A stretch of DNA of 64,000 bases from Candidatus Electryonea clarkiae (GTDB lineage: Bacteria; Electryoneota; Electryoneia; Electryoneales; Electryoneaceae), in assembly GCA_030765455.1 (NCBI GenBank), contig JAVCCM010000108.1:1-64000 (forward strand), written 5' to 3'. Below, piece by piece: positions 1-64,000 of the stretch; position 1 is the first letter of the stretch; every line of letters begins with the position of its first letter. Position numbers and translations under genes: made by a program. A model generated the notes under the pieces. It searched no databases, was not told the origin of the DNA, and saw only the letters and a list, made by a program, of their open reading frames with translations.

Positions 1-43
1 TACGCTCCGCTTCCGTCAAGGTTACAATATATTTCTTACGCAT
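1..43 (-). CDS. IS630-family transposase, N-terminal fragment cut by window edge
   Basis: The minus strand reads ATG at 43 followed by MRKKYIVTLTEAER and runs off the left edge without a stop. This opening is typical of IS630/Tc1-like transposases (recalled family pattern, not searched). A ribosome binding site, AAGGAGATAG, lies just upstream on the minus strand. Only 14 codons are visible, so whether the rest is intact cannot be told. The neighbouring repeats and HNH gene fit a mobile or decaying patch. Confidence 0.5.
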   Translation of the reverse strand, partial: MRKKYIVTLTEAER

Positions 44-46
44 GGT

Positions 47-83
47 CTATCTCCTTGTGTCTTCAACAACTAAATGGAGATAG
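47..83 (-). promoter_or_regulatory. Hairpin sequestering the transposase ribosome binding site
   Basis: CTATCTCC at 47-54 pairs perfectly with GGAGATAG at 76-83 across a 21-base loop. Read on the minus strand, the downstream arm contains the Shine-Dalgarno of the transposase start at 43, so the stem would hide it in transcripts entering from outside the element. Several insertion sequences limit transposase translation in this way. The folding itself is inferred. Confidence 0.4.
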
Positions 84-126
84 TATGGCTCATAATATTA
101 CTCGATTCAAGTGCTATGGAGTACTA

Positions 127-146
127 GGTCTCCGAACTGGGCAATC
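127..146 (+). repeat. Repeat family A, copy 1
   Basis: GGTCTCCGAACTGGGCAATC matches copy 3 at 2200-2219 with one difference and is the reverse complement of the core of the copies at 850-876 and 2263-2289. It lies about 100 bases before the HNH gene, with an oppositely oriented copy just after that gene. Confidence 0.7.
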
Positions 147-244
147 ACTCTTTCCCCTGATGTATCGGTATCAGATAGCGCTTTTGCCATTGTTATTACA
201 ACAACTATTCACGATTTTTTTGAAAAACAAAGGGTATTCAAACA

Positions 245-823
245 TTGACAGATAAAGTAGAAGTATTACAGCATGTATTAAAGAAACTGAAATCAGATAA
301 CCACAGTGCTGCAATGAGAGCATTAGAAAAATATTACCCTTTCAAGCCTCAACTACGTGTTAAGAGAAGTTGGACACAATTGCAGTCACTTAAATTATTT
401 GTTCGTGATGGATTCATAGATAGATATTCAGGAGATCGGTTGCTATTTCCCGGTGCCCTTAAGGCAATCGCTCTTCTTTTGCCAGAGCAATTTCCATTTC
501 ACCGCAATTGGAAAATGGATGAAAGCCATATCGCATTCTGGGAATTGTTTCCGACTGTTGATCATATTGAACCAATTGCCAGGGGTGGAAAGGATGATGA
601 AGAAAACTGGGCGACTACCTCCATGCTTCGTAACCAAGCAAAAGCGCAATGGACATTGGACGAGTTGGGCTGGGTTTTTCATCCAGTTGGAAACCTGAAA
701 GAATGGGATGGTCTTATGCAACTGACGCTCGAACTCGCTAAACAAACGCCCACACTAATAGAGGATAATTACTTTCGTAAATGGCTCAACACAGCAAAAA
801 AGATTTCTGCAAACACTTATTAA
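245..823 (+). CDS. HNH endonuclease domain protein
   Basis: A 192-residue predicted metal-dependent nuclease. The C-terminal half carries a beta-beta-alpha-metal (HNH) motif: Asp106-His107 in VDHIEPIARGG, Asn121 in ENW, then Asn130 and Lys133 in LRNQAKA. This is the HNN variant, without the zinc-binding Cys pairs many relatives have. The N-terminal 50 residues are basic and could bind DNA. The start is a TTG at 245 with only a weak purine-rich site upstream, so the exact start is uncertain. No partner methylase is adjacent. Copies of an inverted repeat flank the gene (127-146 and 850-876), suggesting a small mobile cassette. The biological role (defence, homing or repair) is unknown. Confidence 0.75.
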   Translation: MTDKVEVLQHVLKKLKSDNHSAAMRALEKYYPFKPQLRVKRSWTQLQSLKLFVRDGFIDRYSGDRLLFPGALKAIALLLPEQFPFHRNWKMDESHIAFWELFPTVDHIEPIARGGKDDEENWATTSMLRNQAKAQWTLDELGWVFHPVGNLKEWDGLMQLTLELAKQTPTLIEDNYFRKWLNTAKKISANTY

Positions 824-849
824 CATATGTCCGGTATTTCCTAGTATAG

Positions 850-876
850 CCCGGTTCGGAGACCCGGGCCTACATG
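850..876 (-). repeat. Repeat family A, copy 2
   Basis: The core CCCGGTTCGGAGACCCGGG followed by CCTACATG is in opposite orientation to copy 1. It shares the core and the distal CCTACATG with the copy at 2263-2289. With copy 1 it brackets the HNH gene. Confidence 0.75.
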
Positions 877-990
877 GATTCATTGTGTTTTATCTGTGCG
901 TATATTTTCTCTGCAAAACAACTGAATTCTTGCCTTTTAATACCTATAACTATACAATCATGACTATCGGCATTTTCAAAGGAGATGATT

Positions 991-2154
991 TTGAGTGAAT
1001 ATCAATATTATGAATTCCTGGCGATAGACCGTCAATTGACATCTGAAGAAATGGATAAGCTTCGCAGTCTTTCGACTCGAGCGGCTATTACACCTACATG
1101 CTTCAGAAATTTCTATAATTGGGGTGATTTCCGAGGTAATCCACGGAAGATGATGGAAAAGTATTTTGATGCGTTTGTCCATATCACAAACTGGGGAACG
1201 CGGTGGTTTATGTTACGTTTTCCAAAGGAATCATTTGATATTGAGAATGCCTTATTGTACTGTGGAGGAGAATATGTTTCGATTGAAACTTCAGGTAATT
1301 ACGTGCTTCTGGATATTAATCTTGACTACGAACCTGAATATGATGATAACGATGGTGAATCCTGGATGTCATCCTTAATCCCGATCAGGAACGACTTGAT
1401 GAATGGTGATTATCGCTGCTTATACCTGATTTGGCTCGCCAGTGTTCAAATGCAGATTCTTGATGACAATGAAATTGAACCCCCTCCACCCCCGGGAATC
1501 CGTAAACTTAATTCATCGCTGAAGACGCTTGTGGAATTTCTTGAACTCGATTCTGAAATTATTGAGATCGCAGGCGAAAGAAGTCCTGAGCTAATCGAAA
1601 GTCAGTATTCACGTAAAGAGCTGTCTGAATGGATTATGAGAATTCCTGAACCAGAAAAGGATAAGTTCCTCCTCGAATTTCTTACTAATGAATACCCACA
1701 GGTGCGGAGAAGAATTCTGAAAGAATTTCAAAAAAATCAAGAGGCGGATAAAGCTGCCAAAACTGAGATCGAACAACAAGAAAGACGGACTGTTGCTGAG
1801 TTATTGCATGCAACGGAAAGACTGACAGAGGAAAATAAACGAAAAGCAGCAGAGAAAAGAGCCAAAGCACGTGAACGAAAAGCGCTCGAAACTGCAATAG
1901 CAAGAGAAAAGTATCTCGCTGGATTATCGCTCCGAAAAGCAGAAACCTGGGAAGAGATTAAGAGATTAATCGGGAAGAAACAGTCAAAATCATACTCTGA
2001 AGCAATCAAATTATTAAAAGATATTCGTGATGTCGCAATCAGATTTGATCAGGAGGAAGATTTCAACAAGCGTTATCTTGAGCTTCGCCGCGTTCATCAA
2101 ACAAAGCCAAAACTGATGCAGATGCTTAGATCGGCTGAATTGAAGTTGTTGTAA
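991..2154 (+). CDS. Conserved hypothetical protein, 388 residues
   Basis: The function is not recognised. The N-terminus (SEYQYYEFLAIDRQLT, then NWGDFRGNP and FVHITNWGTRWFMLR) resembles a widely scattered uncharacterised bacterial family, as far as I recall. Residues 1-190 look globular and are followed by a Pro-rich EPPPPPG linker. The C-terminal half is strongly helical and charged: residues about 240-320 are rich in Lys, Glu, Arg and Ala, consistent with a coiled coil. I chose the TTG at 991 because AAAGGAG ends at 984, abutting the ATG at 985 but six bases from the TTG; it also gives the family-like start MSEYQYYEF. The gene follows the HNH gene by 167 bases with a repeat in between, so co-transcription is unclear. 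Confidence 0.7.
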   Translation: MSEYQYYEFLAIDRQLTSEEMDKLRSLSTRAAITPTCFRNFYNWGDFRGNPRKMMEKYFDAFVHITNWGTRWFMLRFPKESFDIENALLYCGGEYVSIETSGNYVLLDINLDYEPEYDDNDGESWMSSLIPIRNDLMNGDYRCLYLIWLASVQMQILDDNEIEPPPPPGIRKLNSSLKTLVEFLELDSEIIEIAGERSPELIESQYSRKELSEWIMRIPEPEKDKFLLEFLTNEYPQVRRRILKEFQKNQEADKAAKTEIEQQERRTVAELLHATERLTEENKRKAAEKRAKARERKALETAIAREKYLAGLSLRKAETWEEIKRLIGKKQSKSYSEAIKLLKDIRDVAIRFDQEEDFNKRYLELRRVHQTKPKLMQMLRSAELKLL

Positions 2155-2187
2155 ATCACTCGTATCATGAGGATCAATAAACACAGT

Positions 2188-2289
2188 CATGTAGGCACTG
2201 GTCTCCGAACCGGGCAATCGCTGTTCGGTCAATAAGCCTGTGTTTCATCAATTAGCATAATACCCGGTTCGGAGACCCGTACCTACATG
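2188..2289. repeat. Repeat family A, paired inverted copies 3 and 4
   Basis: Arms 2188-2214 and 2263-2289 are inverted copies. Each has an outer 8-base block (CATGTAGG/CCTACATG), four unpaired bases, and a 15-base block (GGTCTCCGAACCGGG and its complement). The 48-base centre has no ORF. It would fold into a long hairpin between two convergent genes and could act as a bidirectional terminator. It looks like a MITE or REP-type palindrome. Confidence 0.75.
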
Positions 2290-2347
2290 GCTAATCGTTT
2301 CTGTTTTTGAAAGGTTTTTTATATAGCGAGTTTTAATATAAAACAAT

Positions 2348-3340
2348 TCATTCTTTTGGCAATGAATATATTTCCGGTGGTTCATATCGCAGAATTGCAT
2401 TTGCGGTATCTTTATCGAATGCCAGCAGCGCCTTGCATACAGAACATCTCGCTGAATCTATATTTTCATTTTCGGGAAGTTTATTTGGTTCTCCGCAGAC
2501 AAAACACAGGACATCTTCGTTACCGGTGACAGGTTGAATATCTTCATCGATATTAATCATTCCGAATAATTCTTCAGCAACATCAATACCTTTTAATATG
2601 TGATAAGCCTCCGTTTTTACAGCAAATATCCTTGACAGCTTCTCATTTTCCTCATCAGATGTAAAATACTGACGTTCGGGATCATATTCCCTGCATACGG
2701 ACTGATATGCTTCCTCAATATCTTCAGGGGAAACATCTCCCTGAATGCCGAGAGTATCTTTTGCTTCAAACAGGTCATTTTTTTCGCCTTTTGTGCGATA
2801 GTATGGCAAGGAACTGAGTTCAACTTCGAGCATATTGGCGCCCATTTCGATAGCGATCTTTGAAATCCATTCTACCTCGTCATTCGTCACTTTGCCGTCA
2901 CGTGCCGCCAATCTCCATGCAAAAGAGATCAACGCCTGTCGGAACAGGCGGTTATTTCGCGCAGATTTAATGATTGTTTCTGGAAGCTCTTCATCATCCA
3001 ACGCTTCCTTGATGCTATCCTGCCATGTATCGTTTTTGCCTAAAATTTCAAGATTAAGTGTATGTTTTGCCAGTCTGGTTGTAATCTCGAGGATCAATTC
3101 GCGTTCGTCCTCACCGAACAAACCGTCCGCTTTTGCAAGGTGAGCGAGGAAAGATGATACGCTGCATAATGCCTGGATTGTTTTAGTGAAATCACCTATT
3201 GCAACATCGCTTGGTTCCGGCGTGATAAAAGGTTTTCGGTCTTGACCTGGTCTCAAACTCGAAGGAGTGCCGAGATTGTAATCACTTTGGTAAAGCGCTC
3301 CACCTATAAGACCTGTCAACATCCTTGCAAATAAAAACAT
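2348..3340 (-). CDS. TerB-like / degenerate J-domain / zinc-ribbon protein
   Basis: A 330-residue protein with three parts. Residues about 53-172 resemble the TerB helical fold of tellurite-resistance and DjlA proteins (LAKADGLFGEDER, and again AARDGKVTNDEVEWIS). Residues about 192-250 align with a J domain as in DjlA (DTLGI, then SPEDIEEAYQSV), but the HPD tripeptide is replaced by YDPERQ, so Hsp70 stimulation is doubtful. Residues 279-302 hold two Cys pairs (CFVC, CSVC), a likely zinc ribbon. A hydrophobic N-terminus (MFLFARMLTGLIGGAL) may anchor it in the membrane as in DjlA. The start at 3340 has a clear GGGAGG site. It stands alone, convergent with the preceding gene. The role (envelope stress or chaperone scaffold) is inference. 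Confidence 0.65.
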   Translation of the reverse strand: MFLFARMLTGLIGGALYQSDYNLGTPSSLRPGQDRKPFITPEPSDVAIGDFTKTIQALCSVSSFLAHLAKADGLFGEDERELILEITTRLAKHTLNLEILGKNDTWQDSIKEALDDEELPETIIKSARNNRLFRQALISFAWRLAARDGKVTNDEVEWISKIAIEMGANMLEVELSSLPYYRTKGEKNDLFEAKDTLGIQGDVSPEDIEEAYQSVCREYDPERQYFTSDEENEKLSRIFAVKTEAYHILKGIDVAEELFGMINIDEDIQPVTGNEDVLCFVCGEPNKLPENENIDSARCSVCKALLAFDKDTANAILRYEPPEIYSLPKE

Positions 3341-3476
3341 TCAATCCTCCCAATTATTTTGTCTCTCACCCAGGGTTAATCTCTTGCCAAATTGGTAAAA
3401 TCTTGATTACATAATTTGTTTTACCCTCAATATAATGTAAATTTCATTAAGCTATTCAAGTAATTCAAGGTTTGAA

Positions 3477-6191
3477 GTGAATATACCAAAACAATACGAC
3501 CCAAAAGCAGTCGAGCCCAAGTGGAGTGAATGGTGGCTCGAAAACAACATTTTCAAAAGTGATCCTAATCCTGATAAGGATCCCTTTGTAATATTGATGC
3601 CTCCGCCAAATGTTACCGGTGTGCTTCATATGGGGCATGCTTTACAGGACACAATTCAAGACACCCTTATTCGTTATTACCGGATGCTTGGATATGAGGC
3701 GCACTGGCAGCCCGGAAAAGATCATGCCGGCATTGCTACCCAGACTGTAGTTGAGAAGGAACTGGCAAAGGCTGGCAAACCTGACCGCGTATCGCTTGGC
3801 AGGGAAAAGTTTATTGAAGAGGTATGGGAACTTGTAAAGAGGAACCGGGACACTATCACCAAACAGAAAATGGCGTTGGGTGATTCCGCCGACTGGACGA
3901 GAGAACGATTTACCTTAGATGAAGGACTAAGCCGAGCTGTCAGGGAAGTATTTGTAAAATTGTATGAAGAAGGATTGATCTATAGAGGTCCTTATATAGT
4001 TAACTGGTCGCCCGCTCTCCAGTCAGCAATATCCGACGAGGAAGTGGATCACAAGGATGAAGAAGGAAATCTCTGGTATATCCGTTATCCGGGAACTGAT
4101 GGGGGAGAGGGTGTTGTAGTCGCCACTACCCGACCGGAAACCATGCTTGGTGACGTTGCAGTTATGGTGCATCCTGATGACGAAAGATACAAAGAGTTGA
4201 TCGGGAAAGAGGTTGAGCTGCCTTTGACAGGACGGAATATTCCCGTTATTGCTGATGATTACGTTGATCGTGAATTTGGAACGGGTGTTGTGAAAGTAAC
4301 TCCTGCCCATGATCCTAACGACTTTGAGGTCGGACGTCGTCACAATCTTCCCATGCCTGTCATTCTTGATACATCAGCGAAGATTAAAGCACCTGCTCCT
4401 GATGTTTATATCGGTTTGGATCGTTTTGATGCCAGGGAAACTATAATAAAAGATCTGGAAGCCCTGAACTTGCTGGTCAAAACCGAGAAATACCAACATT
4501 CAGTGGGATATTGTCAGCGAAGCAAAGTCCCGATTGAACCATATCTTTCAACACAATGGTTCATGAAGATGAAGCCACTGGCAGAACCTGCATTGGATGC
4601 TGTCAGGGATGGGAGAATAAAATTTGTCCCAGGGAGATGGGCGAAAGTATATTTCCATTGGCTTGAAAATATCCGGGACTGGTGTATCAGCCGTCAGCTT
4701 TGGTGGGGTCATCGTATCCCAGCATGGCATTGTGATGAGTGTGGTCATGTAACCGTTCCCCGCATCGATCCCGATAAATGCGAAAAATGCGGTTCGGAAA
4801 AAATCAGGAGGGATGAAGATGTCCTTGATACCTGGTTCTCAAGCTGGCTATGGCCCTTCTCTACATTAGGCTGGCCTGATGATACAGAGGAAATGAAGTA
4901 TTATCATCCGACTGACGTACTGGTCAGCGGTTATGACATTATCTTCTTCTGGATTGCAAGAATGATAATGGCGGATTTGCATTTCACTGGTGATATACCC
5001 TTCAAAACTGTTTATATCACGGGGATGATAAAGGACAAGCAGGGTCGATGGATGTCAAAATCACTGGGGAATGGTATCGATCCCCTGGAAATGATTGACA
5101 AATACGGCGCTGATGCGGTTCGTTACAGCCTAGTTGTTCTTACCACCGAAGGTCAGGACATTAACCTCGATCCCACCCGTTTTGAGATGGGAAGAAATTT
5201 TGCGAATAAAATCTGGAATGCTTTTCGTTTTTTAACTACATATAATCTTAACAGTTCAGAGTCCAAGCTTCAGCTTGTAGAGAAAAGTTCAGAGTCCAAG
5301 CTTCAGCTTGAAGAAAAAAGTTCAGAGTTCAAGCTTCAGCTTGTTGATCAATGGATCGAGGGAAGGTTTATCGAGACAACTCGAGAAGTAGAACAAAAGT
5401 TGAAACGTTATCGTCTGAACGAGGCGCTCCTCGCAATATACCGTTTCACTTGGAATGATTTCTGTGACTGGTACATCGAAGCGATAAAACCAAGAATATC
5501 AAAAGATGCAATTGATCAAGATCAGGCTGACGCTACATTAAGGTTCGCCTACAAAATGATGGAACGAATAATCAGGCTGCTTCATCCATTCATGCCGTTT
5601 ATGACTGAAGAAATCTACCAGGCTTTACCTCAAGTCGAAGGTTTGAATATTCCGGAAGACAGACCGGTTTCTATTGCGATTGCTGAATATCCTATTGGTA
5701 AAGATTTGAAGGCTGACACAATAGCAGTTGAAGAATTTTCATATATTAAGGAGCTAATAAGCTCTGTACGGACAGTTCGCGGCGAATTAAAAGTGCCGCC
5801 ATCCAAACAAGCAAAGCTACTCGTGAATACTGATGATTTACATAATAATCTTATAGAACGTGAATGGAATATGATTTCCCGACTCGCTAAACTCGAGAGT
5901 TGGGATACCGTTGAAGAAAAACCGTCTCAGTCGGCAAGTACTGTAGTTGCGGGTCGCAGGATATTTATTCCTATTGCTGATTTGATCGATATTGATGTTG
6001 AAATAAAACGGGTAGAAAAGGAGATCAATAAGCTCGAAGGGCATTTTGCAGGTATAGAAAAGAAACTGGCAAATAAAAAATTCGTTAATAATGCACCTGA
6101 AGCAGTAGTAAATCGAGAAAAGGAAAAAATGGCTGATCTTGAAATGAAACTTGATAAACTGAAAAATCATTTAAAGGATTTGTCAAACTAA
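3477..6191 (+). CDS. valS: Valine--tRNA ligase
   Basis: Class I aminoacyl-tRNA synthetase, 904 residues, charging tRNA-Val in the cytoplasm. The HIGH-type motif is PPNVTGVLHMGHA (about 42-54) and the KMSKS-type is RWMSKS (about 524-529). The editing domain lies between (ATTRPETMLGDVAV). A four-Cys zinc site (CDEC, CEKC) precedes DEDVLDTWFSS. The C-terminal coiled-coil arm of ValRS is present from about residue 838. The oddity is residues 593-625, three copies of an 11-residue repeat encoded by perfect 33-base units, at the junction of the catalytic core and anticodon-binding domain. The frame stays open through them, so the enzyme is probably functional. The start is a GTG. It is followed after 15 bases by the DUF4139 gene. 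Confidence 0.97.
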   Translation: MNIPKQYDPKAVEPKWSEWWLENNIFKSDPNPDKDPFVILMPPPNVTGVLHMGHALQDTIQDTLIRYYRMLGYEAHWQPGKDHAGIATQTVVEKELAKAGKPDRVSLGREKFIEEVWELVKRNRDTITKQKMALGDSADWTRERFTLDEGLSRAVREVFVKLYEEGLIYRGPYIVNWSPALQSAISDEEVDHKDEEGNLWYIRYPGTDGGEGVVVATTRPETMLGDVAVMVHPDDERYKELIGKEVELPLTGRNIPVIADDYVDREFGTGVVKVTPAHDPNDFEVGRRHNLPMPVILDTSAKIKAPAPDVYIGLDRFDARETIIKDLEALNLLVKTEKYQHSVGYCQRSKVPIEPYLSTQWFMKMKPLAEPALDAVRDGRIKFVPGRWAKVYFHWLENIRDWCISRQLWWGHRIPAWHCDECGHVTVPRIDPDKCEKCGSEKIRRDEDVLDTWFSSWLWPFSTLGWPDDTEEMKYYHPTDVLVSGYDIIFFWIARMIMADLHFTGDIPFKTVYITGMIKDKQGRWMSKSLGNGIDPLEMIDKYGADAVRYSLVVLTTEGQDINLDPTRFEMGRNFANKIWNAFRFLTTYNLNSSESKLQLVEKSSESKLQLEEKSSEFKLQLVDQWIEGRFIETTREVEQKLKRYRLNEALLAIYRFTWNDFCDWYIEAIKPRISKDAIDQDQADATLRFAYKMMERIIRLLHPFMPFMTEEIYQALPQVEGLNIPEDRPVSIAIAEYPIGKDLKADTIAVEEFSYIKELISSVRTVRGELKVPPSKQAKLLVNTDDLHNNLIEREWNMISRLAKLESWDTVEEKPSQSASTVVAGRRIFIPIADLIDIDVEIKRVEKEINKLEGHFAGIEKKLANKKFVNNAPEAVVNREKEKMADLEMKLDKLKNHLKDLSN
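5253..5351 (+). repeat. Three tandem 33-base units inside valS
   Basis: Units start at 5253, 5286 and 5319. Each begins AGTTCAGAGTCCAAGC or a one-base variant and continues TTCAGCTTG. Each contains the small palindrome CAAGCT-TC-AGCTTG. Translation gives SSESKLQLVEK, SSESKLQLEEK and SSEFKLQLVDQ. The period is a multiple of three and the reading frame is kept. No other copy was seen in this window. Confidence 0.9.
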
Positions 6192-6206
6192 AAAGCTGAG
6201 GTAAGA

Positions 6207-7580
6207 ATGCGACACTCACTCATATTGATGATTGCTTTATCCATTGCTGTTATTTTTTGTTTCTCAAATGAAGGATTATTTGCAGCAGAAACGTCAGAGA
6301 CAGCCATAACCATCTACAACCAGAACCTCGCTCTTGTACGCCAGATTCGAGAAATGCAGTTTGGAAAAGGGCGGCAGGGTTATAGTTATGATGGTGTCGC
6401 TGCTCAGATTGATCCGACTTCTGTGCATTTCAAGGCGGCAGGTGTCCAGGTTTTGGAGCAGAATTTTGAATATGACCTTGTGGATAACCAGACCCTTTTA
6501 CGAAAGTTTATCGGTCATACTGTTGAAATCCGGACTTCGGAAGGTACTGTAAGTGGAGTTCTATTGTCTGATCAGCATCCCTTGATACTGCAGGATAATG
6601 ATGGAAAAGTTCAAACTTTGAGTTCCGACCAGGTGCATCGCGTTAATTTCCCAGAACTTCCTGAAGGACTGGTAATGAAACCTACTCTTCGCTGGGATTT
6701 GTTCTCGGAGAAAAAGGGTAATATTGATGCTGAATTGACCTATTTGACTCGCGGTATCAATTGGGAGGCAAGTTATGTTGCAGTGGTTTCAGAAAAGGAC
6801 GATGCGTTAGATTTTTCAGGATGGGTTCAGATCGATAATAACAGCGGCGCTACCTACGAAGATGCTAAACTGAAACTTATGGCTGGTGACGTGCGGATTA
6901 TACAAGAACATATGGGTAGAAGAGAGAGAAAGAAATTCACTGCGATGGCTTCAGCGGAAATGGATGGATTAGGTGGTTTTGAAGAGAAGAGTTTCTTTGA
7001 ATATCATCTTTATACCTTGCCGCGTCCTGTAACCCTCAGAGATCGTCAGAAAAAACAGATTTCACTTTTTCCAGCCGCTTATGCATCCGCCAAGAAAATA
7101 TTTACATATTCGCCTTCTGTCGATCCTAAAAAGATCCAGGTTGCAATGGAGTTTGTAAATAATAAAGACAATGAGCTTGGAATTCCATTGCCAAAGGGAA
7201 AAGTTCGTTTGATGAAGCGTGACAGTGATGGAAGCCTTGAATTCATTGGTGAAGACAGGATTGATCACACTCCAAAGAAAGAGAAAGTTCGCCTCAAAAC
7301 TGGAAATGCATTTGATATCGTCGCTGAAAGAATCAATACTGACTCGAAATCCTATAAACAACAGGAACGTAAAATTCGTGAAAGTGCATGGGATGTGGAG
7401 TTCAGGAGCAGCAAGACTGAAAAAGCAGAAATAATTGTTCAGGAGAAATTTTACGGAAACTGGAAAATAATAGAAGAGAATTTGAACGGAATAAAAAAAG
7501 ACGCTTCAACTTATGAATGGGTAGTGCAGGTTCCTGCTGATGGTAAAACAAAACTCACATATCGTGTAAAATACCGGTAA
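6207..7580 (+). CDS. DUF4139-like secreted protein
   Basis: A 457-residue protein with a signal peptide (hydrophobic stretch about 5-22, cleavage near AETSE), so probably periplasmic or outer-membrane associated. The body matches the pattern of DUF4139 proteins: TIYNQNLALVRQIREM near the mature N-terminus, LTYLTRGINWEASYVAVV (about 180-197), then a beta-rich C-terminal half ending in TKLTYRVKYR. Family members are widespread and lack a firm biochemical function. It sits between valS and recG with very short gaps, so it may be co-transcribed, although no functional link is obvious. The assignment rests on recalled motifs. Confidence 0.7.
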   Translation: MRHSLILMIALSIAVIFCFSNEGLFAAETSETAITIYNQNLALVRQIREMQFGKGRQGYSYDGVAAQIDPTSVHFKAAGVQVLEQNFEYDLVDNQTLLRKFIGHTVEIRTSEGTVSGVLLSDQHPLILQDNDGKVQTLSSDQVHRVNFPELPEGLVMKPTLRWDLFSEKKGNIDAELTYLTRGINWEASYVAVVSEKDDALDFSGWVQIDNNSGATYEDAKLKLMAGDVRIIQEHMGRRERKKFTAMASAEMDGLGGFEEKSFFEYHLYTLPRPVTLRDRQKKQISLFPAAYASAKKIFTYSPSVDPKKIQVAMEFVNNKDNELGIPLPKGKVRLMKRDSDGSLEFIGEDRIDHTPKKEKVRLKTGNAFDIVAERINTDSKSYKQQERKIRESAWDVEFRSSKTEKAEIIVQEKFYGNWKIIEENLNGIKKDASTYEWVVQVPADGKTKLTYRVKYR

Positions 7581-7585
7581 CTATC

Positions 7586-9709
7586 TTGACAATTAAAACT
7601 GCACCAATGGAACTCTCTGTACGGTTTATCAGGGGCTTAGGACCGAAAAAGGGCGAAGCATTCGAAAAGTCAGGTATTATTACTTTACGTGACCTCCTGT
7701 ATTTCATTCCTCGAAGATATATCGACCGAACCCGAACTACTCCTATCAGTTCTATCAAGGGACAGACAGAGACCGAAGTGACACTAATCGGCACAATCAC
7801 CGATGCGAGAGAAGTACGCGGCAAAAAAGGACGAGGCAGGTACGAAGTTTATCTCGAGGACGAGACCGATGGTATTGCCCTGGTCTGGTTTAAAAAGACA
7901 AATCAAATTAAGAAATGGATAAAGCCCGGTTTTACTGCTGCATTCTCTGGAAAAGTCAATCGTTATGGTGATACCCTTCAGATTGCTCATCCTGATGTTA
8001 CCTATTTATCAAAAGGGGAAGCTGAAGATTTAATTGCAGGAAAAGGTCGATGGGTAGCCATTTATCCGGGAAACAAGGAATTCGAAAGAGTCAGCCTGGA
8101 TAATCGTGGAATGAGAACACTCATGGATCGTATTATCGGCGAGTTCGTTCCCATGCTTAATGATCACTGGACTGAATCATACCTCAAGAAGTACGGAATT
8201 GTATCGTTGCAGGAGGCTATGTATGGCTTGCACCGTCCAAGGAACCAGGATGATTTCGAAAAGGGAATAGAACGAATAAAGTTTGATGAATTACTTATGC
8301 TTCAACTGCTCTGGGCATGGGCGAGAAGAAAAAGAAAAGAAAAATCGAAAGGCATTTCTTATCCTGCGGTCAAACAGACAACCCGCGATCTAATCAATAA
8401 AAAGCTGCCCTTTAAACTAACAGATTCACAGCGTTCGGTTCTTCATGAGATTTGGGATGATATGAAATCTCCGTATCCCATGAGCAGGATGTTGCAGGGT
8501 GACGTGGGCTCAGGAAAGACAGTGGTGGCATTAATTGCAATGTCTATTGCTGTGGAAAACGGATACCAGGCAGCACTGATGGTTCCCACCGAGATTCTTG
8601 CCGAACAGCATTATTTGACAAGCCGGCGTTTTCTGGAAGGATTAGGTATCAAAGTCAACCTCCTGACGGGAAGCATCCGAGCTAAAGCTAAAAAAGATAT
8701 ACAAGAAGGTTTGGAATCAGGAGAACCGTGCATAATAATTGGTACACATGCATTGATTCAAAAAGCAGTAACGATGCCCAATCTTGGATTGGTAGTCATT
8801 GATGAACAACACCGTTTTGGTGTGGCGCAACGTTTGAAATTAATGAATCCGGAAACAGAATCTAAACCGGACGTTCTTATCATGACAGCAACCCCGATCC
8901 CTCGCTCACTTGCAATCTCCCTGTATGGCGATCTCGAAGTAAGCAGAATCGATGAGATGCCTCCGGGAAGAGGTAAAATCACTACCAAAGTAATTAATGG
9001 AGATACAAATAGAGAAACTGTTTATAATGAAGTCAGAAAACGGGTTAATAAAGGCGGCAAAGCTTATATTGTTTTCCCTTTAATTGCTGAGTCTGAAAAA
9101 ATAGACCTTCAGGCTGCAATAGAGGGCAGAGAATTGTTGATGAGCGGTTTCTTGCGAGGTATCAAGTTGGGTTTATTGCACGGGAAGATGAAAATAGATG
9201 AAAAAGAAGAGGCTATGAGGAAGTTTAAGGATGGGAGTACGCCAGTTTTAGTTTCCACAACAGTTATTGAAGTGGGAATTGACATTCCTGAAGCAACCGA
9301 AATGGTTATCGAACATGCCGAAAGGTTCGGACTGGCTCAACTCCATCAACTTCGAGGACGAATTGGAAGAGGTGGACGTGATTCCAGGTGTTACCTTATC
9401 GGATATCCTCCTGTGAGCGAAGTGGCAAGAGCCAGACTTAAAATCATGAGCAAATCGAATGATGGTTTTAATATTGCTGAAGAAGATTTGAGAATCAGGG
9501 GAGGGGGAGACTTTTTCGGAATACGACAGCATGGAATGCCGGAATTACGATTTTCCGATATTATCATGGACCAGGGGTTATTATTAAAAGCCAGGCGGGC
9601 AGCAGATGATCTGATATCTGTTGATCCTGATTTGAAGCATATTCCAGAACTTAAGAAAGAATTTGAACGTTCTGCATTAAGTCGTCTAAAATGGATGGAA
9701 GTTGGCTAA
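7586..9709 (+). CDS. recG: ATP-dependent DNA helicase RecG
   Basis: Superfamily 2 helicase that remodels stalled replication forks and branched recombination intermediates. It has an N-terminal wedge/OB domain (ETEVTLIGTITDAREV, about 65-80), Walker A GDVGSGKT (about 305-312), a DEQH box in VIDEQHRFG (about 403-411), motif III TATPIPRS, and the C-terminal helicase domain with QLRGRIGRGGRDS. The length of 707 is normal. The start is uncertain: TTG at 7586 lies five bases after the previous stop, while an ATG at 7607 is an alternative; neither has a good ribosome binding site. Confidence 0.95.
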   Translation: MTIKTAPMELSVRFIRGLGPKKGEAFEKSGIITLRDLLYFIPRRYIDRTRTTPISSIKGQTETEVTLIGTITDAREVRGKKGRGRYEVYLEDETDGIALVWFKKTNQIKKWIKPGFTAAFSGKVNRYGDTLQIAHPDVTYLSKGEAEDLIAGKGRWVAIYPGNKEFERVSLDNRGMRTLMDRIIGEFVPMLNDHWTESYLKKYGIVSLQEAMYGLHRPRNQDDFEKGIERIKFDELLMLQLLWAWARRKRKEKSKGISYPAVKQTTRDLINKKLPFKLTDSQRSVLHEIWDDMKSPYPMSRMLQGDVGSGKTVVALIAMSIAVENGYQAALMVPTEILAEQHYLTSRRFLEGLGIKVNLLTGSIRAKAKKDIQEGLESGEPCIIIGTHALIQKAVTMPNLGLVVIDEQHRFGVAQRLKLMNPETESKPDVLIMTATPIPRSLAISLYGDLEVSRIDEMPPGRGKITTKVINGDTNRETVYNEVRKRVNKGGKAYIVFPLIAESEKIDLQAAIEGRELLMSGFLRGIKLGLLHGKMKIDEKEEAMRKFKDGSTPVLVSTTVIEVGIDIPEATEMVIEHAERFGLAQLHQLRGRIGRGGRDSRCYLIGYPPVSEVARARLKIMSKSNDGFNIAEEDLRIRGGGDFFGIRQHGMPELRFSDIIMDQGLLLKARRAADDLISVDPDLKHIPELKKEFERSALSRLKWMEVG

Positions 9710-9736
9710 AGACTTTCATTTTATATTGTCATTCGA

Positions 9737-9765
9737 TTGTTTATATTGTTCAGTTGTTTTATAAT
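9737..9765 (+). promoter_or_regulatory. Possible promoter of parA
   Basis: TTGTTT at 9737-9742 and TATAAT at 9760-9765 are separated by 17 bases, the ideal sigma-70 spacing. Transcription would start near 9772, only about six bases before the parA ATG at 9778, which also lacks a clear Shine-Dalgarno. That would make the transcript almost leaderless. The region is AT-rich, so a chance match is possible. Confidence 0.35.
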
Positions 9766-9777
9766 AGAAAAAAAACC

Positions 9778-10548
9778 ATGTCTAGAATTATAGCCATAGC
9801 AAACCAAAAAGGTGGTGTTGGAAAAACAACAACAGCCGTTAACCTTGCCACCGGATTAGCTATAGCAGAGAAGAAAACTTTATTAGTAGATCTTGATCCA
9901 CAGGCTAATGCTACCAGTGGATTAGGGATTAGAATTGAAAATAATCAGAAGTCCATCTATGAGCTGCTAATAGATTCAATCAGTCCTGAAGATATATTTT
10001 TACCTACGGAAGTACCGTTTCTTGATATAATTCCTTCATCAATTACTTTGGTCGGGGCTGAGATCGAACTTGTAAATATTGAAAATCGTGAATTGGCGCT
10101 TCGCGATTCAGCAAGGGAATTTTTCAGGAAATATGATTATGTTATCCTCGACAATCCTCCAAGCCTTGGATTATTGACTATTAACTCACTTACGACAGCA
10201 GACAGTGTAATAGTTCCGATCCAGTGTGAGTATTATGCTCTTGAGGGTTTGAGTCAACTGTTGAACACCGTCAGATTAGTACAGCAGCACCTGAATCCTG
10301 ATTTGAAAATAGAAGGTGCGGTTATGACTATGTATGACAGCCGTTTAAATCTCGCCCGCCAGGTTGAGGATAATATCAGGACTTATTTTGAGGGTAAAGT
10401 ATTTAATACAATAATTAACAGAAATGTCCGTCTTTGTGAAGCTCCAAGTTACGGTAAACCGATATTTCTTTATGATATAACCAGTCGAGGCGCGGAGAAT
10501 TATCTCGCGCTTGCACAGGAGTTATTGGTTCATGACAGCACGGCCTAA
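9778..10548 (+). CDS. parA: Chromosome-partitioning ATPase ParA (Soj)
   Basis: A 256-residue ParA/MinD-type ATPase that drives segregation of ParB-bound origin regions. The start is set at the ATG at 9778 because MSRIIAIANQKGGVGKTTTA is the canonical N-terminus with the deviant Walker A (KGGVGKTT). An in-frame ATG at 9691 would add 29 residues overlapping recG and is less likely. Further motifs are LLVDLDPQANATSGLG and DYVILDNPPSLGLLTINSL. It overlaps parB, so the two are translationally coupled, as in many chromosomes. No DnaA, GidA or GidB gene is next to it. Confidence 0.95.
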   Translation: MSRIIAIANQKGGVGKTTTAVNLATGLAIAEKKTLLVDLDPQANATSGLGIRIENNQKSIYELLIDSISPEDIFLPTEVPFLDIIPSSITLVGAEIELVNIENRELALRDSAREFFRKYDYVILDNPPSLGLLTINSLTTADSVIVPIQCEYYALEGLSQLLNTVRLVQQHLNPDLKIEGAVMTMYDSRLNLARQVEDNIRTYFEGKVFNTIINRNVRLCEAPSYGKPIFLYDITSRGAENYLALAQELLVHDSTA

Positions 10549-11392
10549 AGGTGGTCTCGGACGTGGTCTTTCGGCTCTGATTCCCGGCGCCGGAGTGGAT
10601 GGCAGTCCGTCTATCAGTATTGAGATTGAAATAGCCCGAATAAATTCGCGACCGGATCAGCCAAGGACAAGGTTTGATCCTGAACCACTCGAAGAGCTGG
10701 TACAATCGATTCGCTCACAGGGTGTTCTACAACCACTCCTGGTTACTCCAAGAAACAGTAAGTTTCTCCTGGTAGCCGGTGAGCGTCGCTTTCGAGCTGC
10801 TAAGGCAGCCGGACTTTTTACCGTCCCATGCCGGGTTATGGAGAACCTGACCGATGGACAAATTCTTGAAATTTCAATTGTGGAGAATCTGCAACGAGAA
10901 GATTTGAATCCCATTGAATTAGCTGAAGGTTATAAGCAACTTATAGAAGATATGAACCTTAATCAGAATGAGGTGGGAAAAAGAGTAGGAAAAGATCGCG
11001 CGACCATAGCCAATACCATAAGATTATTAAAACTCCCAAATCTGATTATTGAAATGATAGAAAACAATAAGCTCTCTTCAGGTCATGCCAGGGCGTTGCT
11101 CGCAATCGAGAGTGATAATAAGAAGGTAGCGCTTGCAAAGCAGACCGTTTCTAAAAAACTATCTGTTCGAGATCTTGAAAAAATAATCAGAAAACGCAAA
11201 ACACCAAAACAACCACATAAAGAAGACACTTTATCGGTTATACATGCCCAGGAAGCGGCAAAAGAACTCACCGAATTACTCGGATTACCTGTTGAAATCA
11301 ATCACAGCGGACCCGGTGGCAGGTTAAGTGTCCGCTACGCTACCATTGAAGAACTTGATCAAATAACTCGCTTGCTGCAACGTAAGGTCTGA
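10532..11392 (+). CDS. parB: Chromosome-partitioning protein ParB
   Basis: A 286-residue CTPase/DNA-binding protein that loads at parS. The start ATG at 10532 lies inside the end of parA, with CAGGAG about ten bases upstream, and gives the usual N-terminus MTARPKGGLGRGLSALIPG. The CTP-binding GERRFRAA motif follows at about 82-89. ENLQREDLNPIELAEGY precedes the helix-turn-helix (VGKRVGKDRATIANTIRLLKL), and a dimerisation domain forms the C-terminus. I saw no obvious parS palindrome in the window. glnD follows after five bases. Confidence 0.95.
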   Translation: MTARPKGGLGRGLSALIPGAGVDGSPSISIEIEIARINSRPDQPRTRFDPEPLEELVQSIRSQGVLQPLLVTPRNSKFLLVAGERRFRAAKAAGLFTVPCRVMENLTDGQILEISIVENLQREDLNPIELAEGYKQLIEDMNLNQNEVGKRVGKDRATIANTIRLLKLPNLIIEMIENNKLSSGHARALLAIESDNKKVALAKQTVSKKLSVRDLEKIIRKRKTPKQPHKEDTLSVIHAQEAAKELTELLGLPVEINHSGPGGRLSVRYATIEELDQITRLLQRKV

Positions 11393-11397
11393 TTCTC

Positions 11398-13956
11398 GTG
11401 TCAGACACACTCAAGACCAACGGAGACGGTATTCGTTGCGCTATCCACCGGACTGAGCAAGCCGATGTACTATTAAGAAAACTTCTACAGCATCACAAAA
11501 AATCTTCTAAAGGATTAGGGATATTTGCGGTCGGAGGTTACGGTCGCAGCGATAATACTCTGCGAAGTGATCTCGACCTGGTATTATTAATCCGTGACGA
11601 TATTTCACCGCATGAAAAAGCTATTAATAAGTTAGTGCAGGGATTATGGGATAATGGTTGGTCACCAGCACAAACAGTCTTGAAGTTACATGAAATCGAT
11701 GCAGACTTCCTGGCAATACCTGACCGTGCTTCAGCGTTGTTGGAGTCGAGATTTCTCTGGGGTGATATCAGCCTCGCTGACGGACTTGATATCCGTTTGT
11801 GCTCAATGTTCGACGAGTTTGTCTGGAACCAGTTCATTGAATCAAAAGTCGATGAATTCATTTTAAGAAGAAGAAAATATGGCGAGGTTGTTCGTGTTGT
11901 GGAGCCGGATTTGAAATCTCAAGCTGGCGGGTTACGGGATCTGCATCATGTTTTCTGGATTGAAAGAGCGCGAACAGCATTGGATTTAAAATGGTTTGTA
12001 AGGCGCAGAAGGTCGCCATCAGTTTTTTCTTTCCTCAACAGACTATATAAAGCAAATCTATTAGACACTAATGAAATAAATGATCTTCATTATTCATTTG
12101 ACTTGATGTTGCGAGTCCGTGAAGCGCTGAGGCGTGTAACCTTACGTGAAGAAAACAAGTTGACAGTTGGACTCCAACCGCAAGTTGGAAAACTTCTTGG
12201 ATTTGATGGTGATGACCGAACTGCAATGCAAGCGCTCATGAGAGCAGTTTATCGCGCAATGGGTAAAACGGCAAGATTTTCTGAAGAATTCAGCACATTA
12301 TTAGCAGAATCAGGATTGAAAAAATCAAAGAAAAAAGTGAATATCCCTGATTTGGCGGGAGTAAGTATATCAGGTGACCGTATCCTGCTCGAGCAAGATG
12401 AACCGAGACTACTGGCAGAATCACCGAAACGGTTAATTGAATTGATTAACGCTTGCCATAATAAGGGTATGACACTATCGGGGGTAGCCCGGCATCAAAC
12501 CCGTCAGGCTATTTGTTATTACTGGCAGAAAAATAATGATCCGCATCTTTGGGCAGAGGCTTTACGAGGATTGTTCGATTCTGATCACGGATTTGGTTCG
12601 AAATTCCGAATGCTTGCTGAATTGGATGCAATTGAACCCTGGTTACCTGAATGGAAAGAACTTTCAGGATTCACAACAGGGAGTTATTACCATGCATACA
12701 CTGTCGATGAACATACATTGAGGGCCTTAGAGGAGCTTGATAATTTACCCAATGATGGGAAAGAGGGTATGCCCGAGTCAACTTGGTTGAATTGTGAAAA
12801 CCGGGTTGAAGTGTATTTATCCATTTTACTCCATGATATTGGAAAATGCCGCAGTGGGAATCATTCGGATAAAGGTGCAGATATAGCTGTCAGGGTAATT
12901 AAACGGTTAGGCTGGCATGAATTAGCAACACCTGTTGCAAAACTTGTCCGAAAACATTTAATGATGGAACAAAATGCTTTTCGCAGAGATTGTTCTGATC
13001 CAGCAGTAATAGAACATTTCGCTGAAATTGTGGGGGATATTCCTTCATTGAATGCTTTATATCTGCTTACGGTATGTGATTTGCGGGCAGTTCGTAAGGG
13101 AGTCTGGACGATTTGGAAAGGTCATTTGCTTTCCGAGTTATTGCTGTCAACCCAGGAATGGTTCAAAACAGGTAGGAAAAAGCTGCAACTATCTTATATA
13201 GAAAAAATGAACAGTATCGCTGAAAAGGTTGGTTCAGATGACGATTCTGTCAACAGGGTAAAGGTCTTTCTGGAGAGCATGGAAGAAGAATATCTTCGAG
13301 TAGTTGAATCAGGAGAGGTAGCTGAACACCTGGCTGCTATGGAAGAAGTTATCGGCGGCAAACCTTTTAGATGGCTGATAAATACGAGTAGTGGATTTGT
13401 TACATTAACTATAGTCACACGTGACCGTATTGGTTTATTAGCACAGGTTGCGGGATTGTTCGTATCACAGGGGATAGGGATTCGAGAGGCGAGAATATTT
13501 ACCAGGAAGGATGGTATCGCTGTTGACCGCTTCAGAGCTGAAGATATTGAACCGAATGGTGTGCCACTTGAAGAACGACTCAATAAAATTAATGATTTAT
13601 GGAATAGAATAGAGCATGATGATTTCCTGCTCGAAAAATATTTGGATGGCTACAAAAGACGGAAGAAATTAACCGGGAGACCTGCTGCGGTTGTTGAAAG
13701 CGAAGTGGTACTAAACAGATCTGAGAATGGATGGCTTATTGATGTATCCGGTACGGATAGTACAGGATTGTTGTACAGGCTCTGCACTGTGATTTCATTA
13801 TCCGGATTGGATCTGCAAACAGCAAGAGTCAGCGGCAGACTCGATGGTATTCATGATGCTTTTTTCTTTAAAGATCCAAAGAATTTACTAAATACAAAAA
13901 AACAACGCGATTATCTGATAGAAAGCCTCCGTCAAGTCATCAGCGTTAGCGAGTAA
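11398..13956 (+). CDS. glnD: PII uridylyltransferase/uridylyl-removing enzyme GlnD
   Basis: An 852-residue bifunctional nitrogen sensor that uridylylates and deuridylylates PII. The nucleotidyltransferase site is GGYGRSDNTLRSDLDLVLL (about 46-64, Asp58 and Asp60). An HD phosphohydrolase motif, LLHDIGK, lies near 475-482. Two ACT domains follow: about 672-745 (TIVTRDRIGLLAQVAGLF) and about 779-852 (VSGTDSTGLLYRLCTVISL), the glutamine sensors. The start is GTG at 11398, five bases after parB. No glnB, glnK or amtB is in this window, so its substrate must be encoded elsewhere. Location in the parAB operon is unusual but the domain set is complete. Confidence 0.9.
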   Translation: MSDTLKTNGDGIRCAIHRTEQADVLLRKLLQHHKKSSKGLGIFAVGGYGRSDNTLRSDLDLVLLIRDDISPHEKAINKLVQGLWDNGWSPAQTVLKLHEIDADFLAIPDRASALLESRFLWGDISLADGLDIRLCSMFDEFVWNQFIESKVDEFILRRRKYGEVVRVVEPDLKSQAGGLRDLHHVFWIERARTALDLKWFVRRRRSPSVFSFLNRLYKANLLDTNEINDLHYSFDLMLRVREALRRVTLREENKLTVGLQPQVGKLLGFDGDDRTAMQALMRAVYRAMGKTARFSEEFSTLLAESGLKKSKKKVNIPDLAGVSISGDRILLEQDEPRLLAESPKRLIELINACHNKGMTLSGVARHQTRQAICYYWQKNNDPHLWAEALRGLFDSDHGFGSKFRMLAELDAIEPWLPEWKELSGFTTGSYYHAYTVDEHTLRALEELDNLPNDGKEGMPESTWLNCENRVEVYLSILLHDIGKCRSGNHSDKGADIAVRVIKRLGWHELATPVAKLVRKHLMMEQNAFRRDCSDPAVIEHFAEIVGDIPSLNALYLLTVCDLRAVRKGVWTIWKGHLLSELLLSTQEWFKTGRKKLQLSYIEKMNSIAEKVGSDDDSVNRVKVFLESMEEEYLRVVESGEVAEHLAAMEEVIGGKPFRWLINTSSGFVTLTIVTRDRIGLLAQVAGLFVSQGIGIREARIFTRKDGIAVDRFRAEDIEPNGVPLEERLNKINDLWNRIEHDDFLLEKYLDGYKRRKKLTGRPAAVVESEVVLNRSENGWLIDVSGTDSTGLLYRLCTVISLSGLDLQTARVSGRLDGIHDAFFFKDPKNLLNTKKQRDYLIESLRQVISVSE

Positions 13957-13960
13957 TCCG

Positions 13961-14536
13961 ATGATGAAGAAAATCATCTACTTTCTATGTATTACTTCTT
14001 TGATTGCCTTCTTGGGATGTGCAGGACTCAAGCCTGATCCAAGATATAACAGTAACAGGAGATCTGCGCCTTCCGGCAAAAAGAATGCTTCCAAAGACGC
14101 GAAGAAGAAATCTCAATCAAAAGCAAATGCTGAAAAGAAAAAGAGTACTAAACAAAAATATTCCAGAGACCGCCTCGACAAGGAAGTACAAAGCTGGGAG
14201 GGAACACCTTATGCCTGGGGGAGAAGCGGAAAAGGAAGTGGTGTTGATTGCAGTGCATATACCCAATCTGTCATGAAAAAGGTTTATGGTATAAATCTTC
14301 CCAGAACTTCAGCTCAACAGTATAATACAGGAAAATTTGTCAAAAAGAACAGTCTTCGAAGAGGCGATCTGGTTTTCTTCAATACTACGGGAAAAGGTGT
14401 TTCACACGTTGGAATTTACCTGGGACATGGAAGATTTACACATTCCTCCAACAGCGATGGCGTGACCATTAACAAACTTACTGATTCTTACTACAGAAAG
14501 CGTTACCTTGGAGCCCGAAGGGTTATTGGGAGATAA
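13961..14536 (+). CDS. NlpC/P60 family lipoprotein (cell-wall peptidase)
   Basis: A 191-residue lipoprotein predicted to cleave peptidoglycan stem peptides. The signal peptide ends in a lipobox (IAFLGC, Cys20). A Lys/Ser-rich linker (about 38-66) follows, then the NlpC/P60 domain with catalytic Cys97 (GVDCSAYT), His149 (SHVGIYLG) and a third polar residue at His161 (FTHSS). It sits four bases after glnD and about 80 bases before ligA. Its length resembles Spr/NlpC-type endopeptidases. Confidence 0.9.
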   Translation: MMKKIIYFLCITSLIAFLGCAGLKPDPRYNSNRRSAPSGKKNASKDAKKKSQSKANAEKKKSTKQKYSRDRLDKEVQSWEGTPYAWGRSGKGSGVDCSAYTQSVMKKVYGINLPRTSAQQYNTGKFVKKNSLRRGDLVFFNTTGKGVSHVGIYLGHGRFTHSSNSDGVTINKLTDSYYRKRYLGARRVIGR

Positions 14537-14588
14537 AAGATTAGAAAACTTAAAGCAAATGAGCAGATAAATATAAATTAACACTTGA

Positions 14589-16628
<2,040 letters not shown>

Positions 16629-16798
16629 GAACATATTTATAAGGTTTTGGAATTATTTTATTGCAGATTGATTTGATATTCACCACTTTAACAGTTTGTA
16701 GAAAACCGGATTTTAGATTGATAAGTATTAATAATATTATCAAATTATTGAGTCTGGATTTTTGATATAGACCAGAAAGATTTTATCGGAGAAACATT

Positions 16799-17365
16799 AT
16801 GGCCACTACTGCTGATTTCCGAAATGGATTGGTTGTTCGTTTTAAAAATGAACTATATGCAATTGTTGAGTTTCAACATGTGAAGCCTGGAAAGGGCGGC
16901 GCATTTGTTCGCACAAAATTTAAAAATGTCGTATCGGGTCGTGTTCTGGAAAATACTTTTCGCGCCGGTGAAAAAGTTGAAGTAATCAAATTAGCAGCGC
17001 GATCAATGCAATACCTTTATCAGGAAGGTGAACAATATGTTTTTATGGAAGAAGAAACATATGAGCAGTATAACCTCAACTCCTCATTGCTGGAAGGGAA
17101 TGTGGGAAATTATCTTAAAGAAGGCGAATCATATAAAGTCCTCTTTGAAGAGTCAGAACCTCTCATAGTAGAAGTTCCAAATTTCCTTGAGCTTAAGATA
17201 ACAGTTACTGAGCCAGGAGTTAAGGGAGACACTGTATCTTCAACAACGAAACCGGCGACGCTTGAAACTGGAGCGGTCGTTCAGGTACCGTTATTTGTTA
17301 GTGTTGGGGAGACCATCAAGGTTGATACCAGGACAAATGAATATCTCGAAAGAGTCAGCAAATAA
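16799..17365 (+). CDS. efp: Translation elongation factor P
   Basis: A 188-residue factor that rescues ribosomes stalled at polyproline. It has three beta-barrel domains: a KOW-like N-terminus with the tip loop KPGKGGAF, whose Lys32 is the usual modification site, then OB-type domains ending in VGETIKVDTRTNEYLERV. A GGAG site lies 10 bases before the ATG. No EpmA/EpmB or other modification enzyme gene is nearby. It heads the efp-accB-accC cluster found in many bacteria. Confidence 0.97.
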   Translation: MATTADFRNGLVVRFKNELYAIVEFQHVKPGKGGAFVRTKFKNVVSGRVLENTFRAGEKVEVIKLAARSMQYLYQEGEQYVFMEEETYEQYNLNSSLLEGNVGNYLKEGESYKVLFEESEPLIVEVPNFLELKITVTEPGVKGDTVSSTTKPATLETGAVVQVPLFVSVGETIKVDTRTNEYLERVSK

Positions 17366-17438
17366 TCTAATTTTCATCGAATATATTTTTATCTTGATAA
17401 GAATGTTATAATTTTGTTGTTCAAATTGGAGAATAATT

Positions 17439-17924
17439 ATGGATTGGTCTGAAGTCCGCAAATTGGTAAAGCTTGTAGAACGAAGTGATATTCAGGAAAT
17501 AGAGTTGGAGAGGGAAGGCACTCGGATTCGAATATGTAAAGCAACCCCGGCTGCAGCCAATTCACCGGTTGTATATTCACAACCACAAGTACAATATCCC
17601 GGAATCGTTTATCCTGCTCCTGTTTCACATCAGACTGTAGAATCAGAGATACCTCAGGAATCTTCAGCACCCAGCAAAAATTACAGCGAATTAAAGTCTC
17701 CGATGGTAGGAACTTATTACTCTTCACCTGCGCCGGATGCCGAAGCATATGTTCGAGTGGGGGATTGGGTTCAAGCCGGTCAAACTCTCTGTATAGTGGA
17801 AGCAATGAAACTGATGAATGAGATAGAATCGGACATTGGCGGAAGAATTGTTGAAATTCTTTGCGATAATGAAACTCCTGTCGAATTCGGTCAGGTACTT
17901 TTCCTCATAGATCCGAAGGGGTAG
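17439..17924 (+). CDS. accB: Biotin carboxyl carrier protein of acetyl-CoA carboxylase
   Basis: A 161-residue carrier of the biotin arm for fatty-acid synthesis. The C-terminal biotinyl domain has [12 protein letters not shown] with the biotinylated Lys124. The N-terminal 35 residues ([21 protein letters not shown]) are the usual AccB helix, followed by a Pro/Ala/Val-rich linker (about 36-80). It is 74 bases after efp and one base before accC. A TAATTTTG at 17409-17416 resembles the -7 box of Bacteroidetes promoters, but the upstream box is imperfect. Confidence 0.96.
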
Positions 17925-17925
17925 C

Positions 17926-19275
17926 GTGTTTTCAAAAATATTAGTAGCTAATCGCGGTGAAATTGCGCTTCGTGTCATACGCGCTTGCCGCGAAATGGGA
18001 ATACAAAGTGTGGCTGTCTATAGTGAAGCGGATGCTGATTCGCTGCATGTCAGGTTTGCTGATCAGGCAGTGCGAATCGGTCCTGCACCATCCCTTAAAA
18101 GTTATCTTGATTATCGACGTATAATAGCCACCGCCGAAATATCTGGAGCTGAAGCCATTCATCCCGGATACGGTTTTTTAGCTGAAAATGCTGAATTTGC
18201 CGAGATGTGTGAAGAAAGTGGTTTCACGTTTATCGGACCCTCGCCTGAATCTATCACTATAATGGGTGACAAAGCCTTAGCTAAGAAAACAATGACGGAT
18301 GCCGGTGTTCCTGTGACGCCTGGTTCAGATGGGATAATCAAGGATCTGAACGAAGCGAGGCAGATTGCCGAAGAAGTAGGTTTCCCCGTTATTATAAAGG
18401 CAAGTGCTGGTGGGGGAGGTAAAGGTATGCGGCTGGCTCGTACTTCTGAAGCTTTGGAGTCAGCTTTTGAACTGGCTCGAGCAGAGGCTATTTCGGCTTT
18501 TTCCAGCTCGGATTTATACCTTGAGAAATTCATTAAGAATCCTCGCCACGTAGAGGTGCAAATTCTTGCTGATAGTTATGGTGATGTCATTCACCTTGGC
18601 GAAAGGGATTGTTCTATTCAAAGACGGCATCAAAAGCTGATTGAGGAAAGTCCTTCTCTAGCAGTGACACCTGAGATAAGAAAAAAACTGGGTGATTCGG
18701 CTGTTCTTGGTGCAAAAAAAGCTAATTATCGAGGTGCAGGGACAATTGAGTTCCTGTTAGATAAAGACGGCAATTATCATTTCATGGAAATGAATACCCG
18801 GATACAGGTTGAACATCCTGTGACCGAGATGGTTACAGGCATAGATCTGATTAAACAGCAAATCCTGGTTGCGGCAGGTGAACATTTGAGTATTAAACAG
18901 GAAGATATTATCATTACCGGGCATGCGATTGAGTGCAGGATAAATGCAGAGAACCCGGACAATAATTTCTTGCCTGCACCGGGATTAATTGAGACTTTTC
19001 ATGTACCTGGCGGGATGGGAGTTCGAGTGGATACTCATGCTTATGATGGCTATGTTATCCCACCGCAATATGACTCTTTAATTGCCAAGCTGATCGTCTA
19101 TGGTGAGAACAGAAATGATGCTATCAATAAGGCGAAAAGTGCTCTTACCGAATTCATTGTTGAAGGTATTCCGACAACTATTTCGTTCCATCTGGCGGTG
19201 ATGAACAATAAACAATTTATTAGTGGTGATTTTTCTACAAGTTTTATTGAGGAAGAATTTACTTTTGGTAAGTAA
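17926..19275 (+). CDS. accC: Acetyl-CoA carboxylase, biotin carboxylase subunit
   Basis: A 449-residue ATP-grasp enzyme that carboxylates the biotin on AccB. It has the opening [35 protein letters not shown], the glycine-rich ATP loop [12 protein letters not shown] (about 158-169), the [19 protein letters not shown] segment, [15 protein letters not shown], and [11 protein letters not shown]. The start is GTG at 17926, one base after the accB stop, so the pair is probably translationally coupled. The carboxyltransferase subunits are not in the window. Confidence 0.97.
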
Positions 19276-19296
19276 ACAAGTAGGGAGGATAAAAGG

Positions 19297-19677
19297 ATGT
19301 CACAAATCCCAAAAGATTGTAAGTACACTGAAGAGCATGAATGGGTTAAAATGGAAGGTGATATCGCTACGATGGGTATCACTGATTATGCACAAGGTGA
19401 ACTCGGTGATGTAGTATTTCTTGAACTACCTGAAGAAGGTGATATATTAAAATTGGGTGAAGCATTCGGTTCAATTGAAGCGGTAAAAACTGTTGCGGAT
19501 TTATACTCACCAGTAAGTGGTGAAGTTGTTGGTGTGAATTCCGAACTTGAAGATACTCCTGAAAATGTAAACCAGGATCCTTTTGGTGAGGGATGGCTGA
19601 TAAAAATTAAAATATCTGACAGCGCCGAACTGGATGGATTAATGGATGCCTCAGCTTATGAACAGCATATTGCTTGA
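19297..19677 (+). CDS. gcvH: Glycine cleavage system H protein
   Basis: A 126-residue lipoyl carrier protein. Signature segments are [34 protein letters not shown] and [20 protein letters not shown], with lipoylated Lys64. An AGGGAGG site lies 10-15 bases upstream. The gene is 21 bases after accC and about 100 bases before gcvPA, so biotin- and lipoyl-carrier genes lie side by side here. Confidence 0.97.
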
Positions 19678-19774
19678 TTTGTAATAGTTCGCAAATCTAT
19701 CACATTAAGCATGAATCAACAATATCTATTGAATAAAAGAGCAAAGAACTGAGCTTTCGAGGAAATTTCTACTA

Positions 19775-21115
19775 ATGTCTTATGTGCCACACACAGCGAC
19801 TCAAATTGAAGAGATGCTGCAGGAAATCGGGGTAAAAAACTACGAAGATTTGATCAAGGCGATCCCACTAGAATTACGCCTTGAGAATGGAATTGACATT
19901 CCAAATGGATTATCAGAGCTTGAGGTCATAAATCATTTATCAAAAGTTGGCTCTGAAAACCGGAAAGCAATTGACTCCGTCTCGTTTCTTGGCGGTGGCA
20001 GCTATGATCATTTTATTCCTTCAGCAGTAAATGCACTCCTTTCAAGAAGCGAATGGTACACTGCATATACCCCTTACCAGCCTGAAGTCTCGCAAGGTAC
20101 GCTCCAGGCTATCTATGAATATCAGTCAGTGGTTTGTGATATAACAGGTATGGATGTCGCGAATGCCAGCGTGTATGATGGCGCTACAGCTTTGACAGAA
20201 GCGATGCTACTGGCTCTAAGGCATGGTAAAAGGAAAACCAAAATACTTGTCAGTGCTGGCATTCATCCGCATTACATGCAAGTAATAGATACTTATGCAA
20301 GTACTTCGGGTGTTGATGTAAAGGTAATCGAATCAAAGAACGGAATCACCGATATCCATGAATTGGATGCAAATATTGATGATTCTGTTGCTGCCTTTAT
20401 TTTTTCACAACCGAACTTTTTTGGTCTCCTGGAAGATGCTGATTCATTAGTAAAAATATCGCATGGAGCAGGGGCACTTGCAGCGGTGAGTGTTTACCCG
20501 GTAAGCCTTGGTATGTTATCCTCACCGGGTGAATACATGGCGGATATTGTTACAGCTGAAGGTCAATGCCTGGGAAATCCGGTTGGCTTCGGAGGACCAT
20601 ATCTTGGAATATTTGCCGCAAAACAGAAGTTGATTCGCCAGATACCGGGACGAATATCTGGTGAAACTGTCGATCGTGACGGTAAACGTGGATATGTCCT
20701 GACATTACAAACACGTGAACAGCACATCAGGCGAGGTAAGGCTACTTCAAATATCTGTACTAATGAAGGATTAAACGCTCTTGCAGCAGTAATATATATG
20801 GCATTGATTGGAAAAAGAGGTTTCCAGGAATTAGCAGAATTATGTTATCACAAGGCTCACTATCTTTATGAACAAATCTGCAACCTTGATGGTTATTCAG
20901 CCGAATACCCCGGGGAATTTTTTAACGAATTTACAATCCATACACCGGTTCCAGCTAAGGAAGTGGTAGATAAAGCTGCTGAGAAAGGATTTTTCCCTGG
21001 TATCCGCCTGGATCGATTCTATCCAAATATGGATCATAGCCTTTTAATTGCTGTGACAGAAAAACGATCCCGTCAGGAAATGGATGACCTCGTTGAGGTA
21101 TTAGCACAGATTTAG
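19775..21115 (+). CDS. gcvPA: Glycine dehydrogenase (decarboxylating) subunit 1
   Basis: A 446-residue N-terminal half of the split P-protein, which decarboxylates glycine and passes aminomethyl to GcvH. It begins SYVPHTATQIEEML, as typical subunit 1 proteins do, with FLGGGSYDHFIP, TPYQPEVSQGTLQAIYEYQS and, near the C-terminal third, TREQHIRRGKATSNICTN. The PLP lysine is on subunit 2, whose gene would normally follow but does not: the next gene is a slipin. No gcvT is visible. No glycine riboswitch is apparent in the 97-base gap upstream. Confidence 0.95.
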   Translation: MSYVPHTATQIEEMLQEIGVKNYEDLIKAIPLELRLENGIDIPNGLSELEVINHLSKVGSENRKAIDSVSFLGGGSYDHFIPSAVNALLSRSEWYTAYTPYQPEVSQGTLQAIYEYQSVVCDITGMDVANASVYDGATALTEAMLLALRHGKRKTKILVSAGIHPHYMQVIDTYASTSGVDVKVIESKNGITDIHELDANIDDSVAAFIFSQPNFFGLLEDADSLVKISHGAGALAAVSVYPVSLGMLSSPGEYMADIVTAEGQCLGNPVGFGGPYLGIFAAKQKLIRQIPGRISGETVDRDGKRGYVLTLQTREQHIRRGKATSNICTNEGLNALAAVIYMALIGKRGFQELAELCYHKAHYLYEQICNLDGYSAEYPGEFFNEFTIHTPVPAKEVVDKAAEKGFFPGIRLDRFYPNMDHSLLIAVTEKRSRQEMDDLVEVLAQI

Positions 21116-21259
21116 AATTTTTCAATTTACTACCTGAGGACTGGATAACGGTCATTTACTTTCCTTAATTTCGGAACAAGTCGCTTTTCATAAGGAAACA
21201 ATTAATTGATAGTAAGCTATTCTTAACATTATGGTAAACAAACCTTAAAGGAGGTTTTC

Positions 21260-22015
21260 ATGCCTAATCTCGGATATATTGTTCTGCTGGTTTTTGCGGT
21301 TATTCTTCTAATATCAGCAATAAAAGTTGTGCGTGAGTATGATCGTCTTGTTATTTTCCGGCTTGGTCGATTGAGTGGGGTGAAAGGACCTGGACTAATA
21401 TTCATTATCCCGATCATCGATCAGGTGAAGCTTGTCACTACGCGCATCCAGGTTTTCGATGTCCAACCCCAGGATCTTCTCACCAAAGACAACGTAAGTG
21501 TGCAGGTAAATGCTGTCATTTATTTCAGGGTACTCGATCCTGACCGCGCTGTTGTAGCGGCTGAGAATTACTTCCAGGCAACAATTCAAATAGCACAGAC
21601 TACTTTAAGAGCTGTGGTAGGTGAGACAACCCTTCAAACTCTTTTAGATGAACTTGCCAATGTGAATTCGAGGCTTCAAGAGATAATTGATGAACATACT
21701 GACGCCTGGGGTGTAAAGGTATCGACTGTTGAAATCAAACATGTCGATCTGACTCCTGAATTAAAACGTGTCATGGCGGCTGAAGCGGAAGCGGACAGGG
21801 AAGCGAAAGCTAAGGTCAGACACGCCAAAGGAGAATTAGAGGCAGCAAAAGAATTAATTGAGGCTGCTGAAATTATGGAACCTCATCCTATTTCGTTAAC
21901 ATTGCGCTACTTGCAAACCTTGAAAGAGGTTGCAGCAGAAAACAACTCGACTACGCTTTTCCCGATACCTATTGATTTATTTGAGGTATTTCTAAAGGGA
22001 AATAAAAAACAATAG
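21260..22015 (+). CDS. Slipin/stomatin-like SPFH protein
   Basis: A 251-residue membrane scaffold protein. One N-terminal transmembrane segment (about 5-22) is followed by an SPFH domain (VREYDRLVIFRLGRLSGVKG, then DVQPQDLLTKDNVSVQVNAV) and a helical, Ala/Glu-rich C-terminal stretch (EAEADREAKAKVRHAKGELE). An AAAGGAGG site lies directly before the ATG. Bacterial slipins are often paired with an NfeD protease gene, but none is present here. A strong hairpin follows. Role in membrane organisation is inferred from the family. Confidence 0.92.
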   Translation: MPNLGYIVLLVFAVILLISAIKVVREYDRLVIFRLGRLSGVKGPGLIFIIPIIDQVKLVTTRIQVFDVQPQDLLTKDNVSVQVNAVIYFRVLDPDRAVVAAENYFQATIQIAQTTLRAVVGETTLQTLLDELANVNSRLQEIIDEHTDAWGVKVSTVEIKHVDLTPELKRVMAAEAEADREAKAKVRHAKGELEAAKELIEAAEIMEPHPISLTLRYLQTLKEVAAENNSTTLFPIPIDLFEVFLKGNKKQ

Positions 22016-22096
22016 GTTCACGAGAAAGAACTTGATTAAAGAATAGAATCACTATTCTAATCAACTGTCAAAATCCAATATGGTATATTTTATAAA

Positions 22097-22132
22097 TAGG
22101 GTCTCCTGAAAATAATTTCTCAGGAGACCCTA
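22097..22132. terminator. Bidirectional hairpin terminator between slipin and a convergent gene
   Basis: TAGGGTCTCCTGA at 22097-22109 pairs perfectly over 13 bases with TCAGGAGACCCTA at 22120-22132, with a 10-base loop. AT-rich sequence on both sides supplies weak U-tracts. The position between convergent genes fits a shared terminator. Confidence 0.75.
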
Positions 22133-22183
22133 ATTAAACTGGACAGCAACGGATACATTTTTATACAGCTATTTCATAAACTA

Positions 22184-22696
22184 TCATGGTGGATTTGCTG
22201 TGTGATAATCCATTAGGAAAGTTTCCATCATATCTTTAATATTCTGCCGTACACTTTCTACCACTCTCTTCTTATCAACGACTACAAGCAAATCCGATGA
22301 CCAGATAGTCGCACCTTTTACCACTTTATCGTTAAATTCAATTTTTACATTTGCATTCAAATCAAATGAAATGTTATAGCTGAACTGCCCTGTCCGGCTC
22401 ATTAAACTTGTTATTCTCACATATAACCAGGGTGTTTCAGGAGCTTCAACAACTGGGGCGACTTTAATCCCTGCGAGCTGAAGTTTTGATTCAATATCCT
22501 CTTTTAAGATTTGTTTATTAAGCCCTTGTGCAGCCAGATCATTGTCCAGTTCTTCAATCAGGATGATGAATTTCTTCAATCCAATCAAAGGCATAGATTT
22601 TTGCACCGAGTACTCGTTCTGCTCTGATGCATATACCTGTGGACACAGGCATATTGAAAGAGCAAATGGAAAAAAGAATTTGATGATTCTGTGCAT
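22184..22696 (-). CDS. Hypothetical periplasmic protein
   Basis: A 170-residue protein with an N-terminal signal peptide (IIKFFFPFALSICLCPQVYA, cleavage near residue 24). The mature part alternates helix (IEELDNDLAAQGLNKQILKEDIESKL) and beta strands (LYVRITSLMSRTGQFSYNISFDLNANVKIEF). I do not recognise a named family; the layout recalls small periplasmic proteins that work out a parameter of LPS or efflux transport, but that is not demonstrable. A GGAGG site precedes the ATG. It is divergent from the tolC-RND operon. Confidence 0.65.
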   Translation of the reverse strand: MHRIIKFFFPFALSICLCPQVYASEQNEYSVQKSMPLIGLKKFIILIEELDNDLAAQGLNKQILKEDIESKLQLAGIKVAPVVEAPETPWLYVRITSLMSRTGQFSYNISFDLNANVKIEFNDKVVKGATIWSSDLLVVVDKKRVVESVRQNIKDMMETFLMDYHTANPP

Positions 22697-22840
22697 CTTT
22701 TCATCCTCCGAAGCGTTTAAGGCATCAAGGCGTTGTATTGTTGATTATAACCTATGTAAAAAGCTGAGAAATCACAAGTGGATTATATTAATCCGATGTG
22801 AAAATTTGCGTAAGATATAAGGAGTAATAGATAGCATTAA

Positions 22841-22891
22841 CAATCACCCTTCTCGAAGAGAAGTTTAATAAAAGTGATTGATCTTTTTTTT
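22841..22891 (+). terminator. Orphan intrinsic terminator upstream of tolC
   Basis: CAATCAC (22841-22847) pairs with GTGATTG (22874-22880), followed by ATC and eight T residues (22884-22891). An inner CTTCTC/GAGAAG stem (22849-22860) lies inside the loop. It faces the + strand, yet the gene to its left is on the minus strand. It may end a short untranslated RNA or act as an attenuator for the efflux operon. Otherwise the 22697-23037 gap shows no gene. Confidence 0.45.
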
Positions 22892-23037
22892 CACATAGTT
22901 TATACTAACCTACTTAAATAATAATGTCAATATAAATTGATATCGCAGGAACACTTTTCCCCGATTATTCTCTAATTCAAGGTGAAAAGTTGTCTGTTTT
23001 ACGGTTATCTGCTGGATATTTCCAGTGCGGAGGCTGG

Positions 23038-24426
23038 ATGATACGAAAAGAAATATTTTACACAGGATTAACGATTATTGTATTGTTTTTCCTGACAACC
23101 ACTAGTTTTTCAGAGCCGGTTGTCCTCGATTGGGATGCAGCCTGGGATTATGCTCTTGAAAGAAATGAGGGGTTAGCTGAGGCTAAAGACGAGGTTGTTC
23201 GATCACATCACCGGGTAGGAGAAGCATGGGCATCTGCATTGCCGACGGTGAGTTTCACCGGAGCATACCAGCATTATTTCATGGTTCCGTCAGTAATCTT
23301 TAATCTTCCGGAGGAGATGAATATTGATCCTTCTACCGGTCAAAGCATGGGACCATTGCGATTGAAAACACAGATGCAGGCTGAAAATAACATTATCGGA
23401 AATATCGAACTTCAGCAGCCATTATATATCGGTGGAAAAATTGGCTTGGGGCTGCGCCTGGCAAAACAATACCAGGAGTTGACAGAACTTAATGTGAAGG
23501 TATCTCGTCAGGATTTACGCGTTGAACTGATATCTATATTTTATGGCGCCATCGTTGCAGATGAAGCTGTTAAACTCAGCCATGAAGTTCTTGAGCAGAT
23601 AGAGGCTTATTTCAAGCAAGTTAATGATATGTACAATCAAGGTTTGGTAAGTGAATATGATCTCATTCGTGCCAAGGTTCAAATCGCCACTGTTCGACCG
23701 ATGATAATTGAGGCGGAAATGAACCGCGATTTGGCATATAAAGCCTTAAAAAATCTGATTGGCATGGATGTTGACCAGGAAATTACCATCAAGGGAAAAC
23801 TTCAACTGTCAGATTCAATAGAGATGGGATATACCGAAGCAAATACACTTGCGATGAATGAGCGTGTTGAATTCCAACAGCTTGATCTTCAGAAGAAACT
23901 TTTAGAGGGTCAGGAAGAAGCTGAAAGGCGTAACATATATTGGCCAAATTTGTTTGCCGGGCTGAAGTGGGAAACAATGGCGCAATCGGAAGATTATAAA
24001 GTCAATAAATATGAGTTTCTTAGCGGCATTGGTGGATCAGTTGCACTCCAAGTGCCACTTTTTGACGGTTGGCGATCCCACCACCGGGTGCAGCAGGCGA
24101 GAGTGAGTATCCGGAATGTCCAGCGTTATAAAAGTCAATTGGAACGCGGTGTAAAAATGCAGACGTTTCAAGCGATGCAGAATCTTGAGAAAGCCATAGA
24201 GGATTTGAAAGCAGCAAACGAGACCCTCGAACTCGCAGAGAAGGGATACAGGATTGCCGAAGTTCGCTATTCAAGTGGAGTTGGAACACAGCTTGAGGTT
24301 CTTGACGCCCACCGGATTGTAAGCAGCAGTAAGGTTGCGGTTTTGTCGGCAATATACAGCCAGAAAGTTGCCCGGGCAGCGTTTGATCGAGCTGTCGGGT
24401 TACACATTCAGACGGATCAGGAGTAG
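23038..24426 (+). CDS. TolC-family outer membrane efflux protein
   Basis: A 462-residue outer-membrane channel. The start was placed at the ATG at 23038, which has GGAGG four bases upstream and gives a proper signal peptide (IRKEIFYTGLTIIVLFFLTT). An in-frame TTG at 22990 would add 16 residues. Two OEP repeats are visible: WDAAWDYALERNEGLAEAKD near the N-terminus and LQQPLYIGGKIGLGLRLAKQ, repeated later as LQVPLFDGWRSHHRVQQARV, with long helical stretches. It is the first gene of the tolC-mfp-RND operon, six bases before the next gene. Confidence 0.92.
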   Translation: MIRKEIFYTGLTIIVLFFLTTTSFSEPVVLDWDAAWDYALERNEGLAEAKDEVVRSHHRVGEAWASALPTVSFTGAYQHYFMVPSVIFNLPEEMNIDPSTGQSMGPLRLKTQMQAENNIIGNIELQQPLYIGGKIGLGLRLAKQYQELTELNVKVSRQDLRVELISIFYGAIVADEAVKLSHEVLEQIEAYFKQVNDMYNQGLVSEYDLIRAKVQIATVRPMIIEAEMNRDLAYKALKNLIGMDVDQEITIKGKLQLSDSIEMGYTEANTLAMNERVEFQQLDLQKKLLEGQEEAERRNIYWPNLFAGLKWETMAQSEDYKVNKYEFLSGIGGSVALQVPLFDGWRSHHRVQQARVSIRNVQRYKSQLERGVKMQTFQAMQNLEKAIEDLKAANETLELAEKGYRIAEVRYSSGVGTQLEVLDAHRIVSSSKVAVLSAIYSQKVARAAFDRAVGLHIQTDQE

Positions 24427-24432
24427 AGGAAA

Positions 24433-25476
24433 ATGATGAAAAAAATAATTGGATTTGGTATCATTGGAATCATAATAGTTTTTCTTGTATTGGGTGTAAT
24501 GCGCTCGCAAAAACGCGAAGAAGTGCAAAGCATTGCCAAAATTCAGAAACAGGAAGGTGTACCCGTCCTGGCTGTTACGGTGAAACCTGGTACTGTTTCG
24601 AATAAGAGAAGTTTTTATGGGACTGTCAGAGCAGCAAACCAGACCTCGGTTTCCTCAAAACTCATGGAACGCATCGATCAAATCCTTGTGAAGGTGGGAG
24701 AGAGGGTAGAGCAGGATCAGGTCATGGTCCAGTTTGACACAACCGCTTCCCAGGCTGCAGTAGTTCAACAACGTCTCGCTATGGAGAACTCAAAGAAAGA
24801 CTACGAGCGAATGAAATCGTTGTTTGACGAAGGCGCCATTAGCCAGCAGATGCTCGATCAGGTTAAACTTGGTTTTGATATTGCATTGGAAAATTATCAG
24901 TCCTCAAGACGAGCCGTAAACATCTTGTCGCCTGTCTCAGGTATTGTTTCAAGAATCGACAGACTTGAGGGTGACATTGCCATGCCGGGTGACGTACTCA
25001 TGACCATTGTCAGTAGTAAAAGACTTGAAGTCTCTTTCGATGTTACTGCTCAGGATAGAAGCCTGATCAAAGAGGGTCAACGTATTAAAGTACGTTTGGA
25101 CGGCGAAGCTGGAATCGATGGAAAAATTACTGAGATCAGTCTCGCCACCAGGGAGGAAACAAGAATGTTTCCTATTACAGCATCAATTCCAGCCACCAAA
25201 GGTTTTTATCCCGGTTTGCTTGCGACAGTGGACGTAACAATTACGGAACATATTGATGTGTTAGCCGTACCTGCGGATGCATTGGTAAAAAAAGGCGAGG
25301 AAACCTTTGCTGTAGTTATTGAAAGCGATATTGCTCATTTGAAAGCTGTTTCGACAGGATTGAGGGACAACGAGAATATCGAAATTATATCAGGTCTGAA
25401 TGTGGATGATGTTGTCGCAGTTTATGGGCATCAAACTCTTGAAGATGGTGAAAAGGTTAAAATCGTTGAGGAATAA
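24433..25476 (+). CDS. RND efflux periplasmic adaptor subunit
   Basis: A 347-residue HlyD/AcrA-type membrane fusion protein. It has an N-terminal anchor (KIIGFGIIGIIIVFLVLGV), then the split lipoyl/biotinyl domain (SVSSKLMERIDQILVKVGERV and LSPVSGIVSRIDRLEGDIAM) around a short alpha-hairpin. A beta-barrel domain (FDVTAQDRSLIKEGQRIKVR) and a membrane-proximal domain (VLAVPADALVKKGEETFAVV) follow. It bridges the inner-membrane pump and the TolC channel encoded on either side. Confidence 0.93.
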   Translation: MMKKIIGFGIIGIIIVFLVLGVMRSQKREEVQSIAKIQKQEGVPVLAVTVKPGTVSNKRSFYGTVRAANQTSVSSKLMERIDQILVKVGERVEQDQVMVQFDTTASQAAVVQQRLAMENSKKDYERMKSLFDEGAISQQMLDQVKLGFDIALENYQSSRRAVNILSPVSGIVSRIDRLEGDIAMPGDVLMTIVSSKRLEVSFDVTAQDRSLIKEGQRIKVRLDGEAGIDGKITEISLATREETRMFPITASIPATKGFYPGLLATVDVTITEHIDVLAVPADALVKKGEETFAVVIESDIAHLKAVSTGLRDNENIEIISGLNVDDVVAVYGHQTLEDGEKVKIVEE

Positions 25477-25523
25477 CACTATAAGCCTTGAGGCTTTGCA
25501 TACAAAGTAAGTAGGATAATTTC

Positions 25524-28500
25524 ATGAAACTTGCCGATATATCCATAAAACGACCTGTAATGATGACAATGGTTATTATGACTTTTGTCGTCGTCGGTAT
25601 TTTCAGCCTTGGGAGACTGGGGCTTGATTTGATGCCTGACATAGATTTTCCCTTCATCAGTGTGGTAACCATTTACCCTGGAGCCGGACCAGAAGAGATA
25701 GAAAAATTGCTCAACGAACTGATGGAAGAGGAAATCAGTAGTATCAGTGGAGTCAAAAACACTTTCTCGACGGCACAAGAAGGTGTCAGTATAATATTTG
25801 CTGAATTTCAATTGGGGCAGGATGTAGATATTGCCGCCATAGATGTAAAGGATAAGATTGACGGTATCAGGTTTCAATTACCCGATGATATAGAGGAACC
25901 GGTAGTACAAAAATTTGATATGGGAATGGGGGCTATTGTCAACCTTTCGGTAACTGGACCGTATCCCCTCGAAGACCTTTTTGTATTCGTTGATAAGACT
26001 GTAAAACCTGAATTATCAAAGATTCCTGGATTAGCTAATATTGACATAGTTGGAGAAAAAGAACGCGAAATTGAGGTGGCGCTCTCAGCACAAAAACTTC
26101 GCGCTTTTGGAATCAGTCCCCTCCAGGTGGTTATGTCGCTTGCCGTTGAGAATATGACCCTTCCTGTCGGGAGGATTGAAAGCGGAAGAAATGAATATAC
26201 TCTGCGTTTAAGCGGGGAATATGATAACTTAGAGGAACTTTCAGCAGTTCAATTAATGACCACGAATGGTCCGGTTCGGCTTGATCGAATTTCCAGAATA
26301 ACCGATACGTTCGCTGAACAGCGGGAACTTACACGATTCAATAATGTATCCAGTATCGGTGTGGATATTATCAAGAGGAAAGATGCCAACACTGTTCAGG
26401 TTGCGGATCTCGTTTATCAGGCTCTCAAAAAACTCGAGTCACGTCTTCCTGAAGGTGTAAAGATAGAGGTAGCAAACGATACAAGTGATTTTATCAGGGA
26501 CTCAGTTGATGACGTTTCCGGTAACCTGGTAATGGGAATTCTGTTTACCGCTATCGTTCTATTTGTTTTTCTCCATAGCTGGCGCGGGACAGTTATCGCT
26601 GCCGTTGCAATGCCAATAAGTATTATTTCAACTTTTATTCTTATTGATTTTGCCGGTTTTACCATTAACGTAATGACATTGATGGGACTGGCTATTTCTG
26701 TCGGAATACTGGTGGTGAATGCAATTGTCGTTCTCGAAAATATAGAACGATACCAGGGCTTGGGATTAAGCGCGAAGGAAGCTGCCTCCAAAGGAACCGG
26801 CGAAATTGCTGTTGCAGTGACTGCGGCTACATTGACAAATATTGTCGTTTTCACACCAATGGCGTTTATGCAAGGCATAGTCGGTCAGATATTCAAACAG
26901 TTCGGGCTTACTGTAGCATTTGCAACAGCATTCAGTCTTCTCGTCAGCTTTACTCTTACACCGATGATGGCGTCGAGAAAGCTGAAATCCGGGTTCTATT
27001 TTATCATTGGTTTGTTGACCTTCTGGGCAGTCTGGAATTTTCTTGGTGTAACAGCGACAATTATAACCGCTTCTGTCGTTTTGCTTCTTCTAATAGCAGA
27101 AAAATTAGGATTAATGAAAAGATTCAGTATTTTCTGGGACAAGTGGTATGATGAGCTGACTGAAGATTATCGTGTTGGGCTCAAATGGGCGCTTAATCAC
27201 AGATTTATAATAATATCGGCTGTTGGTATTGTTTTCTTATTTGGAATGTTCCTTTTTCGTTTTATTGGCAGCGAATTTTTCCCCGGCTATGATCAGCGAA
27301 TGTTCTCCGTTTCTGTAGAGATGCCTGCTGGAGCACGTTTGGAAGAAACGAATCGAGTGCTTTACAGAATCGAGAAGGAATTGGAGCAATATCCCGAAGT
27401 TGAAACCGTTTATACCGCATTAGGCAAAAGCAGTCTTGGCGGTTTTGGCGGAGGACAGGGAGTGCAGTACGGCGCAATACTTGTAAACCTGCTGGATAAA
27501 GAAGAAGGTGATTATTCGTCCACTGCAGACTTGATTAAAACCCTGCGACCACGCCTGGCTGATATTCCCGCTGCCAAGATTATACTTGCTGAGGCTTCCA
27601 TGTTTGGCGGCGGCGGAGGCTCTGACATCGAATTGCAGCTCCAGGGCGACCGGATGGAAGATCTCGAAGCAGCCGCAGCCCGTACTATCGAATTGATTCG
27701 TAATACAGGAAATGCAGTTGACGTTCGTTCTGACTGGCAATTGGGGAAACCGGAGATAGTAGTTCGTCCCAATCGTATTCAGTTGTCTGACCGTGGTGGT
27801 TCGGTACAGGACGTTGCCATGACCCTGCGTACCCTATTCGAAGGAATGGTTTCCACAAGATACAGGGAAGGTGGAGATGAGCATGATATTCGAGTGCGCC
27901 TGATGGAAGATGATAGAAATAGAGTGGATAGAGTCAGTGATCTACTTATACCTATTATGGGTGATTTTGTACCGTTGAAAGATATTGCTTCAGTCGAGTT
28001 TGGATCAGGTCCAACTCAAATTACAAGAAAAAATAAACAGCGAATGGTTACTATCTCTGCAAATGTTGCTTCAGGCACAATGGGGGAGTTGCAGGCTCAG
28101 ATAATTGAAGCGCTCGAGCTGCCGATAACCCCGCCCTCACAACAGATCAAAGACATTTTATCAGGGGTAAGCAGTGTTACTCCCAGACAGAGCCCAAAAC
28201 TTCCAACGGGAGTTACTGTGTATTTTGGCGGTGAAGCCGAAATAATGGCAGAATCATTCTCCAGCCTGTTCCAGGCGTTGATACTGGCGATTATCCTTAC
28301 TTATATGCTGCTTGCCGCTATCCTCGAGAGTTACCGCTTCCCGTTGATTATTATGATGACTCTGCCGTTAGGTCTGGCAGGTGTTTCAATGGCGCTGGTC
28401 ATATCAGGGAAATCAATTTCCATGTTCTCCCTTATGTCGATAGTTATGCTGGTGGGAATTGTGGTCAATAACGGCATCCTCCTGATAGATTACACTGCAC

Positions 28501-28769
28501 AACTGCGAAAAGAGGGGAGAGGACTACGTGAGGCGGTTCTGGAAGCTTGTCCAATACGCCTGCGTCCTATCCTGATGAGTACTTTTGCAACTTCCCTTGG
28601 TATGCTACCACTCGCTATAGGTCTCGGCGCAGGTGGGGAGTTCCGTGCCCCTATGGCGATTGTTGCTATCGGTGGATTAATTGTATCAACCTCACTGACG
28701 CTATTTGCGATCCCGGTGATGTACACGGTGCTTGAAGCAAAGGGAGAAAAAGCAAGAATTTTGGAGTAA
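25524..28769 (+). CDS. RND-family efflux transporter permease (AcrB-like)
   Basis: A 1081-residue inner-membrane pump of the hydrophobe/amphiphile (HAE-1) type. It begins KLADISIKRPVMMTMVIMTF and has the two large periplasmic loops and 12 predicted helices of RND pumps. TM4 reads GILVVNAIVVLENIERY: the two proton-relay aspartates of AcrB (Asp407-Asp408) are replaced by Val398 and Asn399. In TM10 the AcrB lysine region reads GIVVNNGILLIDY, as in many non-enteric relatives. The loss of both acids is unusual and may mean different coupling. It is the last gene of the tolC-mfp-RND operon. Confidence 0.93.
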   Translation: MKLADISIKRPVMMTMVIMTFVVVGIFSLGRLGLDLMPDIDFPFISVVTIYPGAGPEEIEKLLNELMEEEISSISGVKNTFSTAQEGVSIIFAEFQLGQDVDIAAIDVKDKIDGIRFQLPDDIEEPVVQKFDMGMGAIVNLSVTGPYPLEDLFVFVDKTVKPELSKIPGLANIDIVGEKEREIEVALSAQKLRAFGISPLQVVMSLAVENMTLPVGRIESGRNEYTLRLSGEYDNLEELSAVQLMTTNGPVRLDRISRITDTFAEQRELTRFNNVSSIGVDIIKRKDANTVQVADLVYQALKKLESRLPEGVKIEVANDTSDFIRDSVDDVSGNLVMGILFTAIVLFVFLHSWRGTVIAAVAMPISIISTFILIDFAGFTINVMTLMGLAISVGILVVNAIVVLENIERYQGLGLSAKEAASKGTGEIAVAVTAATLTNIVVFTPMAFMQGIVGQIFKQFGLTVAFATAFSLLVSFTLTPMMASRKLKSGFYFIIGLLTFWAVWNFLGVTATIITASVVLLLLIAEKLGLMKRFSIFWDKWYDELTEDYRVGLKWALNHRFIIISAVGIVFLFGMFLFRFIGSEFFPGYDQRMFSVSVEMPAGARLEETNRVLYRIEKELEQYPEVETVYTALGKSSLGGFGGGQGVQYGAILVNLLDKEEGDYSSTADLIKTLRPRLADIPAAKIILAEASMFGGGGGSDIELQLQGDRMEDLEAAAARTIELIRNTGNAVDVRSDWQLGKPEIVVRPNRIQLSDRGGSVQDVAMTLRTLFEGMVSTRYREGGDEHDIRVRLMEDDRNRVDRVSDLLIPIMGDFVPLKDIASVEFGSGPTQITRKNKQRMVTISANVASGTMGELQAQIIEALELPITPPSQQIKDILSGVSSVTPRQSPKLPTGVTVYFGGEAEIMAESFSSLFQALILAIILTYMLLAAILESYRFPLIIMMTLPLGLAGVSMALVISGKSISMFSLMSIVMLVGIVVNNGILLIDYTAQLRKEGRGLREAVLEACPIRLRPILMSTFATSLGMLPLAIGLGAGGEFRAPMAIVAIGGLIVSTSLTLFAIPVMYTVLEAKGEKARILE

Positions 28770-28877
28770 CACCGTATATCGATTGAAAGACATCAGTGGA
28801 ATTTTCAGCTTGAGTTATATCTTTTGTAAACATACAGTTGTTTTCAAGTTTTATCCAGAGTAATTCAGGTATTTATC

Positions 28878-29732
28878 ATGATACAAGTCAAAGACTTACA
28901 CTTCAAATATCCCGGCAATAGTGACAATACTATTAAAGGGATTAGTTTTTCGGTTGATAAGGGTGAAGTCTTTGGCTTCCTGGGGCCAAGCGGCGCAGGT
29001 AAAAGCACTACCCAGAAAATTCTGATTGGAATACTCAAAAAATATGCTGGTATCGTATCAGTGATGGGGCAGGATATCAATACTGTCAAATCAGACTACT
29101 ACGAATCAATTGGCGTCGCCTTCGAATTCCCCAACCTTTATTCACGTTTCACTGCACTTGAGAACCTTAATTTCTTCAAGAAATTGTATGACGGAGAAAC
29201 TGAAGAACCATTAGACCTCCTTGCGATGGTAGGACTTGAAAATGATGCAAACACACGAATTGCTGAATTTTCAAAGGGTATGAAAACAAGATTGAACTTT
29301 TGCCGTTCACTCCTGAATAAACCGGATCTAATATTCCTTGACGAACCAACTACCGGTCTTGATCCAGTCAATCTGCGAAAAATTCTCGATATTATCAGGA
29401 GCAAGAAAAGTGATGGCAGAACAATTTGTTTGACAACACATGATATGCACGTTGCTGATACTATTTGTGACCGTGTTGCTTTTATTGTTGAAGGCAAAAT
29501 TGCTCTAACGGATTCTCCTCGAGAATTGAAACTTCAGCATGGTCAGCATGTTGTTCGGCTTGAGTACAGGGACAACAATGTACTGGCAAAAGCAGACTTC
29601 AAATTGGATGGAATCGGTGAAAACCAGGATTTCCTCGAGACAATCCGGACCAAACCAATAGAAACCATTCATACGCAGGAAGCCACGCTCGAGGATATAT
29701 TCATCAAGACCACGGGGAGGAGCCTGCTGTGA
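28878..29732 (+). CDS. ABC transporter ATP-binding protein, drug-export type
   Basis: A 284-residue nucleotide-binding subunit. Walker A is GPSGAGKST (about 37-45), the signature is AEFSKGMKTRL, Walker B is LIFLDEPTTGLDP, and the H-loop is in CLTTHDMH. It overlaps the next gene by four bases, and that gene overlaps the third, so one ATPase is coupled to two different permeases. This arrangement matches the fluoroquinolone-export type exporters (Rv2686c-2688c family) as I recall it. The substrate is not shown by sequence. Confidence 0.9.
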   Translation: MIQVKDLHFKYPGNSDNTIKGISFSVDKGEVFGFLGPSGAGKSTTQKILIGILKKYAGIVSVMGQDINTVKSDYYESIGVAFEFPNLYSRFTALENLNFFKKLYDGETEEPLDLLAMVGLENDANTRIAEFSKGMKTRLNFCRSLLNKPDLIFLDEPTTGLDPVNLRKILDIIRSKKSDGRTICLTTHDMHVADTICDRVAFIVEGKIALTDSPRELKLQHGQHVVRLEYRDNNVLAKADFKLDGIGENQDFLETIRTKPIETIHTQEATLEDIFIKTTGRSLL

Positions 29733-30433
29733 GACTGGCACATGCCATCCGTGGAGATATCCTTTTCCAGTTTCGTCATGGGTTTTATTATGCTTATATA
29801 TTCGTTACTGTGATTTATATCCTTGCACTGCTGAACCTGCATGGCAAGGCTCGTGATATCGTCACTACAGTACTGTTGTTTACCGACACAACCATGCTGG
29901 GGTATTTCTTCATCGGGAGTATTGTGTTGCTCGAAAAGGGGCAGAATATCCTTGCCAGTCTATTTGTAACACCGTTGAGGTTATATGAATATTTCATTGC
30001 AAAAATCACCTCACTTACCTTGATCGCAATACTTTCATCTCTTATCATAGTTATTGTCACGCATGGGATAACACGCGAGCTTTTCATCTTTCTTCCCGGT
30101 CTTGTCCTGATTTCCTGTTTTTTTACACTATTTGGATTCATCTTTTCAGCAAAAGCAAAAAACGTTAATGATTATTTTGCCAGAGCGTTGGGTGTCGGAC
30201 TTTTTATCAGTTTGCCGATTATCGGATTTCTCAACCTGTATCACACACCCATCTTTTACATCTTCCCAACACATGCGGCTTTAATCCTGATTGATATATT
30301 GTTTAAGGAATACAGCAGCTTCGATATTATCTACGCTTTTATCTGCCTCACTGCCTGGTCTGGAATAGCAGCTTATATAGCCTACAAAATGTTTTATAAA
30401 CATGTTATCCTGACAGTGGGTACGGGAGGATGA
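29729..30433 (+). CDS. ABC exporter permease subunit 1
   Basis: A 234-residue membrane protein with about six hydrophobic segments (for example AYIFVTVIYILALLNL, ILSSLIIVIVTHGI, LVLISCFFTLFGFIF). It starts at a GTG overlapping the stop of the ATPase gene. The start RLAHAIRGDILFQFRHGFYYAYIF is characteristic of the fluoroquinolone-exporter permease group as I recall it. It probably forms a heterodimer with the next gene's product. Confidence 0.8.
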   Translation: MRLAHAIRGDILFQFRHGFYYAYIFVTVIYILALLNLHGKARDIVTTVLLFTDTTMLGYFFIGSIVLLEKGQNILASLFVTPLRLYEYFIAKITSLTLIAILSSLIIVIVTHGITRELFIFLPGLVLISCFFTLFGFIFSAKAKNVNDYFARALGVGLFISLPIIGFLNLYHTPIFYIFPTHAALILIDILFKEYSSFDIIYAFICLTAWSGIAAYIAYKMFYKHVILTVGTGG

Positions 30434-31155
30434 AGAAACTAATCGCCTTATCGCTGGCTGACGCGAAAAATATCAGCCGGGATTCGACTTTGATACTTGT
30501 ACTCTTCGGAACGGTTGCCCTGTTTCTCATGTTATGGCTTGTTGTTCCACTGGTTACAGGATTGTTGATTGAAAAACTCGATTTCGACCTGACTGAATAT
30601 TATCCCTTGATAGTCAGTTTCATGGCACTTATCCCGTCGATGTTGTTCGGAATGATTATCGGATTTATAATACTCGATGAACGTGACGAGGAGATAATAT
30701 CCTATATTGCAGTCACACCCCTGATGAAATCCGGTTACTTCACCTATAAACTGTTAGTCTCAACAATAATCAGTTTCCTCTATTTTTTTGTAATTCTTTA
30801 CCTGACTGGACTTACAACTTTGGGATTTATATATGCCGTTCCCCTGGCATTCATGGTTGCTTTGGAAGCCCCTATGCTGTCGCTTTTCTTTGCAGCATTC
30901 GCGGAGAACAAGGTGGAGGGAATGGCGCTGGGTAAGGCTGCCGGGATAATGTATCTTGGGCCGTTTGTCGCTTATTTCTTCAAATCGGATTGGCAGTACT
31001 TAGCCGGTATCATGCCGCCCTTCTGGGTCACAAAAGCGTTCCTTTCCGCACAAAGTGAGGATCCTGCCTATTGGCTGTTTGTCTTTATCGGCATCTCAGT
31101 TCACTTTGTATTCATATCCTTGCTATTAAAGCGATTTTTAGATAGTCAACGATAA
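30430..31155 (+). CDS. ABC exporter permease subunit 2
   Basis: A 241-residue membrane protein with six predicted helices (LILVLFGTVALFLMLWLVVP, MLFGMIIGFIIL, TIISFLYFFVILYLTGL, and others). It begins MKKLIALSLADAKNISRDS, resembling the second permease of the same exporter family. The ATG overlaps the preceding stop (ATGA). It ends the operon; the next gene is convergent. Confidence 0.8.
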   Translation: MKKLIALSLADAKNISRDSTLILVLFGTVALFLMLWLVVPLVTGLLIEKLDFDLTEYYPLIVSFMALIPSMLFGMIIGFIILDERDEEIISYIAVTPLMKSGYFTYKLLVSTIISFLYFFVILYLTGLTTLGFIYAVPLAFMVALEAPMLSLFFAAFAENKVEGMALGKAAGIMYLGPFVAYFFKSDWQYLAGIMPPFWVTKAFLSAQSEDPAYWLFVFIGISVHFVFISLLLKRFLDSQR

Positions 31156-31211
31156 GGTTATTTGATTATCAAGATGAATAGTCATTTAGGAATAAAGCCC
31201 GGGATGATTCC

Positions 31212-32327
31212 TCATTTTCCGAACTTATCACGCACTTCTCTTAGGCAGGCTTCTGCGACTCGCTTTGATCCCAATCCGTCAAGCAATTGAAATCCTTTTA
31301 AACTGAAAGATTCTCTTTTCTTACGATCTTTACAAATATTGACGTAGGCATCAAGGATTTGATCATCACTCATGTCTTTCAACCATCCTGCAACACTGGT
31401 GATTCCCATTTCCTGCATTGCCCCGGCTGATCCTCTCTGGTTTTCTTCGATGAGGAGAACAATATAGGGTGTGCCAAAAAAAGCAGCTTCATATTGCACC
31501 TGACCGCCTGAGATTAATAACAGGTCGGATGATGCAATTAAATCGAGCCAGTTATCAGGTTGAACCAGTCTTTTTGTGAAGGGGAGTTTTTCGAGCCTGG
31601 AATTTAACCTGTCGCTGAAAGGATAATTTATACCGGTAACAAAAAACGCTTCATCGGGTATATGTTCCGGTTGCAGGTTTGCGAAAGCTGAGGCGACTCT
31701 TCCTGTAACATCATGTTCATCTACACCACCGCCATTTATCAATACACGTTTAACACGTTCCGGTTGGGAGGAGGGTTTATCAGGTTTTCTGTTAAGTACC
31801 TCTTTCCTGGTAATCATCCACCCGGGACCAAGCAACAGTCCAGTATCCTCAGGACATTGTGAATAATCCATCTGGAATGCATGAGCATATCCATTATACA
31901 AGAGATTTACACCGGAGTAGTTCCTGCCGCCAAATACGTCAGTCGCCAGTACCACAGTATTCTTTTGAAACCTTAGCCAGTAATCATCTGGGAAATGATA
32001 TCCATCGACTGCAACAAGGATCGGAACGCCAAACTCAGTTTTGACATGCTTCAATATCCAATCCGGCTCTTCCTCTTCAGAAACATCCGGAGGTATAACT
32101 GTTGGGTTTATACCGTTTCTCCTTAATGTTTCAACTCCTGCTCCATCCACCAGTCGTGTATAGAACAAGGGACGAAATCCCTCATCTTCCAGCGCTTCCG
32201 CTAAACCAATAGATCGCATGATATGACCGTATCCAATGATGTCGCCACCATCGACACGAATCGCCGCTATCATTGGTTTATCGTCTTTGATTACCTCTGG
32301 AATGTATCTCTGACAGATTTCAACCAT
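31212..32327 (-). CDS. PseG/SpsG-like UDP-sugar hydrolase or glycosyltransferase
   Basis: A 371-residue GT-B fold protein. The N-terminal AAIRVDGGDIIGYGHIMRSIGLAEAL matches the nucleotide-sugar hydrolase PseG and relatives, with the catalytic-type His35 in GxGHxxR. The C-terminal donor-binding segment SGGQVQYEAAFFGTPYIVLL followed by EENQ is also family-like. PseG removes UDP from the 6-deoxy-AltdiNAc intermediate in pseudaminic acid synthesis; here no pseB, C, F, H or I neighbours exist, so the true substrate is unknown. The start overlaps the stop of the flavodiiron gene by eight bases, implying co-translation. Confidence 0.75.
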   Translation of the reverse strand: MVEICQRYIPEVIKDDKPMIAAIRVDGGDIIGYGHIMRSIGLAEALEDEGFRPLFYTRLVDGAGVETLRRNGINPTVIPPDVSEEEEPDWILKHVKTEFGVPILVAVDGYHFPDDYWLRFQKNTVVLATDVFGGRNYSGVNLLYNGYAHAFQMDYSQCPEDTGLLLGPGWMITRKEVLNRKPDKPSSQPERVKRVLINGGGVDEHDVTGRVASAFANLQPEHIPDEAFFVTGINYPFSDRLNSRLEKLPFTKRLVQPDNWLDLIASSDLLLISGGQVQYEAAFFGTPYIVLLIEENQRGSAGAMQEMGITSVAGWLKDMSDDQILDAYVNICKDRKKRESFSLKGFQLLDGLGSKRVAEACLREVRDKFGK

Positions 32328-33534
32328 CGATGTTTATTCCAAGCGCTTTGACGGCAATCTCACTGCCATATTCGAAGCATTTTGAGAGCGCTGTATCGTC
32401 GGGCACGTATTTTATTTGAAGAGGATCAGCGACAATTTCCACGTTCATTTCTTCAAGCATTTTCTCTACTTTTTTAGCAGCCGCAGGACTCCAGCCATAA
32501 GAACCGAATGAAGCACCGTAGATTTTGTGTTTCCTGGGTTTCAAACCCTGTAGATAAGTGAGGATATCAGCGATAGTGGGGAAGAGGTTACTATTCAAAT
32601 TCGGGCTTCCGATTACCAGCATCTTTGCATCGAGAGCTTCTTTGGCAATCGAACTACGGGTGCAGCGGGATAAAGGCATCAGTTTTATTTCCATTCCCCC
32701 GGAAAGCAAACCTTCTCCGATTGCACGAGCCATTAACGCTGTACTCTGCCACATTGTGTCATAAACTACAACAGCTTTATTTGCTGTTTTATGTTCAACC
32801 CATTCATGGTATAAATCAAGAATCCATTTTACTTTTGTGCGCCATACCGGACCATGATCCGGCGCGATTATATCAATTGGATTTTCAAATTTCCCGACCT
32901 TTTCCAAAACCTTGCCGACAGAAGGCGCGAAGGGCCAGAGAATATTAGCAAAATAGGTCTTTGCCTCGTGATGCAAAATCCAATCATCAATTTCATCATC
33001 AAACCGTTCTGCTGTAGCAAGGTGCATTCCGAAGGCGTCATTGGTAAAAAGAATGCGGTCCCTATCCAGGTAAGTGAACATGCTGTCGGGCCAGTGAACC
33101 ATTTTTGCATCAAGGAATGATAAATTCATATTTCCAAGGTCAAGAGTATCTCCATCCTTGACTGACTGGATTTCCATATCGTTATGGAAATGAGCATTAA
33201 TGGTCTCAACGCCTTTCCCCGACGCAAAAATACGCTCAGGTTGAATTATATCCAGAACTTCAGGCAGCGCCCCGGTGTGATCCATCTCAGAATGATTGGA
33301 AACGATATAATCTATACGGGAGGGATGAACCACGGAGTTGATACGCCCCATCATTTCCCTGACAAACGGTTTCTTGACTGTATCAATGAGCGTGATCTTG
33401 TCAGCAAGCACAAGGTAAGCGTTGTAGGTGCTGCCTCTTTCCGTTGCATAACCATGAAAATTAGCAAGCTCCCAGTCAATAGCTCCTACCCAGAACACAT
33501 TGTCGCTGATTTGTATCGGTCGAAATTGTGGCAT
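32320..33534 (-). CDS. FprA-family flavodiiron protein
   Basis: A 404-residue A-type flavoprotein that reduces oxygen or nitric oxide in anaerobes. The metallo-beta-lactamase-like half has all expected iron ligands: His81, Glu83, Asp85 and His86 in SNHSEMDHTG, a His in KMVHWPDSM, an Asp in LFTNDAFG, and a His in APDHGPVWR. The flavodoxin-like half (from about 260) has VVVYDTMWQSTALMARAIGEGL and IYGASFGSYGWS. It needs an external electron donor such as rubredoxin, not seen here. A terminator separates it from the lipoprotein gene upstream. Confidence 0.93.
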   Translation of the reverse strand: MPQFRPIQISDNVFWVGAIDWELANFHGYATERGSTYNAYLVLADKITLIDTVKKPFVREMMGRINSVVHPSRIDYIVSNHSEMDHTGALPEVLDIIQPERIFASGKGVETINAHFHNDMEIQSVKDGDTLDLGNMNLSFLDAKMVHWPDSMFTYLDRDRILFTNDAFGMHLATAERFDDEIDDWILHHEAKTYFANILWPFAPSVGKVLEKVGKFENPIDIIAPDHGPVWRTKVKWILDLYHEWVEHKTANKAVVVYDTMWQSTALMARAIGEGLLSGGMEIKLMPLSRCTRSSIAKEALDAKMLVIGSPNLNSNLFPTIADILTYLQGLKPRKHKIYGASFGSYGWSPAAAKKVEKMLEEMNVEIVADPLQIKYVPDDTALSKCFEYGSEIAVKALGINIDG

Positions 33535-33630
33535 TGATCTGTTCCTTTTCTCTTATGCGTAATATCAAACATTTGAAAATATATATGCCAAAATCAATCT
33601 GGCAAATTAATGTAATCAAGGAAAACAGGC

Positions 33631-33664
33631 AAAAAAAAGAGCCCGGATCAATCGAATCCGGGCT
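33631..33664 (-). terminator. Rho-independent terminator after the large lipoprotein gene
   Basis: On the minus strand AGCCCGGAT and ATCCGGGCT form a 9-bp stem with a 7-base loop (33640-33664), followed by eight T residues (33638-33631). It sits 18 bases after the stop at 33682 and before the flavodiiron gene. Confidence 0.85.
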
Positions 33665-33681
33665 GTGCCAAATTTCCTGTT

Positions 33682-35724
33682 CTAAAAAATCACGTACTCA
33701 ACCCAGTCAACCTGCGCGTTACCGCTGTTGTCTATCACGTTATTCATCCTGAGGAAATCACCTGAACCGTTAGTATTAGGATTAATCCATACGGAAAGTG
33801 TTCCATTGCGGAAGCTTTCAGCAGCATTCCATTGCCAGGAACCTCCCGACATCATAAATGCGGGATCACCGCCATTTTCCCGGAATTCCCAGACGGGATC
33901 GCTATTCCGACAATATTCTATACTCGGATCGAAAACGAAATCAACGAAGTAACCATCATTGCCATTTGTATTGTCCGCAGATCTTCTCTGGTCTATACTG
34001 TAACCTCTTGGAGGAGTAGTATCCCTGAAACTCACTTCGCTGGAGAACGGTCCGTGTCCAAATTCATTAATCCCGCGTAATTTTACGTAAATCTGTACAC
34101 CATTAGTGAAAGGTGTAAATACTGTATCCGCTGAACTCCAGTCGAACCTGGCAGGTAAATTGAGTGGAGCGAATTCATTACCAAATGCCCTTGTCGCATC
34201 CAATGTGTCTAATAAGATGTAATTAGGTATCACATCAGAGTTTCTTGCAAAAACTTCAAAGAATCTTGCCTGGGGTGAAGCATTCCAGGTTAAAAGTATT
34301 TGCTCACTGTCCCAATCGAGCGTAAAACCACCCCTGGTATCCAGTCCTAAACCAGTGACCCTTCCCGGTTCGGCACCTACCCCGGCGGTAGAGAATGCAT
34401 ACGGATTATCTCTTGTATCCAATGTGTCGCCGGCAATAGTTGAAAAAATAAGGAATCCAACTTCGTAGCTCATGTTGCCAAGGAACGGACCGCCATCGGG
34501 AAGTATTTCTATTCTCGTGTCACCAACAGTATAGTTGATATTAGTCAGCATTTCTGAACCTGTAGCGTCTTTCAGAATCACAGCATTCCAGGGATTATCT
34601 ACACTGATCTCTCTATCGAAAGTAAACGTTATTGCCTCATTGACATCAAAATCAGTTCTGCCTATGGTGTGGGCGATGAAAATATTTGAACTTATTAGTT
34701 GTATTCCTTTAATGGTTTCAAAAGTTAAAGTATGATCAAAACTGGTAAAATCCTCGCCATGACCTGACAATGATAAATTATAGGTTCTGTCGGTGAGTAA
34801 ATTGTACGTAGGATTTATTTCAAGCCCTAATCCGTCAGGAGAAAGCGTGTATGTATATGGTACAGCCATATTAAGATTATCTGTATCAACCAATTCGATT
34901 TCAAGCTCATTTGCATCAACAGGACGACTGAAAACTAAGGTGAGGGAATGGTCGGTAACAAAATTGCCTTCAGCAAAATTATTTCCCAGGATCCTGATTT
35001 CTTCACTTGCAGGCTGCAGTATGATTGCAGGAGCATTCACCGTACCACCGGCGGTCAATGCCACCGTCTGTGCACCAATGCCATATTCAAAAGTATTTTC
35101 TCCAATCACAATCTCGCCCGGAATCGCTAAAACCGTTACACTTGGAATTGAGGGAAGATTCTGGAAGAGGTATATACCATGATCATCTGTTACAGTCGAA
35201 TATTCGGCATTCAAAACTCCGCCCATACCAGTTAAACGAATCGGGACCGCCTCGGCGGCAACCGTCTCTTCACCGTTTAATGCAAGAAATATTTCTCCCT
35301 GCAAAGTAACATTGCAATGGTACAGAATAATATTCTGTGAAATCGACAGCTTATAATCCGGTGCGTTGGGATTGCCTGAGGACGTATCACTCTGAACAGT
35401 GATTATTTCCATCCAATCAGCGTAAAGAGTATCCAGACTGATGAATGTAAATGTGTATGTACCCTCGATCATTTCTTCGCAGATGTAGTATCCATTCTGG
35501 TCTGTAAGCGTCTCTTGGTCAGTACCCTCAGAGATATAGTGAATCGAAACGCCTTCAATCGGCGAGTTTGTATCATTGGTAGTGACAATACCATGCACTG
35601 TACCGGTCACAGAGTTATCGCCAGTCCCGGCATTAAACGTGCTATTGACGGAATCTTCTGAGCAACTGATGAATAAAAATATAGCTGCAATAAGAAGTAC
35701 CATCGCAAATCTAGTTAACCGCAT
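33682..35724 (-). CDS. Large surface lipoprotein with carboxypeptidase-like and Ig-like domains
   Basis: A 680-residue lipoprotein. The start at 35724 was chosen because AGGAGG lies eight bases before it and MRLTRFAMVLLIAAIFLFISC gives a lipobox Cys; the longer frame to 35808 adds 28 unlikely residues. The early part (TGTVHGIVTTNDTNSPIEGV, then LTDQNGYYICEEMIEGTYTF) is a carboxypeptidase-regulatory-like beta-sandwich, seen again around VTDDHGIYLFQNLP. The middle has Big_5-like Ig repeats (HSLTLVFSRPVDANELEIEL; EAITFTFDREISVDNPWNAV). The fibronectin-like section is ARFFEVFARNSDVIPNYILL. No catalytic site is evident. It is probably exposed at the outer membrane. Confidence 0.75.
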   Translation of the reverse strand: MRLTRFAMVLLIAAIFLFISCSEDSVNSTFNAGTGDNSVTGTVHGIVTTNDTNSPIEGVSIHYISEGTDQETLTDQNGYYICEEMIEGTYTFTFISLDTLYADWMEIITVQSDTSSGNPNAPDYKLSISQNIILYHCNVTLQGEIFLALNGEETVAAEAVPIRLTGMGGVLNAEYSTVTDDHGIYLFQNLPSIPSVTVLAIPGEIVIGENTFEYGIGAQTVALTAGGTVNAPAIILQPASEEIRILGNNFAEGNFVTDHSLTLVFSRPVDANELEIELVDTDNLNMAVPYTYTLSPDGLGLEINPTYNLLTDRTYNLSLSGHGEDFTSFDHTLTFETIKGIQLISSNIFIAHTIGRTDFDVNEAITFTFDREISVDNPWNAVILKDATGSEMLTNINYTVGDTRIEILPDGGPFLGNMSYEVGFLIFSTIAGDTLDTRDNPYAFSTAGVGAEPGRVTGLGLDTRGGFTLDWDSEQILLTWNASPQARFFEVFARNSDVIPNYILLDTLDATRAFGNEFAPLNLPARFDWSSADTVFTPFTNGVQIYVKLRGINEFGHGPFSSEVSFRDTTPPRGYSIDQRRSADNTNGNDGYFVDFVFDPSIEYCRNSDPVWEFRENGGDPAFMMSGGSWQWNAAESFRNGTLSVWINPNTNGSGDFLRMNNVIDNSGNAQVDWVEYVIF

Positions 35725-36379
35725 CAAAGTATTCCTCCTGGATAGGATATGTTTGTGACAATATCGCTTTAATTGAACCTTACAGTCAAGATAGTTGCTC
35801 CTGAGCACATTAAAAATACCTCAGGAAAGAAAAATTGCAATTTATGATCTTCAGATAGCAAAAAACCGCAATTCCATTGTACTGATAAATCGAATATAAT
35901 GACTACCAGTGAAACAGGACCAGTCTATACCTGATTCATCGGAAAGTTATTATAATTCCTTGAGTTTTCATAAATAAAAGATATAAAATCAGCCAGGTTT
36001 ACAACTCGGCTGACGGTTAAAACCTGGATTCAGATGTTTAGTCATTCCCAAACCTGAACCGGGAATCCAATGATATCTTACAGGCAAAATGAATTACACG
36101 ATCAAGCTGTGTAATGCCACATCTTACCTTGTGAGAAATTCTTCGTGGTGTCTTGTTGCATCCCTGTATTCTAATTTTTGCTTCTTATTGCAAAGGAAAT
36201 AGTCAACGTTTTGACTCTTTTTCATAGTTTATCTACTGATTTGTGTGTCACGTCGAGCCGTCTTTAAGCGAGTGAAGCGAAGCAATCTTATTATAAATAC
36301 TCTCAATCGAGTAGAAGATTGTTTCGCTTCACTTGCTATATTATTACGTGACAGGTTCAAAGTCACGTCTATGCATCCA
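35725..36379. other. Gene-free gap holding palindromic repeats
   Basis: No coding feature is supported here. It is AT-rich and contains a degenerate copy of the GTCATTCCC...GGGAATCCA repeat at 36041-36069 and the large palindrome at 36246-36353. The promoter of the leftward lipoprotein gene must lie in the left part, but no convincing boxes were found. Confidence 0.5.
36246..36353. repeat. Large palindromic element (GAAGCGAAGCAATCT family)
   Basis: The outer arms TGTCACGT (36246-36253) and ACGTGACA (36346-36353) are perfect complements. The inner 23-base arms (36267-36289 and 36315-36337) contain GTGAAGCGAAGCAATCTT and its complement with two mismatches, around a 25-base loop. It lies 27 bases after the stop of the leftward gene ending at 36380 and could serve as its terminator. 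The core resembles a very common intergenic repeat of environmental genomes. Confidence 0.8.
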
Positions 36380-37501
36380 TTATTCAACAACCACAGGCAC
36401 CCTGTATGTAAGAGAGGTTCCTTGCGTACCGATCATCGCCCAGATCCAGCCTTTTTCTTCAAGGGCAAGTCCGGCGGCATAGCCGAGGTCTCGTAAATCT
36501 CCCTCGATAAGAACTTCAAGGATAGCCCTGTTGTCCGCAAATGATCGTCGTGTGACACTTTTTACAGCTCCCGACCTCTCGAGTGCCTCTTCGAAAATCT
36601 CAAGATCAGAACCTTGCACATCCTCAATGTTCAGTGAAAGTGTATTACCAGCCGTTGTTCCTGATCGTGACCAATCAGCCAGGACTCTTTCAAGAGCTTT
36701 GTCCATGGCTTTTTTTGAGGCTTCACGCGCCGCTTTTCGATAAGCAAAATCAATATCAGTATTATCGGCTCCGTCAGCGCGCCCTTCCTCCTGGGCGATT
36801 ATCCGGTAAGATCCTGTATGAACAACAGAGATGTTTGCTATTGCAACAGCTTTGGAGAATGTTCGGCTTTTGCCTTTAGTCTTTCCCAGGATTGAGAAAT
36901 AGACAGCATATTCAGCGCCAAGTTCCGCACAAAAACCTGAAAGATCGCGTAGCATATCAGGACTCCCGGTTGCAAGCCTGCCGCTATATGCCGGTGCCTG
37001 AACAATATTCATCCCACGCTGGCTCAGGAATTCCTGAATACCTCTTAACGCTTCGCCAACAGCAGGATCACTTGAGGCGAAGGCATCTGCCACCGGGCTT
37101 GGATCGGGAACCACAATGAAACGCGGATTACCTTTCTTTGCCTGTAACACTGATATGGCATTCAAATCATCTGACAGGGAGGAGGTTGTAACGTTCGCAC
37201 GGATTTTCACCCTGTAACCCGCCGTTACCGCTCCTTCTTCAAGTACGTCGTACCCCTGCACATAACCCTGTGAACTAGTTAGAATCCTATCTGAGACAAG
37301 GTTGTAGTTCGCTACAAGGCTTCTATTATCAACATACTGCCCCATGACAGCGGAAACCGCTGTACGCTGTGCATCAAGAATCGCCGTTTCACGGTCCTTC
37401 GCGACACCCTCAACTTCTATAACAGTAGCTGAAACAGTGGCAGTAATAAATAACAATGCCCAGATTGCCAGCCAGAGTTTAATAGTGAATAATTTCTTCA
37501 T
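36380..37501 (-). CDS. Secreted protein with FlgT-like N-terminal domain
   Basis: A 373-residue exported protein (signal peptide about 1-25, TATVSA before TVIEV). Residues about 26-110 follow the FlgT/LPP20-type pattern: EVEGVAKDRETAILDAQRTA, then VQGYDV, then GYRVKIRANVTTSSL. The middle (FIVVPDPSPVADAF, then AVGEALRGIQEFLSQRGMNI) suggests a periplasmic alpha/beta domain. The C-terminal part has LERSGAVKSVTRRSFADNRA, typical of these envelope proteins. It lies 28 bases after a similar protein gene, forming a two-gene operon. A flagellar H-ring role as for Vibrio FlgT is possible but unproven. Confidence 0.6.
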   Translation of the reverse strand: MKKLFTIKLWLAIWALLFITATVSATVIEVEGVAKDRETAILDAQRTAVSAVMGQYVDNRSLVANYNLVSDRILTSSQGYVQGYDVLEEGAVTAGYRVKIRANVTTSSLSDDLNAISVLQAKKGNPRFIVVPDPSPVADAFASSDPAVGEALRGIQEFLSQRGMNIVQAPAYSGRLATGSPDMLRDLSGFCAELGAEYAVYFSILGKTKGKSRTFSKAVAIANISVVHTGSYRIIAQEEGRADGADNTDIDFAYRKAAREASKKAMDKALERVLADWSRSGTTAGNTLSLNIEDVQGSDLEIFEEALERSGAVKSVTRRSFADNRAILEVLIEGDLRDLGYAAGLALEEKGWIWAMIGTQGTSLTYRVPVVVE

Positions 37502-37529
37502 CTGTCAACCCTCACGAAAAGGTTCGTAT

Positions 37530-38717
37530 TTATGGTTTCCTGTGGAAACGTATTGTATTTGAAATAATTGATGGGTCTTCACTTAATCCCATCGCTTCTA
37601 TGCCTGCTGCGTCATAAACTTCGTACATCAAGTCTTCGGCTGATCCATCGTACCAGACCATGTATTCCGTCACATTGCCTGCACGCTTTAAAAGTTTCAG
37701 GTCATTAGTGATATCACCCAGCGATTTTTTAATCTTTCCGACCTCTCCAAAGCTGAAATCAGTAAAAATTACTTTAACCGGTTTCCCGTTTTTGACAAAA
37801 TCCCGCCAGAACATAGTTAAACGATCCATGACGGTATTCATAGCGCTGTTCATCGCCTGGTCAATTCCGGCTGCAATGCTCGCTCCAGAGCTGGAGAGTG
37901 CCATAGGTTCTGAAAATCCTTGTCCTGAACCAATGAATTCTCCGGTCATTACTGTGTATGAGCCAATAGTCAGGATAACCTTGTAAGTTGTGGTTCCGGC
38001 ATACGAACCTTTATCGATCTTCGCGACTATTTTTACAAAAATATCCGCGGGGGTATTTCTCGCAATCTGCAAAGCCGGGTCTTCTTCATCCTCACCTGCA
38101 GTACTGGATTTCATCTTCGCCAGCATCTCTTCATCCGCTTCTGCCGCCATCGCTTCGTCCTGACCGACAGTAGGGATTCCCTGATCTTCAAAAAATGCCC
38201 TGACACGTGTATAGAAAAGCTCTTTCCACTCTGCTGCTTCCGGCGAAGAAGCGTCAAGATCGAGGTAAGGCATGATAGTAAACCTGTCCAGAGCTTTTCG
38301 AGTTTCCTTTGCAGCGCTGACTACACCGAGATCGACAAGATTCTGCTGAATCAAGTCCTTGTTTATTATAGCAGAAATACCGATATGTTGTTTCTTGGCG
38401 TCATCAACATAATTTTTCGTGATATTATAATCGTTTACATATTTCATCGGTTCAGCGAGGAATTCAGCTTTAACCATGTCAAAAGCCTCACGTTCAACCT
38501 GGTCCCGAATGATTTCATTTACAACCATCTCCACCGCGTTCCGTACAGCATCACTGGTTGCAAGTTTAACTTTCTTTTTCTTCGCAATTCCAAATGCCTT
38601 GACTTTTACGGTTTTTTCGTCAATAACCTCGATTTGAGCCAATGCCTGCATGGCGAAACAGAGCATCATTGAGATTACGACAAGCAAAGATATTATGGCT
38701 GGATTACGTTTCATCAC
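37530..38717 (-). CDS. Secreted protein with FlgT/LPP20-like N-terminus
   Basis: A 395-residue exported protein with a signal peptide (hydrophobic about 8-25, ending AQA-like in MQALAQIEV). The N-terminal region VKVKAFGIAKKKKVKLATSD, AVRNAVEMVV and YVNDYNI repeats the layout of its neighbour, though sequence identity is low. The middle is acidic (about 195-220, EDEEDP). The centre includes NTPADIFVKIVAKIDKGSYA and a Ser/Gly/Ala-rich region. No enzymatic motif was recognised. First gene of the pair, with an AGGATAA-type site before the ATG. Confidence 0.6.
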   Translation of the reverse strand: MMKRNPAIISLLVVISMMLCFAMQALAQIEVIDEKTVKVKAFGIAKKKKVKLATSDAVRNAVEMVVNEIIRDQVEREAFDMVKAEFLAEPMKYVNDYNITKNYVDDAKKQHIGISAIINKDLIQQNLVDLGVVSAAKETRKALDRFTIMPYLDLDASSPEAAEWKELFYTRVRAFFEDQGIPTVGQDEAMAAEADEEMLAKMKSSTAGEDEEDPALQIARNTPADIFVKIVAKIDKGSYAGTTTYKVILTIGSYTVMTGEFIGSGQGFSEPMALSSSGASIAAGIDQAMNSAMNTVMDRLTMFWRDFVKNGKPVKVIFTDFSFGEVGKIKKSLGDITNDLKLLKRAGNVTEYMVWYDGSAEDLMYEVYDAAGIEAMGLSEDPSIISNTIRFHRKP

Positions 38718-39304
38718 TTTTATCCTCCCTATGCATTTTATCTAAATAAGAATACCGACTCGTTCTTTTTACCAGGAGATGAAATTACATCTGCAATGTA
38801 TTACTTTATATAAAGATTTTATTTATCAGTAATAGACTACAGATAACCGATTATAGTTGTTTTTGAGATATTATCAAATCCCTATCATAGCAAGTTATCT
38901 CTTCGACCAATGATATCCAACACTTTCAAACCTGTAGAACATTTTTTTCCAGTCTCGCAGGGACGTCAATTACAACACTGTGGTTGTTCAGCAACAGCAA
39001 ATATATGTTAAGTATATGATAAATATTATATTGAAGATTTTATAGCTGATTTAATTTCTTCTATTTCGTTTTAAAAGCAACTATCGAGCCAATATCCTAT
39101 AGTCGAACTCTGTCAAATAAGAATCAACGACAACAAGGATGCACGGAAATGCGGGAGTATTTCTTAGCGTCTTTGCGCCTTTGCGTGAGATAAATTATTA
39201 GGAAATTTAGAAAGCCATTCATGCTGAATAAACATAAAATATTCTGGATTTATCATTTTATTGGCTGTAAGTTCAGATAGTAATTATCAATTTAAGGTTG
39301 AAGA
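38718..39304. other. 587-base gap between divergent genes
   Basis: No ORF is convincing here. The gap is AT-rich and must hold promoters for both flanking genes, but none stands out. At 39163-39190 is a fragment reading CTTAGCGTCTTTGCGC then CTTTGCGTGAGA, a stretch that recurs in intergenic DNA of many unrelated environmental genomes. Confidence 0.5.
39163..39190 (+). repeat. Dispersed CTTTGCGCCTTTGCGTGAGA-type repeat
   Basis: A 28-base stretch, TTAGCGTCTTTGCGCC followed by TTTGCGTGAGAT, in an otherwise featureless gap. I recognise it from intergenic regions of distant bacteria; only one copy is in this window. The internal TTTGCG direct repeat is visible. Confidence 0.4.
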
Positions 39305-39829
39305 TTGAATAAGAAAACCAAAAACCAGGAAGCTGATGATAGAATTGTAGTTCCTCCAGGTGATCCGTTCGTAAGACAAAGTTCAAAGAATCTTACAATT
39401 AGTTCTAAGCCAAAGAAAAGCTCTATACTTGAAATAAACAGGCAACTGGACATTAAAAGTGGATCCCAGAAACTCAGGGAGCATCGGAGAAAATCAATTG
39501 TGATAGGTGGGATGTTCGCAGCGCTCGCTTTCTTGCTCTATTTTGGATTTATGGCTACTTCACCAAAACTTATTGTTCACCTGAAAGGTGGAGAAGGTAC
39601 TGTATTAATAGATGGTAATATTGCCGGAAAAACGGGTGAAAGGATTGAAAATCTCACAATAGGACGACATATCGTAAAAGTAATTACAGGGGATAGCAAC
39701 CAGATTGTGATGCCGGAGCAAAAAGAAATTGATTTGACATACGGACTGAAATTGAGAGCAATCGGTTTCAAGATTATTGATATTCAGAACCTAAGAAATA
39801 ATAATGATTCACCGTTGGAATCCAAATAA
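39305..39829 (+). CDS. Single-pass membrane protein with PEGA-like domain
   Basis: A 174-residue protein of unknown function. Residues 1-60 are polar, basic and probably cytoplasmic (SKPKKSSILEINRQLDIKSG). One transmembrane helix spans about 65-84 (IVIGGMFAALAFLLYFGFMA). The outer part has GEGTVLIDGNIAGKTGERIE and LTIGRHIVKV, which follow the PEGA pattern of short beta-repeats. The start is a TTG at 39305 after AAGGTTGAAGA. It lies 194 bases before buk and is not obviously in that operon. Confidence 0.6.
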   Translation: MNKKTKNQEADDRIVVPPGDPFVRQSSKNLTISSKPKKSSILEINRQLDIKSGSQKLREHRRKSIVIGGMFAALAFLLYFGFMATSPKLIVHLKGGEGTVLIDGNIAGKTGERIENLTIGRHIVKVITGDSNQIVMPEQKEIDLTYGLKLRAIGFKIIDIQNLRNNNDSPLESK

Positions 39830-39960
39830 TAAACTATGCAAATACAGAGATGAATCCTCTAATACCTTTTCAGCATTTGAATATAATATTACTCCCATCC
39901 TCGTTAGTATTAATTGTTGTTTATAAAGATTATAAGCAGAGCGTACCTGCCTAAATATAT

Positions 39961-39992
39961 TTTGCTTTGCCCAACTCAAATCCCTATCTTTG
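39961..39992 (+). promoter_or_regulatory. Bacteroidetes-type promoter of the buk-iorAB operon
   Basis: TTTG at 39961-39964, a 20-base spacer, then TATCTTTG at 39985-39992. This exactly matches the Bacteroidetes primary sigma consensus (TTTG, 19-21 bases, TAnnTTTG). Transcription would start near 39998, giving a short leader with GAGGAG at 40016-40021 before the ATG at 40024. It is the only perfect match I found upstream of a gene in this window. Confidence 0.5.
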
Positions 39993-40023
39993 TACTCCTG
40001 TTCACAAACCATTTTGAGGAGAA

Positions 40024-41094
40024 ATGATGAAGGAGAGTATCCTTGTAATAAATCCTGGCTCTACTTCGACAAAAATTACAATCTTTGACGGCGATACTGA
40101 GGTATGGAAAACCATAATCCGCCACAATCGTGATGAATTACAGGAATTCAGCAGGATTATTGATCAACTGGATTACAGGTTTGGTCGAATATCCGATTCA
40201 ATACCAGAGGAGTTAAGCAATAACTGGATTGCAGTCGTTGGACGCGGTGGATTGATGCAACCCTGTGAAGGTGGTACATATTATATTAATAACATCATGT
40301 TGAGGGACGTTGCAGAATCCAATTGGGGTGAACATGCAAGTAATTTAGGATGTATGCTTGCAGACCGCTTTGCAGCTATGGCAGGAGTTCAGGCATTTAT
40401 TGTGGATCCTGTCACAACTGATGAATTCGAGGATGTTTCAAGAATAAGCGGTGTTCCAGGTATTGAAAGAAAAAGCAGGGCTCATGCGCTGAATATTAAA
40501 GCCACAGCCCGAAAAGCCGCAGGGGAATTGGAGATATCCTTTGAATTATCTCGATTTGTGGTTGCTCATATGGGGGGAGGAATTTCGATTGCAGCATTAA
40601 AGGATGGACGTATTTCGGATGTAAACGACGCTATTCTGGGTATGGGACCGTTCAGCCCCGAACGTGCTGGAGCATTACCGTTAGCGGGCGTGATAGACCT
40701 TGTAGAAAGCGAAGGAAAACAAAGAGCTATAGAGATTTTCAGTCATGAAAGTGGATTTGCCGGATATTTTAATACTTCCAGCCTTGAAGATATTGAAACT
40801 ATGATAGCTGAAGGTGACAAGCAGGCAGAGCTTATCTGGGAAGCTATGATTTACCAGGTTGCAAAAGAAATTGGCGCTATGGCTGCTTCGCTAAATGGAA
40901 TAATTGATGGGATCATTTTGACTGGTGGTCTGGTTAATTCAAAAAAGTTCATGAAGAGATTGGTTGAAAAAGTGTCGTTCCTCGGACAAATATTCGTTTA
41001 TCCCGGTGAAGAGGAAATGAAAGCACTCGCTGAAGGAGCGTTAAGGGTTTTCAGGGGTGAAGAGTCGGCGAAACATTATGGAGAAAGTAAGTGA
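40024..41094 (+). CDS. buk: Butyrate kinase
   Basis: A 356-residue acetokinase-family enzyme making ATP from acyl phosphate. The first phosphate loop is LVINPGSTSTKITIFDG; other motifs are VAHMGGGISIAALKDGRISD, GFAGYFNTSSLEDIETMI and IDGIILTGGLVNSKKF. The start has GAGGAGAA upstream. It overlaps iorA by four bases. Being coupled to IorAB suggests its substrate may be a branched-chain or aryl acyl phosphate rather than butyryl phosphate; no phosphotransacylase gene is visible. Confidence 0.93.
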   Translation: MMKESILVINPGSTSTKITIFDGDTEVWKTIIRHNRDELQEFSRIIDQLDYRFGRISDSIPEELSNNWIAVVGRGGLMQPCEGGTYYINNIMLRDVAESNWGEHASNLGCMLADRFAAMAGVQAFIVDPVTTDEFEDVSRISGVPGIERKSRAHALNIKATARKAAGELEISFELSRFVVAHMGGGISIAALKDGRISDVNDAILGMGPFSPERAGALPLAGVIDLVESEGKQRAIEIFSHESGFAGYFNTSSLEDIETMIAEGDKQAELIWEAMIYQVAKEIGAMAASLNGIIDGIILTGGLVNSKKFMKRLVEKVSFLGQIFVYPGEEEMKALAEGALRVFRGEESAKHYGESK

Positions 41095-42884
41095 AAGAAA
41101 ACAATAAAGTTCTACTTTTTGGAAATGAAGCAATTGCTCATGGTGCGCGCGAAGCAGGTGTATATTTCGCATCAGCCTATCCGGGTACACCATCCACAGA
41201 GATTCTCGAGGTCTTCAGCAAGTTTCCTGGAATATTTGCTAAATGGTCACCGAATGAAAAAGTAGCAATGGAAGTAGGTATCGGCTCAAGTTTAACCGGT
41301 ACTCGCACACTCGTGACAATGAAACATGTAGGTATGAATGTGGCTATGGATCCACTAATGACTTTCACCTATACAGGCGTTGTCGGTGGATTCGTCCTGG
41401 TCTGTGCTGATGATCCGGGTATGCATTCAAGCCAAAACGAACAGGACAACAGGATACTTGGCAAGTTCGCTAAAATGCCGATACTTGAACCATCAGATTG
41501 CCAGGAAGCGCATGATTTTACAATCCTTGGATATGAACTTTCCGAACGCTTCAATACACCAGTAATGCTCCATGAAACAACTCGTATCGCTCATGCAAAA
41601 GGTCTTGTACAACTTGGCGAATGGCAAGAGCCGGTCAGAGGTGAACATATAGAACGTGATTACCAAAGATTTGTAATGATGCCCATGTTCGCGAAGGCTC
41701 GTCATACTTTTGCGGAGAACCGCACAATACAACTGGCAAAATTCTCAAATGAATGGGAAGGCAATGCCCTCGAGTTCAACAGCAAAGATATTGGTATTGT
41801 TACAAGTGGAATTGCTTACCAGTACATTAAAGAGTTGCTCCCGGATGCAAGTTTTCTGAAAGTAGGAATGCCATTCCCATTTCCAACAGAGAAAGCTCGT
41901 CAACTGGCAGACCATGTCAAACGTATCATAGTTGTCGAGGAACTGGAACCATTCATTGAAGAAGAGTTATTAATCGCCGGTATAAAATGCGAAGGCAAGA
42001 AGTATTTCTCCCGTGAAGGAGAACTCAATCTTGATATCGTTCATCAGGGACTTTATGAGGCTGGCATAGCTTCAAAACCTGCTAAAATGCCAACTCCGGC
42101 TGATGTAGTCTCACGTCCCCCGGTTCTATGTGCAGGTTGCCCGCACCGCGGAATTGATATGGCGTTGAAAAAAGTCAATGCGGACATATTCGGTGATATT
42201 GGGTGCTACACTTTGTCGGCACTTGCTCCTTTAAATACTATGCATACCTGTTTTTGCATGGGTGCAAGCATCGGAAATGCTATTGGGGTAGCATTGACAC
42301 AAACAAACGCCAAGCATCCTCCGATTGCAATGATTGGTGACAGCACCTTCCTGCACAGTGGACTTACCGGACTGTTGGACATGGTTTATTCACAAGCCAA
42401 TGCGACCCTGGTTATTATTGATAACAGGATAACGGCAATGACCGGTGGACAGGAAAACCCGGGTTCCGGTCATGATCTTATGGGGAACGAAGCGCCAAAA
42501 GTGAATTTCGAGAAAATCATTAGTTCACTGGGTATAGAAAAAATTGTGAATGTTGATACTTACAAGTTTGATGAAGCTGTTGAGCGAGTTAAGGAAGCTA
42601 TTGATTTTGAAGGTCCATCTGTAATAATTGCCCGCCAGGCTTGTGCGCTTTTCCCCAGCAAGTTGAAGCCAGAACCCTATTTCATCGAGGAAGATTGCAA
42701 CGGTTGTGGAGCATGTCTTCGAATAGGGTGTCCTGCAATATCTATATCAGGTGAAAAGACAGACAAAGGTCTGGACAAAGCTATCATTGATGCTGGCGCG
42801 TGTACCGGTTGCACATTATGCGTCCAGATTTGTCCAATCGATGTTATATTTCCTGTGAAGGAAGCTGAGGAGATTAAAGTATGA
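41091..42884 (+). CDS. iorA: Indolepyruvate ferredoxin oxidoreductase, alpha subunit
   Basis: A 597-residue TPP enzyme that oxidatively decarboxylates aromatic 2-oxoacids to aryl-acetyl-CoA, reducing ferredoxin. The N-terminal half carries GTPSTEILEVFSKF; the TPP-binding half has CAGCPHRGIDMALKK, GDIGCYTLSALAPL and MIGDSTFLHSGLTGLLD. The C-terminus has two 4Fe-4S motifs: CNGCGACLRIGCP (about 535) and CTGCTLCVQICP (about 570). It starts at GTG, overlapping buk, and ends overlapping iorB by four bases. Its length fits the family. Confidence 0.95.
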   Translation: MKENNKVLLFGNEAIAHGAREAGVYFASAYPGTPSTEILEVFSKFPGIFAKWSPNEKVAMEVGIGSSLTGTRTLVTMKHVGMNVAMDPLMTFTYTGVVGGFVLVCADDPGMHSSQNEQDNRILGKFAKMPILEPSDCQEAHDFTILGYELSERFNTPVMLHETTRIAHAKGLVQLGEWQEPVRGEHIERDYQRFVMMPMFAKARHTFAENRTIQLAKFSNEWEGNALEFNSKDIGIVTSGIAYQYIKELLPDASFLKVGMPFPFPTEKARQLADHVKRIIVVEELEPFIEEELLIAGIKCEGKKYFSREGELNLDIVHQGLYEAGIASKPAKMPTPADVVSRPPVLCAGCPHRGIDMALKKVNADIFGDIGCYTLSALAPLNTMHTCFCMGASIGNAIGVALTQTNAKHPPIAMIGDSTFLHSGLTGLLDMVYSQANATLVIIDNRITAMTGGQENPGSGHDLMGNEAPKVNFEKIISSLGIEKIVNVDTYKFDEAVERVKEAIDFEGPSVIIARQACALFPSKLKPEPYFIEEDCNGCGACLRIGCPAISISGEKTDKGLDKAIIDAGACTGCTLCVQICPIDVIFPVKEAEEIKV

Positions 42885-43474
42885 ATTCCGATAATATCAC
42901 GAATGTACTAATAGTAGGTGTTGGCGGTCAGGGTGTTATACTCGCTTCGAATATTCTGTGTGAGGTCGCTTTGCAATCAGGTTATGACGTTAAGAAATCA
43001 GAAGTTCACGGAATGAGCCAACGTGGGGGAGTGGTGACAAGCCATGTAAGATTCGGCGCAAAGATTTACAGTGCCTTGATAGCCTCCGGAGCGGCAGATG
43101 CAATGCTGGCATTTGAAGCGTCTGAAGCAATGCGTTTTGCTCATGAAGTGAAAAAAGGTGGAACGCTCTACGCTTCTTTACAAACCATCAAGCCTCCATC
43201 AGGAGGCGGTAAAAAGGCTAAGAAGTATCCGGATAATCCTCTTGGTGATGCAAAGGATTTTTGCGCTGGAACTGTTGTGCCTATAGACGCTGAAAAAATT
43301 GCGAACGAACTTGGAAACTCCCGGCTGACCAATACAATTTTATTGGGCGCTTTGTCAAAGGGACTGGAAATTGATGAAAATACCTGGGTGCAGGTGATAT
43401 CAAAAATGGTTCCACCAAAGACTATCGAATTGAATCTCGAAGCTTTTGCTCGCGGCAGGAGGGAAGCGCAGTAG
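42881..43474 (+). CDS. iorB: Indolepyruvate ferredoxin oxidoreductase, beta subunit
   Basis: A 197-residue partner of IorA, homologous to the gamma domain of pyruvate:ferredoxin oxidoreductases. Typical segments are VLIVGVGGQGVILASNILCE, EVHGMSQRGGVVTSHVRFG and FCAGTVVPIDAEKIANELG. The ATG overlaps the iorA stop, so the two subunits are translationally coupled. It is the last gene of the three-gene operon. Confidence 0.93.
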   Translation: MNSDNITNVLIVGVGGQGVILASNILCEVALQSGYDVKKSEVHGMSQRGGVVTSHVRFGAKIYSALIASGAADAMLAFEASEAMRFAHEVKKGGTLYASLQTIKPPSGGGKKAKKYPDNPLGDAKDFCAGTVVPIDAEKIANELGNSRLTNTILLGALSKGLEIDENTWVQVISKMVPPKTIELNLEAFARGRREAQ

Positions 43475-43534
43475 TTAATTAAGAATTTTAAATGATTTTA
43501 TTTAGAAGCTTGTGGGAAATAATCATTCACCGCC

Positions 43535-43568
43535 GTCATTGCGAGGTAGCGCAGCGACGAAGCAATCT
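43535..43568 (+). repeat. GTCATTGCGAGG...GAAGCAATCT repeat
   Basis: The sequence starts GTCATTGCGAGGTAGCGC and ends GACGAAGCAATCT. It is a single half-copy of a repeat extremely common between genes in environmental bacteria, and is related to the inner arms of the palindrome at 36246-36353. Confidence 0.7.
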
Positions 43569-43748
43569 GCTGAATTACAACAATCTAAAATGAAAACGAG
43601 CACATTTCTCTAAAAACAATAATCGCTATATGGAAACCGGTATGACAAATCATCCATTACCCGTATTTATTCCTGTCAACTCTTTCAAACTCGCAGAAAA
43701 TATTGTTACTTTATAGTACACTTCGTCAAATATGATTTGCCGAGAGAC

Positions 43749-43778
43749 TCACTCTTATCGAAAGTGTGCAACTTCAGC
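43749..43778 (+). repeat. Palindromic ATCGAAAGTG repeat, copy 1
   Basis: CTCACTCTTATCGAAAGTGT followed by GCAACTTCAG matches the repeat at 52022-52051 with a few changes. It overlaps the extended 5' end of the CotH frame, which supports the downstream start at 43820. Confidence 0.5.
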
Positions 43779-43819
43779 AACTCGTTTTAGTATTAGTAAT
43801 AGACTATTCTTATACACGA

Positions 43820-46495
43820 ATGCACAAAGTTCATAAGGAACAATTCTTGTTCAAGAAGAATATCAGCATTTTATTTTTATTAGTCCTCTGTGGAAACCAT
43901 TTGATTTCCAGCGCTTCCGCACAGATTCTCACTCTTCCCACATACCATTTAAGAATAAGCGACGCTCATCTCGATAGCCTGAAAGATGATCCGTTCAATG
44001 ACGCCACTTATCCAGCCTTCTTAACATATGATGGTGAAAATTACCAGGTACGTCTTCGATTCAGGGGAACTACAGGACGTAACCAGCCGAAAAAATCATG
44101 GAAGATATTTTTTGATAATGATTATCCGGGTGATTTCAGTGAAATAAACCTTAACGCTGAATATCGTGACAAATCCTATAGCAGGAATTATCTAAGTATG
44201 GAACTGGCGAGGTTCAGCGGTCTTGAAGTGCCTGCCACAAGATTTGTTTCGCTTGTGATAAACGATACCTATTATGGTGTTTATGTAGAAATTGAGTCCC
44301 TTGACGGAGATTTCTTTGACCGCCGGGATATACTTTCCGATGCTTTGTATAAAGCGGTCCGACACGGCGCGCGATTCACCCCGATGCTAAACAGCGAAGA
44401 TCTGACTCTTAACTATGAACCGAAGAAAACTTTTATAGGGTCGCTGGATTCATTGAATGCTCGTTTCACATTCATCCAATACGGAAAACCTGAAGAGATA
44501 CCAGAAGTCCTGGTGCAATGGATGGAAATCGACAACATCCTGAAGAACTTTGCATTAAACCTGGTTATCGCAAACCGCGACGGCTCTACCAAGAATTATT
44601 ACCTGAACATTGATGATCAAGGAATTTGGACGATGTACCCCTGGGACGCGGATGCAACCTGGGGTAACAACTGGGAGGGTGAATTTATTGGCAGACATGA
44701 AACTCTTAATTTTAGCGGACTGGTTCATAATGCCTTGCTCAACCGTTTGATCTCCAATCCCGAGTGGCGTGAACGGCTGATGGAGATTATTAATAACATG
44801 GCAAGCAGCGGCTTCGATCACATTTTGAATACCCTGCAGGACGCAAAAGATGAAATCAGCAATGATGTTTACCAGGACTATATGAAAATTGCTGATAATG
44901 CAGACTTTGATGCTGATACAGATAGCTTGGTCAACTTTATTGAAGCGAGAAGAGTTGTATTGGATAATTTCGACTGGTTTCATCGTCATGACCTCGATGA
45001 TAGCAGGGCATTAAAATCATACGTTTCAAGTATGGAAGAAACTGTGATAATTGAGGCTAAAACGTTTGAGCCTGTTCAATGGATCAATAGTACCCTGATT
45101 GACCGCACCGGTGGTGAATTTCGTGTGATTTTGCGCGATAATGGAGAAAGCCCTGACGATCTCGCGAATGACCTGGTTTATTCCGGGGAAATCTCATTAT
45201 CAGGAATGCAGCCCCCGGTATATTATGGTTTCTGGATCAACTCCACGAGTGAGGAAGCTTATCCATGCCCGCCTTCCGGGTGGTTCCTTTTTAATTATTA
45301 CCCGGTCAGCCTTCCCTCAATTCATCTTGATCCAAATCCGCCGTTAGAGGGAGAAATATCTATCGGATCAGTTGTTCTGGGAGAATTCAGCGGTTCTTTT
45401 CTAATACCGGTTACCAATGTAACAGATTTACGAAGGAATCTCTCAGGATGTGTAATAAGGCTTGGACATGACCACAAGCTATTAAGATTACCGGAATTAG
45501 AAACAATGGAACCGGGCGATACAATCTGGATCACCAACCAGTCGGAAATGCTTGACGTCCTGCTGTTTGACTACAAACTTGTCGGTGATTTCCCGTTTAA
45601 ACCTGGGGTTGGAGATACAATCTTCCTGGAGACCTCCAACGGATCATTTATTTCATCTCACGCGGTAGAAGAGATTGATAACCTGGTAGAGCGGGTCAGC
45701 CAGGTAGTTATCAATGAGATTAATTATAACAGCGCCGACAGTTTTGATACCGGTGACTGGATCGAGATTTTTGCCCGTTCAGGTGACCATGACCTGTCTG
45801 ATTGGGTTCTTAGCGATAACAATGCGGCTCATGCTTATTCATTTCCTGCTAACCTGGAACTGAAAGATGGTGAATATCTTGTGATTGCAAGAGATACTAC
45901 CGCATTCGCAGAACTCTTTCCGGAAGTTCAAAATGTAATCGGTGGTGTTGATTTTGGATTCGGCGGTGGTGGGGACGAGGTTCGATTATGGGACTCTGAA
46001 GGACACCTGATAGATATAGTTAATTATGAAGATGGTTTACCGTGGCCCCCGGAACCTGATGGAACCGGACCGACACTTGAATTAAGCAACGCTATCTATC
46101 CAAACTTCGGACCTGATTACTGGGGCGCTGTTCAGGATACGAACTTTCACGGAACACCAGGGCAACGTAACTCGACATGGGTTCCGGGACCACCTGATCC
46201 GTTTTTCCCGCAACCCACCGGCTGGCAAATCACCGAAGCGTACCCGAATCCTTTTAATGATTATATCCGCATCCGCTACGCCGCTATGGAACGAGGAGAA
46301 TTGACCATTCATATCTACAACATCCTCGGACAACGAATCCGCACCCTGAAACCACAAGCCCCCGCAAAAGGAAAGTGGTACACCTCATGGGACGGAAAAT
46401 CAGAAACAGGCATCAACGCCGCATCAGGAATCTATTTCATCCAAATAGCCGCCCCAAACCATTCAAACATCCACAAAGCAGTCCTGATCAGATAA
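43820..46495 (+). CDS. CotH-kinase / lamin-tail-domain secreted protein with C-terminal sorting domain
   Basis: An 891-residue exported protein. Start ATG 43820 gives a long basic N-terminus and signal segment (ISILFLLVLCGNHLISSASA). The CotH domain (about 40-400) has RLRFRGTTGRNQPKKSWKIF, YYGVYVEIESLDGDFF and the metal-binding MYPWDADATWGNNW. CotH proteins are atypical kinases that phosphorylate secreted partners. Around 635-770 is a lamin-tail domain (VVINEINYNSAD, then WIEIF). The last 80 residues start EAYPNPFNDYIRIRY and end GIYFIQIAA, a type IX secretion-style sorting domain. The frame extends upstream to a GTG at 43766, but that part covers a repeat. Confidence 0.85.
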   Translation: MHKVHKEQFLFKKNISILFLLVLCGNHLISSASAQILTLPTYHLRISDAHLDSLKDDPFNDATYPAFLTYDGENYQVRLRFRGTTGRNQPKKSWKIFFDNDYPGDFSEINLNAEYRDKSYSRNYLSMELARFSGLEVPATRFVSLVINDTYYGVYVEIESLDGDFFDRRDILSDALYKAVRHGARFTPMLNSEDLTLNYEPKKTFIGSLDSLNARFTFIQYGKPEEIPEVLVQWMEIDNILKNFALNLVIANRDGSTKNYYLNIDDQGIWTMYPWDADATWGNNWEGEFIGRHETLNFSGLVHNALLNRLISNPEWRERLMEIINNMASSGFDHILNTLQDAKDEISNDVYQDYMKIADNADFDADTDSLVNFIEARRVVLDNFDWFHRHDLDDSRALKSYVSSMEETVIIEAKTFEPVQWINSTLIDRTGGEFRVILRDNGESPDDLANDLVYSGEISLSGMQPPVYYGFWINSTSEEAYPCPPSGWFLFNYYPVSLPSIHLDPNPPLEGEISIGSVVLGEFSGSFLIPVTNVTDLRRNLSGCVIRLGHDHKLLRLPELETMEPGDTIWITNQSEMLDVLLFDYKLVGDFPFKPGVGDTIFLETSNGSFISSHAVEEIDNLVERVSQVVINEINYNSADSFDTGDWIEIFARSGDHDLSDWVLSDNNAAHAYSFPANLELKDGEYLVIARDTTAFAELFPEVQNVIGGVDFGFGGGGDEVRLWDSEGHLIDIVNYEDGLPWPPEPDGTGPTLELSNAIYPNFGPDYWGAVQDTNFHGTPGQRNSTWVPGPPDPFFPQPTGWQITEAYPNPFNDYIRIRYAAMERGELTIHIYNILGQRIRTLKPQAPAKGKWYTSWDGKSETGINAASGIYFIQIAAPNHSNIHKAVLIR

Positions 46496-46514
46496 TATTA
46501 ATCCCAAAACAATA

Positions 46515-46608
46515 TGGGGGGGAGGGGGATAATTCTCTTTGTGAAATTGAGAATATATCGCTCATTTGTGGTCTGGGGTGGATTGGGTTGAGATTTTGGG
46601 TGATTCTT
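46515..46608 (+). repeat. G-rich dispersed repeat, copy 1
   Basis: It starts with a G-rich tract and continues through TTGTGAAATTGAGAATA, TTTGTGGTCTGGGGTGG and GATTTTGGGTGATT. It shares its first part with 47250-47321 and its last part with 49478-49505. The copies are imperfect, suggesting an old dispersed element placed right after gene ends. Confidence 0.4.
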
Positions 46609-46636
46609 ATGATTCTCGTAAATAATGCACCATGTT

Positions 46637-46662
46637 GTCATTCCCGCGAAGGCGGGAATCCA
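46637..46662. repeat. GTCATTCCCGCGAAGGCGGGAAT hairpin repeat
   Basis: TTCCCGC (46641-46647) and GCGGGAA (46652-46658) form a perfect 7-bp stem with a GAAG loop, bordered by GTCA and TCCA. It belongs to a very widespread family of short intergenic palindromes. Confidence 0.75.
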
Positions 46663-46735
46663 GTAATATTAACATTATAGCAGTGCTAACAAATAAATTC
46701 GCATGACTATAAGAATATCATTTGATACATGGGAA

Positions 46736-46803
46736 TGTAGGGGCAGGATTTATCCGCCCAGTCCAATTGACTCAATCACGGGCGGATAAATCCTGCCCCT
46801 ACA
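46736..46803. repeat. Perfect 24-bp inverted repeat (TGTAGGGGCAGGATTTATCC)
   Basis: The left arm at 46736-46759 and right arm at 46780-46803 are exact complements over 24 bases with a 20-base spacer. They begin TGTAGGGGCAGGATTTATCC. Outer CATG bases extend the symmetry. It looks like a MITE or REP element; no ORF lies inside. Confidence 0.85.
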
Positions 46804-46915
46804 ACATGCGAACTTACTTCCGAACAATGCTATATACAAAAACTATAATGCTGCAATATTTTCATAAACCCCTGTATTCTTCGTTGATATTCAGGGCACT
46901 GGATGCTGCCTTGTG

Positions 46916-47092
46916 TTATCTATCCCATGTAATAAAGTTGCTTCTCGTACCTAAGATTAATCCCATGATAAGAAGAATTACACCTGCAGTTGCTAAACCA
47001 CCAAGTTGATCGAGTAAAAGATATACTCCCGATCCACTTGCAATTGCTGAAAGAATTTTACGAACTAAACCTTTTGGGCTCCATAAATCCAT
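46916..47092 (-). CDS. Small membrane protein, 58 residues
   Basis: The start at 47092 was chosen because GAGG lies seven bases before it, whereas the longer frame to 47191 has no ribosome binding site. The product has a short basic N-terminus (MDLWSPKGLVRKILSA) and a hydrophobic stretch (about 34-48, ATAGVILLIMGLILG), so it is probably a single-pass or hairpin membrane protein. No family was recognised. It sits isolated between repeats. Confidence 0.4.
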   Translation of the reverse strand: MDLWSPKGLVRKILSAIASGSGVYLLLDQLGGLATAGVILLIMGLILGTRSNFITWDR

Positions 47093-47249
47093 TATTACCT
47101 CAATTTTTGCGTGAAAAGTTGAATATATATTTTTCTTAACTAAATATATACCGAGGATTGATACAGTAGAAGAGTAAAATATAAAAAGCATGAATTCATG
47201 GAGTTTCTCTATTTTGGGCTTATTAATGCCGGATTCAACATATTTGTAG

Positions 47250-47321
47250 GGGGGTGAGAAAAATATCGTTGTGGAATCGAGAAAAATGTTGTTCTTTTGT
47301 GGTTTGGAGTGGTCAGTGAGC
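47250..47321 (+). repeat. G-rich dispersed repeat, copy 2
   Basis: It shares the G-tract, the TTGTGGAATCGAGAA segment and TTTGTGGTTTGGAGTGG with copy 1 at 46515. The two copies bracket the small membrane protein gene. The remaining gap 47322-47580 shows a GACCGT/ACGGTC hairpin near 47417-47434 but no gene. Confidence 0.4.
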
Positions 47322-47569
47322 AGTGTGATAGCGCAAAAGGTGCAATAGTTTTGGTTGAGAGAACAGGTTATACATAATCTTTCATTATCGGATTCCGACT
47401 CAAAAATACCATCGACCGTGCAAAAAACGGTCAGGAGCGGCGGGCAAACTTGTTTGACAATACCGAGATCAACATTCCCAGGGAAACGAAGCCGAGAATG
47501 GATTCCAGGAACACCAAAATCCCATCGGTCATGTATTCAGGATGGCGAGGTGTGAGCTGATTCATTTTG

Positions 47570-47603
47570 ATAAAACAAAAAAATGGGACTAATAAAGTCC
47601 CAT
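47570..47603 (-). terminator. Terminator of the two-gene membrane protein operon
   Basis: ATGGGACT (47583-47590) and AGTCCCAT (47596-47603) form an 8-bp stem with an AATAA loop. On the minus strand it is followed by an A/T tract read as TTTTTTTGTTTT. It lies 24 bases beyond the stop at 47627. Confidence 0.8.
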
Positions 47604-47626
47604 TCTAAGTAAAGATATATTTTAAT

Positions 47627-48220
47627 TTAAGAAATTGCTCCGTGTGCGATTGCACCAATGAGCTTTTCTCTATCTTCATTGAATACATTATCGATATAAC
47701 TTACTCCCAAATTCCATAATTGGTAAATACCCCAACCTGCTAAGAAGCTTCCACCAGTGACAAATGCGAGAAGTATTATCAATGTTCCTGAGCATGGACT
47801 GGCACGAAGAATCTGAGACGCTCTTAAATCAGAAATTCTTTCAAATCTTTCTTTAAACTCATTGTGATCTTCATGAGATAAATCATTTTCTGCTTTAGAC
47901 AAAGCAGAATCATAAGATTCCGTGAGAGATTTCTGAATAGGTTTTGGCAATAGAAATATGTAATAAAGCATTGAGAAGAAACTAATCCGACCGGCAAATT
48001 TTAATAATCCATTGTAATGAGATCTTAAGAATATATAGCCTTCATTTTCAAAGAGATCATTCTCTGCTGCATAGATAAACCAAGAATCCCGCTCTGCAAA
48101 CATTCTCTGACGAAAGACTTCCCTCGACCATTTGCGGTAGTACAGCATTATTACGAACCACAATACATTTACCGCAATTAATAGCAGAATTAATAATAAT
48201 ACTCTTGATTCAGTCATCAT
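47627..48220 (-). CDS. Hypothetical membrane protein, 197 residues
   Basis: No family was recognised. It has an N-terminal transmembrane helix (about 7-27, LLLILLLIAVNVLWFVIMLYY), a second hydrophobic region near 75-92 (ISFFSMLYYIFLL), and a third (about 143-168, LIILLAFVTGGSFLAGWGIY). A charged helical stretch (SLTESYDSALSKAENDLSHE, then EFKERFERISD) lies between. Its start overlaps the stop of the upstream gene by four bases, so the two are coupled. A terminator follows. Confidence 0.6.
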   Translation of the reverse strand: MMTESRVLLLILLLIAVNVLWFVIMLYYRKWSREVFRQRMFAERDSWFIYAAENDLFENEGYIFLRSHYNGLLKFAGRISFFSMLYYIFLLPKPIQKSLTESYDSALSKAENDLSHEDHNEFKERFERISDLRASQILRASPCSGTLIILLAFVTGGSFLAGWGIYQLWNLGVSYIDNVFNEDREKLIGAIAHGAIS

Positions 48221-48690
48221 GTCACTCCTATTGATGAGTCATCAATATTACTCGAACTCCTATTTTCATCCAATAGCAATTCTAAACTTCTCACATGCTT
48301 TACAAGTCTACCGCGATCCAGAATAACGTTCCGCATACGCATATGAGTTAACCCAAAAGATAGCAACAAAATAATTATAATTACTGAAAGAACAACCGCA
48401 AGCAGACCGCAATCAGAGAAAGTAGAAACCAGGTTGTTCAACCAGCTTAAGTCTAATTGAACTTTTGTTACGTCTTTCGAAAACTTGATTTCGAAGTTCC
48501 ATGTGAGCCTGATTAGGCTGAGGCTTGGTGCAAAAGCAATGACAAATAGTCTGACTAATTTGGGTATTTTTCTTCTTAATTCAATTTTGGAATAATAGTC
48601 TCTAATTTGCACCTGGATTAATTCTTCATTCAGATCACTCGAAACCGGTATCGAGCTTGCTGGCTTCTTCTTCTTCTTTTTCTTTCCCAC
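48217..48690 (-). CDS. Hypothetical membrane protein with poly-lysine N-terminus, 157 residues
   Basis: No family was recognised. It begins MGKKKKKKKPASS, then has amphipathic helices, a weak hydrophobic segment (about 46-60), and a clear transmembrane helix (about 95-114, LLAVVLSVIIIILLLSFGL) followed by a basic cytoplasmic-type tail. The poly-Lys start could aid nucleic-acid or membrane contact. It is the first gene of a coupled pair with 47627-48220. Confidence 0.55.
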   Translation of the reverse strand: MGKKKKKKKPASSIPVSSDLNEELIQVQIRDYYSKIELRRKIPKLVRLFVIAFAPSLSLIRLTWNFEIKFSKDVTKVQLDLSWLNNLVSTFSDCGLLAVVLSVIIIILLLSFGLTHMRMRNVILDRGRLVKHVRSLELLLDENRSSSNIDDSSIGVT

Positions 48691-49068
48691 TTTTATCTCA
48701 CTTTACAAGTTAATATGTGGGAACAGATCGAATCATCCTGAAATAATCTATTAATAACAGTATTCAAATCTGTATAAGAATTTAAACAGTTCATTGTCAC
48801 TTGTATTTTAAATTACAATAAGTATGCCAAATACCCGAAAATAATGAACGCGATGCCATGAGGTTCAAAATTCAGCATGAAAATGTATTAAAACATTAAG
48901 CTACAATTCCTATCTGACGAATGGAAGATAATGCTGTTAAATCCTTAAATCAAGCAAAGTTCTCCAGGAGACACGCTTTATTTATAAATATGTTCCCGGA
49001 AATCTGCTCCCACATTGTTCTCTGTTAATAGGCACTTATGTCCTGTTATGTGATAATATTAGCTTCTA
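48691..49068. other. AT-rich gap with no recognisable feature
   Basis: This 378-base gap separates two minus-strand gene pairs in the island. I see no ORF, terminator hairpin or known repeat. It probably contains the promoter of the membrane protein pair. Confidence 0.4.
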
Positions 49069-49440
49069 TTATTGGTTAGTTTTTCGGTGATGATCAATTG
49101 TATTTGATAGAATTTCCGCGAAATCATCACTCTCAAAATTTACTCCTTGTTTAAGATCCAAATAGTATCCATACTCCCGATTTGTATCATCAATTTTTCT
49201 TAACAGAGTTTCAATTTTATTTTGAAACTCTGTCTTGTTTAAAAACGATAAAACCAGTGTAGAACCTCTGAATTCAAACCTTAGTTCATCAAGCTTGCTG
49301 CACTCAATTTCGAAAATCTCGCTCCAATCCCTTGTAGGTTTTGGATAAAGTTCTAAAAAACATTTATAAAACTGTGGATTGCCTGGCGAGCTAATTTCAA
49401 CGTTTAATTCCTTTTTTAATTTCAATGGCTCAAATGACAT
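49069..49440 (-). CDS. Hypothetical protein, 123 residues
   Basis: No family was recognised. The start at 49440 (MSFEPLKLKKELNVE) was preferred because GAGGAGAG lies five bases upstream and overlaps the alternative ATG at 49455. The product is soluble and rich in Glu and Lys, with a mix of strands (LRFEFRGSTLVLSFLN) and helices (EFQNKIETLLRKIDD). It follows the PIN-like gene by 65 bases on the same strand, so it could be a partner or antitoxin-like protein, but this is inference. A G-rich repeat fragment lies in the gap. Confidence 0.55.
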   Translation of the reverse strand: MSFEPLKLKKELNVEISSPGNPQFYKCFLELYPKPTRDWSEIFEIECSKLDELRFEFRGSTLVLSFLNKTEFQNKIETLLRKIDDTNREYGYYLDLKQGVNFESDDFAEILSNTIDHHRKTNQ

Positions 49441-49477
49441 CGTTTCTCTCCTCATGTGTATAGTGTGTAGTATTGCC

Positions 49478-49505
49478 CTTTGGATCGGGTTTTGATTTTG
49501 GGTGA
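49478..49505 (+). repeat. G-rich dispersed repeat, fragment
   Basis: TTTGGATCGGG then TTTTGATTTTGGGTGATT matches the last part of the repeat at 46515-46608. It abuts the stop codon of the PIN-like gene, as copy 1 nearly abuts the CotH stop. Confidence 0.35.
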
Positions 49506-50681
49506 TTATTCATCGATTCCTTCATCAGTTGGCATGTATGGAATGCTACTATTTTTAACACGGACATTAGCGATCTCAGACACATCAATTTCAGCGTACA
49601 ACATTAATTCATCCAAATAATCCAATACAGATTTTCCGCTCGGTATTCTTTCGAGATCAATAGATACAACTATATGGCCGGTTATTTCTAATGGCAATTC
49701 TTCTTCTATTGCACGATAAAGGCGATTCCTAAATTCTGCTATTTCAATCATATCATTAAAATCAGGAGTATCAGAGTACAAAGGCGATTCAGTTGATTTA
49801 TAATGCACCTTGGCATCCATTTGAAAATCAAACGGAATAATGAATACAACACCTCCCATATGCTCAATATACTTAAAATCCAAATTAATATCTGAGGGTA
49901 TCGTGTATGAAAATAACATCGCTTGATGATTGTCTGATTTAATTAATGGATCAGTTATTCCATATCCAAATAGAGCTATATATAACTTCTCTGAGGCTAT
50001 ATCTTTTATTTGATATTTATTTCTTTTAATCGTATTTATGATCGAATCCAAATTAATTTCAGCATCGAATTTTTCTAAAACTGATGCAATTGTTTCGGAT
50101 CTGATAAAATCTTCAAGATTATCAAAAAAGCTTATATTTGATATGCCTTTAAATGCTTTCTGCAATTGGGAGTCGTTGGTAACAAAAACGAGGGTATCTA
50201 AAGTATTCGCCAATTCAATGGCATTTAAATATATGAAAGCGTCAGGAAAATCTTCTCTAAACTTTTGTTTTCTAAATGGTGCTTTCCCTGTGAAATACAT
50301 CTCGGACATTTTTAAACCATGATGATTCTCAATCGGGCGAATCATTGCACCAATTTCATCGCACCAAGAATCGAAATCATGCTCTACCCACTCAAGTATT
50401 TCTGGAGTAAGAGAGTTGAAAACTAATTTTTGACCTTCTAACTCGTCTTTTAATTTATTAGAAAGAGGTTGCCTGGTAAGATTATTTAAATTTGTTGCGA
50501 TAGCCCTCAATGATTTGGAGTATTCTTCTTGACGATTTGTGAGGAATTCATATTTAACATAATAGGGAATGTGTAATACCAGCTGATGAGCGATTCCCAA
50601 TTTTACAAGCATTTGAAAGGGTGCAGATTTCCTTTTTGGGTCTTGCCTGAAAATAGTTGAATCTAATATAACGTGTATCAT
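49506..50681 (-). CDS. PIN-like domain protein with extra C-terminal domain
   Basis: A 391-residue protein. The N-terminal PIN-like ribonuclease domain has four well-placed acids: Asp7 (HVILDSTIF), Glu45 (YVKYEFLTN), Asp147 (FPDAFIYLN) and Asp170 (FVTNDSQL), the layout of PIN/DUF4935-type nucleases. A helical insert lies between (about 50-140). Residues about 200-391 form an unknown domain with strands (MGGVVFIIPFDFQMDAKVHY; LPLEITGHIVVSIDLERI). The start ATG is at 50681. It is larger than VapC toxins and has no VapB-like partner. A defence or RNA-decay role is possible but unproven. Confidence 0.65.
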   Translation of the reverse strand: MIHVILDSTIFRQDPKRKSAPFQMLVKLGIAHQLVLHIPYYVKYEFLTNRQEEYSKSLRAIATNLNNLTRQPLSNKLKDELEGQKLVFNSLTPEILEWVEHDFDSWCDEIGAMIRPIENHHGLKMSEMYFTGKAPFRKQKFREDFPDAFIYLNAIELANTLDTLVFVTNDSQLQKAFKGISNISFFDNLEDFIRSETIASVLEKFDAEINLDSIINTIKRNKYQIKDIASEKLYIALFGYGITDPLIKSDNHQAMLFSYTIPSDINLDFKYIEHMGGVVFIIPFDFQMDAKVHYKSTESPLYSDTPDFNDMIEIAEFRNRLYRAIEEELPLEITGHIVVSIDLERIPSGKSVLDYLDELMLYAEIDVSEIANVRVKNSSIPYMPTDEGIDE

Positions 50682-50947
50682 GACCTTAAACTTCTTTTGG
50701 AAAGTTGATATTTATTGAATTAGATAGTGCGGTGAGAAGTGAGTGGTAGTGTTTTGACATTTGATTATCCTCCCCGGATCTGAATATCAGAACTGATCTT
50801 ATGAAAAGGTATTAGAAAATATTAGCAGAAGAAATTTAGGGAGAAACTGTTTGAAAATCAATAGATGTGTGGTAGGAAATTACTAAAAATTCAAAGTGTT
50901 AGGAATTTAACGCCCTTTTAAAGGTTTCAAATTACATTAAACACCAT

Positions 50948-51048
50948 GTCATTACCCGACTTGATCGGGTAATCCATTGCTTTGATTCGTTGATTAAAGT
51001 GGATTCCCGGGTCAAGTCCGCCATGGGCGGACAAGCCCGAGAATGACA
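50948..51048. repeat. Composite GTCATTACCCGA...GAGAATGACA element
   Basis: ATTACCCGA (50951-50959) and TCGGGTAAT (50965-50973) form a perfect stem; GTCCGCC (51016-51022) and GGCGGAC (51026-51032) form another. The whole runs from GTCATTACCCG to CGAGAATGACA, related to the repeat at 46637 and to 51641-51720. Confidence 0.7.
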
Positions 51049-51640
51049 GAATAGCTCGAAACATGTGATCTGATCAATCAGGCAGGCTAAAGCTTGCCAA
51101 GTGAATAAATGACAACCAGCGATTATGGACTAATATCAATAAATCGGTAATACTGAACGATTACCGGAATTAACGGATCATACGATTGTGATTGAAAGTG
51201 GAACTGATTTTCTGAATAGTATAGGACGAAGGAGATGGTGTAGCGAAAGTTTAGATAGAGTCATGATCAGGATGGAAGATATTCCAGACAACCGGGTGAA
51301 ATTGCTTCGAAACAACGCAATAAATGAAAATTATCATTTGCATTACTTGCTGAATGATCAGGGGAGCGTAATAAGCGGATACTCTTTAAGCAATAGAAAA
51401 ACGTGAAATATCTCGATATGGGGTATATAAGCAGCCTGTTTCGGCATAGTTCAGTACGAAACAAATAACCGATAATCTACGTTATGTATAATTGGTGATA
51501 TCGGATAAATGTGTTTTATAATAAGACTTTAAATACTGTCCCTCCTCTTACTCAAGTGTGAATTGTTCTGTGGATAGATCAAGCAAGAAGTTGTTGATGT
51601 TGTTTTTGGAATGCTGATACGTTGCTCTTGTCAGTTGCTC

Positions 51641-51720
51641 GTTTCACCACCGGGCTGACCGGGTGATCTTCGATTCTTTTGCTCTTTGTCTGGATTACCG
51701 GATCGAGTCCGATAATGACA
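51641..51720. repeat. Degenerate relative of the GTCATT/AATGACA element
   Basis: CACCACCGGGCTGACCGGG and later TGGATTACCGGATCGAGTCC then GATAATGACA follow the same plan as 50948-51048 but with diverged sequence. Confidence 0.55.
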
Positions 51721-51780
51721 ACTCTGGGCTGATGAAGATATTCTTTGTTTCATCGAGGATATCTCTGAAGGAGATAAATG

Positions 51781-51925
51781 TGAATAGCCACGGGTGAAAC
51801 CCGTGAGACAAGTTAAACACTACAATATCAACCCTGAATGGGTTGAACCAACTGTTGTACGCCCCCTTCAGGGACGAGATTTTTGTGGCAATCATTCTCC
51901 GTGGGTTGGCACCCACGGCTATTCA
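51781..51925. repeat. 145-base palindromic element (TGAATAGCCACGGGT)
   Basis: The ends TGAATAGCC (51781-51789) and GGCTATTCA (51917-51925) are inverted. Internal hairpins include CACGGGT-gaa-ACCCGTG (51789-51805), CAACCC/GGGTTG near 51829-51845 and CCGTGGGT/ACCCACGG (51899-51918). The multi-hairpin structure could also be a structured RNA, but family resemblance to dispersed repeats is stronger. Confidence 0.75.
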
Positions 51926-52021
51926 TATCATTCCCCTTTGGGGAATTTTATAGGACAAAACACTCTTTCATCGAAACAGCCATTCATGTTAACGCCCTTG
52001 GTGTTATTTTATAAAAACAAA

Positions 52022-52051
52022 ACTCACTTTCATCGAAAGTGAGCTACTTCA
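52022..52051 (+). repeat. Palindromic ATCGAAAGTG repeat, copy 2
   Basis: CTCACTTTC-ATC-GAAAGTGAG is a perfect 9-bp stem, followed by CTACTTCAG. Related copies are at 43749-43778 and, in the other orientation, near 58289-58312. Confidence 0.65.
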
Positions 52052-52164
52052 GACAATCTTGCTTATCTTGTGTGTATATATTTAGTTATACATATCAGCG
52101 AATGAATAACATCAAATATATCCACCCATATATACTCCCGGTGGCTGTAATGACACATAAATAA

Positions 52165-54189
52165 CTATTTGAAATATTTATTCGCTAATTCAATAATATT
52201 ATCTACTGTAAAACCAAACTCTTCGAACAGAATATTTGCCGGAGCGGATTCTCCATAGGATTCCATTGAGATCATTTTGCCTGCATCGCCTATGAATCTT
52301 TTCCATCCCATGGATATCCCGGCTTCAACGGCAATCCTGGCTTTTACATTTGACGGCAAAACAGATTCGCGGTAATCGTAATCCTGCAGATCGAACAGCT
52401 CCCAGCATGGCAGGCTGACGACTCTTGCTTTAACCCCTTGATCTGTAAGGATATGCCAGGCTTCCATCACAAGGTACAGTTCACTGCCGGTCGCCATGAG
52501 GATTAATTCAGGTGTTCCGTCGCAATCAGCAACTATGTATCCACCCTGCCTTAATCCTGACGCTTTTCCAAATTTTGTCCTGTCTATTACCGGTAATCCC
52601 TGTCTTGTACTGAGAATTGCTGTCGGTCCATCGGTTCTTTCTATAGCGGCACGCCAGGCTTCGGTCATCTCGTTGGCATCTCCCGGACGAAATACCCATA
52701 AGTTGGGAATTGCCCTGAGGCTGGCATATTGTTCAACAGGTTGATGAGTGGGACCGTCCTCCCCCACGCCTATACTGTCATGGCTGAAGACGAATATTAC
52801 CGGGAGTTTCATCATGGCTGCCATACGTATTGCCGGACGCATATATTCGCTGAAAATGAGGAAAGTCCCTGTATAGGGACGTAATCCTCCGTAGAGCGCC
52901 ATCCCGTTCGAGATTGCACCCATTCCATGCTCACGTACACCGAAGTAAATATTTCTTCCGTTGGGTATATCGGGAAGAAATGCCTCCTCACCGACGATCT
53001 CGGTTTTTACCGATCCTTTTAAGTCTGCGCAGCCGCCTACCAGGGATGGATAATTGCCTGCGATAGCGTTTAATGCTTTACCTGACGCCTCCCTGGTCGA
53101 TACGGATTTACCCGGTTCAAATTCAGGAAGCGATTTTCCCCAGTCTCCCGGTTCCTTACCCTTGAGAAGTTCAAACCAGAGCATAGCTCTCTCTTTATCT
53201 ACAAGCAGCCATTCTTCAAGGTTCTCCTGCCACTCAGCATATTCCTGTCTTCCCTTATCTGCCGCATTCGCGTAAAGAGAATAAACCTCTTCAGGTATAT
53301 GGAAAGGTGGATATGACCAGTTTAACGCTTTTTTTGTCGCTTCAAGTTCTTCCTCACCCAGGGGAGCGCCATGAGCAGAGGATGAATCCTGTTTAGCCGG
53401 ACTGCCGTGTCCAATATGAGTATTTATTGAAATAAAAGATGGTTTTACCGTCTCTATTTTTGCGTTATCAATAGCTGTAACAACACCTTCGCTATCATTG
53501 CCCTCAACTGTCTGCACATGCCAGCCATACGCCTCAAATCGTGCCATAACGTCTTCGGTAAATGAGATATCAGTACTGCCGTCAATGGTGATATTGTTGT
53601 CATCATAAAGTAGAACAAGGCGTCCCAGTTTCTGAAGCCCTGCCAGTGATGCCGCTTCCGAAGCAACACCTTCCTGCAAATCCCCATCTCCAGCAACCAC
53701 AAACACCCAATGATCAAGAGGATCAAATCCTTCTTTATCAACTATTCCGAGTCTGCCCTTGATATATCTTTGAGCCATTGCTAATCCGACAGCGTTGCCT
53801 ACCCCCTGCCCTAATGGTCCGGAAGTTGTCTCCACACCTGGAGTCAGACCATGTTCAGGATGTCCCGGCGTCCTGCTTCCCCATTGGCGGAATTGCAGGA
53901 GATCATCTTTTGAGAGGTCATAACCGGCGAGATGCAGCAGTGTATAAAGAAGCGCGGAACCATGACCGCCGGACAATAAAAATCGGTCTCGCCCGCTCCA
54001 ATAAGGATGATCAGGTGAATAACGCAGGCACCGTGTCCACAGAAAATGCGCGGGATTTGCAAACCCCATTGGCATTCCGGGATGCCCGCTATTGGCTTTT
54101 TGAACCATTTCGGCGCTGATGACGCGAATAGTATTTACTGCCAGCTCATCAGTCGTATTAAACGATAATTCGGATTGGTGGGAGTCCAT
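52165..54189 (-). CDS. tkt: Transketolase
   Basis: A 674-residue TPP-dependent enzyme of the non-oxidative pentose phosphate pathway. It starts ELAVNTIRVISAEMVQKANS GHPG in family style, with FLLSGGHGSALLYTLLHLAG, the TPP motif GDGDLQEGVASEAASLAG and, in the second half, FGVREHGMGAISNGMALYGG plus SHDSIGVGEDGPTHQPVEQ. The length is normal. It is divergent from the SDR gene and stands alone. Confidence 0.95.
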   Translation of the reverse strand: MDSHQSELSFNTTDELAVNTIRVISAEMVQKANSGHPGMPMGFANPAHFLWTRCLRYSPDHPYWSGRDRFLLSGGHGSALLYTLLHLAGYDLSKDDLLQFRQWGSRTPGHPEHGLTPGVETTSGPLGQGVGNAVGLAMAQRYIKGRLGIVDKEGFDPLDHWVFVVAGDGDLQEGVASEAASLAGLQKLGRLVLLYDDNNITIDGSTDISFTEDVMARFEAYGWHVQTVEGNDSEGVVTAIDNAKIETVKPSFISINTHIGHGSPAKQDSSSAHGAPLGEEELEATKKALNWSYPPFHIPEEVYSLYANAADKGRQEYAEWQENLEEWLLVDKERAMLWFELLKGKEPGDWGKSLPEFEPGKSVSTREASGKALNAIAGNYPSLVGGCADLKGSVKTEIVGEEAFLPDIPNGRNIYFGVREHGMGAISNGMALYGGLRPYTGTFLIFSEYMRPAIRMAAMMKLPVIFVFSHDSIGVGEDGPTHQPVEQYASLRAIPNLWVFRPGDANEMTEAWRAAIERTDGPTAILSTRQGLPVIDRTKFGKASGLRQGGYIVADCDGTPELILMATGSELYLVMEAWHILTDQGVKARVVSLPCWELFDLQDYDYRESVLPSNVKARIAVEAGISMGWKRFIGDAGKMISMESYGESAPANILFEEFGFTVDNIIELANKYFK

Positions 54190-54390
54190 CTTGATCTCTT
54201 TCAGTAGGGTTTTCGATCAGTTAATGAATTGTCGATTGAATGGCTTGAAATATGTACTCTTTAATCCGGTAATTCAAGAGCAATATAAGTGGTCAAGGTT
54301 GCATATTGTGAGGCATGTGGCGACATTTATTTATCTCTTATCACCTTAAGTTGATTTATTTTTCAGAGTCTCTGGAGCATCCTCAAAGAT

Positions 54391-55158
54391 ATGTTTGAAT
54401 TGGATAAATTAAAGGGAGAAGTAATCTGGTTAACCGGCGCTTCAGGCGGTCTTGGACATGGAATCGCTCTGACCCTTGCCAAAGCCGGTTTCAAGCTGGC
54501 ATTACATGCATTTCACAATGCTCCAAACGCTGAAATAACAGCACAGTTAATCCTTGAGAGTGATAACCGGGCGATAATCACCACAGGCGATCTTAGTGAT
54601 GAGGATATTGTAGAAAAATCATATAGGAAGATAATTAAAGAACTCGGTACACCCTATGCACTTGTACATGCTGCCGGTCCACTGGTAAGAAAAAGAATTA
54701 TCGAGCAATCTTCTGAAGAATTTGATGAAATGATCAACGGCAATTTGAAATCATTTTTTCAAGCTGCGAAGGCTGTTATTCCATCAATGCGTGAGCAGAA
54801 ATGCGGTCGAATAATAACATTCGGAATGGCTGGCGCTCATCAGACATTACCCATGCGCTTCCTGGGAACTCACCTGGCAGCCAAAAGCGGTGTGGTTGCG
54901 CTCACAAAAACCCTGGCACAGGAAGAAGCGCCCTTCGGGATTACTGCCAATGTGATCAATCCCGGACATATCGAGGATAAAACAGTTGACCGCATTCAAA
55001 GCCGTAAGATTAAAAGTGACAATAGATTTCCCATGGGTTTCCCGGGGTCTTTCGAGGATATTGCAGATGCTATCCTGTTTTTACTTTCACCGGCTGCCTC
55101 ATATATTACCGGCTCAGTACTGGATGTTACAGGCGGTTGGATGGGCGATGACCGGTAA
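54391..55158 (+). CDS. SDR-family protein with altered catalytic residues
   Basis: A 255-residue Rossmann protein. The cofactor motif LTGASGGLGHGIALTLAKAG is intact and Asn is kept in INGNLKSFFQ. The active site is not: the usual Tyr-x-x-x-Lys reads His161-Leu-Ala-Ala-Lys165, and the Ser expected about 13 residues earlier is absent (FGMAGAHQTLP). The C-terminal YITGSVLDVTGGWMG is typical of the family. The gene lies 33 bases before dapF and probably shares its transcript. It may bind NAD(P) without normal oxidoreductase activity, or use another acid-base residue. Confidence 0.85.
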   Translation: MFELDKLKGEVIWLTGASGGLGHGIALTLAKAGFKLALHAFHNAPNAEITAQLILESDNRAIITTGDLSDEDIVEKSYRKIIKELGTPYALVHAAGPLVRKRIIEQSSEEFDEMINGNLKSFFQAAKAVIPSMREQKCGRIITFGMAGAHQTLPMRFLGTHLAAKSGVVALTKTLAQEEAPFGITANVINPGHIEDKTVDRIQSRKIKSDNRFPMGFPGSFEDIADAILFLLSPAASYITGSVLDVTGGWMGDDR

Positions 55159-55191
55159 ACTTAATATAAATAGAATTAGAGGAGTTATTTT

Positions 55192-56061
55192 TTGAAGCTG
55201 AATTTTTCTAAATATCATGGGGCTGGCAATGATTTCATAATGATCGACAACCGTGATAATGATCCTGGAATATTAAAATCTCTTACGCCAGAAGTGATCA
55301 ACAGCCTCTGTATGGATCATCTTGGGATAGGTGCTGATGGAGTTATCATCGCGGAGAAGAATGCTGATTCCAGGGTACAATATACTATGAATTACTTTAA
55401 TGCTGACGGATCCCAGGCTGAGATGTGCGGTAATGGGCTGCGTTGCCTGGTGCAATTCCTGGTTGACCTTGGTGAACCGGTGACTGCCAAGTCTGAAATA
55501 GAAATATTGACAGGCGCTGGAATAGTGAAATGTATGTTTATTGATAACAACTACATTAAAGTGAATATGCCTCTCCCCTCTTTTAAACCGGCTGATATTA
55601 AAACCTCACTGACAAAAACAAAAAAAGTCTCTATAAATGTGCCCGGGCTTAAGGAAAAAGTAACCGGTACCGCTGTAAGCATCGGGAATCCTCATTTTGT
55701 TATCTATAACACCGAGATGTGGGAAGGTGATGATATCCATACCATAGGGCATAGACTTGAGATATATGAAGATGTATTTCCGGAAGGTGTAAATGTAGGT
55801 TTTGCACGCAAGGAATCAGTTGATTCTATTGCTCTTGTGGTCTGGGAACGTGGTGTAGGTGTTACTCTCGCATGTGGCAGCGGCGCGGTAGCTGCAGTGG
55901 CGGTGGGAATCGCTGAAGGTAAGTTTAATTTTGACCAAAAGATTACTGTAAGAATGCCCGGCGGAATGTTAGCTGTGACAATCGGAAAAGAATGGAGCAG
56001 CGCCGTCCTGGAAGGTGAAGCAGTTAAAGTATTTGATGGCGAAATTGAATTACCATCTTAA
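55192..56061 (+). CDS. dapF: Diaminopimelate epimerase
   Basis: A 289-residue enzyme converting LL- to meso-diaminopimelate for lysine and peptidoglycan synthesis. It begins NFSKYHGAGNDFIMIDNRD; both catalytic cysteines are present (Cys79 in AEMCGNGLRC and a second near 228 in LACGSGAVAA). It has GNPHFVIYN and VGVTLACGSG motifs. It starts at TTG with GAGGAG nine bases upstream. It follows the SDR gene closely. Confidence 0.95.
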   Translation: MKLNFSKYHGAGNDFIMIDNRDNDPGILKSLTPEVINSLCMDHLGIGADGVIIAEKNADSRVQYTMNYFNADGSQAEMCGNGLRCLVQFLVDLGEPVTAKSEIEILTGAGIVKCMFIDNNYIKVNMPLPSFKPADIKTSLTKTKKVSINVPGLKEKVTGTAVSIGNPHFVIYNTEMWEGDDIHTIGHRLEIYEDVFPEGVNVGFARKESVDSIALVVWERGVGVTLACGSGAVAAVAVGIAEGKFNFDQKITVRMPGGMLAVTIGKEWSSAVLEGEAVKVFDGEIELPS

Positions 56062-56634
56062 AAACTTTCTATCCAAAATATTCGTCTTAATCACTACAGT
56101 TTGTGTTACGAACTGCGAATAGCATGCGCACTACTGTGCATGATGTTTACACCTCGGCGACAAGGAGTTTAATCTTCATTCAACCAATAGTAGTCTTTAC
56201 ACAACTTATGTTATTAATAAACATAAGAACGTTTTCTCTACTCCAATATCCCGACAAACTGGTATGCTGATTGCCTTATATTCAAGCGATGGAAGCGTTT
56301 GGACAAAGGTCACTCTTTACTGTTCATTGTATTATTGCTTCCTTATACGTTACCCCGACGTATTGTTATGCATCTCCCATTTGAAATTGAAAAGCTTGCT
56401 GTTCTCTCTGCAACCGTTAGCTATGAGCTGTTATATGCATACGGCTTTGTACCGAGAATTTATCTGGAAAACTGTTTGGCTTCCTCAAATTTTACCCCGA
56501 ATTAAGGAATCCATTCATACGATACTATCCCCGTTTCAGGTGAAGCTTCAAAGTGTTAATTATAAAAACACTCGAAGTTTTACCTTTAGATTTTTGATTG
56601 TGCTTCAGCATGTTTTTACAGAAGGGAAATCGAT
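56062..56634. other. Gene-free leader region of the first DUF4900-like gene
   Basis: No gene is supported. From about 56284 to the ATG at 56635 the sequence is repeated, with divergence, at 58462-58823 before the paralog. A conserved small palindrome, ATACGT-taccccg-ACGTAT, lies at 56345-56363. It may hold a long regulated 5' leader. Confidence 0.5.
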
Positions 56635-58128
56635 ATGAACCGGATTATCACAAAAAACCGCAGTGGCAGCATTATGATGAATACCCTGATAATTGTATTC
56701 TTCCTGGTCGCTACCGGAACTGCTTTTATGATGTGGGCTGTAGATGAATCTTACCAGGCAGATTTCGATCTTGCTCGGTCGCAGGCATATTACACAGCTC
56801 AGCATGGAATTCTTTCAGAAGCTCTGAACACTATGCGATCACGTAACTTTAACGCCCTCCCTGCAGGATATGAGAGACTTCATGACGGTTCCTGGGTTCT
56901 TAATAATGGGGAACATGTAGGAGGTTTTGTTGATATTGGTATCCGCCGGGTTGATGATAATCAGGACGTAAATATTTTCCAGACAATTAATCAATATGAC
57001 CTGGAAGCGACCGGTATTGTACAGATGAACGATGCATATCAACGATTAGTTGATGTGAAACGTTCAGTTACCATGAGAACTCAGTTGCGTACTTACGCCA
57101 GTTACATGTACCTGACGAATGACGAAATGACTTTACATAATGAGATAATCTGGTTTTGGACTCCGGATACATTGTATGGCAGGGTGCATTCAAACAGCAT
57201 GATTGGCATACACAATGCCCCCCAATTTCACGGTCCTGTAAGCAGCACAGCTCCAAATTTCGTTGAAGGACCACAACAGGCCTGGTTTGCATTTGAACCA
57301 CAGTTCAATGCTCCTCATGTTTACTTCCCTGAAACTGCAGAGAATTTAAGAGCAGGAGCTGCCGGTGGCGGTGGATATGTATCCAATGGTGATGGAGCAT
57401 GGCAATCAAGGCTGACTGCCTCTCAAGGTGGTTGGTTCCTTGAACAATGGCGAGCTGCTGTACCATACGATTGCACGAGAATTGAAAATTCTCGTAACTT
57501 TCCCTACGGCAACAATTTAGCGCTATTCATTGAAGGCGATGTTCAATTTTTCGGGTCGCAAGGCGAACTTGGTATGGTGGCAGGAAAAACAACAATCGGC
57601 ACTTCAGGTGATCTGGAATTATGGGATAATGTACTATACACCGGTCTGACCCCGGGTAATTTGCCTGAAACATTTGATGATGATTTCCCTCATATACTTG
57701 GTTTAGTCAGCGAAGGAAGAATTCTTATAAAAGATGTTTATCCAAACGGCAGGGGTAATGGAGGAATTGGAGACGGTAGCCATGATCGAAGGCATATTGT
57801 TATAACAGCCGCAATGGTTGCACTTGGCGAACAATTCACTTTTGAACATCAGAATGATACCTGGAGCACATATAATTGGTGCGCATGCCCTGGTGAACAT
57901 TGTGGTGAGTTTGATGAAAGAGGTTCAATTTACCTCAGAGGCGCAGTTACACAAATGCGGCGTGGTTATGTCCATCGTTCGAACTGCGGTGGCACGGGAT
58001 ATGCTAAAGATTATTACTATGACTTCAGGCTGGAAAAAACTCCTCCCCCCTTCTATCTGGAAGCTACCGATGAAGAGGGTGCAAGCTTATTCGATATTGT
58101 CTGGTGGAAAGAAGAAGCGCCTGAATAA
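56635..58128 (+). CDS. PilX/DUF4900-like surface protein, paralog 1
   Basis: A 497-residue protein. Residues 12-34 form a hydrophobic N-terminal helix (MMNTLIIVFFLVATGTAFMM) continuing into a helix, as in pilin-like PilX proteins, but without a classical GFTLIE processing site. The body matches DUF4900-type patterns as recalled: TLHNEIIWFWTPDTLYGRVH, SNSMIGIHNAPQFHGPV, and LALFIEGDVQFFGSQG with GTSGDLELWDNVLY. A Cys cluster, NWCACPGEHCG, and later SNCGG may bind metal or form disulphides. A type IV pilus-like or surface role is likely; no pilus genes adjoin it. Confidence 0.75.
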   Translation: MNRIITKNRSGSIMMNTLIIVFFLVATGTAFMMWAVDESYQADFDLARSQAYYTAQHGILSEALNTMRSRNFNALPAGYERLHDGSWVLNNGEHVGGFVDIGIRRVDDNQDVNIFQTINQYDLEATGIVQMNDAYQRLVDVKRSVTMRTQLRTYASYMYLTNDEMTLHNEIIWFWTPDTLYGRVHSNSMIGIHNAPQFHGPVSSTAPNFVEGPQQAWFAFEPQFNAPHVYFPETAENLRAGAAGGGGYVSNGDGAWQSRLTASQGGWFLEQWRAAVPYDCTRIENSRNFPYGNNLALFIEGDVQFFGSQGELGMVAGKTTIGTSGDLELWDNVLYTGLTPGNLPETFDDDFPHILGLVSEGRILIKDVYPNGRGNGGIGDGSHDRRHIVITAAMVALGEQFTFEHQNDTWSTYNWCACPGEHCGEFDERGSIYLRGAVTQMRRGYVHRSNCGGTGYAKDYYYDFRLEKTPPPFYLEATDEEGASLFDIVWWKEEAPE

Positions 58129-58180
58129 ATATATAAAGAATCGAAATATACCTCCTCTCCTTTCGATTCGCTTGACAAGG

Positions 58181-58215
58181 GAAACCCACTGTAATAGGCT
58201 GGTTTTCCTTGTCAT
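58181..58215 (+). terminator. Hairpin after paralog 1
   Basis: GACAAGGGAAACC near 58174-58186 and GGTTTTCCTTGTC near 58201-58213 pair with one mismatch, 45 bases after the stop. The U-tract is weak. The same hairpin region occurs after paralog 2 with a better T-run. Confidence 0.55.
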
Positions 58216-58461
58216 TACTGTTGTTATTGAAGCATGGAAGATGAACGTCAACTCCTAAGTATTGTTTACTTTTGAATCCGAGTTGTTAGAGTAGTTCACT
58301 TTCGATGAAGTTAATTGTTTTTTTCTCAGTTTTTGAAAGCCGATACAAATAAAACAGCCCGAAAGTATTAGCTCCGGGCTGGCAATCATTAATGATTTTA
58401 AAGAAGACCATATTCCCTTCTTCAAAATCCTGTTAGGCTGGTACGCCGCTTGCTTTATGAA
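58216..58461. other. Linker between duplicated units
   Basis: It contains CAGCCCG/CGGGCTG (58355-58361 and 58375-58381) with AAAA before it, a terminator-like hairpin for the minus strand with no matching gene, and a copy of the ATCGAAAGTG palindrome near 58289-58312. No gene is supported. Confidence 0.45.
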
Positions 58462-58823
58462 TAAACGTTGAAAGTGTAAAACTAAGGTCACTCTGTTACT
58501 GTTCATTATTTTATTACATCCTTATACGTTACCCCGACGTATTGTTGTATTGTTATGCATCCCCCTTTTAAAATTTAACAGATTGCTGTTCTCTCGGCAA
58601 CCTTATAGCTATGAGTTGTATTCATAGTTGTGGCTCTAACCGAGAAGTTGTCTGAAAAACTGCTTGGTTACCCCAAATATCTACCCCGATCCAGGGAGCC
58701 ATTCAATCGATACTATCCCCGCTCCAGGTGATGCTTCAAGGTGTTTTTTATTAAAACATTTCAAGTTTCACCTTAAGATTCTTGATTGTGCTTCAGCATG
58801 CTATTTACAGAAGGGAAATCGAT

Positions 58824-60317
58824 ATGAACCGGATTATTAAAAGGAACCGTAACGGCAGCATTATGATCAATACCCTATTGATTATATTTTTCTTAGTCGC
58901 ATCTGGAACTGCTTTTATGATGTGGGCTGTAGATGAATCTTATCAAGCTGATTTCGAACTTGCCCGGTCGCAGGCATATTACACAGCTCAACATGGGATT
59001 CTTTCAGAAGCTCTGAGTACTATGCGATCACGAAATTTCAACGCTCTCCCGGCAGGATACGAAAGACTTCATGATGGATCATGGCTTCTTGAAAATGGAG
59101 AACAAGTCGGAGGTTATGTTGATATTGGCATCCGCCGGGTTGATAATAATCAGGAAGTAAATGTTTTCCAGACTATTAATCAATATGATTTGGAAGCAAC
59201 CGGTATTGTGCAGATTAACGATGGACACCAAAGAGTGGTTGATGTGAAACGCTCAGTTACCATGAGAACTCAGTTGCGTACTTTCTCCGGTTACATGTAT
59301 CTGACAAATAATGAAATGACTATGTTTAATGAAATTATCTGGTTCTGGACACCGGATACATTATATGGCAGGGTACATTCAAACAGCATGATTGGCATAC
59401 ACAATGCTCCACAATTTCATGCTCCAATAAGCACAACAGCTTCCTACTTTGTAGATGGAAAGCAACAAGCCTGGTTTGCATTCGATCCACAGTTTGATGC
59501 TCCTCGGGTTTATTTCCCTGAAACTGCTGAAAATCTTAGAGCAGGAGCTGCCGGTGGAGGTGGATATGTTTCAAATGACGACGGTACATGGCAATCAAGG
59601 CTGACTGCGACTCAGGGAGGATGGTTCCTTGAACAATGGCAAGTAGGTGTTCCCTACGATTCTACCAGGATTGAAATTTCTCGTAACTTCCCTTTCGGCA
59701 ACAATCTTGCAATATTCATTGAAGGTGATGTTCAATTTTTCGGGTCGCAAGGCGGCGTGGGGATGGTAGCTGGAAGAACTACAGTCGGCACTTCCGGCGA
59801 TTTAGAATTATGGGATAATGTGCTTTACTCCGGACTGACAACAGGTCATTTTCCAGAAAAGATTGAAGAGGATTTCCCCCATATGCTCGGTTTAGTAGGC
59901 GAGGGAAGAATCATTATTAAGGATGTTTATCCCAACGGCAGGGGAAATGGATTGAGTAGGCCCGGTGGTCATAATAGACAACATATCATCATTACTGCAG
60001 CATTGGTTGCACTTGGTGAACAATTCACTTTTGAACACCAGAACGATAATTGGAACACATATAATTGGTGCGCATGCCCTGGTGAACATTGTGGTGAGGG
60101 GGATGAAAGAGGTTCAATTTATCTCAGAGGCGCAGTTACTCAAGTGCGTCGTGGTTATGTACATCGTTCAAACTGCGGCGGTACAGGATACGCCAAGGAT
60201 TATTATTATGACTTGAGGCTGGAAAGGATTCCTCCCCCCTTCTATCTTGAAGCAATCGATGAAGAGGGCGCAAGCTTATTCGATATTGTCTGGTGGAAAG
60301 AAGAAGCGCCGGAATAA
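58824..60317 (+). CDS. PilX/DUF4900-like surface protein, paralog 2
   Basis: A 497-residue paralog of the preceding protein, the same length and highly similar throughout. The start ATG at 58824 was taken from the shared GAAGGGAAATCGATATGAAC context; the frame continues 14 codons upstream only by chance. It keeps the N-terminal helix (MINTLLIIFFLVASGTAFMM), the GRVHSNSMIGIHNAPQFHAP core and the NWCACPGEHCG cluster. Differences are spread over the whole length, including short insert variants near GGHNRQH, so both copies appear under selection. A terminator follows. Confidence 0.75.
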   Translation: MNRIIKRNRNGSIMINTLLIIFFLVASGTAFMMWAVDESYQADFELARSQAYYTAQHGILSEALSTMRSRNFNALPAGYERLHDGSWLLENGEQVGGYVDIGIRRVDNNQEVNVFQTINQYDLEATGIVQINDGHQRVVDVKRSVTMRTQLRTFSGYMYLTNNEMTMFNEIIWFWTPDTLYGRVHSNSMIGIHNAPQFHAPISTTASYFVDGKQQAWFAFDPQFDAPRVYFPETAENLRAGAAGGGGYVSNDDGTWQSRLTATQGGWFLEQWQVGVPYDSTRIEISRNFPFGNNLAIFIEGDVQFFGSQGGVGMVAGRTTVGTSGDLELWDNVLYSGLTTGHFPEKIEEDFPHMLGLVGEGRIIIKDVYPNGRGNGLSRPGGHNRQHIIITAALVALGEQFTFEHQNDNWNTYNWCACPGEHCGEGDERGSIYLRGAVTQVRRGYVHRSNCGGTGYAKDYYYDLRLERIPPPFYLEAIDEEGASLFDIVWWKEEAPE

Positions 60318-60365
60318 ATATTTAAAGAATCAAAATATACCTCCTCTCCTTTCGATTCGCATAAC

Positions 60366-60405
60366 AAGGAAAACCCGTCAAAAATGGTGGGTTTTCTTTT
60401 CAGTG
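60366..60405 (+). terminator. Rho-independent terminator after paralog 2
   Basis: AAAACCC near 60370-60376 and GGGTTTT near 60389-60395 pair across a 12-base loop and are followed by CTTTT. It lies about 50 bases after the stop at 60317. Confidence 0.7.
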
Positions 60406-60424
60406 CAGTTTAAACTTTGATCGA

Positions 60425-61528
60425 TTAATGATCATTTGTGGATTTCTTGATAAACCCTTTTCTGTCTTTTTTGGGCGACCAGCCTTTCAGAGAAATTAGT
60501 TCATCTATCAGTTCAGAAGCTCTCGGTGTGATCTTTTCAGGCAGGTGATAACTGATCCGGACTAAAAGATCACCATGCAAACCATTTGAATTTAATAATC
60601 CCTTTCCCTTCACTTTCAAAATTTTACCCTGCTTCAGACCGGGTTGAATTGACAATTTTATTTTCTCATCAGGAGTAGGGACTTCAATCTCACCGCCGGT
60701 CAACAGTTCCTTAAGATTGATAGCATAATCATATATAAGATCATCGCCGCGTGGAGCGAAATAATTGTTCTGTGTGGATACAATCATCACCTTCAGATTT
60801 CCGGCAGCAGTGCCACCGGTTCCAATATTTCCCTGTGCTTTTATAGTCATCACTTCATCGGCTTTTGTTCCAGCGGGGACATCGATAGTCAGAGGTATTT
60901 TTCCCCTGGCGATCCCTTTACCGCCACATTGGAGACATCGTTCTCTAACGATAAATCCTTTGCCTTTACAGTTGGTGCAAGTGACAAAAACTGTTTTTCC
61001 CTGTTTACTCGTTGGTACTTCACCGATACCGAGGCAGATTTTACATTGGACCGGACTTGATCCCGGTTTCCTCCCGGTGCCGCCGCATACCGAGCAGGGT
61101 CCATCACGCTTGATCATGACCCGTTTCTTGATTCCCCGTGCAAGTTCGAGTTCGTCTATTTCCAGTGTGATTTTCAGGTCTTTTCCCCGGCGAGGCACAT
61201 TTGCTGTCTGTTCAGCGGTGTAGCTTCCGAATCCTGTTTTCCATGCGCTCTTAAAATAATCGAAGAATGATTCTGAGGATTGTTTTTGCGATGCAGCTTT
61301 TGATTTTGCTCTAACTCGCTCTTTTTCGTGGAAGGCACGTCGTTGGGTAGGATCAGACAGGATCCGATATGCCTCGGATATTCGTTTGAAACGGTCCTCT
61401 GCCAAGCGATCACCTGAATTAAGATCAGGATGATACTTCTTAGCCAGGCGACGATAGGCGCTTTTTATCTGCTCGGCGGTTGCGTCAGGTTGAACCCCAA
61501 GCTCCTCGTAATAGGAACGATTTTTCAA
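60425..61528 (-). CDS. dnaJ: DnaJ-family chaperone
   Basis: A 367-residue Hsp40. The J domain (about 4-65) has HPD at 33-35. The usual Gly/Phe-rich linker is reduced to a short charged, Ser-rich stretch (about 70-110). Four zinc motifs (CSVCGGTG, CKICLGIG, CTNCKGKG, CLQCGGKG) lie at about 145-206, followed by the substrate-binding C-terminal domains ending near GLHGDLLVRISYHLPE. The start is TTG at 61528. It is not next to dnaK or grpE here, and the short linker hints it may be a secondary DnaJ. Confidence 0.9.
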   Translation of the reverse strand: MKNRSYYEELGVQPDATAEQIKSAYRRLAKKYHPDLNSGDRLAEDRFKRISEAYRILSDPTQRRAFHEKERVRAKSKAASQKQSSESFFDYFKSAWKTGFGSYTAEQTANVPRRGKDLKITLEIDELELARGIKKRVMIKRDGPCSVCGGTGRKPGSSPVQCKICLGIGEVPTSKQGKTVFVTCTNCKGKGFIVRERCLQCGGKGIARGKIPLTIDVPAGTKADEVMTIKAQGNIGTGGTAAGNLKVMIVSTQNNYFAPRGDDLIYDYAINLKELLTGGEIEVPTPDEKIKLSIQPGLKQGKILKVKGKGLLNSNGLHGDLLVRISYHLPEKITPRASELIDELISLKGWSPKKDRKGFIKKSTNDH

Positions 61529-61699
61529 CTATTATTTCCCGATTTGAAAACAGATGGCATTTCTGAATAGGACAAGATACGCTCAAGCACAATAAAGTTC
61601 AAACTTGATTCCTTAATTTCGATAAATCTTATTAACCACAAAGATGATAAAGAAAAACTGATCTGTTTTTGTTTCATTGAGTGATACGATTATCAATTT

Positions 61700-61726
61700 A
61701 AAACCCGGGCTGATTATAACCCGGGT
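61700..61726 (-). terminator. Terminator of the flagellar operon
   Basis: ACCCGGG (61703-61709) and CCCGGGT (61720-61726) form a 7-bp GC stem with a 10-base loop. On the minus strand it is followed by TTTTAAATT. It lies about 50 bases beyond the stop at 61776. The rest of the gap 61529-61775 shows nothing else. Confidence 0.7.
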
Positions 61727-61775
61727 GCATTAATAGTTTATATTTTAGATATTGTTACCCGATCATTCCCCCAAT

Positions 61776-62234
61776 TTATTCACGGGATTGGTTCGGGATA
61801 ACGTGACGCAGCATGTTTTCTGCCGTTTTATCGACAACAGCCGGTTTATCATAGAAATTGTCTTCCATCCGCCTCTTAATTGTCTCTGGATCTGCAGTTC
61901 TTCCTGCGTCACCGATGGACACTTCCACCATTTTTCCGGCAAGCGCTTCTTCAGCTTCAGGGGAATCGTAATAACCTTCTTCAAGACGTTTTTTTACCGC
62001 TGCCAGTTTTTCGGAACGGTCTTCATCACCATACGCCTCCCGGTGCAGGCGAACCAGCTCCTGGTAACGGCTGATTTCCTCAGCATCTACAGAAAACCTG
62101 GCGATATCGTCAGCAGTCTGATCCGTCCGGATAGATTTATCTTCCGGGCGTAATTCTTCTGCAGCCGGCGGTTTATCAATATGTTTGGGAGCGACCTCTG
62201 AGGGTCCTTTCCCCGGAGTGATCTTGTCGATCAT
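61776..62234 (-). CDS. FlgM-like protein with two repeated helical motifs
   Basis: A 152-residue acidic protein of unknown function, last in the fliD-fliS group. The first 45 residues are Pro/Lys/Glu-rich and probably disordered. Two related motifs follow: VKKRLEEGYYDSPEAEEALA (about 80-99) and IKRRMEDNFYDKPAVVDKTA (about 119-138), each resembling the sigma-28-binding end of FlgM (IKERIxxGxYxVxxxxVA). FlgM is an anti-sigma factor for flagellar genes. The two-motif form and position after fliS make a regulatory flagellar role plausible, but it is not shown. Confidence 0.55.
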   Translation of the reverse strand: MIDKITPGKGPSEVAPKHIDKPPAAEELRPEDKSIRTDQTADDIARFSVDAEEISRYQELVRLHREAYGDEDRSEKLAAVKKRLEEGYYDSPEAEEALAGKMVEVSIGDAGRTADPETIKRRMEDNFYDKPAVVDKTAENMLRHVIPNQSRE

Positions 62235-62279
62235 TTCTTTCTGCCTTTCTCCTGCGCCATTTGAATCAGAAAATTAGGA

Positions 62280-62666
62280 TTAAGCAGTTGCAACTTGTTT
62301 TCTCGCCTGGTTCCACGCATCACGAAGATCAACCAGGATCTCTATAACAGGAATTAGCTTCTCGGGATTACTGTTTGCATTTGCTGTAATTAACTCGCGA
62401 GTAAAGAAATCATATAAAGCATCGAGCTTCTTAGCAAATTCTCCCGTACCTGCCTCAGGATTGATTGATTTTCGTAATTCGCTTATCAATTCGAAAGCGA
62501 GATCGAAACTCTTGGTACGTGCAGTATAATCTCCTTCAATCATTCCTCTCGACGCTTCTTTTAATGCCCTGATAATAGCATTATAAGTCGTGACGACAAG
62601 ACTGCCGGGATCAGCTGTTGAAAAGCTGACATTGTTATACTGCTCATATGGATTAAACTGCGCCAT
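62280..62666 (-). CDS. fliS: Flagellar export chaperone FliS
   Basis: A 128-residue helical chaperone that binds flagellin before export. Family features are MAQFNPYEQYNNVSFSTADP near the start, LVVTTYNAIIRALKEASRGM, and the long helices with LDALYDFFTRELITANANSN and DLRDAWNQA. It lies 131 bases downstream of fliD on the same strand. An AAGGAAG site precedes the ATG. Confidence 0.93.
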   Translation of the reverse strand: MAQFNPYEQYNNVSFSTADPGSLVVTTYNAIIRALKEASRGMIEGDYTARTKSFDLAFELISELRKSINPEAGTGEFAKKLDALYDFFTRELITANANSNPEKLIPVIEILVDLRDAWNQARKQVATA

Positions 62667-62797
62667 ACATCTTCCTTTTTAAAACTTAAACTATTGCTCT
62701 TACTTTTTCAAGTCCTTTTAACGGACAAATTATTAAATATCATCTCTATCATATTATCAATATTACCATCAATACTACAAATCTTTAATCAATCGCT

Positions 62798-64000
62798 TTA
62801 CATTGAACTCAACCAGGATCCCTGGTTCCTGGCTAATGAAACAGCCTGTTCCATCGCAAGGAATTTTTTCTCAAGCTGTGTACGTTTTATCTCAAGTCTT
62901 CTTTCCCAAGCCAGGAGTTGGTCATCCAGGTCAGTTATTTGATCTTCATATCCGTCCTTGACAATTTTGATAACTCCATCAATACTGTCAGTCCATATTT
63001 CAACATTATTTTTAGATTGAATCGCGACACCGGTTCCAAGCCTGATGTCAGCGCTGGTCGTACCTGCACCACCCCCAGGATAATTGAATTTTATTCGTAG
63101 CCCTTGAACCTCCGAGTATTCTTTCCCTACCAGGTAAGTATTATTCTCGATTGTTGCAGCATAACCACCAATAGTATTTGTGCCACTTGAATCAAGATTT
63201 CCACTTGCATCATAAGCCGCTTGAACAGCGTAAGTTCCACCTTTTGTGTGCTCAGTGCGAGTAAAATATTCAAGGTCGTTTGAAGTTGAACTTTGAGTGA
63301 AAACAAAGAGATCGATAATATCATCAATGTCTGTTTCAAGAGCTTCCTGCAACTCGGTGCTATTAACTGATAATTGTCCCCCGGGACCGATATCAATTCC
63401 TATACTCGAAAGGTTACTGAATTTTGCGCCGGCGTCCAGGTCAGGAACTGCCTGTGCGACGACTTCCAGGAGTTTTGTTTTGATAGATTGTATTTGGGAA
63501 TCCCCCATCAAAATTCCCATAATTTCATTCTCGGCATCATATCTTGTCTTAACCGTCATTTCCAGCATGACAGCATTATAATCATCAACCCAATCATTAA
63601 TTTTCTGTTTGACCAGGGAAAGATCTTCCTGTATTTGAATTGTAACGCCTAATGCGTCAGCATCTTTCAATGAAAGCGTAACACCATTAATTACATCATC
63701 TATCGTATTTGTTTCGCGTGTAATCCAGGTAGCAACGGGGAATCCATCAACCCTGATTTCTGAATCCTGCGCTGATTTTGTCTCAGTAAACGTCCCTGAA
63801 TCAAACTCTGTTCCAGTTCCAAGAGTAGTTGTATCTTGCACCGCAATAGTATTTGAAAGCCCTGGTTCCTTTGAAGAGAGTACCAAGTGTAACGGATCGA
63901 CAGCTCCGCCATCATCAATTGTTGACGCCACTACATAAGGTGTATCATCATCAATATTGTCAGCAGCAGTATTAATTAGTTGAACTAATCCAATTAAAGT
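62798..64000 (-). CDS. fliD: Flagellar hook-associated protein 2 (filament cap), partial
   Basis: The C-terminal 400 residues of FliD; the frame is open to the window edge, so the N-terminus lies outside. A GTG at 63931 is not the real start because codons upstream continue FliD-like sequence (LVQLINTAADNIDDDTPYVV). Visible features are ATWITRETNTIDDVINGVTL, SLKDADALGVTIQIQEDLS, then KINDWVDDYNAVMLEM, and a C-terminal coiled coil (LDDQLLAWERRLEIKRTQLE). It caps the filament and directs flagellin polymerisation. It is first of the fliD-fliS-FlgM-like group visible here. Confidence 0.92.
   Translation of the reverse strand, partial: TLIGLVQLINTAADNIDDDTPYVVASTIDDGGAVDPLHLVLSSKEPGLSNTIAVQDTTTLGTGTEFDSGTFTETKSAQDSEIRVDGFPVATWITRETNTIDDVINGVTLSLKDADALGVTIQIQEDLSLVKQKINDWVDDYNAVMLEMTVKTRYDAENEIMGILMGDSQIQSIKTKLLEVVAQAVPDLDAGAKFSNLSSIGIDIGPGGQLSVNSTELQEALETDIDDIIDLFVFTQSSTSNDLEYFTRTEHTKGGTYAVQAAYDASGNLDSSGTNTIGGYAATIENNTYLVGKEYSEVQGLRIKFNYPGGGAGTTSADIRLGTGVAIQSKNNVEIWTDSIDGVIKIVKDGYEDQITDLDDQLLAWERRLEIKRTQLEKKFLAMEQAVSLARNQGSWLSSM

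Follow-up and report, generated by a model that had tools for sequence, protein, structure and literature searches.

Probable in-frame insertion of a REP-type palindromic array in the valyl-tRNA synthetase gene of Candidatus Electryonea clarkiae

REP and REPIN sequences, described together with RAYT (TnpA_REP) in Escherichia coli and Pseudomonas fluorescens, are short tag-hairpin units that lie mostly between genes, often form inverted doublets and are associated with a Y1 (HUH) transposase gene flanked by the repeat (PMC3116915, PMC8266576). GTAG and CGTC REPs have also been found within ORFs, where they are in frame, single or grouped, and presumed to occupy linkers and loops, many of them in replication and repair genes (PMC3733652). 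Other palindromes that reach coding sequences include the Rickettsia palindromic elements (RPEs), of 100-150 bp and often located inside ORFs (PMC3767692, PMC10969869), and the PARCELs, which are palindromic, amphipathic, tandem coding repeats whose motif spans 25 residues and which occur in ORFs of no assigned function (PMC2996958). In the literature collection that was searched, nothing relevant turned up on palindromic repeats within valyl-tRNA synthetase (ValRS). To the known intragenic REPs (PMC3733652) and the RPEs of IleRS and PheRS beta, the locus described here adds a REP-type family whose tag is not GTAG, and a new target gene.

The locus is valS, located at 3477-6191 (+ strand) of the window, that is, of the whole stretch of 64,000 nucleotides analyzed, which belongs to a draft assembly of 5.76 Mb in 184 contigs (G000). 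Its reading frame is open and intact over 904 amino acids, and the product qualifies as a valine--tRNA ligase by its equivalog score (1101-1218 bits against the NCBIfam valS models) and by the presence of both the catalytic and the anticodon-binding domains. The first-pass annotation had reported three near-identical 33-base units in frame at 5253-5351, each with a palindrome, and both statements hold: Tandem Repeats Finder delimits the array at 5253-5344 (period 33, 93% matches), the units differ from each other by 2, 4 and 5 bases, and the 14-mer CAAGCTTCAGCTTG starts at 5264, 5297 and 5330, folding in all three as CAAGC-TTCA-GCTTG (5-bp stem, TTCA loop). Taken with the tag that precedes it, each hairpin makes up a unit of 24 nt, and the three direct units, all on the + strand, are found at 5254-5277 (tag GTTCAGAGTC, hairpin 5264-5277), 5287-5310 (tag GTTCAGAGTC, hairpin 5297-5310) and 5320-5343 (tag GTTCAGAGTT, hairpin 5330-5343), separated by spacer 1 (TAGAGAAAA, 5278-5286, +) and spacer 2 (AAGAAAAAA, 5311-5319, +). 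The final three codons of the third repeat as first reported (GTTGATCAA, VDQ) align with the conserved host VEDRW/IEDRW of relatives; the tail at 5344-5351 (+), where VDQWIEGR starts, is thus host sequence outside the repeat unit, and the foreign stretch runs from about 5253 to 5343 on the + strand, encoding residues 593-622 (SSESKLQLVEKSSESKLQLEEKSSEFKLQL), with its outer edges placed by the alignment of relatives. According to Pfam, tRNA-synt_1 ends at residue 565 and Anticodon_1 starts at 624, which puts the array at the boundary of the catalytic and anticodon-binding domains, as had been proposed. Misassembly is common at repeats and could, in a draft of 184 contigs, have created extra copies of the unit or a misjoin; a mere duplication error in assembly is hard to reconcile with the differences among the units, the spacers differ as well, the frame is kept and both flanks align to valS, so that an artefact is exceedingly improbable.

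The length of the linker between these domains was measured by pattern in 45 ValRS sequences, that of G020 (32 residues) being read by eye from the alignment. The median is 23 residues and nearly all linkers have 18-30, the outliers being G000 (38), G023 (41) and G002 (61), the last of which shows no obvious repeat. The same-family relatives with a readable valS lack the insert, and four of them (G001, G003, G005 and G006) have short linkers of 20-22 residues, unrelated in sequence. The claim that the repeat adds 33 residues is overstated: the net gain over these four is 16-18 residues against 30 encoded by the repeat, implying that part of the native linker was lost or replaced. The nearest relatives of G000 belong to other genera (ValRS 66-70% identical), and a scan of genome contigs returned no close named relative, the best match being Tobar14m-G34 with 51%. 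A recent insertion or expansion of the array, also part of the original proposal, is plausible and undated. Recombination at the linker, considered on account of a step in identity between G000 and G002 (81% against 55%), was rejected since the step is common to all relatives.

In the AlphaFold2 model of the protein (mean pLDDT 88.6) residues 595-604 form the sole segment with pLDDT below 50, blocks of 10 residues over 591-620 average 49-62, and a short, weak helix is predicted at 606-616; in the ValRS of Thermus thermophilus (1gax) the corresponding linker is shorter. The repeat peptide most likely behaves as a floppy tether. The helix, the intact frame and the amphipathic character of the peptide (SSESKLQLVEK)n would also agree with an old structural part of ValRS, namely an 11-residue helical repeat under protein selection whose palindrome is a by-product of codon use. 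The low model confidence at the insert and the short, unrelated linkers of same-family relatives speak against this explanation, which is very improbable and is largely refuted by the fact that the DNA unit, with both its tag and its hairpin, recurs outside genes in about 50 clusters.

These copies were found by searching G000 itself, as the first-pass annotation had anticipated in suggesting that the unit might also lie between genes. The 14-mer CAAGCTTCAGCTTG occurs 15 times exactly in the 5.76 Mb and 31 times when one mismatch is tolerated, compared with 2 for the reversed pattern, an abundance that is beyond chance; the tag alone (GTTYAGAGTYCA) is found at 51 places versus 6 for its reversed control, and the 24-nt pattern (up to one mismatch) at 105 versus 0. 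Once tag and hairpin matches are merged, about 50 clusters result, among which, by reading-frame calls, valS is the sole one deep within a conserved gene, the remainder being intergenic or overlapping just short or edge frames. The unit consists of a 10-nt tag, GTTYAGAGTY, and the hairpin CANNC-TTCA-GNNTG. A perfect 5-bp stem is present in 42 of the 51 units selected by tag alone, whereas shuffling of the 3' arms (10,000 trials) yielded 12.2 on average and 22 at most. Stem types include CAACC, CACAC, CAAGC, CACGC and CAATC with a loop constant at TTCA or TTTA, and the stems covary across units. A wider set of 117 units contains loci obtained in part via hairpin patterns, for which reason the evidence on the stem is drawn from the tag-selected count. 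Neighboring units are convergent in 33 cases and divergent in 7, which corresponds to the inverted doublets of REPINs (PMC3116915). A different repeat of the same genome, present in three copies, also opens with CAAGCTTTAGCTTG and continues with CTCCTCTTYGCACCCGGCTTCAGCC.

In the broad sense, the family resembles REP/REPIN sequences: a short tag-plus-hairpin palindrome in many copies, mostly intergenic, often arranged in inverted doublets and accompanied by a repeat-flanked Y1 (HUH) gene. It differs from the REPs of E. coli and Pseudomonas in that GTTYAGAGTY, conserved in the collected units, takes the place of the GTAG that stands 5' of the palindrome in the GTAG superfamily, and in its hairpin, which has a stem of just 5 bp and a TTCA loop that is conserved. 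The valS copy departs in addition from usual REPINs, as it comprises three direct units within a gene and no inverted doublet. Its in-frame placement is shared with the intragenic GTAG and CGTC REPs, from which it differs in tag and target and in that, in other genera, unrelated palindromes occupy the same ValRS linker. With PARCELs it shares the palindromic, amphipathic, tandem coding character, although the valS unit is a 24-nt intergenic repeat that lies in a housekeeping enzyme.

The likeness to Rickettsia elements drawn initially does not stand in the strict sense. An element of the RPE class, specialized for the in-frame invasion of genes, would account for a palindrome in frame within an essential gene, and RPE-7 is known from the PheRS beta and IleRS of Rickettsia (PMC3767692). 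However, the G000 unit has 24 nt, not 100-150 bp, carries a tag, forms REP-like inverted pairs, is linked to Y1 transposases and, unlike the ORF-frequent RPEs, is nearly always intergenic, just one of its roughly 50 clusters lying clearly inside a gene; nor was any clear intragenic copy found in the 59 clusters read in G026 or the 21 in G031. Membership of the RPE class is on these grounds quite improbable. Two candidate intragenic copies in G026 were dismissed on reading their surroundings, one lying upstream of an apparent carA-carB remnant and the other just ahead of a start codon. In G031, where the pattern has 56 matches, one REP unit (C103:7948-7971) is located about 22 bases past the point at which the match to valS ends.

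A search of the whole of G000 with PF01797 (Y1_Tnp), made independently of the repeat, gave 24 hits. Two of these genes, at C67:51510-52109 and C173:68956-69552, are 81% alike and have unit arrays on both sides, those around the C67 gene including the CAAGC stem type found in valS; a third, on C46, has a repeat copy on one side. Flanking of two genes on both sides is very unlikely to have arisen by chance according to a rough estimate of about 1% per 1-kb flank, based on about 50 clusters in 5.76 Mb. Both flanked genes, on C67 and C173, encode proteins that exceed the PF01797 cut-off and whose sole NCBIfam match is REP_Tyr_transpos (NF047646), with scores of 66.8 and 72.3 that remain below the cut-off of 80, a point that counts against the preferred reading given below; the C46 protein reaches 97.1. 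G000 holds a RAYT-type Y1 gene flanked by its own repeat, as in REP/REPIN systems in the broad sense. Homologues of the C67 protein are associated with hairpins in other genomes: in G020, which belongs to another family of the phylum, the gene (60%) has the same tag-hairpin behind it, with GTTTAGAGTTCA and GTTCAGAGTTCA hairpins, and in G002 a tandem run of CGTGC-TTCA-GCACG hairpins stands ahead of the homologue (54%, one stop). On contig C48 of G002, about eight 30-bp hairpin units in tandem stand before a RAYT homologue with an internal stop, possibly a decayed REPtron. RAYT-like Y1 (HUH) transposases of the same genome are the most likely agents of the spread of the repeat family.

The distribution of the 24-nt pattern (up to one mismatch) was surveyed in 39 genomes of the phylum. 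It is present in G000 (105), G026 (317), G031 (56), G033 (8), G020 (5), G023 (1) and G029 (1) and absent in the other 32, including all six other members of the family of G000; the carriers besides G000 all belong to one other family, f2. Such patchiness suggests horizontal arrival or repeated loss of the repeat, and for the G000 lineage a horizontal arrival of the system is presumed.

The preferred reading, to which a probability of roughly 0.86 is assigned, is that the valS insert represents three direct REP-type units (GTTYAGAGTY tag, 5-bp hairpin with TTCA loop) of a family probably spread by RAYT-like Y1 transposases, which entered the ValRS tether, were duplicated in tandem and were filtered by selection. 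Under this reading a CAAGC-type unit, single or in a small group, would have inserted into the tether, variable in length, that joins the catalytic domain to the anticodon-binding domain, presumably by means of a Y1 transposase; tandem duplication at a period of 33 nt, supported by the likeness of spacers 1 and 2, would then have given three units, and in an essential enzyme selection would have retained those forms that keep the frame and are free of stops within a flexible loop. The insertion event itself, the order of these steps and near-neutrality for the enzyme are inferred. Against the preferred reading stand the direct orientation of the valS units, where the usual G000 copies are inverted pairs, the net gain below the 30 residues encoded by the repeat, and the tag other than GTAG. 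The direct 33-nt period and units that differ by 2-5 bases would also be expected of a plain coding minisatellite, generated by slippage of host sequence with no mobile family involved. Slippage may be the source of the copy number of three, but it does not explain why the tag-hairpin recurs at about 49 further sites and beside transposase genes; as a full explanation the minisatellite is refuted by the dispersed copies and is barely credible. The array is accordingly classed as a rare intragenic REP of a RAYT-type system, one of about 50 clusters, and the original idea of a mobile palindrome tolerated by a protein appears sound, with the frame kept and the unit dispersed between genes. A transposase-linked extragenic palindrome would here have become part of the protein sequence of an essential enzyme, and it can be tied to candidate mobilizing genes, and a repeat family without the GTAG tag offers a new setting for the study of substrate recognition by RAYTs.

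Other palindromes were detected in ValRS loops of the phylum. The linker of G023 contains IASEAKQSQGDVRSPQRF, encoded by an 'attgcgagcgaagcgaagcaatc' ('attgcgag') repeat that G023 matches at 17 places and G000 at 15. That of G020 contains a perfect palindrome, ACAGAAGGCACAGAG...CTCTGTGCCTTCTGT, which in a search of G020 was not found outside its own valS, where a diverged copy lies in the editing-domain loop. In G012 and G031, G/C-rich inverted repeats are present in the editing-domain loop before VATTRPET, and G017 has a similar proline-rich insert at this place; ETPPSPPLLSRGGLRGG is an example from this set. The odds are about even that the two surface loops, the interdomain tether (G000, G023) and the editing-domain loop (G012, G031, perhaps G017), with both used in G020, are recurrent landing sites for unrelated palindromes in the phylum; in two genera (G000 and G023) the linker insert is dispersed in its own genome. 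If ValRS loops do take up unrelated palindromes repeatedly, they would constitute a natural record of the protein sites at which mobile DNA is tolerated, and would serve as a test case for the conversion of non-coding repeats into protein segments.

Searches of the window with Rfam and ARAGORN gave no matches. The KMSKS motif of its ValRS reads WMSKS (residue 525), as it does in 17 of 41 other aligned ValRS, including every aligned relative of families f1, f2, f5, f6 and f7. A second tandem array was detected in the window by Tandem Repeats Finder at 49998-50039, with a period of 20 and 2.2 copies.
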